Positions 1 to 41,585 of a stretch of DNA of 41,585 nt are shown here, piece by piece; positions within the stretch are counted from its first letter, which is position 1, and every line of letters starts with the position of its first letter. The DNA comes from a virus: positions 1 through 41,585 of IMG/VR virus record IMGVR_UViG_3300037575_000045; one strand, written 5' to 3'. The notes beneath the pieces are model-generated. The model did not search any database. It saw nothing but the letters and a program-made list of their open reading frames with translations, and was not told where the DNA came from. Made by a program: the position numbers and the translations under genes.

Positions 1-1326
1 AATCTCATCACCTGTGATAGTAATGGGCGCTACGATATCGGTATTGCCTTGCGTAATGTCTGCTAGCATGGTTTCTTCCGCAGTTTCGTCAACTACAGCA
101 TTAACTTCAGCCTCGGCCGCTGTCTGCGCCGCCGCTTCAGCTCTCTCTTTCGCAGTAACAAGTATTTGGTCAATCTGGCCCTGTAAAAACGCAATATCCT
201 TATCTAGCTGCTCAATTACGACTGTTTTTGTGACGACCAGCTCTTGGGCTTTTTGCAATTCCGCTTCGGTCTTAAGTCGGCTAGCTTGGGTGCGCTTGAA
301 TCGCTTGCTGTTCTTGTTAGCCAGGCGCATGATGCGGCTCGCCAGCATAGGCAGTTGGACGTTATCCCCGTTTTTTGGAGACAAAACAGCAGTAACATCA
401 CGTTTATTGAGTAGCCATTTCCAGCTAATCATGATGTCCGAGGGCATAAGTTTTGTAGGAGTGCTGTCTGGGTTATGGAACCAGATGGATAGTTTTTGAC
501 CGTCCGACAAGTCGAAAACAAAGGCCACGTTAGATACGCCTTGACGCTTAAACGGCTTGGTCTGAGTGACGTTGGTTACTTGCACCTCACCACTACCAGC
601 TCGCACCATTGCTTTATACAAACGGTCTTTGAGTAGTGGTAGTCGATTGTTAGTGTCCATAAGTGAGTCAAAAGACGTGGTTTCAGCGCCGATGCTGACA
701 AGCTCGTCACGTAGATTGAATTCACCAACCAAGTCGTTGAAGGTATCGGCTTTTACAAGATCGATATATAGTCGGCCATCATCGCCGCCATGACTGCTTA
801 AGCTTTCACCGTCCCAAGCCACAGAGTCAAAGGTTGCGCGCGTAGCTTCGACCGCCAATTCTTGGGCGGTAATTACGGGGAGATAGTGCTTGTCTTGCGA
901 GGGATTGCTTGCCAGCTTCTGAATGGCGTCAATAGACCATACGTCGCCTTGGTTGTTTAGGCTGTCGAATTGATGGTCAGTATCTAGTGCAACAACAACG
1001 CTGTAATCGCCGCCAAGGTGGTCAAATTGAGTGTCTGCGATAGTTAATGCGTGGTCATCATCCATCGCACCAGCAATAACTACAGTATCAACGTAGCGAC
1101 CGGCATCTTTAAAGATGTTTAGTACGCGCCAGCTGTCATCATTACTACCAGCTGATGCGTCAAAGCCTAGGCCGTCAAATCCGCCTTCATCAGCAATTAA
1201 TGCCTGGATGTCGCGGTACTCGCCAGAAACTACGCCTTTCTCGTAACGGCAATAACGGGTGCTGGAGCTGCCATCATCAAAAGTAATAGGATGATTTGTG
1301 TGCGCACTATGGAGTTTTTTATACAT
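1..1326 (-). CDS. Large DarA-like virion protein, C-terminus cut by window edge
   Basis: Open from an ATG at 1326 to the left edge with no stop (442 codons visible). Residues about 245-330 (VFDLSDGQKLSIWFHNPD, then a WKWLLNKRD segment and an IMRLANKNS segment) resemble, from memory, the N-terminal domain of DarA-type 'defence against restriction' proteins, which phage P1 packages to protect injected DNA from type I restriction. A coiled coil follows (about 345-400, ending in an Ala/Glu-rich stretch). The first 240 residues are acidic and not recognised. The gene has its own late promoter (1363-1402) and a stem-loop before the ATG. The domain call is by motif memory and needs a profile search. 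It could also be another large polyvalent phage protein. Confidence 0.6.
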   Translation of the reverse strand, partial: MYKKLHSAHTNHPITFDDGSSSTRYCRYEKGVVSGEYRDIQALIADEGGFDGLGFDASAGSNDDSWRVLNIFKDAGRYVDTVVIAGAMDDDHALTIADTQFDHLGGDYSVVVALDTDHQFDSLNNQGDVWSIDAIQKLASNPSQDKHYLPVITAQELAVEATRATFDSVAWDGESLSSHGGDDGRLYIDLVKADTFNDLVGEFNLRDELVSIGAETTSFDSLMDTNNRLPLLKDRLYKAMVRAGSGEVQVTNVTQTKPFKRQGVSNVAFVFDLSDGQKLSIWFHNPDSTPTKLMPSDIMISWKWLLNKRDVTAVLSPKNGDNVQLPMLASRIMRLANKNSKRFKRTQASRLKTEAELQKAQELVVTKTVVIEQLDKDIAFLQGQIDQILVTAKERAEAAAQTAAEAEVNAVVDETAEETMLADITQGNTDIVAPITITGDEI

Positions 1327-1332
1327 GACAGT

Positions 1333-1375
1333 ACCTTGACCAATGAATGTTTGAATACACTCATTTTGACAAGGT
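1333..1375 (-). promoter_or_regulatory. Stem-loop overlapping late promoter and ribosome site of the DarA-like gene
   Basis: On the minus strand ACCTTGTCAAAATGAGTGT pairs imperfectly with ACATTCATTGGTCAAGGT. The -10 (CAAAAT) lies in the 5' arm and the purine-rich AAGGT in the 3' arm, 6 nt before the ATG at 1326. No T-run, so it is not an obvious terminator. Confidence 0.55.
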
Positions 1376-1402
1376 TGGGCGTGGTGGGCGTGGGGGTGTT
1401 CC
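1363..1402 (-). promoter_or_regulatory. Late promoter LP1 (GGAACACC-N26-CAAAAT)
   Basis: GGAACACC at 1402-1395 begins 5 nt after the stop codon of the upstream gene. The -10-like CAAAAT is at 1368-1363 after 26 nt. It serves the DarA-like gene and is a member of the eleven-copy family. Confidence 0.75.
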
Positions 1403-1407
1403 GCTCA

Positions 1408-2016
1408 CTAGTAGGAGAGATACGTGGGGCGCAGCCTTAGAAAATCTATGCTGTGCTTGACAACTTCACTACGTCCAGCGCTTGATGCTTCAGTGGTTAT
1501 GTTTTGCGCAGCAACGATAAATGAGTTTTTTAAAGGTGACTTGGTTATGTTTTTTGGGTCCAAAAAGCCAATGGTTAACTTGAAGGCGTATTTTCTGGGC
1601 TCGTTAATAGTCCCGTCATCGTTAAATGCAAGGGCTCGGCAAGCCACATAAGACTTGGCTATATGGCCCTCTGTGGTCTCCATAAATGTGATGGAGATAT
1701 CGCTGGATGTTCTCTGAGTCAAATAGTTGCACTGATGGCTACCGGCATAAAATGACTCCGACTCACTACTGCCAAACGATAGCGGCGCTTCAGTTGCCAG
1801 GTACCACAGTGATTCATCAGTGAACCATGGCGCATCCACCTTGTGATTAAAGACGTTCTCTATTTTCACGAAGTAGACCGCTTGAAGTAGTAGGTCATGA
1901 GCACGCACCTCGCCATAAATCTTCTTAAGAGCCTCAAGGTTAAGCCCGGTGCCTGACACTCGGTTTTTAACAGCCGCTCGACTGGCAAACATTGCTGGAA
2001 TATCAATCTTCATCAT
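1408..2016 (-). CDS. Virion protein, possibly tail-tube-like
   Basis: 202 residues from the ATG at 2016, which overlaps the end of the portal gene by 14 nt. AGGA stands 7 nt upstream and decides this start over a TTG at 2022. The second half (SDISITFMETTEGHIAKSY, then a stretch with KYAFKLTIGFLDPKN) has the alternating beta pattern of gp19/gpFII-type tail-tube or tube-initiator proteins, but no diagnostic motif is visible. It sits in the portal-spike-hub operon and ends just before late promoter LP1. Structural role in tail or neck is inferred. A different protein (5670-6296) is a better tube candidate, so this one may be a tube initiator or terminator. Confidence 0.6.
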   Translation of the reverse strand: MMKIDIPAMFASRAAVKNRVSGTGLNLEALKKIYGEVRAHDLLLQAVYFVKIENVFNHKVDAPWFTDESLWYLATEAPLSFGSSESESFYAGSHQCNYLTQRTSSDISITFMETTEGHIAKSYVACRALAFNDDGTINEPRKYAFKLTIGFLDPKNITKSPLKNSFIVAAQNITTEASSAGRSEVVKHSIDFLRLRPTYLSY

Positions 2017-3631
2017 CGTCAAATCCTAGCTCGTCAGGAAAGTCGTCATCTTCATCGTATTGCGGCTCGCCTGCTGGCTGAGGGCTGCCACTTGGTGATT
2101 GCCCACCCATTAGAGATGGGTCTGCCATCTGTTTTGGCTCAAGAGCGAGGGCTATTTTCTCAGCTCGGCCAATATCCATACCCAAATCATCCTCAAGTAT
2201 CAATTGATTGACCTCCTTGCCCATATTCAGCTCTTTAAGCGACATAACCGCCTGAACCGTCATCATGGTGGTGTTGGCTCGGTTCTGCTTGTTATTGAGC
2301 ATCTGAGTCGCTGCAGCGCTCTGATCACTGTAGAAGTCAAACTGCCAAGGGTAGTCGCTCTCTTCAAAATATTCGCCGTACTTGATACCCCAATGAACGC
2401 TCATTAAGTGGTTGCCAGCATCGGTTAAAGCCTGGCGAATCATTGTTGAACGCCTCATAATTTGTGCTGAAGTGTGAAAGGCTGCCCCATCACCCAGTCC
2501 GCCCGCCAGCATATCCGCCCAGCCAACAAGCGATAGGTCGATGCCAAGGCCGCCTGCCAGTCGTCTAAGGGCAATCATTAACGTCTCAGAGTTTAACGGT
2601 GCCATACGTTGGGAGATATCACCTACAGACTGCATAATCTGTTTATCGCCCCACTGTGGGAGCACGTGATACTTAGTACCGTATAGAGCTTCGCCGCCCT
2701 CGAATGCTTCCTCTACCGTATCGCGGTAGCCCTTGAGCGTATTCTCAAGCGCGGCTTTGTATTTCTTTTGCTGGGCCGGTGGCATGCCTTCCATGTTAAT
2801 GGTTAAAAACGCTTGTCGCACACTATCAGCAATCTGCTGGTTGTTTAGACCGGCGCGGCTAATTGTGACATCCTTCCAAGGGTTCTCAATGGGGTATAAA
2901 AACGACCCGCCCACTTCAGCTGGCATTATCGGGCATTCGCTTTGAATGTCGTATGTCAGCACCTTCATGTCCTGCCAAACCTGCAAGGGCAGTTGTGGCA
3001 CGATATCAATTCGCGGCATCTTAACCCGTAGCATCTGCATGGGTGACAGCTTAGCGATGGTGCGCTCCACATCCTCTTCTTCTAGCGCATGAAAACCAAT
3101 CGTTTGGCCGCCTTGCTCAAAAGACATGATCAGTGGCGGCGCTGTATGGCGGTTATTCATCAAATCATAAACGCCGCGATTGCTATCCGAGTAGATTCGA
3201 GCGTAACTGTCACCATAGGCAATAGCTTGACGGCATAAAGAGAAGGCGTAGCGGTTAAGCAGCGGTCCTATGTGCTTAGCTTCACGCTCAACACGACGGC
3301 GCAAGTCTTCAGCTCGCCGGCCCTTGCCTCTTACGCGGTCATGCGGGGTGATGAACATCGTCTCACCAGTGGTTTCATGGCCACCAAGTGCAGCAGTTAC
3401 ATGCAAGCTCAGTGCTTCAGCAATTTGCGGGTCTGATAGCATGTAATCCCACATGGTGTAAATTGCTTGACGTGTGCGCGGCTGCTTATCCTTGTGATAG
3501 ATATTACCAAGGCCGTATTGGTTTAAGACCTCGTAATTCTTATCGACATCATTAATCGTTGATACGGCTTCATGCTGACGACTAACTCGGTTAGTAGTGA
3601 GCATATCCGCTAAAAATCTTTGTAATTTCAT
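2003..3631 (-). CDS. Portal protein
   Basis: 542 residues. The length, the N-terminal segment on subunit assembly (YTMWDYMLSDPQIAEALSLH), the mid-region rich in helices, the GGLGIDLSLVGWADMLAGG segment and the acidic Pro/Gly C-terminus are typical of portal proteins of large myoviruses. The portal forms the dodecameric ring at one capsid vertex through which DNA enters and leaves. It lies downstream of the spike and hub genes and not next to the terminase, which is unusual. The start is an ATG 14 nt after the spike gene's stop. The call rests on general resemblance. Confidence 0.75.
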   Translation of the reverse strand: MKLQRFLADMLTTNRVSRQHEAVSTINDVDKNYEVLNQYGLGNIYHKDKQPRTRQAIYTMWDYMLSDPQIAEALSLHVTAALGGHETTGETMFITPHDRVRGKGRRAEDLRRRVEREAKHIGPLLNRYAFSLCRQAIAYGDSYARIYSDSNRGVYDLMNNRHTAPPLIMSFEQGGQTIGFHALEEEDVERTIAKLSPMQMLRVKMPRIDIVPQLPLQVWQDMKVLTYDIQSECPIMPAEVGGSFLYPIENPWKDVTISRAGLNNQQIADSVRQAFLTINMEGMPPAQQKKYKAALENTLKGYRDTVEEAFEGGEALYGTKYHVLPQWGDKQIMQSVGDISQRMAPLNSETLMIALRRLAGGLGIDLSLVGWADMLAGGLGDGAAFHTSAQIMRRSTMIRQALTDAGNHLMSVHWGIKYGEYFEESDYPWQFDFYSDQSAAATQMLNNKQNRANTTMMTVQAVMSLKELNMGKEVNQLILEDDLGMDIGRAEKIALALEPKQMADPSLMGGQSPSGSPQPAGEPQYDEDDDFPDELGFDDDED

Positions 3632-3645
3632 TGGCTCACCTTTGC

Positions 3646-4287
3646 TTAATTGGGTCCACTGGTGCTGCCGCCGCCAGTCTCTACGCCGCCATGCCTATGA
3701 GATTTAAGCGACACACCGCCGCCCTTAACGTCTTGCGTGGCATTTACGCTACCGATGGTGGTGATGTCGCCTTGGGTGGTCATGGTGCCAGTGACTGATA
3801 TACTGCCTATCGTATTTAGATTGCCGGTATGCTGGATATTGGCATTAATAACCAGTTTATTTGACGCGGTTATCGTCATGGTTTTGGCTGTCATATTGAT
3901 ATTGTCAGCGCTAATATTGATTGTCTTAGCATTGATATTGACGAGATCGGTTGCATCGATATTGATAGTTGACCTTGCCAGTAGCTCAATGTTTTTTTGG
4001 CGGATTCGCCTAACATCGGTCACTGCCCGCCCTTTGCCATGCCTGCGATAAAAAGCAATGACTGGCATTGTGGTATCGCCATTCTCGAAAAACACCCAAA
4101 CATCAGCGCCAGGTATAAGCTCGCGCTCGGTATCTAGGTCATCATCACCGACAGGATAGGCAATCATGGCGCCAATGCCGTTGGGCTCACCATCAGTTAA
4201 GCCTGGTATGTTAACCATGGCTGTGCGGTTTACCTTGTCATACGACACTAAGATTGCCGGCATCAGATAAGCGGATGTTAAGTTCAC
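3646..4287 (-). CDS. Baseplate spike protein (gpV/gp5-like)
   Basis: 213 residues. An OB-fold-like N-terminus (about 8-85, MPAILVSYDKVNRTAMVNIP through a VWVFFENGDTTMPVIAFY segment) is followed by a repetitive Ile/Asn/Thr-rich stretch (about 100-190) expected to form the triple-stranded beta-helix of the membrane-piercing needle. The C-terminus has SHRHGGV followed by a Gly/Thr-rich tail; an HxH pair near the end is the iron-binding signature of P2 gpV-type spike tips. The start overlaps the hub gene's stop (ATGA), indicating translational coupling. No lysozyme domain is present. That activity is probably supplied by the protein at 31799-34246. Confidence 0.88.
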   Translation of the reverse strand: MNLTSAYLMPAILVSYDKVNRTAMVNIPGLTDGEPNGIGAMIAYPVGDDDLDTERELIPGADVWVFFENGDTTMPVIAFYRRHGKGRAVTDVRRIRQKNIELLARSTINIDATDLVNINAKTINISADNINMTAKTMTITASNKLVINANIQHTGNLNTIGSISVTGTMTTQGDITTIGSVNATQDVKGGGVSLKSHRHGGVETGGGSTSGPN

Positions 4288-5183
4288 GAAAAGCCCCCTG
4301 ATTCGCTAATCTGAGCAAGCCATGCGCGGGTTGCAGTCACTGCAGCGCCGCCCATTGCACCCGAGTCGTAACGATGTACGCCTGTCAGCACGACATACTT
4401 CTTCTCATCAACTAAGACGAGGTTGCCGGCATTAAGATGATCGTCTAATTGCCTAGTGATGGTCGCTTTGGTGACCAAGATACGGCGCAGGTTTTGCAAT
4501 TCTCTTGCATCGACCCTTGGCCAGTAGTTGACCGACCGCTCAGATTGCACGTTTCCGATAATCTGCGAGCCATCATCATCAATTGATAAGTAATTGGTAT
4601 TGCTGTGACGCACGGCATTCGGGTCGTCGATAAATTGCACCGCGCTTTTGTCATAGGGCATAGCGTCATTAGTAAATATCTCGTTAATGCGCGTGATAGA
4701 GACCCGATTGTCTTTAAATTTAACCACTGCAGACTCTTTTTGTAGAGCTGCTGCAATGCGGGTTGTTGGCAAATGCCCTTTTAGGCAGATAAAACTATTT
4801 AGCTTGATATCGTCTTTGATGCGCAGCTTTGCCCCTAGTGCGCGGTACACCTCATTGAAGCTGGTATCGGTAAGGCTGGTCGCACGACTGGCAACGCCAA
4901 GCAAAGGGGCGCACCCTGCCAGCACTGCGATGATATGCAGGGCTGAGATGCGCTTGCCGTCTTTAATTGACTGGGTATTAATAACTTGTGACTTAATAAC
5001 TTCAAGCGGCGTATCTTGCGCCGTGGTGATAATCTTGCCAACGGCCAGCGCCTCGCTTAGATGATCATCAGCTTTTACAACAAGCTCAAGCGACACAGGC
5101 ACAGGCACCAAGTCAGTGCGATAGATTGCACTGATTAGGTTGCTGCCACCAATAGCACTGCTGTCATCTAAGTAAAGCTTCAT
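4284..5183 (-). CDS. Baseplate hub protein (gpD/gp27-like)
   Basis: 299 residues from the ATG at 5183, whose ATGA overlaps the stop of the previous gene; a TTG nine bases upstream is less likely. Position directly upstream of the spike gene, the size, and the pattern of a beta-rich N-terminus, a helical LysM-like part (about 75-160) and a beta-rich C-terminus (VDEKKYVVLTGVHRYDSGAM) match hub proteins that carry the spike trimer. No single motif is decisive, so the assignment depends mainly on context. Confidence 0.68.
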   Translation of the reverse strand: MKLYLDDSSAIGGSNLISAIYRTDLVPVPVSLELVVKADDHLSEALAVGKIITTAQDTPLEVIKSQVINTQSIKDGKRISALHIIAVLAGCAPLLGVASRATSLTDTSFNEVYRALGAKLRIKDDIKLNSFICLKGHLPTTRIAAALQKESAVVKFKDNRVSITRINEIFTNDAMPYDKSAVQFIDDPNAVRHSNTNYLSIDDDGSQIIGNVQSERSVNYWPRVDARELQNLRRILVTKATITRQLDDHLNAGNLVLVDEKKYVVLTGVHRYDSGAMGGAAVTATRAWLAQISESGGFS

Positions 5184-5677
5184 AAAATCCAATACCTTGA
5201 TTCAACCAATGGCCGCGGCTCGTCAGTAAATGAGATGCTAAAGGGCTCACACTGAAACGCCTCTTTTTTCATGCGCTCAAGTGCTTCGCGGTAAATCATA
5301 TCCGCCTCACTCTTACCGACGCCTGATGGAGCCACCCCTAAACTCTGCGCGCCCTCCATGCGGCCCGCTTGAATTAGGTCACAATGAGCCCTTACCACTG
5401 GATCAATGATTACCCATTCATCAAGCGTAAGATGCGTCTCTTCATTAATCTCAAGGGTCGCAAGCTCGCCAGTTAACTCATCAAGCTCATCGTTATCCGG
5501 CTTAATCTGTAGACCGCCCGCCCATGCTACATACTTTTTGACACTTGCAATAAGCAGCTTGATAACTTCGCTTAGCAGTAATGATGAGCCGCTGGTTAGC
5601 AGCTCGTCATACAGCATCTGAGATATCTCATTGATTGAACCGGCGCTATAGCTCGGCTCTGCTTTTAAGTTAGCCAT
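5180..5677 (-). CDS. Tail/baseplate-associated protein of unknown role
   Basis: 165 residues, overlapping its neighbours on both sides (start inside the end of the tube-like gene, stop at the ATG of the hub). It is mostly helical with an acidic middle (DNDELDELTGELATLEINEE) and a basic, Phe-rich end (FSISFTDEPRPL). No known domain recognised. By position between a tube-like protein and the hub it could be a tail assembly chaperone, tape-measure partner or wedge component. Confidence 0.6.
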   Translation of the reverse strand: MANLKAEPSYSAGSINEISQMLYDELLTSGSSLLLSEVIKLLIASVKKYVAWAGGLQIKPDNDELDELTGELATLEINEETHLTLDEWVIIDPVVRAHCDLIQAGRMEGAQSLGVAPSGVGKSEADMIYREALERMKKEAFQCEPFSISFTDEPRPLVESRYWIL

Positions 5678-6296
5678 AAATTACTGTGCTATTGCTGCTG
5701 GACTGAGGGGTTAAGCCGCCAAGGTTATTCAGTGCGCTGCTAAGGATGTTGGCGAAAATATCCTCACTGCTGCCCGATGCGCCAAGACTGCCTTCATTGC
5801 CAAAGTACATATAACGGCAACCGGCTTGAACCTGTAGAATCTGACTACGGCTTGCTGAGTCGATTTCACCGCCGCCATCTGCAAACGTTACAGCTAGGTC
5901 AAGGATTTCGTATTCACGCTGGCCTTTGATACCGCCGCCATCGTCAACAAACCCGTCATAAACCTTAGCCGATGGTAGTATGCCGCCGTATTGATTCACG
6001 ACCTTTTCAGCAAACGCTGCGATGATGCCAGCTTCGGTCTCAATCATGGTCCACTGCGACTCAAAGCTCGTTTTAGGCACGCCAGCAACGTGACCTTGCA
6101 GACCACGGGCATAGTCCACATCGGCTGCATCGTTGTTAGTGACCATGGGGCGCTGGAAGTTTTGAATAAGTACGTACAGGCTTTCAAATCCCTCGGGCAC
6201 CAATACAGCGTTACACGCAAGCATGGCTGCACCTAGGGACTTTGCCGTGACGTATTGTTGTTTATACGCCTGTAGGCTTGGGAGATTGTTTTTCAT
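5670..6296 (-). CDS. Probable tail tube protein
   Basis: 208 residues. The central part (GHVAGVPKTSFESQWTMIET, then a YEILDLAVTFADGGGEID and SRSQILQVQAGCRYMYFGN series) has the alternating beta strands and the conserved 'PKT...' and 'Y-YFG' features seen in gp19-like tube proteins of contractile tails. The C-terminal 40 residues are low complexity (Ser/Gly/Asn). It is the first gene after late promoter LP2 and follows the LP2 terminator hairpin, so it should be strongly expressed, as fits a tube subunit. Assignment is by pattern, not by a decisive motif. Confidence 0.6.
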   Translation of the reverse strand: MKNNLPSLQAYKQQYVTAKSLGAAMLACNAVLVPEGFESLYVLIQNFQRPMVTNNDAADVDYARGLQGHVAGVPKTSFESQWTMIETEAGIIAAFAEKVVNQYGGILPSAKVYDGFVDDGGGIKGQREYEILDLAVTFADGGGEIDSASRSQILQVQAGCRYMYFGNEGSLGASGSSEDIFANILSSALNNLGGLTPQSSSNSTVIYG

Positions 6297-6297
6297 G

Positions 6298-6328
6298 AAA
6301 AAAACCCTATCGGTGATTGATAGGGTTT
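6298..6328 (-). terminator. Terminator/ribosome-site hairpin between LP2 and the tube gene
   Basis: Minus strand AAACCCTATC pairs perfectly with GATAGGGTTT around a 7-nt loop, followed by seven Ts and then C-ATG. It terminates read-through from upstream. The AGGG of the 3' arm is the only ribosome-site candidate for the ATG at 6296. The -10 of LP2 directly abuts the 5' arm. Confidence 0.8.
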
Positions 6329-6368
6329 ATTTTGGGGGATGCGGGGGCTATCAGAGCGGGGGTGTTCC
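6329..6368 (-). promoter_or_regulatory. Late promoter LP2 (GGAACACC-N26-CAAAAT)
   Basis: GGAACACC at 6368-6361 is 5 nt after the stop of the upstream gene. The -10-like CAAAAT is at 6334-6329, immediately followed by the hairpin. It drives the tube-like gene and the downstream baseplate and portal operon. Confidence 0.8.
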
Positions 6369-6373
6369 GCCAT

Positions 6374-6982
6374 CTAAAAGGGTGAGAAGTTAGCCAAATG
6401 AAAGCGCTGCAAGGCCACGGCAACCTGCAGCCCATTGTCTTCAGCCTCAAAGCCCACAGCTATCTCCGGTACGACCTGCCAGGGTGCCAATCTTGATAAA
6501 ATCGGGGCTAATTCTGATAGCTCGGCCATATTAACCACAGAATCTAGCTTAATGCGGATTCGACTTGTCAAAAAGCTGTCTGAGGTTGGCTGTTCGTACA
6601 AGTAATCAGGGTACCGGTCGGAGAAGTGCTTTGAATGCCACAGTCTGACAATCTCGTTTTGCTGGGGATAGAGCATATCTAGGACGAACTGCAAGAATCC
6701 AAGGCCGCGCTCACTTGCTAGCGCCGACCAGTTGGCATAAATGATGCTCATAAGCTTATCTGATAGACCGCCATCCTCACGCCTAAGCACCGCCAATCCA
6801 TTAAGCTTGGTAAAGCGCTCCACCACAGTTCGACTGCCCTGCCATGGTGCGCCATAGTCAAATATTTCGGTAAGCTCATCGTGCAAGTGCTCGGTGATCA
6901 AGCCCTTGAATATACCCGCCATTGCTCGCTCAAGCTCATTCGCTTTATGGCTATGCTCAATAGTGCCTATGAATTCGCTCAT
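6374..6982 (-). CDS. Baseplate protein, gpI-like
   Basis: 202 residues directly downstream of the J-like wedge gene (1-nt gap). Position, size and the tryptophan/aromatic-rich helical N-terminal half (FDYGAPWQGSRTVVERFTKL) fit the gpI-type wedge subunit that follows gpJ in P2-like baseplate operons. The C-terminal half (LTSRIRIKLDSVVNMAEL onward) is beta-rich. Sequence alone does not settle the family. Confidence 0.55.
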   Translation of the reverse strand: MSEFIGTIEHSHKANELERAMAGIFKGLITEHLHDELTEIFDYGAPWQGSRTVVERFTKLNGLAVLRREDGGLSDKLMSIIYANWSALASERGLGFLQFVLDMLYPQQNEIVRLWHSKHFSDRYPDYLYEQPTSDSFLTSRIRIKLDSVVNMAELSELAPILSRLAPWQVVPEIAVGFEAEDNGLQVAVALQRFHLANFSPF

Positions 6983-6983
6983 G

Positions 6984-8441
6984 TTACATATTCCACAGTG
7001 CGCCGCCAGTATCAGCGGTACGGGTCAAATTAACCGTGATGCTAGAACTGCTCAAGAACACCCATTGATGCGGTTTAATCGAGCTACCAGCACCTTCGCC
7101 GCTTACTGTAAAGTCACTGATGCGGTCTTGGAATGCAGGGATATCTTGTCTGATGCGGGTCGCTATTTCTTGCAGGTTAAAGCCATCAATATTTGGGTGG
7201 CTTGCAGCAAGTGATCCTTTGCCATAACTTGCCAGTAACAATTCTTTAATCTGAGTCTTAACTGCTGCAATATCATGCACTGCAGCTAAGCGACCACTCA
7301 CAGTCACCTGGTATGGCCGCTCTACTGCTGCTTTGATTCGCACACGACCATCGAGCAAGCTGTCAGCCTTTGCCACCAGTTGGCGGATGTCTTCAGTTAG
7401 CGTTGCGCCCTCGCCTGCAGACTTTGGCACCACGGTTAAGTTTAGATGGTTAATGGCATCAAGCGATGGTCCGTAGTGCTTCTCGTTGGTGGTCTCATTC
7501 CAGATTGCCATGTACTCAAAGCGGTTCATAAAATGCCAGCGCACAAGGAAGTCAAAGTTGCCCATGAATACAGCATTTCTATCGTAAACAGACGGAAAGC
7601 TTGCCAGTAATCTAAGCTGAGCCACAGTTAACGGGTCAGCACCAGCTCTTACTGAATCACTGCCTTGAAAATATAGGTTTAGCTTAGTCTCGTCATTGGT
7701 GTAAATGCTCGCTAGTGATGCCTGCTTTAGACTATTGGGGTCCACAGCACCATAGCATTGAGTGATAGCCACCTCGTAGGTCTCGCCTGCCTGCACGGTC
7801 TTGCCTACTCGCTCGGTATCACCAAAGGTAATGCTGATTGTCTCTAGGTTGTCGCTGTGCAAGCTAAATACTGCATCCCCAGCGCCTGCGTTCATGAATT
7901 TGGGTGTGTGCTGGTAAGTCTCACGTGTGGTCGCATTAACGATTGCAATGCCTGCAAAATAAGCATCCTCAGTGGTTGATACGGTGACGCTATAAAATGG
8001 CTCATTGACTGGGATTGTAATGGGAAGTCTGATGATTTCACTCTGCTCAGCCAGCACCTTTTTAACCTCGCCAGCATTAAGTGTGACCGCTGCCATTAGA
8101 CGCCAACCACGACCAGTACCGTCATCGATTTGACGACCTTGGGACAGGCTTACGGTGGAGTCGCTATTATTTTCAATAGTGAGTAGGTGCTGACATGGCG
8201 TTGCAACCGGCAGAATGCCTTTGTTAATCGCATCGGCAATAATGGTCCTATCTTTTGACTTGATAAACGGCTCAATGATATTGACATCATTATCACGTGA
8301 CAGCCAAACTACCGTCTCAACAATACTGGTGATAAGCGCTCGTACTGTAGGGTCACCGGCTCGCCAGCGCTCCGCCACATCAGGATAGTCATTGATATTA
8401 CTACCAATAGCATTAAGTAATTTACTGCGCTCTAGTGTCAT
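6984..8441 (-). CDS. Baseplate wedge protein, gpJ/gp6-like
   Basis: 485 residues. The helical N-terminus (RWRAGDPTVRALITSIVETV) is followed by a beta-rich middle and a C-terminal part (GATLTEDIRQLVAKADSLLD, then a VERPYQVTVSGRLAAVHD segment and a GKGSLAASHP-type loop) characteristic of the Baseplate_J family: repeated 'vrV.paVpvtvsg.i..' strands with inserted helices. It forms the wedges joining tube hub and fibres. It overlaps the gp25-like gene by 20 nt at its 5' end, the order (gp25-like, J, I) known from P2- and Mu-like baseplates. Confidence 0.8.
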   Translation of the reverse strand: MTLERSKLLNAIGSNINDYPDVAERWRAGDPTVRALITSIVETVVWLSRDNDVNIIEPFIKSKDRTIIADAINKGILPVATPCQHLLTIENNSDSTVSLSQGRQIDDGTGRGWRLMAAVTLNAGEVKKVLAEQSEIIRLPITIPVNEPFYSVTVSTTEDAYFAGIAIVNATTRETYQHTPKFMNAGAGDAVFSLHSDNLETISITFGDTERVGKTVQAGETYEVAITQCYGAVDPNSLKQASLASIYTNDETKLNLYFQGSDSVRAGADPLTVAQLRLLASFPSVYDRNAVFMGNFDFLVRWHFMNRFEYMAIWNETTNEKHYGPSLDAINHLNLTVVPKSAGEGATLTEDIRQLVAKADSLLDGRVRIKAAVERPYQVTVSGRLAAVHDIAAVKTQIKELLLASYGKGSLAASHPNIDGFNLQEIATRIRQDIPAFQDRISDFTVSGEGAGSSIKPHQWVFLSSSSITVNLTRTADTGGALWNM

Positions 8442-8751
8442 AAAAATCCTGATTCATTGTCGTATCAATGGTCTCGCCTATGAAAATAGGCATGTTGCCC
8501 ACCATCAAAAAAACCTGCAGCGCATCATGACCCACAGCATTGGTCTGAATGCTCAGATCATTATCGCCCAGCTGATTTAGCAAAGGGATATCGCGCCTAA
8601 GCTTGACCAGCAGCTCGTCAGCCTTTGCGCTGCTTAACTCCTGCAGCAGCATGGACTTGATATCCGCTCCATAGCCTTGACCAAAATAGCCATTAACTGG
8701 AGTGCTTAGCCAGTGCTCAATCATGTTTATGACGGTTTGCGGGATTATCAT
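8422..8751 (-). CDS. Baseplate wedge protein, gp25/gpW-like
   Basis: 109 residues. The segment FGQGYGADIKSMLLQELSSA, then repeated hydrophobic and acidic residues (RRDIPLLNQLGDNDLSIQ), fits the small gp25-like wedge protein, in which a 'GFGSxLxxLL' type helix precedes conserved strands. It precedes the J-like gene with a 20-nt overlap, the standard order. Conserved residues are only partly visible. Confidence 0.6.
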   Translation of the reverse strand: MIIPQTVINMIEHWLSTPVNGYFGQGYGADIKSMLLQELSSAKADELLVKLRRDIPLLNQLGDNDLSIQTNAVGHDALQVFLMVGNMPIFIGETIDTTMNQDFYDTRAQ

Positions 8752-8760
8752 GCTAAAGCC

Positions 8761-9204
8761 TTATTCCTGATATGCCGGTGGAAAGCCTGGTCTGTTATCT
8801 TGCTTGGCGTCTCTTGCCTGCCTTGCCATTTGAGATACGGCGCCCGCATCAATAAAGCGGCTGTGGCGCAAGCAGACAAGCAGGGATGTAATCCATATCA
8901 TGCCAATGCCGCCAATGCCCACAAAAATCAATAGGCCGACGCCACCAATACCAAAAGTGGCTGAGATAATCATAAGGGATGCAAAGCGCCAGCATAAAAA
9001 CAGCCATATGGCCACAAACGGCGCTGCTAGGTAACATGAGAGCTTAAGCATCTGACCAATAGCAATGGGCAGAATGTTGGGCGGGATAAGCTGATTAATA
9101 TCCTTTACCCGCGCCATCACATCAAAAAACATGTAGGTTAAAAGCACCCAAATAGCGCCGCTTAAAAACACATCGATAATATAAGAATTAGCCATGTTAA
9201 GCAT
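8761..9204 (-). CDS. Integral membrane protein
   Basis: 147 residues with about three membrane segments (IIDVFLSGAIWVLLTYMF, a stretch around ILPIAIGQ to LFLCW, and ISATFGIGGVGLLIFVGIGG to ITSLLVC) and a polar C-terminus (MARQARDAKQDNRPGFP). GGAG stands 5 nt before the ATG. A holin-like or superinfection-exclusion role is possible but unproven; it lies inside the baseplate operon, where such genes are uncommon. Confidence 0.6.
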   Translation of the reverse strand: MLNMANSYIIDVFLSGAIWVLLTYMFFDVMARVKDINQLIPPNILPIAIGQMLKLSCYLAAPFVAIWLFLCWRFASLMIISATFGIGGVGLLIFVGIGGIGMIWITSLLVCLRHSRFIDAGAVSQMARQARDAKQDNRPGFPPAYQE

Positions 9205-9212
9205 ACCGACTC

Positions 9213-9743
9213 CTATGCCGCTGCCTGCTCTAGCGCCTGAGCAAGCTTCTCTTCTAGCTGCTTCTTCTCAGTCTCTTTGGTGGCAATGGTTTTATCAAGC
9301 TCTCTGATCTGGTCTAGTAGCTCATTTCGCTGCTGAGCTTTATTCTTGGGCGCATTGGCGCGTAACGGCTTAACACGAACCTTGGCTTGTTTTTTATTGA
9401 AGGCGTTTTGGCCACGGACGATAGAGTGACCTAGCGCATCGACCGACGCATTAAAAGACGGCTTGTAACTGTTGTCAAAATCGCCTGATAGCGGTTGCTG
9501 CTTACCATTTATATCAATACGAAAGATATCTAGCTTGTCGTCATCAGAGCCCTCTGTGCGCACGTACAACTTAACCTTTTGACCATTCTCAAGGACGGCT
9601 TCAATTGGCTTTGCGCTTGCGCCAGACACACGCACCACTTTTAGTACGTTAACAATGGGGATGGCTTGCTTGGTGGCTTTAGCCAAGCGATTGATGAATT
9701 CTTTAATCAATGGCGTCTTTTCGGTAACGTCAGATAGTTTCAT
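9213..9743 (-). CDS. Coiled-coil virion-associated protein of unknown function
   Basis: 176 residues. A beta-rich core (AVLENGQKVKLYVRTEGSDD, then IFRIDINGKQQPLSGDFDNS and an N-A-F-N basic stretch) is followed by a basic linker and a C-terminal coiled coil (RNELLDQIRELDKTIATKET, then KKQLEEKLAQALEQ). The layout of a small beta domain plus coiled coil resembles the end of the DarA-like protein at 1-1326, so it may belong to the same injected-protein group. It is the first gene after late promoter LP3, and its ATG immediately follows the LP3 terminator hairpin. Confidence 0.6.
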   Translation of the reverse strand: MKLSDVTEKTPLIKEFINRLAKATKQAIPIVNVLKVVRVSGASAKPIEAVLENGQKVKLYVRTEGSDDDKLDIFRIDINGKQQPLSGDFDNSYKPSFNASVDALGHSIVRGQNAFNKKQAKVRVKPLRANAPKNKAQQRNELLDQIRELDKTIATKETEKKQLEEKLAQALEQAAA

Positions 9744-9748
9744 AAAAA

Positions 9749-9780
9749 AATAACCCTAGCATGTAGATGATAGGGTTATT
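9749..9780 (-). terminator. Terminator/ribosome-site hairpin after LP3
   Basis: Minus strand AATAACCCTA pairs with TAGGGTTATT, then a run of Ts to the ATG at 9743. The last 3 nt of the LP3 -10 hexamer lie inside the 5' arm. AGGG in the 3' arm is the ribosome-site candidate. Confidence 0.8.
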
Positions 9781-9817
9781 CTGACTGACTCTAGGTGCCT
9801 TATAGCTGGGGTGTTCC
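9778..9817 (-). promoter_or_regulatory. Late promoter LP3 (GGAACACC-N26-CAGAAT)
   Basis: GGAACACC at 9817-9810, just after the stop (TAG) of the acidic/basic protein gene. The -10-like CAGAAT is at 9783-9778. It drives the operon from 9743 leftward. Confidence 0.78.
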
Positions 9818-9821
9818 TAGC

Positions 9822-10676
9822 CTACTTCATACTTGGGTATAAACCCATGCGGCGGCCTTTTTTAAGTGACTTCATTTGCTTGCGTAGTGCTGACCCCGTG
9901 GTGGCTTTGCGGCGCGCCTTACGAAGTGCTGCTTTTTGACCAGCAGATAACTTAATCTTGCCAGCAATGCGCTTATTGATAACGACTTTTTTACCGTTAC
10001 GAATGGCCTTGACTGCCTTATAAACGATGGTCTTGCCGTTAACTTTCTTCACGCTCTTCTTGCCAGCACGAACCTTTTTGCGACCAACAGCATCAAACTG
10101 CTCGTCATCATCGCCCATCTCGTCATAAGCTTCGTCTTCTTCAAGGGCATAAGCGAACGCCTCAACAAAGGCATTGAAGTCATCGCCATCATCTGGTAGG
10201 TTTTCAATGATGGTTTCACTGGCTGACTCAATGGCAGCATCAGCCACATCGATATCCGCATCAAACATATCTTCAATCACGTCATCGCTGACGCCAAGGG
10301 TTGATAGTGCGTCACTGATATGAGCTGATAAGACCGCCTTTACAGTCGCATCAATATCACTATCCTCGTCTTCATCGTCTTCAGCAAAAATAGACAGCAT
10401 CAGATCATCAAGAATCTCGCTTGGAAGTAGCGTATCTTCATCTTCTTCGGTCTCGCTTGACTCGCTGACCATAGCAGACATCATTAAGGCGACTTGCATG
10501 GCAGCCAGACGCATCTGAACGCTAGCGTGAACAGCTTTACGCTCGTCGATTGGGTCAAACTCGATTGCAGCTGCAGCATCAGCGGCGCTTAGCGCATCAA
10601 ACTGGGCTTGCTGCTCACGCATACGTGCGTTTTCTTGCATACGCTGGGCCACTTGTGAATTAGAAAACATTGACAT
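9822..10676 (-). CDS. Two-part acidic/basic virion protein
   Basis: 284 residues with a sharp charge split. About 1-195 is helical and very acidic (runs of Asp/Glu at about 75-110 and 165-195); about 199-284 is strongly basic (GRKKVRAGKKSVKKVNGK, a KKVVINKRIAGKIKLS segment and KSLKKGRRMGLYPS at the end). The basic tail could bind DNA, RNA or acidic virion partners. The acidic half could be a scaffold or chaperone part removed by the prohead protease. It follows the sheath gene in the same transcript, with AAGGA about 8 nt before the ATG. No family recognised; the structural role is inferred. Confidence 0.6.
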   Translation of the reverse strand: MSMFSNSQVAQRMQENARMREQQAQFDALSAADAAAAIEFDPIDERKAVHASVQMRLAAMQVALMMSAMVSESSETEEDEDTLLPSEILDDLMLSIFAEDDEDEDSDIDATVKAVLSAHISDALSTLGVSDDVIEDMFDADIDVADAAIESASETIIENLPDDGDDFNAFVEAFAYALEEDEAYDEMGDDDEQFDAVGRKKVRAGKKSVKKVNGKTIVYKAVKAIRNGKKVVINKRIAGKIKLSAGQKAALRKARRKATTGSALRKQMKSLKKGRRMGLYPSMK

Positions 10677-10733
10677 ATTAAGAATCCTTATCGGTTATTT
10701 GGTATCAAAATGAGGTTGGTATAACTGCAACTA

Positions 10734-12110
10734 TTATTTAGTCACAGTCGTTTCAAAGAACACTTGTCGTGCACAGCCCTCTGGACGGCGCGAGAATTTA
10801 ATATCTACTTTCTCGAATGGGTTGTCAGCACGTGGGGTTACGCTTAGCACGTAGTATTTACCACCAAGCTCTTCTGACTTCACAAAGAATCCTGCAGCAA
10901 CGCAAGCATCCAAGGCGCGGTTAATCTCAGTCTGAGCATCGCGGATATAGCTTTGCATGCCCTTGAGTAAGTGCTTTTTAGCGATACCGACAACAAGGTT
11001 GTCCGTAAACGTGACAATCTCAGCGGCGTTGGTTAGGCGTAGTGCGCTAGTCTTGCTGTCATACTGAGTGAGTGCATCGCCATAAATCCAGCGGCTGCCT
11101 GCATCAAAGCGCTCATTCATAACAACGTTGATACCAGCTTCAGCAAGTGCGTTTTGAGCCTCTTCATCAAGATTAACGCCTGATAAGCGCTCAACATCAC
11201 GAAAACCTACTGGGAATTGGTAACCGGCGATTGGGCGGTTTAATGGCGGAATGCCTGATCCGGTAGTCTGAGCATTACGAATCAAAGTTTGCCCTAAGAA
11301 ATCACCCAGACATGGACGCCATTTTTTGCGAGCCATAACGGTTGTGGCATTGGTTGGACGTGACTTGTTAGGGTTCCAAAACAACCATGCGCGGTAGTCA
11401 TTAATGCTGATAGACTCAGCCAGTGCGGTGGCAGTTTCCCAGTCTGTAACTTCGCCAATATCGACAAGTAAATGACAGTTGAGCTTGTCCATAACTTCAG
11501 CCATCGCCTCAATCATAGGCAAATCATTCACTGTTGCGCATGCGATATAACGTGGGCGTTCCTGCATATCCAAGATTGAGCGCTTGGCATCAGCTGGGGT
11601 GGTGTCTGTGACGACGGTAGCAGGTACTGCGATAGTGATTTCATTGACACGGTAAGCGCCTAGCGTATTTAGCACCTCAGCATCGCTAAGTGCGGTTTTA
11701 ATTGACTCGGCATCCGTATCTTTGTAAGTGGTTTCCACCTCTTCAAAGAAATCATCAGCACCATCTAGGGCGCCGGTAAAGTCGAGCTTTTGGGTGATAT
11801 AACCGAAATCATTAGGGTAGCGCTGCTCTAAATCGTCAATGCCGCCGCCAGTATGCAGGCGGCCTTGTAATCGAGCGATAACGCTGTTATCAATCTTGTC
11901 AGCAAAAGTGACTTTAAAGATTAGGTTGTTTAAAGGGTCGTCTGTTTTGGTAGGTGACTTATCATCAATGACACTAACTTTGGCTACGACGTTATCGTCA
12001 AAACCATACTCAGTGACCATCGTGATACTCGCCAGCGCACCAACATCCGGCTCGCCTGCAAGGGTGATGCCGTCAGCCGCTATATTGAGGGTAAGGGTCG
12101 TAGCTGCCAT
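10734..12110 (-). CDS. Tail sheath protein
   Basis: 458 residues. The middle and C-terminal parts (RPIAGYQFPVGFRDVERLSG, then ALAEAGINVVMNERFDAGS and a C-terminal ALDACVAAGFFVKSEELGGK region) have the pattern of sheath polymerisation domains: a segment with a conserved 'in.i..r.g..v.G..t' theme and a final helical-beta fold. The N-terminal domain common in sheaths (an IVG.f.rG...P..v motif) is not obvious here; instead it appears in the three genes immediately upstream. Late promoter LP4 and its terminator hairpin precede the ATG. High output from its own promoter fits a major tail protein. Confidence 0.75.
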   Translation of the reverse strand: MAATTLTLNIAADGITLAGEPDVGALASITMVTEYGFDDNVVAKVSVIDDKSPTKTDDPLNNLIFKVTFADKIDNSVIARLQGRLHTGGGIDDLEQRYPNDFGYITQKLDFTGALDGADDFFEEVETTYKDTDAESIKTALSDAEVLNTLGAYRVNEITIAVPATVVTDTTPADAKRSILDMQERPRYIACATVNDLPMIEAMAEVMDKLNCHLLVDIGEVTDWETATALAESISINDYRAWLFWNPNKSRPTNATTVMARKKWRPCLGDFLGQTLIRNAQTTGSGIPPLNRPIAGYQFPVGFRDVERLSGVNLDEEAQNALAEAGINVVMNERFDAGSRWIYGDALTQYDSKTSALRLTNAAEIVTFTDNLVVGIAKKHLLKGMQSYIRDAQTEINRALDACVAAGFFVKSEELGGKYYVLSVTPRADNPFEKVDIKFSRRPEGCARQVFFETTVTK

Positions 12111-12116
12111 AAGAAA

Positions 12117-12143
12117 AAGCCTATACTGTTGGGGTATAGGCTT
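12117..12143 (-). terminator. Terminator/ribosome-site hairpin after LP4
   Basis: Minus strand AAGCCTATAC pairs with GTATAGGCTT, then TTTC-TT-ATG. The 5' arm starts at the base after the LP4 -10 hexamer, so a local transcript would begin inside the arm. AGG in the 3' arm is the only ribosome-site candidate for the sheath gene. Confidence 0.8.
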
Positions 12144-12183
12144 AGTATAGATATGGATGGTTTGTAAGCTGTGGGGGTGTTCC
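12144..12183 (-). promoter_or_regulatory. Late promoter LP4 (GGAACACC-N26-TATACT)
   Basis: GGAACACC at 12183-12176 overlaps the TAG stop of the upstream gene by one base. The -10-like TATACT is at 12149-12144. It drives the sheath. Confidence 0.8.
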
Positions 12184-13010
12184 TACAGAGGCTCAACACT
12201 TACTTTTACACAGCTATGAATAACAATGTCCTGACCACCGTTGATAAGATCAAGCATATTCACTGCTGTTGATGTACTGTCATCTTTTTCGCGTAAAATC
12301 GACTCAGGAACATTGGTAAACCGAATGCTAGCATCTGACTCCATAATCTCGCCCTTCTCAAAATACTCGTTAGGCAGCGCATCCAAGTAAGCAGATACAT
12401 TATCAGCATCAAGGCCGGTTAGCGACTGGCTTAATCCGAGCGCCATATAGGTATTGAGTCTTGAATGTACATCGGGAGCCGTATCAGGATGCGACATGCC
12501 GAAATTCGAAAATACTGTCATAAACAACTCGTTCACCGTCTCTTCCTCGCCATAGCTCTCAATTTCCGAAAGTAGGTCCGATGTGCGCTTCCAAGTGTAA
12601 TCAGTCTGGTACTGCACTCCCTTGAATTCAATATTTACATACATTGAGAATCTCTCAATCCCGCTCAGCACAGATGTGTCGATGCCACTCAGATTAACAG
12701 CAGTTGCTTTGCAATTCTCATTGCTGTCAGTGCTTACCCTACTACTCCCCACCCTAAAAACGCTCACCTCATCAACCCCTTCCTGAAAAACATCCTCAAC
12801 AATCTTGTAGCTAGGGCTATTGGGATCACGACCCAGCATAGTCTTATAATTGTCACGGGTGACGCGAAACGGCTTGTCCGTGCGCCCTCGAAGAAATTTG
12901 CCGACAATGACTACGCTATCAGATATTAATCCTGCGTCCGATTCCGTCCTGTCAGCAACGGCTTGCTGCTGGATGCCGGAGGCGCTGCCAAGGTTTTTAG
13001 TGGTTATCAT
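12183..13010 (-). CDS. Sheath-module paralog with own C-terminal domain (copy 3)
   Basis: 275 residues from the ATG at 13010; an in-frame ATG 12 bases upstream lies inside the LP5 hairpin and is rejected. Residues 1-90 (TTKNLGSASGIQQQAVAD..., VVIVGKFLRGRTDKPFRVTR, then LGRDPNSPSYKIVEDV) repeat the module found in the two upstream genes and recall the IVG-rG-P motif of the N-terminal domain of sheath proteins. The C-terminal 185 residues resemble the middle of the 439-residue paralog (13462-14781): both have a short beta domain, an ...IRF... segment and an end with a ...VxTC/HSCxK... segment. Function unknown; a sheath-associated or decoration protein is likely. Confidence 0.7.
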   Translation of the reverse strand: MITTKNLGSASGIQQQAVADRTESDAGLISDSVVIVGKFLRGRTDKPFRVTRDNYKTMLGRDPNSPSYKIVEDVFQEGVDEVSVFRVGSSRVSTDSNENCKATAVNLSGIDTSVLSGIERFSMYVNIEFKGVQYQTDYTWKRTSDLLSEIESYGEEETVNELFMTVFSNFGMSHPDTAPDVHSRLNTYMALGLSQSLTGLDADNVSAYLDALPNEYFEKGEIMESDASIRFTNVPESILREKDDSTSTAVNMLDLINGGQDIVIHSCVKVSVEPL

Positions 13011-13014
13011 GAAA

Positions 13015-13042
13015 AAGCCCATACTCGTTTAGGTATGGGCTT
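13015..13042 (-). terminator. Terminator/ribosome-site hairpin after LP5
   Basis: Minus strand AAGCCCATAC pairs with GTATGGGCTT, then TTT-C-ATG. The 5' arm begins directly after the -10 hexamer. The upstream ATG at 13022 sits in this hairpin. Confidence 0.8.
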
Positions 13043-13081
13043 AGTATATCTTTGCTGAGTGATTTTGCTCTGACGTGTTCC
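13043..13081 (-). promoter_or_regulatory. Late promoter LP5 (GGAACACG-N25-TATACT)
   Basis: Variant motif GGAACACG at 13081-13074, overlapping the TAG stop of the 93-residue paralog. The -10-like TATACT is at 13048-13043 after 25 nt. Confidence 0.7.
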
Positions 13082-13362
13082 TACGCCTCTGCGCTTGCAC
13101 CAGTGCGGCGAACCCATAGCTCGCTAACACCTCGTTTAAGCGCATCTTCTACCGTGTTATAGCTTGGATTGGTCGGGTCATAGCCCAGTCGCGCTTGGTA
13201 GTTTTCACGGGTTACGCGGAACGCTTTATTCATCCAACCACGGCGGAATTTTCCGACCACAATGCCATTGTCTGCAGAAGGAAGTGAGGTGGATTCGGTT
13301 TTATCGATAACGTCCGAGCGCTGGATGCCGACCGATGCGCCTAAAGTTTTAGTTTCAATCAT
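13081..13362 (-). CDS. Sheath-module paralog, module only (copy 2)
   Basis: 93 residues, consisting of little more than the shared module: ETKTLGASVGIQRSDVIDKT, then IVVGKFRRGWMNKAFRVTRE and LGYDPTNPSYNTVEDALKRG, ending RRTGASAEA. The neighbouring paralogs carry the same module followed by large C-terminal parts. This copy may be a truncated relic or a functional minimal form. It has its own late promoter (LP6) and an intact start, and the stop is natural (TAG, reused by LP5). Bases just before its ATG match those before copy 1 (CAGGT/TCACCT-ATG), a sign of tandem duplication. Confidence 0.7.
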   Translation of the reverse strand: MIETKTLGASVGIQRSDVIDKTESTSLPSADNGIVVGKFRRGWMNKAFRVTRENYQARLGYDPTNPSYNTVEDALKRGVSELWVRRTGASAEA

Positions 13363-13395
13363 GAGGTGAACCTGTATGGGTTAGGGTGTGGGTTT

Positions 13396-13434
13396 ATTTT
13401 AGAGGGTGTCTGACTGGTGGTGCGGCGGTGTTCC
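13396..13434 (-). promoter_or_regulatory. Late promoter LP6 (GGAACACC-N25-TAAAAT)
   Basis: GGAACACC at 13434-13427, then TAAAAT at 13401-13396. No clear stem-loop before the ATG at 13362. It is one of only two family members without the hairpin. Confidence 0.72.
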
Positions 13435-13461
13435 TATGGGTAAATGCTGTGCGCAGGATAT

Positions 13462-14781
13462 CTAGTTACTCGCATCAACCCATTCAGTATCAATACTGGT
13501 TAAACTGTCAAAATACAAATCTATACTATTGACAGTCTTTTCCAAAACCAAGGACTTGCTAGGAATAGAGGTTGCAGGGTCAAAATCAACCTCAACAAGA
13601 CCTTCTGAGAAACTAAAATCTATATAGAAGCTCATTGCCCCTGAGGTAACTAGGTTGTCTAGGATATTCATGGTTATTAAGTCTTTGTCAGCACTAAATG
13701 CCCCTAGGTAATAAGTCGCATAACTCCTGCCTTTCTCCACTAGCCCAATATCACTGCAAGCTATTACATCTCCCGAAGATAAGCTAGGGATATGCATTCT
13801 CAATGTTCGTCCCTGCTTCACAATAATACTTGCTCTTGCCTCGCCGCCACTTGTTCGAGCATCTACAACTCCATTGTACACAGCGTGAAACTCAGGGCCT
13901 TCACCCACAATCTTTTGAACTGTGATAGGGGGTAGCAGCGCCTTAGCACAAGTTTCAACCCGTATGTTCGAGCCATTATTACATATATCAACAACCTCTA
14001 TATACTCAAAGTAGTCATCCGGCACTTGCTGCCCTTCTGCAAAGTTATTGAAAATACTTCGTGCAACCAAGCCTTGCTGCAGTACCAAAGACTCCTTACT
14101 TGGCTCAAACCTAATCCCAAGGTACGGGGAGGGTGTCCTCGCATCTAAAAATTGATAATCATTGTTGCCTGTGCTAAGCCCTTGCAAGTCTTCGTCATAA
14201 TAATCTGATGTATTAAAGGTGGTCAACACCCTCAGTTTTTCAGACAAACTTTCCATAGCAAAAGGACTTCCTGCTATCTCCCCATACTGAACCCCACCAT
14301 AAACAAGTGATCTAAAAAATTCATCTGCCTCAATTGGTCGGTTAGGCTCTGCTATGGCTATCAAAGGGTACTTTTCCCCTCTCACAATAAAATCAGCGAC
14401 TAATATTTGCATTTTTTGGCTTGTATTCTCATAACCACTAAAGGTAAAGCTTGTAGGGATGCACTCAATCGGCTCCTCCGGGTTAACAGGCTCACTCACG
14501 ACCCTCACTCTACTATCACCAATCCTCAAAACCTGCACCTCGCTAACTCCTAGCTTTAGCGCGTCCTCAACCATATCGTAGCTTGGGTTGCCTGGATCAA
14601 AGCCTAAGACCGCCTCAAAGTTGCTTTGATTAACCTTGAAGGGGCTGCTCATACGCCCGCGCTTAAACCTACCTACAATCAGACTTGCATTGGTCGCTGA
14701 CAATAAATCGGGGTCTTTTCTGTCTTTGATTTTTTGGCGCTGAACGCCAACGGCTGAGCCTAGGGTTTTGCTATCTAGCAT
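13462..14781 (-). CDS. Sheath-module paralog with large C-terminal part (copy 1)
   Basis: 439 residues. About 1-95 is the shared module (DSKTLGSAVGVQRQKIKDRK, SLIVGRFKRGRMSSPFKVNQ, LGFDPGNPSYDMVEDALKLG, ending VLRIGDSRV). About 95-300 resembles the C-terminal part of the 275-residue copy. About 300-439 is an extra beta-rich region (IIVKQGRTLRMHIPSLSSGD, then EGLVEVDFDPATS). The DNA here looks more AT-rich and low in complexity than the module or the neighbouring genes, which suggests the C-terminal part was acquired separately. It has no late promoter of its own and is read from upstream. Function unknown; a surface or sheath decoration role is inferred. Confidence 0.7.
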   Translation of the reverse strand: MLDSKTLGSAVGVQRQKIKDRKDPDLLSATNASLIVGRFKRGRMSSPFKVNQSNFEAVLGFDPGNPSYDMVEDALKLGVSEVQVLRIGDSRVRVVSEPVNPEEPIECIPTSFTFSGYENTSQKMQILVADFIVRGEKYPLIAIAEPNRPIEADEFFRSLVYGGVQYGEIAGSPFAMESLSEKLRVLTTFNTSDYYDEDLQGLSTGNNDYQFLDARTPSPYLGIRFEPSKESLVLQQGLVARSIFNNFAEGQQVPDDYFEYIEVVDICNNGSNIRVETCAKALLPPITVQKIVGEGPEFHAVYNGVVDARTSGGEARASIIVKQGRTLRMHIPSLSSGDVIACSDIGLVEKGRSYATYYLGAFSADKDLITMNILDNLVTSGAMSFYIDFSFSEGLVEVDFDPATSIPSKSLVLEKTVNSIDLYFDSLTSIDTEWVDASN

Positions 14782-14843
14782 AAGGTGACCTGCGCCAAGG
14801 ATGAAGGGAGAGATGGCAGGCTCTTGCCAGCCATCGGTGCTTA

Positions 14844-15284
14844 CTAGCTGATAATTTGTAAGGTCTTACCACGGGTAATATTCATCTGCTTGATATTGCG
14901 GACAACCTGGTCTTTATCTACGTGAGCAGGAATATTGACCGTGGTTGTCTGCTTGGCCTTAAGCAGCACGCCAGTAGCGGTCTCTAGGACGTTGTAAGGG
15001 CCACTGTTTTTAATCTTGATTGTGGGTAGTTTAGGAGTCTTGGCATCGGCCTTCTCAGTGGCCTTGATGTCTGCTTTCTCAGTGACCTCAGCATCATCTT
15101 TTGCAGTAGTCTTGGCGCTCTCTTTCACGTCAGTCTTTTCTTCTACCGCCTTCGGCTCATCGACCTTTGGCGCAGCTTTGGGCGCAGGCTTAGAGCTGGT
15201 CTTGGTGGTTTTTGCGACTACCGGCTTATCCGTCTTTTCAGTTGCCGGCGCTTTGGTGGTGTCTTTTGTAGTATCGGTCGTCAT
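14844..15284 (-). CDS. Lys/Thr/Ala/Glu-rich virion protein
   Basis: 146 residues. The first 90 are low complexity (repeats of the type TEKTDKPVVAKTTKTSSKPA), with alternating Lys, Thr, Ala and acidic residues. The last 55 (LPTIKIKNSGPYNVLETATG onward) form a compact, probably beta domain. It lies directly downstream of the major capsid gene, beyond a terminator (15312-15347), so its level should be lower than that of the capsid protein. A capsid decoration or head-completion role is inferred from position. GGA stands upstream of the ATG. No family recognised. Confidence 0.62.
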   Translation of the reverse strand: MTTDTTKDTTKAPATEKTDKPVVAKTTKTSSKPAPKAAPKVDEPKAVEEKTDVKESAKTTAKDDAEVTEKADIKATEKADAKTPKLPTIKIKNSGPYNVLETATGVLLKAKQTTTVNIPAHVDKDQVVRNIKQMNITRGKTLQIIS

Positions 15285-15311
15285 AATCTTGTCCTTTGGG
15301 TTGTATTAAAT

Positions 15312-15347
15312 ATAAAAAGACCTTGCTGCCAAAGGCGACAGCAAGGT
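15312..15347 (-). terminator. Rho-independent terminator after the major capsid gene
   Basis: Minus strand ACCTTGCTG pairs with CAGCAAGGT in a 9-bp stem, then CTTTTT. It ends or reduces transcription behind the capsid gene. No GGAACACC element follows, so the next genes depend on read-through. Confidence 0.85.
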
Positions 15348-15377
15348 TAGGAAAAACAATCAAGCCTTGCTAGCCGA

Positions 15378-17189
15378 TTACATAGTTGGCAAGTTAATCA
15401 TCTCGATTAGCATGCACTGATTGGCAAAGCGTGGAATTGGGTTAGGCTCAGCAGCCTGGCGACTATAAACCGCAACATCTTTTTCAAACGCATTGATATT
15501 AGACGCAAGCACCATAGGCGGTACGGCAACATGACCAACAAACGGCGCATGAGCTGGGCTAGTAGGACGTGGAACCATTAGAGCGTAAGCGCCATTGGTT
15601 AAAGTGTCCTCGTTAAATACGCCCATAGCTTTTGGCACGTAGTAAACGTTAGCGCCAGTGTTCAAGCGACCAATGCGGTAGATGCTGTATGGGTCGCCGT
15701 AAGCTTCACCAGTTGGCGTGTAAGCATCGCCAGTTAAGCCTTCAAAGAATCCTGCACCATTGTCGCTGACATACAAATCATAAGCGCCAATACCAAGCTT
15801 GATGGTGTTAGATAAAGCAGTGCGCGCCTTACCTAGTGTCATGCGGATGCCGCCAAACATATCTTGGACGGTGTTATAGGTGATACCGGCCTTGATTGGG
15901 TCAAACGTGACCACGCGGTTGTCGCTATCGGCTAAGCAGCGGTTAACAGCCCAGCGAAGTAGACGACCATTTTGCTCGTAGTAGTATTTTTGCATCGTGA
16001 TCATTTGCACAACGCCGTACCAGTTCAGGTTCAGCTCGTTTGACATCTGAGTGATAGCGTCAATAGTTGCTGAGCTGCGTGAACGGTGCGGGTGAGCATA
16101 TACGCCATGGTGAGCAAAGCCCATGTCAACGCCAGGCGCTTTTAGCAGGTAGTTGCCATCATCATCTTTGCGCTCGTAGTCAAAGATTAAATCGACTTCT
16201 ACGTCATCAGCATCCGGCTCTACGCCATCGGTAATGTCAAACTGCACGGTGACAGTGTGCGTATCAAGGTCGGCTTGGGCTGAAGTTACGATGTACTTGT
16301 TAGCACCGATAGTGACTTCTTTTTGCGTAGGCTGCAGCGTGCTGATGCCAGTCGTAGTTGGGTGATTGCGATGCTTGTCATTGGCAACCTCAACACCTTT
16401 GACGAAGACAGCAACACGGCCACCTAAGAATGGGGCTGCTTTTGACGCCTCATCGACAACAAACTTGGTAGTCTTGTTTGTACGTACAGCGGCGGTATAG
16501 CCAACACGTGAATTAAGAGTGAATGCACCAGCATCACCTTTAGTCATCGTCAATAAATGACGGTTTTCAAGGTATGGCATGCCAGCTTGTGCGCCGTCGA
16601 TTGCTTCACCACGTGAGAATACGCCCATCTGCATGCTGGCGTTAACTTCACCAGATACCAATGGCACTTCGTTTGAGCCAGTTGGGTTAGGTAGCATGGC
16701 AACAAGCGGCAAGCTATTAGCAATACCGTAAGAGATAACGACTTGAGTAGCTGCTGGGACTACTGACAACGCTTCATGATGTGAGAATGACAGACTATCG
16801 AACGTTTGACCGTCAACAGTAGCATCAGCAGGGCGGTTTTCAGTAAAGACTACGGCTTGCTGGATAGCACCAAGCACGACTTCGGCTGATGGCATCTCAC
16901 CACCGTTACGGCGCTGATATTCGGCAATACCGATATTTAGGCCATCAAAGACCTTTTGCTTTTGCTCATCTTCAGGAAAATACTTAGACTCAAGCAAGTT
17001 GGTCAAAGCTTTTGGCATATCACCCATAGCGGCTTCGCGGCCCTGTGGATGCTGAGCTAGCATTGAATCGAATGTAGCAACATCGCCGGTCGTCTTGCCA
17101 AGATTCTCATAACGCTTTAAAAGCTGAGCTGTCTTATGCTTTTCGGTACCAACAATATCGGTATAACTTTTAACTTTGGATTGATCCAT
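15378..17189 (-). CDS. Major capsid protein
   Basis: 603 residues. The size and pattern match long major capsid proteins of large myoviruses: a helical N-terminal part (about 1-120, possibly removed on maturation), then PLVAMLPNPTGSNEVPLVSG and GVFSRGEAIDGAQAGMPYLE (HK97-fold N-arm and start of the core), GVYAHPHRSRSSATIDAITQ in the middle, and a C-terminal ...PFVGHVAVPPMVLASNIN... segment. It has its own late promoter LP7 and is closed by a strong terminator, as expected for the most abundant virion protein. The probable prohead protease is at 27564-28493. Confidence 0.8.
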   Translation of the reverse strand: MDQSKVKSYTDIVGTEKHKTAQLLKRYENLGKTTGDVATFDSMLAQHPQGREAAMGDMPKALTNLLESKYFPEDEQKQKVFDGLNIGIAEYQRRNGGEMPSAEVVLGAIQQAVVFTENRPADATVDGQTFDSLSFSHHEALSVVPAATQVVISYGIANSLPLVAMLPNPTGSNEVPLVSGEVNASMQMGVFSRGEAIDGAQAGMPYLENRHLLTMTKGDAGAFTLNSRVGYTAAVRTNKTTKFVVDEASKAAPFLGGRVAVFVKGVEVANDKHRNHPTTTGISTLQPTQKEVTIGANKYIVTSAQADLDTHTVTVQFDITDGVEPDADDVEVDLIFDYERKDDDGNYLLKAPGVDMGFAHHGVYAHPHRSRSSATIDAITQMSNELNLNWYGVVQMITMQKYYYEQNGRLLRWAVNRCLADSDNRVVTFDPIKAGITYNTVQDMFGGIRMTLGKARTALSNTIKLGIGAYDLYVSDNGAGFFEGLTGDAYTPTGEAYGDPYSIYRIGRLNTGANVYYVPKAMGVFNEDTLTNGAYALMVPRPTSPAHAPFVGHVAVPPMVLASNINAFEKDVAVYSRQAAEPNPIPRFANQCMLIEMINLPTM

Positions 17190-17197
17190 CGGGATGC

Positions 17198-17236
17198 GTC
17201 CTATTCAGTGAGAAAGGTATGGGTAACTGATAGGAC
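17198..17236 (-). promoter_or_regulatory. Stem-loop between LP7 and the capsid gene
   Basis: Minus strand GTCCTATCAGT pairs with ACTGAATAGGAC (one bulged base). The arm begins 2 nt after the LP7 -10 hexamer. AGGA in the 3' arm is the ribosome-site candidate, about 9 nt before the ATG at 17189. No T-run. Confidence 0.7.
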
Positions 17237-17238
17237 TA

Positions 17239-17278
17239 ATCTTAAATCTGCCACGTATAGGCCATATGGGGGTGTTCC
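17239..17278 (-). promoter_or_regulatory. Late promoter LP7 (GGAACACC-N26-TAAGAT)
   Basis: GGAACACC at 17278-17271, placed 5 nt after the T-run of the terminator at 17284-17306. TAAGAT at 17244-17239. It drives the major capsid gene. Confidence 0.78.
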
Positions 17279-17283
17279 AAACG

Positions 17284-17306
17284 AAAAAACCACCCGTGAT
17301 GGGTGG
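17284..17306 (-). terminator. Rho-independent terminator upstream of LP7
   Basis: Minus strand CCACCC pairs with GGGTGG around a 5-nt loop, then TTTTTT. It closes the transcript of the preceding gene and insulates the capsid promoter. Confidence 0.85.
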
Positions 17307-17346
17307 CTATAGCGTTACTGTAAATTGCACTTACTTTAGGATGCGA

Positions 17347-17913
17347 TTAATCATAGGGTACTTCGACATCATCGATACTATCCTCGTCAAATGCGTCCAG
17401 ATAATCCATATCAAAGCGCTGATTAAGCATATATCGTTTGCCATGGCTCGCCAGCATCGAGTTGCCCATAATGCCGGTGCACTCGTGATACTCCTTATGG
17501 CCATTTAACAAAAAGCACAGCAAATCACCCTTCTTAGGCTCCCAGTCCGGACAATACTTAATCCGGTCATCGCCCATAAGGTCAATATCATACGGCTCGA
17601 CAAGTGCCATTGATGTGACGTCCTCCGGCGTGACAAATGTGCCGCTGTCATGAAACGCACCGCCTAAGCTGTCAATAATATGCACCATAGCGTGCCCTAG
17701 CGGCTCATAGTCGAACGAATGCTCGTCACTGTCGCTAACCATGCCCAAGCCCGAGTAAGTGACAGCCTGGCGCTCCTCTGACATATCCTTTAGTGGCAAT
17801 ATCGTTCTACGAAACGCAAAGGTCGGTATGGCTGACAAACTGCGCATAGTAACGATGCGATTGGTCAGGCGCTTGCCCTCAGTGACCAGTTGATTCTCAA
17901 TTCTTAATGTCAT
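17347..17913 (-). CDS. Head or neck protein of unknown function
   Basis: 188 residues from the ATG at 17913, whose ATGA overlaps the stop of the gene above; GTGGGG lies 7 nt upstream. The protein is acidic and of mixed fold (RRTILPLKDMSEERQAVTYS, then a YDIDLMGDDRIKYCPDWEPK segment). A run such as GDLLCFLLNG may be a beta strand of a jelly-roll or head-completion fold. No known motif; the place just before the capsid gene suggests a head-completion or neck role. Closed by a terminator. Confidence 0.6.
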   Translation of the reverse strand: MTLRIENQLVTEGKRLTNRIVTMRSLSAIPTFAFRRTILPLKDMSEERQAVTYSGLGMVSDSDEHSFDYEPLGHAMVHIIDSLGGAFHDSGTFVTPEDVTSMALVEPYDIDLMGDDRIKYCPDWEPKKGDLLCFLLNGHKEYHECTGIMGNSMLASHGKRYMLNQRFDMDYLDAFDEDSIDDVEVPYD

Positions 17914-19112
17914 GATGCGCCCCACTTGGATTCATGAGCCTCGATAGCGGCCTTGTATATTTGTTTAAAGTTATCGGGCACGCTTGCCTTTTTAACCTGT
18001 TTTTTGGCGTAGTTGTAGCTGCTAAGCTCGTCCCTTGTGGGTCTATTAGGCGCACGTGCTTTCTCTTGCTTGTTCTCACGCTCAATAGCCTTAGCGGCTT
18101 TATCTACCGCTTTTTTAACCTTGCGCGCCCAGTGCAAACGACCATTCCAGTTATTCATCTGCTCGGCTTGGCGCTGCGCCTCACGCTCTACCTGCTCGCG
18201 ACGATTAACATGGCTCTTAGTTTGATTCTGCGCCTTGGCAATATCTTTTTTAGCCTCGTTACGCACTCTCTCAACCATCATACCACTGGTAACATGGTTC
18301 ATTACTCGCAGCACATGCTTGCAGCCAAGACCGGTAAGATTTGGGTTGCGTGTTGATGGATAGCGAGTTTCATCAATGCCAAAGTTGTACTTGCCGACCG
18401 TGGCTATATAGCGGTACCAAAACTGATGACGTCCACAATCACAGTCAAACTTAATCTTGCCGTCTTTTAGTGTTTTGCGTACGTTATTGGCTGATGGCGC
18501 TTTGGTTGTATTGACCAGCAGCTGCGGATAGTCGAGCAGCTGCACGGTGACTTTGTGATTCTGAGATTTGCTATCAGGGCCTGCGTTGGTTAGGAAGTAA
18601 AATACGTTGCCCTCACGCTTAAATAGACTCGCTAGGAATATCTGCTCATTGGCTCGCTTGATATCCACTGCTCTTGATAGATTAATGACCTGCTGGGGTG
18701 TGATGCCACCGGTAAATTGACTGGCAGCTTTTTTGACATTAGCAAGGTAGGCGTTTAACACGCTTGCATCAAGCGTTTTTAGCAGCTCGTTATTACGGAC
18801 TGTATCGCCAAGCGTAAAGCTCAGTAGCTCACTGACATCAATGCCGGCTTTACTGCGAGCGGACTTGATCAGCCGCTGTAAGTCAGCGTTATTTAGGCGT
18901 GCGCCCTGCTCAATATCCCTGATAGTTTGGTTGCGATACTTATTGTGGTCAGTAGCATGACGACCGCCCTTAGACGCAAGGTTGGCCGTCTCATTGCGCC
19001 AAGCCCTGAGCTCATCGAGCGTCATATTAGAGACACGGCGGTCTTGGTGACTCTCACCGTCCGGCATGTCGGACTGAAAGTAATTGGTGCCAGTAATTGG
19101 GTTTCTAGCCAC
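17910..19112 (-). CDS. Virion protein with SWIM-like zinc motif
   Basis: 400 residues. In the middle (about 225-275) KFDCDCGRHQFWYRYIATVG is followed, about 30 residues later, by LGCKHVLRVM. The CxC...CxH arrangement matches a SWIM-type zinc finger. The rest is helical, with a long basic coiled-coil-like C-terminus (EQVEREAQRQAEQMNNWNGR, then AARNK-type residues). Such motifs occur in some large-phage structural proteins, with unknown role. It lies in an operon with head/neck and wedge-like genes; no late promoter of its own. Confidence 0.65.
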   Translation of the reverse strand: MARNPITGTNYFQSDMPDGESHQDRRVSNMTLDELRAWRNETANLASKGGRHATDHNKYRNQTIRDIEQGARLNNADLQRLIKSARSKAGIDVSELLSFTLGDTVRNNELLKTLDASVLNAYLANVKKAASQFTGGITPQQVINLSRAVDIKRANEQIFLASLFKREGNVFYFLTNAGPDSKSQNHKVTVQLLDYPQLLVNTTKAPSANNVRKTLKDGKIKFDCDCGRHQFWYRYIATVGKYNFGIDETRYPSTRNPNLTGLGCKHVLRVMNHVTSGMMVERVRNEAKKDIAKAQNQTKSHVNRREQVEREAQRQAEQMNNWNGRLHWARKVKKAVDKAAKAIERENKQEKARAPNRPTRDELSSYNYAKKQVKKASVPDNFKQIYKAAIEAHESKWGAS

Positions 19113-19114
19113 AG

Positions 19115-19399
19115 CTATCTCCCAGTCTGCATATGCACTTTGCGGATTTGCATCAAATCACGTGGCAGCGGCAGGTAAATATCACGACTTGGCAGCGGCT
19201 CTGATATACGGTTCGTGCCAGCGCACAGCATGACAATATCCGCATAGTCACGGTTACCATAAACCCTATGGGCGATTAGCGTGGGGTCGTGAACCTCGTC
19301 ACTCCCCACGCGCCAAACAATCACTTGGTCAGTGCGCCCACGCCTAACCAGCAGGTCAACGTGAGCGCGAATGTCGTTGTGATAAGTGTTAGTCATCAT
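19115..19399 (-). CDS. Small baseplate/tail protein, gp53- or gpX-like
   Basis: 94 residues. The C-terminal half (YGNRDYADIVMLCAGTNRIS, ending in a LPSRDIYLPLPRDLMQIRK segment) fits LysM-like or gp53-like wedge proteins, in which a 'fG...ywwiia..N.i.dP' type segment precedes a final 'iP....i..i' motif. Its ATG overlaps the fibre gene's stop (ATGATGA), so it is translationally coupled. The call is by pattern. Confidence 0.55.
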   Translation of the reverse strand: MMTNTYHNDIRAHVDLLVRRGRTDQVIVWRVGSDEVHDPTLIAHRVYGNRDYADIVMLCAGTNRISEPLPSRDIYLPLPRDLMQIRKVHMQTGR

Positions 19400-21657
19400 G
19401 GCGTACGACCTTTGGTTGTGCCGCCTGTTAGGTTGTTGATGGTGACGCTACCCTCAAAAACTCGGCCCGCCTTCCCGCCTGCTGCAGATGGGATATACCA
19501 CTCAGTGTCTTCGGCTGTGATAACGGTGTTATCACCCGCATCACCATACTGATAAAATGCTTCAAAACTGCCTTTTTCTCCGTTTTCACCGAAGTCCCCG
19601 CCATGGCCACCGCGAGTGGATGTTGGGTTAGACCCTACTGGATATTTGTTTTGTGCTGCAAAGTAGCTTGATGGTATCAAGCTTAATCCAGCGCCCCCAA
19701 CTCCGCGAAGTTCAAGAGTTGCGTCTTGTGACATTTTGAGTATCAACGAGTTGCTTAGCGCTTGGTCGCCGCCACCCCAGTCCGTAGTTCGGTATTCTGT
19801 AAAATTACCAGTGGCCTGCGCCACTTTGCTTGCCATAACTTCGATAAAGACGTAGCGCTCTTCATCCGCGCTCGATGCGTTAAAGCTTGAAGCATAGGTA
19901 TAATCACCAACAGTTCCAGGCCAGTTAGCAAAGGCCAGCTCGTGACCATGGTTTAATATTTTGTAGAAACGCCCGTTATTGGGAAGAGGTAATCTTGCGT
20001 CAGGAAATGCGGGGTCTTGTAAATACATAGTATATGTGGATTCATTAGGCGAGCGCTTGCCATAAGGCGCCCCACCACCAGTACCGCCGCCGCCCACCAC
20101 AAAGTTTCCACCAACTGCCTTGTAAGCACCAAGACCGCCGCCACCGCCACCGCCACCAGCAATAAACGAATAGTTTTCAACCAAAATAGCCTTAGCTAGT
20201 GATTTGATAGCCGTGCCACCATCACCGCCAGGCTGTGGGCCACGTATTTTAGAGCGATTTGGATTACCTGTTGTGTGCTGATAAGCACTACGCCCACCAT
20301 CGCCACCATGCCCTAGAATACGTCCACGGTTCTCAATGACAATATTTGAACTTGCGGGCCAGTGACTTCCCTCGATAATGCCCGGCGTATTAACATCAGG
20401 CGCCACCACATTCACCCCAGCGTCCACAATAAATCTAATGGTGTCGTTATCGCCAGGATAGCGCCCTGCTTGTGCCTTATAATACTCATCAAGCACAAGT
20501 CCGTCGTAAACCGACTGACTGATATGAACCACCGCCTCGTTGTGACCAGCGTCATTAACTGGCACGTTTATAGACAGGTTTGCGGGTGCGCTTACTGTTA
20601 GGCGCACATGCTTTTGCGGCTCCTCCAAGTTGTCATCCGGTGTTGTCTTGAAGTCAATTATCGCCTGTCCGTTACGCAGAATAACGGTACCACTATCCAC
20701 CTTTTCAGGGTTTAAAATATCATTATTACTGACGTTTAAAGCACCTTCTTTAGCCGACCAGTTTAATATCTGTCCGTCAGGGATGTTGCTTGCAGTGATG
20801 GTGAATCTGACTGTGCCACCTTCATCTACATTGTTTTTGTTTGCGCTAATATTCCACACCGTCTCAATAGCACTACTCGGATCATATCTTTCAAATATGT
20901 GAGTGGTTTGCAATGGGTAAACGTGTGGACGCTGGGCTGTCGCAACCTCGGTCATACCTTTTTGACCCAAGATAACGCTTGGATTTTTGATGTACGAGTC
21001 GTTTGGGTCAGTGGCAACGATGATTTTTCCAGTCAATCTTCGCCAATACGTCTCCATGCCCAGCAATTCATCAAACGATGGCTTTGGATTGGACAAAGTG
21101 TGCGAATGATACAGATACCCCATGGGAATAAGCGACTGCATAAAGAATCTAAATCGATTGATATTCAGATACTGCGGATGCGGGTCCGGCATCGCCAAAT
21201 GATTTTCCATAATGACTAGCGATAACGCGCTGTTGGGGTCTGTTGTCACGGTCACACTTCCGGCATCCACGTCATCTAGCGCAAGGCCAAAGCTACCTAC
21301 AAATGAGATATCGGGGTGAATGGTGATTAGCGGCTGACTAGAAGTTGTGCCTGCAACCGCGAACAATACATTGTCATCGGTCACAAGACCAAGCTCGAAT
21401 ACTTGAGTGATTGAGCTTGCGGTAATGGTGCTGCTAAAGCGCAACGTATGACTGTCAGTCTCGACATCGCCTGAGATAACAGGGTGTCTGCTGATTTCGG
21501 TCTTAAGTGCCGTCTCAGCGCCTGTGATTGTGCGCTTGCCGCTACCAATAGCCAAGTGGGCCAGATTAAGAGATAGGCCGGCATCAACGCCATTTAAAGC
21601 GGCATTCTTGCCAGCATCGGTGATTTTAAAAATAATAGGTGGTGGGGTGGCTGCCAT
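19396..21657 (-). CDS. Tail fibre with poly-glycine-rich receptor-binding tip
   Basis: 753 residues. About 1-190 matches the N-terminal attachment domain of phage tail fibres (KITDAGKNAALNGVDAGLSL, FELGLVTDDNVLFAVAGTTS, MPDPHPQYLN). A central beta-rich part with VRFTITASNIPDGQ-like Ig/bacterial-surface-type strands follows. About 420-753 is glycine-rich (GRILGHGGDGG, SFIAGGGGGGGG, GRVFEGSVTINNLTGGTTKG), like the gp38-type adhesin of S16-like phages, where layered poly-Gly helices carry the receptor-binding loops. It probably decides host range. LP8 and its stem-loop precede the ATG. Confidence 0.85.
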   Translation of the reverse strand: MAATPPPIIFKITDAGKNAALNGVDAGLSLNLAHLAIGSGKRTITGAETALKTEISRHPVISGDVETDSHTLRFSSTITASSITQVFELGLVTDDNVLFAVAGTTSSQPLITIHPDISFVGSFGLALDDVDAGSVTVTTDPNSALSLVIMENHLAMPDPHPQYLNINRFRFFMQSLIPMGYLYHSHTLSNPKPSFDELLGMETYWRRLTGKIIVATDPNDSYIKNPSVILGQKGMTEVATAQRPHVYPLQTTHIFERYDPSSAIETVWNISANKNNVDEGGTVRFTITASNIPDGQILNWSAKEGALNVSNNDILNPEKVDSGTVILRNGQAIIDFKTTPDDNLEEPQKHVRLTVSAPANLSINVPVNDAGHNEAVVHISQSVYDGLVLDEYYKAQAGRYPGDNDTIRFIVDAGVNVVAPDVNTPGIIEGSHWPASSNIVIENRGRILGHGGDGGRSAYQHTTGNPNRSKIRGPQPGGDGGTAIKSLAKAILVENYSFIAGGGGGGGGLGAYKAVGGNFVVGGGGTGGGAPYGKRSPNESTYTMYLQDPAFPDARLPLPNNGRFYKILNHGHELAFANWPGTVGDYTYASSFNASSADEERYVFIEVMASKVAQATGNFTEYRTTDWGGGDQALSNSLILKMSQDATLELRGVGGAGLSLIPSSYFAAQNKYPVGSNPTSTRGGHGGDFGENGEKGSFEAFYQYGDAGDNTVITAEDTEWYIPSAAGGKAGRVFEGSVTINNLTGGTTKGRTP

Positions 21658-21662
21658 AATAT

Positions 21663-21697
21663 CCTACACTAAGTATTCAAAGTTAACTTAGTGTAGG
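21663..21697 (-). promoter_or_regulatory. Stem-loop between LP8 and the tail fibre gene
   Basis: Minus strand CCTACACTAAGT pairs perfectly with ACTTAGTGTAGG (12 bp). The LP8 -10 hexamer TACACT is inside the 5' arm, and TAGGA of the 3' arm is the ribosome site, 5 nt before the ATG. No T-run, so translation control rather than termination. Confidence 0.85.
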
Positions 21698-21729
21698 CGT
21701 TTGGGGGCGGCGTAATGATTGGGTGTTCC
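21690..21729 (-). promoter_or_regulatory. Late promoter LP8 (GGAACACC-N26-TACACT)
   Basis: GGAACACC at 21729-21722, after the terminator at 21744-21770. TACACT at 21695-21690. Confidence 0.8.
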
Positions 21730-21743
21730 GAGCCACCAAGATG

Positions 21744-21770
21744 CAAAAAGCCACTCGATTAAGTGGCTTT
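21744..21770 (-). terminator. Terminator upstream of LP8
   Basis: Minus strand AAGCCACT pairs with AGTGGCTT (loop TAATCG), then TTT. Ends the receptor-binding operon. Confidence 0.82.
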
Positions 21771-21785
21771 GTTTTGTGCTGTTTG

Positions 21786-21968
21786 TTAGTCGATGGAATC
21801 GGACATCTTGTTTATCGAATCCTTATCGGCTACGGCTGGAAACAAGAACGTTAGCTCCGCATCAAAATCCGGCATGCCCATATCTTTAATTAGGGCGACT
21901 GGCTTGCCGTCCTCAGCAGGTATGCGCCCATCTATATCTTGAAAGCATCTATCCATAAAATCAGTCAT
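21786..21968 (-). CDS. Small protein of the receptor-binding operon
   Basis: 60 residues, acidic. LIKDMGMPDFDAEL echoes VLKDMGLSLVISDD near the end of the protein just upstream (21998-22396), so the two may be related, this one reduced. Placed 29 nt after that gene, before a terminator. Possible fibre-assembly chaperone; unproven. Confidence 0.5.
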   Translation of the reverse strand: MTDFMDRCFQDIDGRIPAEDGKPVALIKDMGMPDFDAELTFLFPAVADKDSINKMSDSID

Positions 21969-21997
21969 AGCAATTACTCGTTAAATAGTGACGGTTA

Positions 21998-22396
21998 TTA
22001 TAACAGTCCATCGTCACTAATCACTAACGACAAGCCCATATCCTTAAGCACTGTCATAGGATCAGCATCAATAGCTATCACAATTTTATCCGGCGTGGCA
22101 GTCACACCAGCATCAAACATAATTGCAGAATCTAGCGCAGCTTGCGCGGCTGTTAAGTTAGAGCCCATAGGATCAATTAGCGCATCTTCTAGCGAGCCGC
22201 CAAACAAGGCCAAAACTACGGGCTTAACCACTGCTGAACATACCGCGTAAAGATTACCGCTTGCGTCTTGCCAGCCAGTGTTAATAAACGTATTAACATC
22301 ATCATGCGATTCACCAACGGCAAGCGCTAGCTGATTAGCTTGCGCCATGAATTGCGCGGGTACTGCTATCGTCATTCTGTGTGAATATTGAGTCAT
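21998..22396 (-). CDS. Tail-fibre-associated protein or fibre assembly factor
   Basis: 132 residues. Beta/helix mix with a hydrophobic middle (YAVCSAVVKPVVLALFGGSL) and an Asp-rich C-terminus. The ATG overlaps the stop of the lectin-like gene (ATGA), so the two are coupled, as is usual for a fibre and its chaperone. No family recognised from sequence. Confidence 0.55.
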   Translation of the reverse strand: MTQYSHRMTIAVPAQFMAQANQLALAVGESHDDVNTFINTGWQDASGNLYAVCSAVVKPVVLALFGGSLEDALIDPMGSNLTAAQAALDSAIMFDAGVTATPDKIVIAIDADPMTVLKDMGLSLVISDDGLL

Positions 22397-23244
22397 AGCG
22401 CTATCCCTGCTTTTTGCGCTAGATAACGCCTAACTCTATTAGCTGTTTGAGCGTCTAGTTCGCTATCGTATAGATAAAGCCCGCCATAAAACTTACCGCC
22501 ATAAAAATATCTTGCGCTCTGAGTGAATCTAAATAAGTATAGATTTACGGTCATGTTTTCAACTGGCAGGCGGGGGGCAAATACTATTGAGTTGGCGCTA
22601 TTGTTCACACCGCCCGTTAGCGTTCCGTTATTGACTTTTGACTGTAAGATGCTTGGATTCTCGCTACTCATAAACATTGATACAGATTGATTTTTGCCAT
22701 TAATATCGCGTGAACTAATATCTGCTGTAGTATGTGAAACAGATACCCCGTCACTATAATTTTCGGCCATTACCAGCGGGTACGATGCTGATTCTACTAA
22801 CTGCACACCTTCACTTGCCGTACTTGTACACGCTGTAAAATGCTCGCGGTTTAAGGTTGTTACGGGTATGCCCCTGCGTAACATTCCATCATCAATGCCG
22901 TCAGGTTGCAGCCAGTGCAATATGCCGTCCGTGCGATAAGTTGGGCGGGCTGTACTGGTTGTTTGTGCCATATGATAGCCATTGCCGCTTTTATCTAACA
23001 TCAATGCCACGGGATCACCGTTGGTTGTGACTGGTATTGTGCCTGCTGCATTTTGGAATAGCGTACTTAAGTCGCTAGGATCGTACCACGCGCCATTTCT
23101 TCCGCGCATAAATAGTATATATGGCAGCCACTTTGTCATATAGCTTGCGTACTTGCTCCACGGCACACCATTAGGAATCCCTAGTAATTCTTTTTGCGCC
23201 TGTTTTGTCTGCTGCAATAGCGTTAACTTAGCTGCAATAGTCAT
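22393..23244 (-). CDS. Putative lectin-like (LamG/ConA-fold) receptor-binding protein
   Basis: 283 residues. The segment YDPSDLSTLFQNAAGTIPVT, then LMLDKSGNGYHMAQTTSTAR and a GILHWLQPDGIDDGM stretch, is typical of concanavalin-like phage tail proteins ('W.DpsD.stl.q...G..pvt..gdpv..l.DkSG.g.h'). The C-terminal strand series (MTVNLYLFRFTQSARYFYGG, LYLYDSELDAQTANRVRRYL) completes that fold. It likely binds cell-surface glycans. It sits in the operon of small tail proteins started by LP9. Confidence 0.75.
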   Translation of the reverse strand: MTIAAKLTLLQQTKQAQKELLGIPNGVPWSKYASYMTKWLPYILFMRGRNGAWYDPSDLSTLFQNAAGTIPVTTNGDPVALMLDKSGNGYHMAQTTSTARPTYRTDGILHWLQPDGIDDGMLRRGIPVTTLNREHFTACTSTASEGVQLVESASYPLVMAENYSDGVSVSHTTADISSRDINGKNQSVSMFMSSENPSILQSKVNNGTLTGGVNNSANSIVFAPRLPVENMTVNLYLFRFTQSARYFYGGKFYGGLYLYDSELDAQTANRVRRYLAQKAGIAL

Positions 23245-23435
23245 GGCTGATCTCCGTTAATCGCATCGAGTAACGTCTCGATATCGCCAAGTTTATTGGT
23301 AAGTAGTTTTTGCGACACGGCTAACGTATCAGACTGACCTAGCGTGGTCGTGACCTGAACTGCATCAGACCTGATGCCCTTAATGTCAGACCCAATCGCC
23401 TCAGCAAGCCTTTTTATCTCCACAACCCTTGTCAT
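23241..23435 (-). CDS. Small fibre-module protein, paralog of the next gene's N-terminus
   Basis: 64 residues. EIKRLAEAIGSDIKGIRSDA parallels RIKQLATAMGADIKALKTST at the start of the 166-residue protein at 23439-23939. Helical, probably a trimerising segment of a tail-fibre part. Its stop overlaps the ATG of the lectin-like gene, 3 nt after the upstream gene. Confidence 0.55.
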   Translation of the reverse strand: MTRVVEIKRLAEAIGSDIKGIRSDAVQVTTTLGQSDTLAVSQKLLTNKLGDIETLLDAINGDQP

Positions 23436-23438
23436 TCA

Positions 23439-23939
23439 TCACACCTTAGCTGCCGCATAATCGACAACAAAATCATAATCAGGGTCGCCCAGACCTAAGT
23501 TTTCTGCGCCCTGCTTTTTCTCAATCGCTGTAAATGTCTGGGCGGCATCAACACGAACACGCTTACCAAGTGATGAGGCGATAGTGGCGGCAAAGCTTGG
23601 GTCGTTGCCAATCGCATCGCCCAGCTCTTTTAATGTATCTAATGCCGTGCCAGCACCATCGGTTAAATCATTTTTAACTGCTGACTTAGCAGCTTCAATA
23701 GTGTCAAAAACCTTATCAGCAGACCATACGACATCAGTTGCGCCATTACCCGCCATATCGTCAATCTGTGCGCCATTTGGCTCATTAGCCAACACGTACA
23801 GCTCGTTGATAGCCGCTACTAGGTTTGTTTTGGCAATAGTGCTGAGCGATGACAAGTCACCCGTAGATGTCTTTAGGGCTTTAATGTCTGCGCCCATAGC
23901 GGTCGCAAGTTGCTTAATTCGTTCTTCACGGGTCGCCAT
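23439..23939 (-). CDS. Tail fibre-like coiled-coil protein
   Basis: 166 residues. An N-terminal helix (IKQLATAMGADIKALKT) is followed by LSSLSTIAKTNLVAAINELY, a linker motif common in phage fibres ('dlsslttt.ksnlV.AiNel'), and a region with DALKELGDAIGNDPSFAATI-like repeats of fibre shafts. It may link the baseplate and the lectin-like tip. AAGGAGGT-like sequence lies before the ATG. Confidence 0.68.
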   Translation of the reverse strand: MATREERIKQLATAMGADIKALKTSTGDLSSLSTIAKTNLVAAINELYVLANEPNGAQIDDMAGNGATDVVWSADKVFDTIEAAKSAVKNDLTDGAGTALDTLKELGDAIGNDPSFAATIASSLGKRVRVDAAQTFTAIEKKQGAENLGLGDPDYDFVVDYAAAKV

Positions 23940-23957
23940 GCGAACCTCCTTGATTGG

Positions 23958-24170
23958 TTAATTACTGGCTAAGATGTAATGAGCTAAGAAATCTATATCA
24001 GGTGGCTGTGAGACCAGCTTGTTGTCACTACCAAGACTTAAGTTGTTAGGAGTGTCGGCGCTAATCAAATCCGCCGCTGCAGCCGCCACGGGCACAAAAG
24101 TATTCATCTGCAGATTCAGCTCAGCAATATTATGATCAGGCGTGGCAATAGACACTAAAAGCTCAGCCAT
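23958..24170 (-). CDS. Small tail protein of unknown role
   Basis: 70 residues, hydrophobic/acidic mix (MNTFVPVAAAAADLISADTP) ending in IDFLAHYILASN, similar in sense to the end of the 166-residue protein (DYDFVVDYAAAKV), which hints at a shared trimerisation or attachment tail. Lies 8 nt after the next gene upstream. Function unknown. Confidence 0.5.
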   Translation of the reverse strand: MAELLVSIATPDHNIAELNLQMNTFVPVAAAAADLISADTPNNLSLGSDNKLVSQPPDIDFLAHYILASN

Positions 24171-24178
24171 ACTACCCC

Positions 24179-24502
24179 CTACGGCCTAGTGACAGCGGGG
24201 TGCACTGTCATGGTGAATGTTTGGCTAGATATGCGGCTGTTATTCTTGATAAATAACACGTCGGTGCTGATAGGGTCGGTCGGCAGCTTGTCGAGCTTAG
24301 ACTTAAGCGTGAACCTCCCCTGCTCCGCATCATCAATAGCAATCTCAAAGGCATCGATAAGATGGCCACTTGACGTGCGCATCTCCGCTTTAATCTCGAT
24401 GCCCTCAAGACTGATTGGTGCTTTATTATCGTCAAGATACTGACAGGCGATAACCACTGTGTCGTATTCTTTAATTTTGGGTTTATGAAAGCTGCTTCGC
24501 AT
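24179..24502 (-). CDS. Beta-rich baseplate/fibre adaptor-like protein
   Basis: 107 residues. The pattern YDTVVIACQYLDDNKAPISL, IKAEMRTSSGHLIDAFEIAI and FIKNNSRISSQTFTMTVHPA is that of BppU-type N-terminal barrels (initial polar strand, 'G..i.a.ir...g..i', final strand), which attach fibres to the baseplate. It is the first gene after LP9 and begins the receptor-binding operon. Confidence 0.58.
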   Translation of the reverse strand: MRSSFHKPKIKEYDTVVIACQYLDDNKAPISLEGIEIKAEMRTSSGHLIDAFEIAIDDAEQGRFTLKSKLDKLPTDPISTDVLFIKNNSRISSQTFTMTVHPAVTRP

Positions 24503-24527
24503 AATAATTAGCCTCTAGTTGCCTTCT

Positions 24528-24566
24528 ATTTTAGTGGGCTTGCCAGCAATGATTCCGCGGTGTTCC
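24528..24566 (-). promoter_or_regulatory. Late promoter LP9 (GGAACACC-N25-TAAAAT)
   Basis: GGAACACC at 24566-24559 starts 1 nt after the TGA stop of the terminase gene. TAAAAT at 24533-24528. No clear stem-loop before the ATG at 24502. Confidence 0.75.
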
Positions 24567-24567
24567 A

Positions 24568-26124
24568 TCACTCAAGCTCGGTTGCCAGCGCCTCAAGCTC
24601 ATTCCATTCTTGTTGGTCCTTATCCGCAGCATCGGTGATATGAATACCGTCTGATGGGGCGTAATCAATACCTTCCATAAAGGCGAAGGCGAAGGTGTCT
24701 GCAATATCTGGCGATGGAATACCCATCTTTTTCATATCATCCTTACTCATCATCTTCCAGCGGCCTTTGTCATCAAACGAGTAGGGCAGCTTGGTCATCT
24801 GCTCCTCAAGATTGGTTTTAATCTGATACATTTTCTGTACCTTGGCGCTGACACTAAAGCGGCCCATCTCAACTGACTTGGCCATACCCACATAGGCATG
24901 AGACCGCTTATTGTAGTAGTCCATTTTCAGCTGATTGTTAAAGCAAGGCACGCCCCAGTGCACTTTCTCAAAGTACACGCTCTCAGCATCTAGACTTTGA
25001 CATAAGCCGGTACCAACGCCCAATGGGTCAATAACCAAGGTTGCACCTGGGTATTCATTCAGCGCATCCATAACCCGCGCTTTAATCTCGTTAATATCGG
25101 CTCGGTTGCTAAACAGCGGGATATCGACAATATGAGCATAGCGCTCGATACGTCGCTTATATTCTTTATCGACAACCTGCATGATGGTAATAACACTGCT
25201 GTCACGCCCTACGTTGCCGCCAACGTCCACAGTAATGATGTAGCCGTAACGGTCGCCCTCTTTGATAACACACTCACTCTCAAGCATTCCCGTAACATCT
25301 GAGCGGGTAAGTAAAAACTCACCCTTCAATTCAGGGAACTTGCCGCGAATACGGATCATATAGCCTGGATGGTCACGACTACCGTACTGATATAGCGCCT
25401 CTCGAATCTTCTCTTCACTGACCAGCGGTGACATCTCACCATTGAATTCAAGCGCAATCCACACCCCGTCATTGTGGTGACTGAGCTTATGGTGAGTGTC
25501 GTAGAAAAATCCAGCATTGGTGGCGGGCTGTGAAGTTAAGACAGCGCGGTTATTCTTGTGAGTTAATGCACCAATGGCCACGTCCATCACTGCATCATCA
25601 ATACCGCAAGCCTCATCCGCCCATACCATGTAGTGGTCGCCATGCTGACCGGCGATATTGGTTGGCTGGTGCTTGGGCGCGGTCTTAGCGAATACAAACC
25701 ACGTATCTTTAAAGCCTTTGATGTAGATTTTCTCAGCCAATACCACGACATAATCAGCAAGCCAACCCAATGCCTTGTTATTGCGTAGTCTTTGTAGGCA
25801 GATATTAATCTCTTTCCACACGACCGTTCGCAGCTGCCCAATCTGAGGCGCCGTGAATAGCATTACGGATTCGGGATAGAAAAGAAGGTGCCAGAGGGCG
25901 ATGATGCCAGCGCTTCTGCTCTTGCCAGTACCATGACCAGACGCCACGCTAGTGCGACTACCAGGCACAACAATCGACTCGAATAAAAGCTCTTGCTGCC
26001 ATGTGACCGCTTGACCTGACTTAAATGTCATATCTAAAGCTTCGACAGCAAAGCGCGTAATATCATATCGATAGCGCTTACAAACTTCGTGCCACTCGGG
26101 CAATACCATCAAATCATCAAGCAT
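24568..26124 (-). CDS. terL: Terminase large subunit
   Basis: 518 residues. Walker A at about 62-69 (SGHGTGKS), Walker B at about 165-172 (YMVWADEA), coupling motif region SQPATNAG at about 199. The nuclease domain starts VDVGGNVGRDSS (about 299-310), followed by IDPLGVGTG (about 365-373) and DIADTFAFAF (about 473-482), the three acidic centres of RNase-H-like terminase nucleases. It packages DNA into the prohead by ATP hydrolysis and cuts it. It lies with the gene at 26134 upstream, far from both the portal and the candidate small subunit (34420-35343). Confidence 0.93.
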   Translation of the reverse strand: MLDDLMVLPEWHEVCKRYRYDITRFAVEALDMTFKSGQAVTWQQELLFESIVVPGSRTSVASGHGTGKSRSAGIIALWHLLFYPESVMLFTAPQIGQLRTVVWKEINICLQRLRNNKALGWLADYVVVLAEKIYIKGFKDTWFVFAKTAPKHQPTNIAGQHGDHYMVWADEACGIDDAVMDVAIGALTHKNNRAVLTSQPATNAGFFYDTHHKLSHHNDGVWIALEFNGEMSPLVSEEKIREALYQYGSRDHPGYMIRIRGKFPELKGEFLLTRSDVTGMLESECVIKEGDRYGYIITVDVGGNVGRDSSVITIMQVVDKEYKRRIERYAHIVDIPLFSNRADINEIKARVMDALNEYPGATLVIDPLGVGTGLCQSLDAESVYFEKVHWGVPCFNNQLKMDYYNKRSHAYVGMAKSVEMGRFSVSAKVQKMYQIKTNLEEQMTKLPYSFDDKGRWKMMSKDDMKKMGIPSPDIADTFAFAFMEGIDYAPSDGIHITDAADKDQQEWNELEALATELE

Positions 26125-26133
26125 GGCGCCGCC

Positions 26134-26658
26134 TTAAATGCTAAATGGCATTAATGCGTCATCAAAAGCCTCGTCAACCACATCATCATTGTGATTATAG
26201 GTCTGCGGGGTATTCATGACATAGCCGCCATGAGCCTTGCGAGCCGCCCAGATAGCGAGCAGGATAGCCATGTGACCGTTATTGATACTTGATGAATCAA
26301 ACTCTAATGCCGCGCCCCGCTCATCAAATTTGCGCATCTGGATAACTTTATCCGGCTCATATCGTCTCAGCTCATCCTTAATCAGCACCATGTTTGAACG
26401 CTTGGCTTCCTTGTACGCCGTAATGACTTGGCTGATATCGTCTTTTTCAGCAAAGGCCAACCCCCAGTGGTCAAAGATTTGCGGCGTATCGGTCACAACC
26501 ATAGTGGTATTTTTAACCACCACCGGCTCCTTCCACTCAGCCATCGCCTGTACGATAATTTTGCCACTGGCAGTATCGGTCACAGCCATAATACGAACAG
26601 GCTCGCCCGCATAAGCTGCTGCTCTAGCATCTATAAATACTGCATCCTTTTTGCTCAT
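26134..26658 (-). CDS. Conserved-looking protein upstream of the large terminase
   Basis: 174 residues. IDARAAAYAGEPVRIMAVTD opens a beta-rich part; the helical middle (VITAYKEAKRSNMVLIKDEL) is followed by LAIWAARKAHGGYVMNTPQT and an acidic end. The 9-nt gap to terL and overlap with the previous gene (ATGA) suggest a packaging or head role. No known motif. Confidence 0.6.
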   Translation of the reverse strand: MSKKDAVFIDARAAAYAGEPVRIMAVTDTASGKIIVQAMAEWKEPVVVKNTTMVVTDTPQIFDHWGLAFAEKDDISQVITAYKEAKRSNMVLIKDELRRYEPDKVIQMRKFDERGAALEFDSSSINNGHMAILLAIWAARKAHGGYVMNTPQTYNHNDDVVDEAFDDALMPFSI

Positions 26659-27554
26659 GGGGCGTCATCTCCTAGCTCAGTCTGGGTGATAACGCGAGTA
26701 TCGGGGTCGATATTGATGCGAGTCCTGCCAGCCAAGTCCTTATCCTTGATATCTGCCTCAACAACGTACTTGCCCACCACATCAGGCGGCTGCTGGGTGC
26801 CAACAACAGGTGGCAAGCCTGGCGGAATACTGCCCTCCGGCTCACCCGTATCGGTCACAGGGTCCCACTCAGCGCCAAGACCAACCACTACCGGCTCAAG
26901 GCCCGTTAGATTACAATCAAAGGTGATGACGTGCAGATTCTTAAGCCCAACGTCTGCCTTATCTGGATAGATAGAGTTTTCAAGGACACGAAAATTCCAT
27001 GAATCACGAATGATGTTCTGACCGGCATACCCAATCTCATAAAACACTTCAAAATTGCGCTTGGCTTCGTGCCTAAAGAAACTCACTAACTGATTAGCGA
27101 TTGCCGACACACTGTGAGGGTCTGGGGCAAAGAATGCTATCTGACAGCGGTACGTGGTGGCAGTCGTTCTAAACTGGACCACTCGCATCAACGGGTCGGT
27201 CGGCACAACGCCTTTCATCCACTGCGACTGAGGGATTATCTGGTCATATTCAGGCGGGGCCTCAATAGGGCTAATTGCCGTCATCATGACGGGCAAATAA
27301 ACCGATGTGCCAGACTCGCTACGGTCACCACTGGCCACGTCATTGCGATTATCTTGGAGTGCCTTAAGCATCACCTCAGCATCATCAATCATTGATGAGC
27401 GAGCAACGACAATAGCGCCCTCAACGCGCCGACTCTTCCAATCAAAAAGCGCTTGGGTCGATGGTTGGCACCACTGCCTAAAGTCTCGGAGCTTAAGCCC
27501 CCAAGCCATCTGCAGGCTCTCTAGGGGCGTTAATAACTGCTTAGTCTTACTCAT
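26655..27554 (-). CDS. Virion structural protein, possibly neck or tail completion
   Basis: 299 residues. Helical N-terminus, then a beta-rich middle (VVQFRTTATTYRCQIAFFAP, FRHEAKRNFEVFYEIGYAGQ) and a Pro-rich C-terminus (GSIPPGLPPVVGTQQPPDVV), as in some neck or tail-terminator proteins. It sits between the protease and the packaging genes. No defining motif; the assignment is contextual. Confidence 0.55.
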   Translation of the reverse strand: MSKTKQLLTPLESLQMAWGLKLRDFRQWCQPSTQALFDWKSRRVEGAIVVARSSMIDDAEVMLKALQDNRNDVASGDRSESGTSVYLPVMMTAISPIEAPPEYDQIIPQSQWMKGVVPTDPLMRVVQFRTTATTYRCQIAFFAPDPHSVSAIANQLVSFFRHEAKRNFEVFYEIGYAGQNIIRDSWNFRVLENSIYPDKADVGLKNLHVITFDCNLTGLEPVVVGLGAEWDPVTDTGEPEGSIPPGLPPVVGTQQPPDVVGKYVVEADIKDKDLAGRTRINIDPDTRVITQTELGDDAP

Positions 27555-27563
27555 GGCTTGCCC

Positions 27564-28493
27564 CTAGTAGCGGCGGAATAGATTTGGCGCAGGCTTTGAT
27601 GCGCTCTGTGCCTGCGCTCGCTCTTTACTGGCAGCAGTGGTGGTCTTAAGGTCGGCATCACTGGTGCCCATGTCCATAAATCCATCCCAACCTTCAAGCG
27701 CTTTCGAGAATGGCACTGACGGGCAAATCATAGAGTCGTAAATAGCCTCTTCACGCTCCTGAATGCGTTTGCGTCTGCGGTCTTGACGCTCACACGCTTG
27801 GATAAGCATATTTTGAGCAGCGATAGCCTCAGCTTGGTAGTGCTCGACTAATCCTTCAGCCTGTAATGCGGTCTGAATGCTGTCATATTGCTGAGCAATC
27901 ACCACATCCAAGGCATCTTTTAAAACAGCGTGCGCCGGAGTCAACTCGTTCATGCTGTCAAAACACATGACCTCTTCATCAAACAAGCCGCTAAGTAAGC
28001 TATCGAACATGCCATGGCCACGATTGGTGTTGTAATTGGGCTGACGCACGTAGTCATAGCCATAAAAACCGGTGACTTCATATTTGCCAGTGTCTAAGCG
28101 ACGGCGATTGACAGCACTGCTAAACCCGCCAGCCTTATTCGCATAAAGCTTGTTGGCGTATCTGCCATCATCGGTATCTAGGAATTCATGCTGGGTCGTG
28201 ACATTGCCGTCACTGTCTGCAGATAATTTGACCGTGCGAATGGCCGGCTCAATATTGATGACACTGCCGGTGGCTGGATTGACGTACTTGTCAGGCGGGT
28301 TCATGCCGAATCGGGCGCGGATTTCATGGCCGTTATAGCCAAATAAGTCGCCTGACTGAACAAGCTCTTGCGTCGCTGCAGAATTGATTTGATTGATCAT
28401 AGACCGGATGTCCATATCAGACCGGTCCACACCATTGTGTTGACGGCCACGGTCGGCCAGATTATAGGTAATGACTTTAGTTCGAGTGGACAT
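27564..28493 (-). CDS. Probable prohead protease / head maturation protein
   Basis: 309 residues. The N-terminal half carries QELVQSGDLFGYNGHEIRAR, then INIEPAIRTVKLSADSDGNV, EFLDTDDGR and KAGGFSSAV. The last recalls the active-site 'K-G-x-S' region of T4 gp21-like head proteases (Ser about residue 125), which cut scaffold and capsid N-terminal peptides. The C-terminal half is helical and charged (LIQACERQDRRRKRIQEREE). It is the first gene after LP10. Catalytic His and Asp are not assigned by eye, so the protease call needs a structure search. Confidence 0.62.
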   Translation of the reverse strand: MSTRTKVITYNLADRGRQHNGVDRSDMDIRSMINQINSAATQELVQSGDLFGYNGHEIRARFGMNPPDKYVNPATGSVINIEPAIRTVKLSADSDGNVTTQHEFLDTDDGRYANKLYANKAGGFSSAVNRRRLDTGKYEVTGFYGYDYVRQPNYNTNRGHGMFDSLLSGLFDEEVMCFDSMNELTPAHAVLKDALDVVIAQQYDSIQTALQAEGLVEHYQAEAIAAQNMLIQACERQDRRRKRIQEREEAIYDSMICPSVPFSKALEGWDGFMDMGTSDADLKTTTAASKERAQAQSASKPAPNLFRRY

Positions 28494-28500
28494 TAAAAAA

Positions 28501-28548
28501 CCCCTTACACGGTAGGCATAATATTAGTTATGCGTTAAGTGTAAGGGG
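28501..28548 (-). terminator. Terminator/ribosome-site hairpin after LP10
   Basis: Minus strand CCCCTTACAC pairs with GTGTAAGGGG, with an inner GCATAA/TTATGC helix in the loop, then TTTTTT-A-ATG. The LP10 -10 hexamer TACACT is inside the 5' arm; AAGGGG of the 3' arm is a strong ribosome site 7 nt before the ATG. Confidence 0.87.
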
Positions 28549-28577
28549 CTGGGTGGTTGCTAGAGCTGTGGTGTTCC
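28538..28577 (-). promoter_or_regulatory. Late promoter LP10 (GGAACACC-N26-TACACT)
   Basis: GGAACACC at 28577-28570; TACACT at 28543-28538. It drives the protease-terminase operon. It follows the long gene-free stretch 28578-28893. Confidence 0.82.
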
Positions 28578-28893
28578 TAGATGCTAAGTCGCAAAATACA
28601 AATCTCTGCTCAATAGTGAACCTTGACCCCCGATTTGACAGTCAGGGCCAATGCTTGGTCATTAATTCAATGACCAAGGGTGGATGACCTGGCTATTAGC
28701 ACCGAGACCACCGAATCAGTGGTCAATAACTAAGCCATGGTTAAGCTGTTGATTTGTTTGCTAATGCAATTTTGCATCGGCTAGGGCTTAGTGGCTGAAT
28801 CGGTCACCTCGTCGATTTTAAAGGGCTGTATCGGTATGCGAATATGCAGAGTGATCGATATGCATAATCACCAATCATGTTTAAGGACTGACA
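28578..28893. other. Gene-free, hairpin-rich stretch
   Basis: No credible coding frame in about 315 bp. Inverted repeats: 28654-28678 (CTTGGTCATT/AATGACCAAG, perfect 10 bp, 5-nt loop), 28706-28724 (GACCAC/GTGGTC) inside a wider pair 28691-28736 (GGCT...TAG / CTAAGCC), and a TGCAA...TTGCA type pair near 28766-28776. Two related segments (TCGGTATGC and TCGATATGC) lie near 28831-28862. It could be a structured RNA, an operator cluster or decayed DNA. Confidence 0.55.
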
Positions 28894-28921
28894 CAAAAAA
28901 ACCCACCGATTAACTGGTGGG
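28894..28921 (-). terminator. Terminator behind the lipoprotein gene (second of two)
   Basis: Minus strand CCCACC pairs with GGTGGG, then eight Ts. The stem has the same sequence as the terminator at 29422-29447. Confidence 0.8.
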
Positions 28922-28948
28922 CGGCTTACCATGCTGCAGGAGAAAGCC

Positions 28949-28963
28949 CCACCTCTTAGGTGG
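28949..28963 (-). terminator. Weak hairpin behind the lipoprotein gene (first of two)
   Basis: Minus strand CCACCT / AGGTGG with a 3-nt loop, then GGCTTTCTCC. Probable terminator or RNA 3' end stabiliser. Confidence 0.45.
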
Positions 28964-29000
28964 CGGGTAGTTCATTCACATCCCAATAAGGGTTGCGTCA

Positions 29001-29300
29001 CTACTCTGTCAGAAATGGCTTTCCTGAACATTTTACGCAATTTCTAACAACTTTTGATACGTCATCTATCTTTGGCTCTTTAGCTTGAAAGACCTGCCCG
29101 TTCTCAAGAACCAGTCTCACAGTTCTATCATGCTGCTGCCCAACGGATTGATAGTCCCCAGTATTAATCATAGTTACCAGGTTTTCCCATGACGTAGTAA
29201 CAACGCTTGAGCCTATCTCTTTGTTGCTAGCGAGATTGGTCGCGCAACCAGTAAGCATCGCTACGGTAGCTACAAAAGCTATCTTCTTAAAGTGAATCAT
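29001..29300 (-). CDS. Small lipoprotein
   Basis: 99 residues from the ATG at 29300 (AAAGG 8 nt upstream); longer in-frame starts upstream would run through the promoter and lack a signal peptide at the N-terminus. The signal peptide HFKKIAFVATVAMLTGCA ends in a lipobox (LTGC). The mature part is short and polar (SVGQQHDRTVRLVLENGQVF) with a CVKC pair near the end. It goes to the cell envelope of the host, as morons of temperate phages often do. Own promoter and terminators; no late element. Confidence 0.75.
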   Translation of the reverse strand: MIHFKKIAFVATVAMLTGCATNLASNKEIGSSVVTTSWENLVTMINTGDYQSVGQQHDRTVRLVLENGQVFQAKEPKIDDVSKVVRNCVKCSGKPFLTE

Positions 29301-29325
29301 AATATTACCTTTGTGAAAACTAGTA

Positions 29326-29354
29326 ATTATACACAGCATAGGCAGGTCACTAAA
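29326..29354 (-). promoter_or_regulatory. Sigma70-like promoter of the lipoprotein gene
   Basis: TTTAGT-N17-TATAAT (-35 at 29354-29349, -10 at 29331-29326). An inverted repeat GGGCGGT/ACCGCCC at 29359-29388 lies just upstream and could be an operator. Confidence 0.5.
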
Positions 29355-29421
29355 GGACGGGCGGTTCACTATGGCCATTTGACCGCCCTCAACTGTGAGT
29401 AAAAACCTGCTTGCAATACAC

Positions 29422-29447
29422 AAAAAGCCCACCGATTGATTGGTGGG
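29422..29447 (-). terminator. Terminator after the 141-residue lipoprotein gene
   Basis: Minus strand CCCACC pairs with GGTGGG (8-nt loop), then CTTTTTG. Stem identical to that at 28894-28921. Confidence 0.82.
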
Positions 29448-29488
29448 TAATTCACAAGAAGTATGTCGTATCGTGGCTAAAAGCTTGC

Positions 29489-29914
29489 TTAGGTTGGTGC
29501 TGTTTCAATTGCGCCGGCAACAGCGCATCCTTTGTAAGACTTACCTTTGTAACTCAAAGTAGCCGTGAACTCATTCTCTTGACCATTATCATCGGTACAA
29601 GGTTGGCCGTTTATATTAATTGTTATAGGACTACCATCAACTGTAGCAATGAACTCAACTCCTTTGGCGTATGCTGAACGCGCCACAACTACCGTTGCTG
29701 GTTTAAGGAACTCCGCCTCAACACTCATCTCATCACCATCAATTACAGCACGCCAGCTCTTGTCTGAGTTACCAAAAGCGGTAAATGCTGAAATAGGACT
29801 CTCTATATTAGATTCTTCCGTTTGAATATTATCTATAACTGGGCTTTGACTGCTGCAAGCCGCAACTGTGATACCGCATGCCAAACAAAGAGTAGTTAAA
29901 AGCAAAGAACGCAT
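29489..29914 (-). CDS. Lipoprotein, COG3650-like
   Basis: 141 residues. The signal peptide (RSLLLTTLCLACGITVAAC) ends in the lipobox VAAC. The C-terminal part has INGQPCTDDNGQENEFTATL and YKGKSYKGCAVAG, the two-Cys pattern of COG3650-type envelope lipoproteins ('C.dgms...yp..a.l...g..y.GCA'). Function unknown in that family. It follows the Mrr-like gene with a 221-bp gap that carries a TATAAT and a long leader hairpin, so it is probably independently expressed. Confidence 0.75.
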   Translation of the reverse strand: MRSLLLTTLCLACGITVAACSSQSPVIDNIQTEESNIESPISAFTAFGNSDKSWRAVIDGDEMSVEAEFLKPATVVVARSAYAKGVEFIATVDGSPITININGQPCTDDNGQENEFTATLSYKGKSYKGCAVAGAIETAPT

Positions 29915-29993
29915 ATATTTTCCTTTAATTTCTAAATAACAAAGCCACTAAACAGCAGCTAAGAAGATTACATTACTAACGATTCTAATGCAC

Positions 29994-30022
29994 ACTTCCG
30001 CCCACTTCAATGGGCCGGAAGT
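29994..30022 (-). promoter_or_regulatory. Leader stem-loop of the lipoprotein gene
   Basis: ACTTCCG-CCCA pairs with TGGG-C-CGGAAGT (11 bp, one bulge, 6-nt loop). It lies between a TATAAT at 30041-30036 and the ATG at 29914, so it would be the 5' part of the leader. No convincing -35 was found. Confidence 0.45.
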
Positions 30023-30135
30023 TAGCACCATTGCTATTATATACTTTATTTACTATTTAGATTTTTTTAGCAAACGAAAATTTACTAAACAGCATCTTGT
30101 CATTTTTTTATTGCAACTACTTAGTAGTTAGCAGC

Positions 30136-31347
30136 TTACTCGCCTCTTATTTTCTTAAAAAACTTTTTATTCATAACCAGCGTCTCAGTCTGTACTTTCT
30201 CAAGCCCAATCTCATGCTCTATCATCAGGTCCAGCAGCGCCATTTGATTGACCAGCGTTAAGTCATGACTGTCCAAATCTTGCGCGTATTGCAGCGCCGG
30301 CTTTGTAAAATCGCTAGTGGTGATGAATATGCCGTGATGGCGACTGGGGTCAGGTGGAAAACCTCCAACGAAATTGCGTAAGTCTCTGTTCGACGTGTTA
30401 TTACCCTCACTATACTGCTTGGCTTGAATGTAGTAAGTATGGATATCACCGTTGCCACAATCTTGCGTAACAACCCCATCAATACCGCCATCATTGCTCT
30501 GCCCTGTATGCCGAGCCTTGATGGACTCGCCCACAACCTCGGCCTCGCGCCTTAGTGTCATCTCAACCACTTTTAAGCAAAGATGCTCAAACTGCAGCGG
30601 CGTTAGGTTAAACACTTCGTCCAGTATCATCTTAGGGGTTACTTTCACATGATCATTGGCTGTGATGACGCCAGCGTAGTTATTCATAAACACTGAGGTG
30701 CGCCGCATCGTCTCATCAATAAGATGATTTATCAGCGAGTCTCCCTGCTCTCCATAGCAAGCCTTATTGACTGCTCTTAAAACCCTAAAGCTTTTCGCAT
30801 TAAATCGGTCTAGATTCGCCTCATAAGTACTGGATGAAACATCCAGGCTTCTGTAGTTAGAGAAATTATCACCCGCCAGCCAAAAATACATCCTGCCAAA
30901 AGGATCTACCTCAATCAGATTCTCGGGAGTAATTGTTTTGTCGAAAGATATTAGATGTGCAAAGGTCTGGCCTAGATTCGCCTCAATGTTAAACATCTCG
31001 CTCTTCACCGCGCCTGCAGAAACTAGGCATATCAACATGAGCTCGCTCAAAACCTCATAGCAAGAATCAAGCATCTCATCATCGTCATTCACAGCAAACT
31101 CAGGATTCGTGAAAGCCAAATCCAAGTGTTTACTCGTAATCCCTGCAATCTCCTGCACTTTTTTACCGAAGGCTTTTGCGGTGATGCCATTGGGCCGATT
31201 GCATAATTGTTTTATAGCCTGAATACCAGCATTAAGTATGTCGCCAAACGGCGGCATAACCGAAGACCTAGTCATTGCTTTTCTCTTTTTTTTGGTTGAA
31301 AAAATAGGGCCTCGCTTTAAGCGCAGCCCCAGTTGGTTATTCGTCAT
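30136..31347 (-). CDS. Mrr-like restriction nuclease
   Basis: 403 residues. The C-terminal third has LTPLQFEHLCLKVVE (about 248-262), GQSNDGGIDGVV (D290) and YYIQAKQY (Q308-A-K310), the D...QxK active site of the Mrr_cat PD-(D/E)xK family. The end (GIFITTSDFTKPALQYAQDL) is the family's last conserved strand-helix. The N-terminal 245 residues are helical and not recognised; they may sense DNA. Mrr-type enzymes cut modified DNA. In a phage this suggests exclusion of competing phages. A start at codon 25 is also possible. The small upstream frame overlaps its ATG. Confidence 0.82.
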   Translation of the reverse strand: MTNNQLGLRLKRGPIFSTKKKRKAMTRSSVMPPFGDILNAGIQAIKQLCNRPNGITAKAFGKKVQEIAGITSKHLDLAFTNPEFAVNDDDEMLDSCYEVLSELMLICLVSAGAVKSEMFNIEANLGQTFAHLISFDKTITPENLIEVDPFGRMYFWLAGDNFSNYRSLDVSSSTYEANLDRFNAKSFRVLRAVNKACYGEQGDSLINHLIDETMRRTSVFMNNYAGVITANDHVKVTPKMILDEVFNLTPLQFEHLCLKVVEMTLRREAEVVGESIKARHTGQSNDGGIDGVVTQDCGNGDIHTYYIQAKQYSEGNNTSNRDLRNFVGGFPPDPSRHHGIFITTSDFTKPALQYAQDLDSHDLTLVNQMALLDLMIEHEIGLEKVQTETLVMNKKFFKKIRGE

Positions 31348-31474
31348 TCAAATTCCAGTAAACACAATACCCCGGAGGCAGTCTATGCGCTCTTACCCAG
31401 TTGCCATGCCGGGTGATGTGATCCAGCCATACTTGGGCCCAGTTTAATTGTTGCGGAGGAGGCTTGGTGCGCAA
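31337..31474 (-). CDS. Possible short Trp-rich protein with TTG start
   Basis: 45 residues, beginning at TTG (31474), with RTKPPPQQLNWAQVWLDHIT and HRLPPGYCVYWNLNDE. Four Trp and an ordered composition suggest a real peptide, and its stop overlaps the ATG of the nuclease gene by 11 nt (coupling). No ATG or GTG and no good ribosome site were found, so it may instead be a decayed 3' end of an older gene. Confidence 0.35.
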   Translation of the reverse strand: MRTKPPPQQLNWAQVWLDHITRHGNWVRAHRLPPGYCVYWNLNDE

Positions 31475-31482
31475 AGTGCACT

Positions 31483-31842
31483 TTAATTTGACACAAATTC
31501 ACCAAAGTCAGCCAAGAACACACCACAGATATCATTTTTATCGCTTGCTTGATTGTACTGGCCCTGAAAATCCTCGACACCAGCCTTGAGTGCATCCTCC
31601 ATCTCGCGTTGGATGCCGAAATCAATGCCTTTGCTCATGCATTGAGCTGCACTGCTGATAATCGTCTGATTATAATATCGATATCCGCAGTGTGCTTGGG
31701 CCGATGTTGCAAGGCCGTGCTCATACATTAGTTGCATGCAAGAGTAGTCATCGTCGGCCGCTAAAGCCTGACCACTAACAGCCAGGCTCGCCAGCAAACT
31801 AACCCCAATACCTATCTTGGCCAAGACCACCCGTAATTGCAT
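31483..31842 (-). CDS. Secreted Cys-containing periplasmic protein
   Basis: 119 residues. A cleavable signal peptide (MQLRVVLAKIGIGVSLLASL then AVSGQALA) is followed by a small mature domain with four Cys (SCMQLMYEHGLATSAQAHCG, AAQCMSKGID, NDICGVF), which may form disulphides in the periplasm. It overlaps the end of the tail lysozyme gene by 44 nt; GAGGG 8 nt upstream supports the start. Function unknown; an envelope-modifying or exclusion role would fit its neighbours. Confidence 0.7.
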   Translation of the reverse strand: MQLRVVLAKIGIGVSLLASLAVSGQALAADDDYSCMQLMYEHGLATSAQAHCGYRYYNQTIISSAAQCMSKGIDFGIQREMEDALKAGVEDFQGQYNQASDKNDICGVFLADFGEFVSN

Positions 31843-34246
31843 GTGCTATCCCTCTATCCGATACATTTTGGCTAATCGTATCATTATTTGCCTGAATGAT
31901 GATAGGCTTTTGTCCGCCACTGTCGAGTCGCTGAGAAACCTTGGGCATCGTTGGGAACTGCAGCAGCTTGCTTATTGGCAAGTTAGGTAGCGGCGTGCTG
32001 AAGTTGGTCGCTGCAGGTGCAAAGTTATTGCTAGGCTGAGCCATATCCCCCAAGCTAAATCCCAAAGGGCTATTTGTCGGCTTGGCTTTACTTGTTGAGT
32101 TCTGCTTTATGGCGTAGTTTGTATTGATGGATTCCGCTATTGCCGCTCGCTCTGCCTTTTCAGCCTGGGTTTCTCGTGGTCGCTCATAAAACTCAGAGAC
32201 TATAGCGCCCGCCTGCCCTGCTGTCGTAGCTCCTTTTAGCTTCTTCCCTGCGCCCTGCTCAGTGCCTTTTGTAAGCTCATACTGCACAAAGGCCAGTTGC
32301 TCCGCATAAGACGCCTGCCTGATATCTTTACCAAACGCTTTTTTGAAGTTAGCTTGGCGGTCTGGGTGCCACTGAGCTACGCCATAAGCCTTACCACCAT
32401 CACCTACCGCCGTATGATCAAACATACTCTCCTTTTGCAGATTGGCAACAATGCCCGCTGCCTGCTCCTTGCTCCACCCCTGCTTCACAAAATAGCTCAT
32501 AGCCTCTGTGGTTTTAGCTCTGTCGCCTGCGCTTTTAGGCTTCCTGCTTTCAGTCTTCATGCGGGCAATCGTAGGCTTAATACGGCCTGACTGGATGTCT
32601 TCATAGTAATCTGAGTTAGGTGCAGCTGTATTGCCATACTTCTCCCCTTGCTTATAATCAGAAACCCAGCCTTCTTTTGTGTATATGGCCACATGGCCAT
32701 AATTATGCTTAGAGTTTTTACTAGATGGCATGCTCATAACATCGCCAATATTTGGCACGTAACCCTCGTTATAATCAACGCTCTCAAACTTACCCTTGTT
32801 CAAATTCATAAGGTTCTGAGCCACGTCCTTGCCATGCCCACTCGCCTGCAAGCCATTAGCCCTAAAAGCATTGTTCACATACTCAGCGCACGCACCTAGC
32901 GACACGTTAGCAGCATTCTGAATGGCATAGTCAGACGCCTTGATTGCCAGCTCTGCAGATTCACCACCCATTCCGAAGAAGTTTTTAGCAGAATCAATTT
33001 TACTGCCAATCCACGATGACATCCTGCTTGTCGCATCGCTAAGACTGCTTAGTATTGGTGTTAATTTCAACTCCCAGAAACTACGCATCTTATCAGCCAG
33101 ATTATAGTTTTTAAGCGAAGTGGTCCAACTCTCAATATAAGGCGATGCCGTCCTACCCAGCCACTCACCACCCTCGCTACCAAGCCATGCCCCAAGCGCC
33201 CCGCCAACTACAGTGCCAACACCTGGGAATATCATAGACCCGATGGCTGCACCAGCCAATGCGCCACCACCACCGCCAGCAAGAGCCCCAACCCCGCCGG
33301 ACTTGCCAGCATGGTCCATATCGCCCCAATTCATAGCAAGATCAGCCACGCCAGCAAGCGCTGCTATAGGACCCAAGAATTTCATGCCCTTGAGTTTGCC
33401 AAGACCACCAAGAAGACTCTTTCCGCCCTTACCAAGCAGTCCAGCACCAGCACCCAGTAAGCCTGCGAGTCCAGCGCCAGCGCCTAGTGCACCACGACCA
33501 AGCAAGCCACCAAGCCCAATACCTCCGCCTGACCTGCCGCCTCGCATTAACTGACGTAATATCTTGGTTAGTAGCTTTTCATTGTTGCGGTTATGACGCT
33601 CCTCATCTCGTGGCAGCGGCTCACGTCTCTTCATGGACTTAAACTTACTCCATGACCATTTGACAGCACGACCGGCCATGCCAGCCCCGCGGGTAACTGG
33701 CGATAAAAGGCTTTTTGCTTCGTTCAAGCTATCGACCAATGGGTCAACGCCTTGTGCGCTACCCACGCCTCCACCATGCACGCCAGCACGACTACGCAAG
33801 CTCTTTAATAGACTCTCATCGCTAGAGCGACTACGACCGCCCACAAAGCGTCCATTCTCGTCACGCTCCCTTGGGGCGTTGCCTCTGGTGCTACTGGATG
33901 ATGTGTTGGTGGTGGGATTGGGGGATGCCCTATGATTAGGCGCTCTACGTGTGACGCCTCGCAAGGTGCTATCACTGTTTGATGTGTTGCTAGATGAGGT
34001 TCTAGCAGGGCCCTGCCCTGATGGGCTAGTATTAGCGCTATTACGCATTCGCCCAGTAGTATTTCTCTGTGCGATGCGTTCGGCATTACTTGCTACCCGC
34101 GCCATGCGAGTATTGGCGATTTGATTTTGCGACTTTAGAATCTTAATGATTTCTTGAGTGTCGTCACTTAGAGCCTTCATGCCGCTCTCTAATCGTGCTG
34201 AGCCGACGATAAAGCCTTGTTCGTCATAGTTGAGTATAGTTGCCAT
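31799..34246 (-). CDS. Tail lysozyme / tape-measure-like protein with CHAP and lysozyme domains
   Basis: 815 residues. A helical N-terminus (about 1-60); a Ser/Thr/Asn/Pro-rich linker (about 60-145); Gly/Ala-rich hydrophobic segments (about 240-355); a CHAP-like amidase with Cys453 and His518 (GACAEYV, YGHVAIY); and a Phage_lysozyme2-type domain at about 583-705 (GIVANLQKESMFDHTAVGDG, Glu606; AYGVAQWHPDR). The C-terminus has KPIIIQANNDTISQNVSDRG, common in phage internal tail proteins. Two wall-cutting domains would open peptidoglycan during injection. No longer tape measure is present in the window. LP11 and its stem-loop precede it. Confidence 0.83.
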   Translation of the reverse strand: MATILNYDEQGFIVGSARLESGMKALSDDTQEIIKILKSQNQIANTRMARVASNAERIAQRNTTGRMRNSANTSPSGQGPARTSSSNTSNSDSTLRGVTRRAPNHRASPNPTTNTSSSSTRGNAPRERDENGRFVGGRSRSSDESLLKSLRSRAGVHGGGVGSAQGVDPLVDSLNEAKSLLSPVTRGAGMAGRAVKWSWSKFKSMKRREPLPRDEERHNRNNEKLLTKILRQLMRGGRSGGGIGLGGLLGRGALGAGAGLAGLLGAGAGLLGKGGKSLLGGLGKLKGMKFLGPIAALAGVADLAMNWGDMDHAGKSGGVGALAGGGGGALAGAAIGSMIFPGVGTVVGGALGAWLGSEGGEWLGRTASPYIESWTTSLKNYNLADKMRSFWELKLTPILSSLSDATSRMSSWIGSKIDSAKNFFGMGGESAELAIKASDYAIQNAANVSLGACAEYVNNAFRANGLQASGHGKDVAQNLMNLNKGKFESVDYNEGYVPNIGDVMSMPSSKNSKHNYGHVAIYTKEGWVSDYKQGEKYGNTAAPNSDYYEDIQSGRIKPTIARMKTESRKPKSAGDRAKTTEAMSYFVKQGWSKEQAAGIVANLQKESMFDHTAVGDGGKAYGVAQWHPDRQANFKKAFGKDIRQASYAEQLAFVQYELTKGTEQGAGKKLKGATTAGQAGAIVSEFYERPRETQAEKAERAAIAESINTNYAIKQNSTSKAKPTNSPLGFSLGDMAQPSNNFAPAATNFSTPLPNLPISKLLQFPTMPKVSQRLDSGGQKPIIIQANNDTISQNVSDRGIAHAITGGLGQDRYWG

Positions 34247-34248
34247 AA

Positions 34249-34290
34249 GAGTGCCTTAAATGAGCGTTTATAGCCCAAATTATGGCACTC
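34249..34290 (-). promoter_or_regulatory. Stem-loop between LP11 and the tail lysozyme gene
   Basis: Minus strand GAGTGCC pairs with GGCACTC. The first base of the LP11 -10 hexamer is the last base of the 5' arm. AAGG of the 3' side is the ribosome-site candidate, 7 nt before the ATG at 34246. No T-run. Confidence 0.7.
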
Positions 34291-34318
34291 AGAGGGGGTT
34301 AGGCTGGCTTAGTGTTCC
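34279..34318 (-). promoter_or_regulatory. Late promoter LP11 (GGAACACT-N26-CATAAT)
   Basis: Variant GGAACACT at 34318-34311; -10-like CATAAT at 34284-34279. It is the rightmost late element, marking the border between early and late genes. Confidence 0.72.
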
Positions 34319-34325
34319 TAGTCGC

Positions 34326-34430
34326 TTACCTTTCACCCTTAACCATGTATGCCCACGCTAAAATAATAAAGCCGGTTATTGTCGATAGGACCATCGCCAG
34401 CAGCAAACCATAAATAAAATTAATCATCAT
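34326..34430 (-). CDS. Very small single-pass membrane protein
   Basis: 34 residues, mostly one membrane segment (INFIYGLLLAMVLSTITGFI then ILAWAYMV) with a short basic end. GAGG lies 6 nt upstream and the ATG overlaps the stop of the gene before it, indicating coupling. It could be a pinholin or accessory membrane protein; no test is possible from sequence. Confidence 0.55.
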   Translation of the reverse strand: MMINFIYGLLLAMVLSTITGFIILAWAYMVKGER

Positions 34431-35343
34431 TCACCTCGCTAAACTCAACGTCTTCGGTATCATCCTCCAAGAAGAAGTCCGGATCACTTTCAAACTGCTC
34501 AACCCTAGACATACGGTCTTGTAATTGTTGATGCAGCTTCTCTCGCATGGCCTCCTCCTCTTCTTGAATGCCCGCCAGCGCTTCTAGTGAGTCCAAGCGG
34601 CGGTCACGGTCTGATTGGCTAAAGTCCTCTGGGGTAATGCCGCAAAGCGGCATTTCAACTTCTGAGATAGTTTTAAGCGCTATGGCCAAACTGGTAGTGG
34701 TATCGGTTAGCGCCTTACTAAGCATCATTGCTTTTTTTACCTTTTGGACGGCCGCCTCAACAGCGTTCGCAGAACCCTCATCGTTTTCGCCTATCTCAAA
34801 ATCAGCGCCAAAATCTCCCTCTAGTGCTTCACGCTCTACCTGTTCAGCGGCGGCAGCAAGATCCGGAATACCGAGGGTTATATCAATGGCCTGATCAAAT
34901 AACTTGCCTAAATTAGCGTACCTACGTCGAGTCTTGTTGATAATAGCGGCACGGCCTTGGGCATCAATGACAACACTCTCGGTTATTTCCCCAATCTTGC
35001 TTCCTGCTGCTTCCAATTCGGCTGCTGCTTCCCATCTTTGTGCCTTATTGGTTTTAGAGGAAATAGTGCTGGGTTTTTCTGCTTCCTGCTTCCTGTTTTT
35101 CTCACTTCCGGCGCGACCTGCTTCCCCAATGCCGCTATTTTTAACTGGCTTTACAAGGCTTTGCTTCCCCCATGCTTCCTTTTTGCGTCTTTTACTGATA
35201 GTGCCGGTAGACTTTGGTGCGGCATTCCCATACTTAATTTGCAGCTGCTCAATTAGTTCTCTGTCGGTAATTTCAGGCGTGTTCTCCCATATAAACCTAG
35301 CGGCCACCCAAACCTCGTCCTTGGAATAATTACTCACAATCAC
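34420..35343 (-). CDS. Putative terminase small subunit or DNA-binding protein
   Basis: 307 residues from a GTG at 35343. N-terminal about 1-60 looks like a helix-turn-helix (DEVWVAARFIWENTPEITDR, then LIEQLQIKYGNAAPKSTGTI, basic RRKKE), as in small terminases and phage DNA-binding proteins. A Lys/Glu-rich linker, then helical and coiled-coil parts (VEAAVQKVKKAMMLSKALTD), and an acidic C-terminus (DPDFFLEDDTEDVEFSEVND). It lies well apart from terL, about 8 kb upstream. Another role, such as a late regulator, is possible because this is the last pre-late gene with DNA-binding features. Confidence 0.5.
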   Translation of the reverse strand: MIVSNYSKDEVWVAARFIWENTPEITDRELIEQLQIKYGNAAPKSTGTISKRRKKEAWGKQSLVKPVKNSGIGEAGRAGSEKNRKQEAEKPSTISSKTNKAQRWEAAAELEAAGSKIGEITESVVIDAQGRAAIINKTRRRYANLGKLFDQAIDITLGIPDLAAAAEQVEREALEGDFGADFEIGENDEGSANAVEAAVQKVKKAMMLSKALTDTTTSLAIALKTISEVEMPLCGITPEDFSQSDRDRRLDSLEALAGIQEEEEAMREKLHQQLQDRMSRVEQFESDPDFFLEDDTEDVEFSEVNDD

Positions 35344-35474
35344 CCCCCTACGACTTGCGCATCATCTAGGATTTTGGTTTCAGGCAGTCTGCGGCGGTCT
35401 TGTTTATCTCCGCGGCCCCATATCAGCTCTGCAGCCGCCCACATATCATCTGGCAGACTTTCGTTAGATACCAT
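35340..35474 (-). CDS. Small protein resembling the N-terminus of the next gene
   Basis: 44 residues. VSNESLPDDMWAAAELIWGR parallels the start of the downstream protein (VSNYSKDEVWVAARFIWENT), so it looks like a partial duplicate of its N-terminal helix. Both ends overlap neighbouring genes (ATGA at 35474; TGATTGTG at 35340-35343), typical of real, coupled phage genes. Function unknown. Confidence 0.6.
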   Translation of the reverse strand: MVSNESLPDDMWAAAELIWGRGDKQDRRRLPETKILDDAQVVGG

Positions 35475-36169
35475 CAGTCGCCCACCCCTTCAACATACTT
35501 ATCAAGTCCAAGCTCAGGCTTAGGTAATGGCAAACTGTATTGATACTCTTTGTCTGCATCGCTAAGCAATACGTGCTTATCCTCAGCATCCAAGCGCTCT
35601 TTAATCTGCATCATATCGGTATCAACTTGCTGCTGCTGACGTGCCATTTTGACTTCAATGTGTCTTACGACCTGCAGCACCATATTGCACGCATTAACAG
35701 CCTCATCGGACGCCTTACCGCTTGCTGAATCCGTCTTGACGATATCGCACAATGTCTTGACCGTGTTTACCAGCGTCACATGATCGTTCTTACAAATGGT
35801 CTTCATGTGCTCGACCATGACCTCAGCAAAGCTTGTTGTTAAATGCTCAACCATAGACCGTGACTGCGACACCACGTGATTGACTGTGCCCGCCAGCATA
35901 TCAACCTCAGGCTCAGTGGATAATCCGCATAGATAATCCAGTGATTGACCGTAGAAGTCTTGAAATATCAGCATGTCAAATAGCGACAAATCCTTTTTAC
36001 CGTTCTCAATTTCACTGATGCGGTTTCTGTTATTACTCACACCCCACAGAGCAACCATCACCTCAGTCTGACCCATATTCATGTTCTTGCGAGCCGCTGC
36101 AAGGTTCTTCCCCACAGTGACGTTAATCTGCTTTTTTTGCTTACTCGTAAAACCCAGTCGCTTACCCAT
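35474..36169 (-). CDS. XRE-family transcriptional regulator
   Basis: 231 residues. HTH at about 20-80 (GKNLAAARKNMNMGQTEVMV, then NRNRISEIENGKKDLSLFDM, FYGQSLDYLCGLS). The rest is helical with possible dimer contacts (MVEHLTTSFAEVMVEHMKTI) and a coiled coil, ending in a proline/acidic tail. It binds DNA as a repressor or activator. Placed just after the bidirectional terminator and transcribed in the same direction as the replication genes; GAGGG precedes the ATG. It is one candidate for control of the early/late switch, but nothing ties it to the GGAACACC sites. Confidence 0.78.
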   Translation of the reverse strand: MGKRLGFTSKQKKQINVTVGKNLAAARKNMNMGQTEVMVALWGVSNNRNRISEIENGKKDLSLFDMLIFQDFYGQSLDYLCGLSTEPEVDMLAGTVNHVVSQSRSMVEHLTTSFAEVMVEHMKTICKNDHVTLVNTVKTLCDIVKTDSASGKASDEAVNACNMVLQVVRHIEVKMARQQQQVDTDMMQIKERLDAEDKHVLLSDADKEYQYSLPLPKPELGLDKYVEGVGD

Positions 36170-36282
36170 AAAACCCTCATCGCTAATGCGTTGTCTTATA
36201 CACCCATAACCGCTACAATCACCCTTGTCGTCTGGTTGCGCGGTTACGGGGCTAAGCCTTGGTTGCCATGGGTATCTGGATT

Positions 36283-36312
36283 AAAACGCTCATGTCCCCA
36301 CATGGGCGTTTT
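36283..36312. terminator. Bidirectional terminator at the end of the replication operon
   Basis: AAAACGCTCATGT pairs with ACATGGGCGTTTT (one mismatch, CCCC loop), with T-runs on both strands. It separates the early replication genes from the regulator. Confidence 0.85.
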
Positions 36313-36319
36313 TATTTAT

Positions 36320-36427
36320 CTATTGCTTGTCAGTAGGTGGTCTTAGTGCCCATACGCCCCAGGCGCACAAAGCCATAAAACACCAGTAAATAATCTCTTT
36401 TGCTAGATCAATCCCATCTGCACTCAT
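36320..36427 (-). CDS. Very small single-pass membrane protein
   Basis: 35 residues (MSADGIDLAKEIIYWCFMAL then CAWGVWALRPPTDKQ). GGGAGG lies about 9 nt upstream. It sits 4 nt after the kinase gene and directly before the terminator. Function unknown. Confidence 0.55.
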   Translation of the reverse strand: MSADGIDLAKEIIYWCFMALCAWGVWALRPPTDKQ

Positions 36428-36431
36428 AAAC

Positions 36432-37514
36432 CTAACCCTCCCCAGCAATCTTAGACAGCAACTCATTGCCGTCCACTTGCGCATATAGCCACTCTAAATC
36501 CCTAGAATTATCAATAACGATATCTCCGGCTTCAAACCCCACCGGATTCTCCGATTTATGCCCCGAATTGATACCGCCACGCCCCGTTAGATGAATTAAT
36601 ATGCCATTACTGCGGATAAGCTCCGCCTCGTTCTCAAATCGCACGTCAGGCACAATTAGCGACTTGCCAGCATTCACCCGAGCAAACACTTTTACCCAAA
36701 AATCATTGTCGATTAAGTCACGGCCCCACTCTGTCCCCAGTGTCTGCATCATCCGGCGGGGTGTAACGCCAAAATAATCATGAATCTTGTCTTTAGAGAG
36801 TTCTGTACAGTCCACGCGAATCACTCTGAGCATTGCTTTTATCGGATCAGCGAATGACGACCGACCCCAGTTATCGCCCAGGTTCTCCAGCAAGTAATCA
36901 GCAAGCGTATCCTTGCCAGCACGCGCAGGGCCTGTGATGCCGATTAAATGCATTGGCTTAGATGCAGATTCATCTGGTTGTTTTTTTAAACGCTCGGCGC
37001 AAGGATTAAATGCCTTGAACACATTGGCTCGAAATCTCTCGTGCAACGATGATCCGTCGCCCAGCACGGCAATAGACTTGCTCTCATCGTCTGAATGCCC
37101 GTAGTCAAAACCAATCACCGGCGCTTCAGCAGTCGCCCCAGTATCATCTGGCTGCTCTCGGTCGGCTGCTGGCACTGGCTCCGCACGCTCCGCCTCAAAA
37201 AACGTATTTTCATCAAACCATGCAAGAGCCCTGCGCGAAAGATAGCAGTTTCTTTTGCTTAAAAAATCAGTAATCTGAGTCTCGGTTATACAAGCTGTTG
37301 GGTACTGGAGGCCATCACTAGCCTCAACCATCATGAGCACCTCATTGCCAGGCCCCATTTTTCTTTTATAGCTGGTAACCACAGCTGGCCGAGTAAGACC
37401 CAACATCGACATCAAGTCTGTTTTCTTAAAATAAACAACATTGTCTGATCCCAAAATCACGCTAATTTTGGATTTATCATACTGGGCAAAAACCCTCGCC
37501 TTAACCACATTCAT
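36432..37514 (-). CDS. Putative deoxynucleoside monophosphate kinase fused to an N-terminal Bro-N-like domain
   Basis: 360 residues from the ATG at 37514 (AGGG upstream; GTG at 37517 less likely). C-terminal about 188-355 has HLIGITGPARAGKDTLADYL (P-loop about 196-204) and later RMMQTLGTEWGRDLIDNDFW, IVPDVRFENEAELIRSNGIL, typical of phage dNMP kinases that balance nucleotide pools for DNA synthesis. N-terminal about 1-110 (NVVYFKKTDLMSMLGLTRPA, YPTACITETQITDFLSKRNC) resembles Bro-N/antirepressor-type DNA-binding domains. The fusion is unusual and may link DNA binding to nucleotide supply. Confidence 0.75.
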   Translation of the reverse strand: MNVVKARVFAQYDKSKISVILGSDNVVYFKKTDLMSMLGLTRPAVVTSYKRKMGPGNEVLMMVEASDGLQYPTACITETQITDFLSKRNCYLSRRALAWFDENTFFEAERAEPVPAADREQPDDTGATAEAPVIGFDYGHSDDESKSIAVLGDGSSLHERFRANVFKAFNPCAERLKKQPDESASKPMHLIGITGPARAGKDTLADYLLENLGDNWGRSSFADPIKAMLRVIRVDCTELSKDKIHDYFGVTPRRMMQTLGTEWGRDLIDNDFWVKVFARVNAGKSLIVPDVRFENEAELIRSNGILIHLTGRGGINSGHKSENPVGFEAGDIVIDNSRDLEWLYAQVDGNELLSKIAGEG

Positions 37515-37540
37515 CACCTAACCCTCTCAACCTGTTGAAT

Positions 37541-37678
37541 TTACTTACGACCCGTCTTTTTTAATTCATCTCTAACCGTGTTTCTAACCGATTGCTTGAC
37601 GCACCACCGAATCCACTTGGAAATCATCACGCCAATTGCGAAAAGCACAACTGTCTTCAAAATCATCACTGCATCCAT
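37541..37678 (-). CDS. Small single-pass membrane protein
   Basis: 45 residues: VMILKTVVLFAIGVMISKWI (membrane) then a basic tail (RWCVKQSVRNTVRDELKKTG). The ATG lies 3 nt after the nuclease gene's stop. Too short for confident function; lies in the replication operon. Confidence 0.5.
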   Translation of the reverse strand: MDAVMILKTVVLFAIGVMISKWIRWCVKQSVRNTVRDELKKTGRK

Positions 37679-37681
37679 CCC

Positions 37682-38095
37682 CTAACCCTCCAAACCCATG
37701 TAATCTTTAATCACCGAAATAGCATCGTTAGAGCCGTATGCAACCACCGCCCTATAGCCCTCGTCATTAAGCATCCCTATCCGCTCAAGCTGTAACTTCG
37801 TGGGCCGACCCCTGACCGTCTTAAGCTCAATCCGCAATCCGTGATAACCACCCTTAGCAATATCTAGTATCAAGTCCGGATAACCTGCCTTAGTGCCCAT
37901 TGCCTTGAATTTTTGCGCCTCTGGCGAGTAGGTCTTGCCATTTTTTCCAACCTTGGTGGCTCGCTTGCCGCCATTAGGACTATGGTGAAGGTAAGCGGCT
38001 AGCTGGCGACCCTTGTACTTAACGTGTTTTGCATAATCGATAACTGCTTTTTGAACCTGATCCTCGGTCGGACCACTTAACTTCGTCTTAATCAC
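37682..38095 (-). CDS. VRR-NUC domain nuclease
   Basis: 137 residues from a GTG at 38095, preceded by AGGAGG at ideal distance; an upstream in-frame ATG lies inside the previous gene. HHSPNGGKRATKV, MGTKAGYPDLILDIAKGGY and LRIELKTVRGRPTKLQLERI match the VRR_NUC family (PD-(D/E)xK fold with D in PDLILD, E and K in ELK). It probably processes junctions or ends during phage DNA replication or recombination. Overlaps the gene before it by 8 nt. Confidence 0.85.
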   Translation of the reverse strand: MIKTKLSGPTEDQVQKAVIDYAKHVKYKGRQLAAYLHHSPNGGKRATKVGKNGKTYSPEAQKFKAMGTKAGYPDLILDIAKGGYHGLRIELKTVRGRPTKLQLERIGMLNDEGYRAVVAYGSNDAISVIKDYMGLEG

Positions 38096-38270
38096 CTGCA
38101 ACCTCCTTCGTATTCTTATAAAAATCATCACGTGTCATAAGTTCGACTGTAAAATCATCTGCATACGTCACCTCAACTCGGGTCATGGACAGGTGGGGAC
38201 AGCGCGATATTGGCTTGTCGTCTCTTGCCGTGTTTACCCTGTGGGTTTTGGGCTTGCTGTCTGTTGTCAT
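38088..38270 (-). CDS. Small protein of the replication operon
   Basis: 60 residues, basic and polar start (SKPKTHRVNTARDDKPISRC), then VEVTYADDFTVELMTRDDFY. Overlaps both neighbours (ATGA at the start; GTGATTAA with the nuclease gene). No family recognised. Confidence 0.55.
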   Translation of the reverse strand: MTTDSKPKTHRVNTARDDKPISRCPHLSMTRVEVTYADDFTVELMTRDDFYKNTKEVAGD

Positions 38271-38740
38271 GCCGCCTCATCCCTATCAATCGCTGAGTTT
38301 TGCCAGTCTGTGGCGTCGTGCTCACCGCAAAACGGAGAGTATCCGCCGTATTCCATGTGCCAATACCCGTTAGCGTGCTCTAAGCCGCTTTTTTGCACGG
38401 GATATAGATAGCTTCTGCCGTTTTTATTTGTTGCCGCACTCTTGACCCATTCGGGCGCACCATCAAAAACCTCTTGCGTCAATTTCTTCACGCCCTCATC
38501 CCTATTGATTGCGCTATTTTGCCAGTCGCTAGCATCAAACTGAGTCCAACTAAAACCAATCCTCTGGCACTTGCCGAAAAAATCACCATCCATTGGGGCC
38601 ATCCACTCTTCATCTTCAATGCTTAGTAACTCAGCCTTAACTGCAAACCAAAACCCTTTGCCATCTTTATCTACTGCTGCACTTACCGCCCAATCAGGAC
38701 AATCATGTCTATCAAACACGCTATGGTTAAAGTCCGTCAT
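38267..38740 (-). CDS. Protein with internal duplication (DWQNSAI motif)
   Basis: 157 residues built from repeats: DWQNSAINRDEGVKK and DWQNSAIDRDEAA, and two 30-residue units (CPDWAVSAAVDKDGKGFW..., APEWVKSAATNKNGRSYL...). The W-x-x-S-A-x-x-(D/N)-K/R pattern recurs in small phage proteins of unknown function. It overlaps the genes on both sides. Possible protein- or nucleotide-binding role; not proven. Confidence 0.65.
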   Translation of the reverse strand: MTDFNHSVFDRHDCPDWAVSAAVDKDGKGFWFAVKAELLSIEDEEWMAPMDGDFFGKCQRIGFSWTQFDASDWQNSAINRDEGVKKLTQEVFDGAPEWVKSAATNKNGRSYLYPVQKSGLEHANGYWHMEYGGYSPFCGEHDATDWQNSAIDRDEAA

Positions 38741-39180
38741 GCCCTCACCACCGTCTGCCCCTTACTCGGATGAATCAAAGCCAACTGCTCCGGCTCCAGA
38801 TCCTTAATCATGCTGTCGTAGATAATGCCAATGGTCTCTACGATTGACTCCAAGCCGTTTTTTAGATTGTAATCACCGGTATAAACCAGGCTGTTGTTGC
38901 CCTCACCGATTAGCGGCAAATGCAGCGTTATCTTGTACCGGCGCTCTTCTTTCAAAATTTGATGACTGTCGATAGCCCAGTCTTCCGTAAATCTCGTACC
39001 TGCCAGCAACTCCTCAAATTCAACGTCACTGCGCAGTGGTATCAGCATGTAGCCCTTAAACACTGGTATCAGCGGCTCCTTTTCAGGCTCTGCATCTCCC
39101 AAATAGATTTTGCGCTGTAGCTGGTCTCGTCTTTGCTGCTCACGTTTCTTTTGGGCTGCGGTTTTGGCTTTGCGGCTCAT
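38737..39180 (-). CDS. Protein of unknown function after the helicase loader
   Basis: 147 residues. A strongly basic start (RKAKTAAQKKREQQRRDQL) is followed by a beta-rich part (LIPVFKGYMLIPLRSDVEFE, YKITLHLPLIGEGNNSLVYT) and a helical end. It overlaps the loader's stop by 4 nt. A DNA-binding or replication accessory role is possible. Confidence 0.6.
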   Translation of the reverse strand: MSRKAKTAAQKKREQQRRDQLQRKIYLGDAEPEKEPLIPVFKGYMLIPLRSDVEFEELLAGTRFTEDWAIDSHQILKEERRYKITLHLPLIGEGNNSLVYTGDYNLKNGLESIVETIGIIYDSMIKDLEPEQLALIHPSKGQTVVRA

Positions 39181-40079
39181 AGCGTCACCACCTCTTTATT
39201 CAGCATCCGGTAGCTTGGCCAGCTGCATGGGATGTCAATCATGCGTTGCTGCAGTCGGTCAGCGGCTCTATCGCCAACGTGCTGGTAAAAAGCCTGACTG
39301 CTCATATTTGTCGTAATGATCGTTGGCAGACCTAGCTGATAGCGGCGGTCAATAATTGCTGATAGGCGCTCACGGTCCTTCTCAGCTGCGGCTTGACCAG
39401 CACAAGTGTCGCCCTCTCCCACTTCATCAAGGATGAGCACGGTGGCACGACTGATACGCTCAATGATTGCCGCTTCGGTATCTTTACTACCAGACGCCCA
39501 AGTTGCCTTAATCTCCTGCTGAATCTGACTGGAGCGCTTATAGACAACTGACATACGGCCACTAAAACGACTGCGCACAATGGCATTGGCTATGAGACAC
39601 GCCAGCTTAGTTTTACCGGTACCAGTACTGCCAGTTAGCAGGATGTTTTTACTGCCCTTGCCATAATTGGCCGCATAATCACGCATAGCAGAGATAATGC
39701 GAGTATGGCGTTCAATCATTTGTTGATTGCCCATAACAGCCCAGGCTTTAAAATCAGCACCTAAGTGCTCTTTTGGCATGTCGATGTTGGCTAGCAGCTC
39801 ATCGCGGGCCAGCTTCATGCGCTGATCAAAGGCATCACGGTCCCACTTGCACTTTTGGCATTCTGTGGAGTTGGCAGCATTGCTAAATACCTGCCAGATT
39901 TGTTTGCCGTGGATAGCGCAATCAGTTTCAATCGTTACCATGTCAAGGCTTAGCTCTTTCGGCATCTTGCTGACTATCTGAGTTAGTGCGCCGTGACTAG
40001 GGTTGCTGATATGATCTTCGCTCTTGTAACGTGGCTCTGCAGCCATGCGCTCAAACTTCGATGGGGTTGGCTGTGTCAT
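39177..40079 (-). CDS. DnaC-like helicase loader ATPase
   Basis: 300 residues. A Cys/His cluster (CAIHG at 54-58, CQKC at 74-77) suggests a zinc site; Walker A TGSTGTGKT at about 149-157; Walker B LILDEVGEGD at about 215-224; then ...RLSAIIDRRYQLGLPTIITT, the sensor-I region. It loads the replicative helicase at the origin. The TAATG overlap with the initiator gene indicates coupling, as in lambda O/P or DnaT/DnaC pairs of other phages. Confidence 0.9.
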   Translation of the reverse strand: MTQPTPSKFERMAAEPRYKSEDHISNPSHGALTQIVSKMPKELSLDMVTIETDCAIHGKQIWQVFSNAANSTECQKCKWDRDAFDQRMKLARDELLANIDMPKEHLGADFKAWAVMGNQQMIERHTRIISAMRDYAANYGKGSKNILLTGSTGTGKTKLACLIANAIVRSRFSGRMSVVYKRSSQIQQEIKATWASGSKDTEAAIIERISRATVLILDEVGEGDTCAGQAAAEKDRERLSAIIDRRYQLGLPTIITTNMSSQAFYQHVGDRAADRLQQRMIDIPCSWPSYRMLNKEVVTL

Positions 40080-41224
40080 TAGAATTCCTCTTCAGTTACT
40101 GGCGCTGCAGCTGACTGCATGGCTTCGTATTCATCGATTGGCATCATCGTGCTGCGGTACTCTGCAATCTCTTCATCGGTCATCGCTACTTGTCCCCATT
40201 GGGCGTTTACTGCGAGTCTGTCCGGTTTCTGTTGGCTGTTGGTTGGCTGTGAAGTGTCAACCTCGTCTGCCCATGCTTTCGCGTTTAACCAAGTGCTCGG
40301 GTGTTTTCTGTATCTGGGTTCTGCTGACTGGATGCTTGGTGTCTGCTGCTTCACCGCTTCCATGATCTGTGCAAACAAACCCTCTGGGTCTTCTGGTTTT
40401 CTGTGTCTGTACTTGCCGTCACTTTTACCCAAGAAGACGTTTGACCAAGTTGACTCTGCTTGTCCTCTGCCCTTTTTGTTCGGGTACAGGGAATAGAACT
40501 CCTCAAACTTCTCGTCAATCCAGTCACGGTCGCCTACAGTGTTAGTTACTGGTTTATGGTTATCGGTTATTGGTTCTTGGTTATTGGTTATAGCGTCATT
40601 TTCCGTGACATTTTCTGTGACATCGTTTTTACTGTTCGTGACATTCGATTTACTTTTAAACAATTGGATACTTTCTTCATGCTTGCTATATAAAGCTTTT
40701 AGTTCTCTAACACCTTTAATCATGTGCGTTTCAACGCCTATTAGTGCTAGGTCATCCCGTAACTCTTTAGCTTCTTGGCGTGACTTCGCTTTTCTTTCTG
40801 CGGCGGTAAGCGTGACTTTGTTTGTGACATCTTCTGTGACATCGGTTGTGACATATTCTGTGACATCATCATTAATGTGACGCCCTGCCCAACGATAGTT
40901 TTTCAATATTGCATCCCACTCTGACTGCTTATAGCTCTTGGACCGCTTGTCAAAAACAAATTTGTCCTTTAGTAAAAAAGACAAGGCTTCTTTTTCCTCA
41001 TCGCTTTGGCAGGACAGTCGTCTTTGCAATAAATCCAAATCCTCAGTAAATCTGTCGCCTGTCTTCATATACAATGTACGCATATCAAAGTAGATGCTGC
41101 GCTCAATACGACTCATATACCGAGTTTCAAGCTCCCAATCTCCAAAGCTATGTAGTATCTTGTGCATGCCTTTGGAGGTTGGTATGATTTGTTTTTTACT
41201 GCTCTTAAAACTAGGATTGCTCAT
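40079..41224 (-). CDS. DUF1376-type replication initiator
   Basis: 381 residues. N-terminal about 20-115 (SFGDWELETRYMSRIERSIY, then DRFTEDLDLLQRRLSC, ILKNYRWAGRHI) fits the DUF1376 winged-helix initiator-type domain. The middle has VT repeats (ENVTENDAI and DVTEYVTTDVTEDVT blocks). The C-terminal part (EFYSLYPNKKGRGQAESTWS, HPSTWLNAKAW) is typical of phage replication proteins that bind the host helicase or its loader. Strong ribosome site AAGGGG. Its start codon overlaps that of a plus-strand gene. The loader follows. The DNA repeats within it are an origin candidate. Confidence 0.82.
   Translation of the reverse strand: MSNPSFKSSKKQIIPTSKGMHKILHSFGDWELETRYMSRIERSIYFDMRTLYMKTGDRFTEDLDLLQRRLSCQSDEEKEALSFLLKDKFVFDKRSKSYKQSEWDAILKNYRWAGRHINDDVTEYVTTDVTEDVTNKVTLTAAERKAKSRQEAKELRDDLALIGVETHMIKGVRELKALYSKHEESIQLFKSKSNVTNSKNDVTENVTENDAITNNQEPITDNHKPVTNTVGDRDWIDEKFEEFYSLYPNKKGRGQAESTWSNVFLGKSDGKYRHRKPEDPEGLFAQIMEAVKQQTPSIQSAEPRYRKHPSTWLNAKAWADEVDTSQPTNSQQKPDRLAVNAQWGQVAMTDEEIAEYRSTMMPIDEYEAMQSAAAPVTEEEF
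40604..40882. repeat. TGTGACAT-type repeats, candidate replication origin within the initiator gene
   Basis: TGTGACAT at 40823, 40835, 40847 and 40859 (12-bp spacing), CGTGACTT at 40811 and TGTGACGC at 40876. A second group is at 40604, 40616 and 40637. Both also encode a 4-residue x-x-V-T repeat, so coding and origin explanations are both possible. Confidence 0.5.
41160..41188 (+). promoter_or_regulatory. Promoter of the plus-strand gene
   Basis: TTGTGC (41160-41165), 17 nt, TATGAT (41183-41188), about 35 nt upstream of the ATG at 41223, inside the initiator gene. Confidence 0.55.
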
Positions 41225-41399
41225 GAATAACCCCTTTGCACCGCGTACTCATATTGAAGTCTTTATTAATCAAGGCGGCAATATCACCATTAAGACCATT
41301 GAGGATGAAAGAAATAGCAATATGATTGCTGTTTCTCCTGCTCAAATTGACGATCTGATTAAGGCTCTTCAAGCATGTCGAGATGAAATTAAAAATTAA
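41223..41399 (+). CDS. Small plus-strand protein divergent from the initiator
   Basis: 58 residues (NNPFAPRTHIEVFINQGGNI, then IAVSPAQIDDLIKALQACRD). AGGA lies 7 nt before the ATG. The start ATG shares two bases with the opposite-strand start at 41224 (TCATGA). A normal protein-like composition with a helical C-terminus and a promoter-like sequence argue that it is real. It is the only plus-strand gene and is antisense to any leader of the replication operon, so it may be a regulator of it. Function unknown. Confidence 0.6.
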   Translation: MNNPFAPRTHIEVFINQGGNITIKTIEDERNSNMIAVSPAQIDDLIKALQACRDEIKN

Positions 41400-41413
41400 T
41401 ATTGAACGCAGTA

Positions 41414-41585
41414 TCACGCCACTCCCTCACTAGCCAGCATCTCAATCACCCAGGCTTCACCCTTGAGACTAAATAAGGCTTGCGAATGGCCCATATCTGT
41501 CTGTTTCATCTCCCCAAGCCCTTTGTCGATAAACCACTGCTTAAATGCTTTGCCACGCTTATGAGCTTTGTTGTAGACATCCAGT
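41414..41585 (-). CDS. Partial protein of unknown function, N-terminus outside the window
   Basis: 57 codons including the stop at 41414, in frame with the right edge. VYNKAHKRGKAFKQWFIDKG, then LGEMKQTDMGHSQALFSLKG and EAWVIEMLASEGVA. It faces the plus-strand gene's 3' end, 14 nt away. Co-directional with the replication operon; the function is unknown. Confidence 0.65.
   Translation of the reverse strand, partial: LDVYNKAHKRGKAFKQWFIDKGLGEMKQTDMGHSQALFSLKGEAWVIEMLASEGVA

Follow-up and report, generated by a model that had tools for sequence, protein, structure and literature searches.

Phage sheaths are regarded as single-protein polymers, and a sheath made of one polypeptide is usual in phages, although not strictly defining. 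For the T6SS, we know of only a single TssB per system and of no paralogue set with display domains. In this system, the subunit of the contractile sheath consists of two polypeptides, TssB and TssC (VipA/VipB) (PMC9230969). The sheath described here may work like TssB/TssC, as two chains gave complementary coverage of the tail-sheath profile phrog_1036. It differs in that neither of its parts, the N-terminal module and the sheath body, had a sequence relationship to TssB/TssC or matched a Pfam family above the cut-off.

Sheath variants in the AFP/PVC-type injection systems are whole sheath proteins. More than one sheath protein is present per particle (PMC10304247), but in contrast to the split-sheath phages there are no exchangeable N-terminal halves on a common body. 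In T4 Hoc and other Ig-like capsid decorations, a conserved docking domain is combined with variable outward-facing domains (PMC10385173). However, these decorations are capsid-borne, dispensable and located outside the structural subunit, whereas the docking part of the split-sheath proteins is half of a sheath subunit. By fold, the nearest solved relative was gp22 of phage P1 (PDB 8JAJ/8JAN), which has the same plan of an N-terminal arm, domains I-III and a C-terminal arm but is a single 529-aa polypeptide with neither a separate N-terminal half nor decorated versions. In P1 gp22, residues 3-34 form an arm that pairs with the C-terminus of a neighbour, domain II comprises residues 35-99 and 243-425, and the surface domain III comprises residues 100-242 (PMC10304247).

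The Acinetobacter phage vB_AbaM_ABMM1 belongs to the same split-sheath group as the DNA studied here and differs by having the bare module only. Namely, its body (WEU68031) and a 92-aa module (WEU68033) were both annotated as "tail sheath protein", the module gene was located about 0.8 kb downstream of the body gene, and there was no other module. The ABMM1 tail was contractile by transmission electron microscopy (PMC10345192), so a split sheath with the bare module alone works. The main text of that paper does not state whether LC-MS/MS found the module, and in the sections covered here it makes no remark on the split. Among open-access papers, with subscription literature outside the search, we found none on a split phage sheath.

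Organization of the sheath locus

The window, that is, the whole 41,585-nt stretch of viral DNA that was analyzed (IMG/VR record IMGVR_UViG_3300037575_000045), had no DNA-level relatives among the phage records searched. Its sheath was not encoded as one polypeptide: the gene of the 458-aa sheath body (10734-12110, minus strand) did not include the module, and modules were encoded by separate genes. Three of these, also on the minus strand, were located between the body gene and the gene of the probable major capsid protein (15378-17189, minus strand; phrog_1014), whose homologue in Xanthomonas phage Rb1 was annotated as the major capsid protein. The gene w93 (13081-13362) encoded a bare module. 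The other two encoded probable decorated partners, namely w275 (12183-13010), with a module in residues 1-89 (12744-13010; module HMM E 1e-37) followed by a 185-residue C-terminal extension, and w439 (13462-14781), with a module in residues 1-89 (14515-14781; E 1.5e-37) followed by an extension of about 350 residues. An upstream ATG at 13022 would give w275 a length of 279 aa; the second ATG at 13010 was the one conserved among relatives.

The C-termini of w275 and w439 matched no Pfam domain. The sequence-only reading had assigned them a common second part. The local alignment score of 57 compared to 34.8 +/- 5.6 for shuffled sequences, with 3 of 1000 shuffles as good, and profiles did not recover the similarity; a C-terminal cysteine motif common to both proteins gave a further hint. 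A shared second part was thus weakly supported. The AT-richness proposed for the third part of w439 came down to a mild difference, with a GC content of 41% versus 48% for the window.

The motif GGAACAC-N25-28-TANNNT had seven matches in the window, all on the minus strand, compared to 0.25 expected by chance. These late-promoter-like elements preceded the sheath body (12144-12183), w275 (13043-13081) and w93 (13396-13434), and the others were located at 17239-17278, 21690-21729, 24528-24566 and 28538-28577. The capsid gene was also preceded by the motif, and w439 was not, in agreement with the earlier suggestion that two of the three module genes have their own late promoter. Related GGAACACC elements were found ahead of structural genes in (Psychrobacter) relatives. 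A scan for sigma-70 promoters gave no excess versus shuffles; the phage-specific element, not the sigma-70 pattern, is the informative promoter signal. At several of the elements, a hairpin started just past the TATACT-like box, so the late mRNAs may begin with a 5' stem-loop. The distribution of the elements suggests that w93, w275 and the body would be strongly expressed and that w439 would depend on read-through.

Two other genes near the sheath were identified. A phrog_1053 protein of unknown function was encoded directly after the sheath (9822-10676), and a similar protein was found behind the sheath in the phage record L006, in L007, in ABMM1 and in Rb1. An Hdf-like protein (phrog_1620) was encoded at 9213-9743, which would fit a remote relationship with phage P1.

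The module as the N-terminal part of a sheath

All three modules of the window matched PHROGs 14345, 5283 and 24956 (E 1e-14 to 1e-24) and approximately positions 6-95 of phrog_1036 (E 4e-5 to 1e-7); for w93, the values were 1.3e-6 for positions 6-95 and 5.6e-24 for phrog_14345. The pairwise identity among the three modules was 46-51%. This confirmed that the tandem genes share a sheath-like N-terminal module. The body matched positions 117-531 of phrog_1036 (E 1.7e-68), with the C-terminal domain I and the second part of domain II present, and could be aligned with unsplit sheaths. Thus, the body lacked exactly the part that was found in the module, and the two parts were complementary; the earlier impression that the 458-residue sheath is missing its N-terminal domain was correct.

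Taking together the position of the module on the profile and the domain borders of P1 gp22, the module corresponds to the handshake arm together with the first domain II segment, which places the cut between module and body at the II/III junction. Judged from its sequence, the body begins at the equivalent of domain III and would have neither the N-terminal arm nor the first domain II segment.

Structure models were in agreement with this assignment. An AF2 model of one unsplit homologue (546 aa; mean pLDDT 86.6) had P1 gp22 as its nearest structure (E 2e-27, TM 0.72). In the models of both the unsplit sheath and w275, residues 1-28 were disordered, in line with an arm that would require a partner, and the same strand-strand-helix-helix-strand pattern followed (residues 35-95 and 34-86, respectively). 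The w275 module was modelled with a pLDDT of 88-97, its C-terminus fell below 60 and was uninterpretable, and the top PDB match of the w275 model was the P1 sheath (E 1e-3). In sequence searches of the PDB, the sole match of the module profile was the P1 sheath at a non-significant E of 0.5, and the body profile A2 gave nothing significant. The sequence-only reading had proposed a comparison with sheath domain I, but by P1 numbering the module is the N-terminal arm with the first segment of domain II. The assignment could also account for PHROG families 14345, 5283 and 24956, all three of unknown function, as module-bearing proteins.

In other phages, the two parts were fused. Unsplit homologues of about 535-560 aa were found in Rb1 and in plasmid prophages of Pseudomonas, Burkholderia and Ideonella, as well as in Nitrosomonas, Accumulibacter and Rhodocyclaceae. 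A search with an unsplit query found 74 viral loci, of which 69 had exactly one module, fused to the body. A Moraxellaceae genome (G194:C91:8509-8778) had an apparently unsplit sheath with a 547-aa frame, so the split and the unsplit form both occur in one host family. One viral locus, L259, had two tandem unsplit sheath genes, the first encoding a normal protein (5013-6665, 551 aa) and the second a protein of 1588 aa (6690-11456). The latter had about 1050 residues inserted at the II/III junction, including LamG domains (E 2e-17) and a weak match to DUF6242. This giant paralogue is the same outcome, decoration at the same junction, reached independently and without splitting.

Distribution of the split and turnover of the decorations

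All 32 non-redundant records with a truncated sheath body had between one and four module genes, and modules were present in all 30 records tested as well as in named Moraxellaceae plasmids and genomes. Matches were found in 33 of 349 Moraxellaceae species genomes, including G194. Screening samples of 391 Pseudomonadales genomes and 398 Pseudomonadota genomes for the module added none, as the only matches were two Moraxellaceae already found. Often one module per record was bare (about 92-130 aa), and the remaining ones carried unrelated C-termini. In many Acinetobacter records, a module gene of 92-100 aa was located directly before the body gene, as expected if the fission had occurred in place. 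A programmed frameshift joining the two parts was rejected: the body had its own ATG a few to about 20 nt past the module stop, and elsewhere the genes were far apart or, as in ABMM1, in reverse order.

The decorations were diverse. An 821-aa module protein (L022) contained PKD/Ig-like repeats (E 1.7e-18), another (L189) a LamG domain (E 4e-8), two others BspA-type leucine-rich repeats (LRR_5; L194, E 4e-24; L320, 1256 aa, E 2e-55), and those of L009, L186 and L318 DUF285 (E 7e-16). Possible beta-propellers in L186 and L187 were weak or detected by similarity only, and small cysteine-bracketed domains were also present among the C-termini. The comparison of C-termini across relatives, which the sequence-only reading had called for, thus revealed unrelated types behind the same module. 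These relatives showed one feature of display proteins, a docking module fused to exchangeable, surface-type domains; w275 and w439 carried no known domain. A C...C domain ("CEGAT ... FCLA") was common to about 14 domains in Acinetobacter-type proteins, and a different one was found in Psychrobacter-type proteins. A single "second part" domain for all decorated modules was rejected, and w275 and w439 joined neither group significantly.

In most Acinetobacter genomes and some Psychrobacter genomes, modules of the same genome were 77-97% identical with unrelated C-termini; the range was 79-97% within many Acinetobacter genomes, even though the genes may be 15-20 kb apart there. Modules often clustered by genome in the tree. 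Such similarity and clustering would be expected if the modules were matched to a single body. The same 417-aa module protein was kept in six or more records. On the complete A. oleivorans plasmid NZ_CP110255 (82.6 kb), the only module protein found was a decorated one of 216 aa, so a body can apparently have a decorated module as its only partner.

The closest relative of the window, L006, had a capsid protein 99% identical and a sheath body 92% identical to those of the window. Its module proteins were of 92 aa and 231 aa only, with no counterpart of w439. The 92-aa module was orthologous to w93 (75% identity; grouped with 97/87 in the tree). The decoration set turns over faster than the sheath and capsid machine.

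Additional genes were observed in these regions. In L006, the genes of the decorated module and the sheath body were separated by an ORF that by eye was glycosyltransferase-like (7255-7872), and its product could modify the decoration. The equivalent cassette of another relative, L015, encoded a 1211-aa coiled-coil-like repeat protein (8550-12185) and a DUF285-like protein (12195-13061), both classified by eye and neither with a sheath module, so this region appears to be a hot spot for decorations. In Psychrobacter-type relatives, a conserved family of proteins of 233-244 aa, also without the module, was encoded between the bare module and the body of the sheath (L022:8360-9067, L009:8399-9121, L166:14508-15209, L093:12959-13693).

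Proposed assembly of the sheath

We propose, with a probability of about 0.78, that these phages have two-chain sheath subunits in which display domains are attached to the tail through the N-terminal half, giving a mosaic of bare and decorated subunits. Domains I and III, the remainder of domain II and the C-terminal arm would come from the body, and the handshake arm at the N-terminus and the first domain II segment would come from the separate module of about 90 residues. Each subunit would most likely be a non-covalent 1:1 complex of module and body, with several module types competing for one docking site on identical bodies. The bare w93 would be the probable default partner, and w275 and w439 would bring their extensions. 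Since the C-terminus of the module sits where the surface domain III would start, the extensions are predicted to project outward. Binding to glycans of the host or to environmental surfaces would fit the LamG, LRR and Ig domains. New decorations may be gained by duplication of a module and a swap of what comes after it.

The split sheath with an N-terminal domain exchanged between partners and the decorations evolving by duplication and domain exchange had been put forward as alternative hypotheses. The former was well supported, and the two prove to be aspects of the same system: the module is the N-terminal half of the sheath subunit by the profile match, the fused relatives and the fold match to P1 gp22, it was present beside every truncated body, and it was fused to many unrelated C-terminal domains. 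We lean slightly towards a stronger form of this proposal, where the body is a universal socket and the module family a set of plugs bearing exchangeable domains of the lectin, LRR, Ig or propeller type. The virion would then carry an ectodomain mosaic over much of its sheath, and the set would be reshuffled between close relatives. With pairwise identities of only 46-51%, the three window modules may not have equal affinity for the body.

In the main rival reading, the decorated modules are restricted to the tail ends. Under this improbable alternative, the split sheath has w93 as its constitutive N-terminal half, and the long modules are used only at special positions such as the first or last ring, the collar or whisker fibres. 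It would fit the presence of a bare module in most records, with its own late promoter in the window where w439 had none, and the location of several long Acinetobacter modules 15-20 kb from the sheath. Moreover, at the ends of the P1 tail, the terminator and the sheath initiator are likewise connected through handshake arms (PMC10304247). However, some complete records (such as W02, with a single 216-aa protein) had decorated modules only, and with 1:1 pairing a decorated module must then serve every ring. Modules of the same genome also often exceeded 90% identity and gave no hint of a specialised docking surface.

It was very unlikely that the body is a complete sheath on its own and that the modules are independent structural or accessory proteins merely descended from a sheath N-terminus. 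Module genes were sometimes far from the body gene, as this would allow, but such a body would lack part of domain II as well as the arm on which the conserved handshake depends, at least one module was kept in every split record, and the parts were fused in the unsplit relatives. Finally, a few truncated or interrupted copies (one stop in G279, some short ends) could point to extra module genes being decaying duplicates without function, but we considered this negligible given intact frames of up to 1256 aa with recognisable folded domains, dedicated late-promoter-like elements and the repeated retention of the 417-aa protein.

Thus, the mosaic of bare and decorated two-chain subunits was the reading that we preferred. 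As a parallel to TssB/TssC of the T6SS, a two-chain phage sheath could show how a contractile sheath splits and yet functions, and it predicts simple, testable stoichiometries of modules and bodies in virions. The locus suggests that different sticky domains may be displayed along the phage tail, and the exchangeable half would make it possible to ask by genetic means whether, and for what reason, phages decorate their tails with lectin-, LRR- and Ig-like domains.
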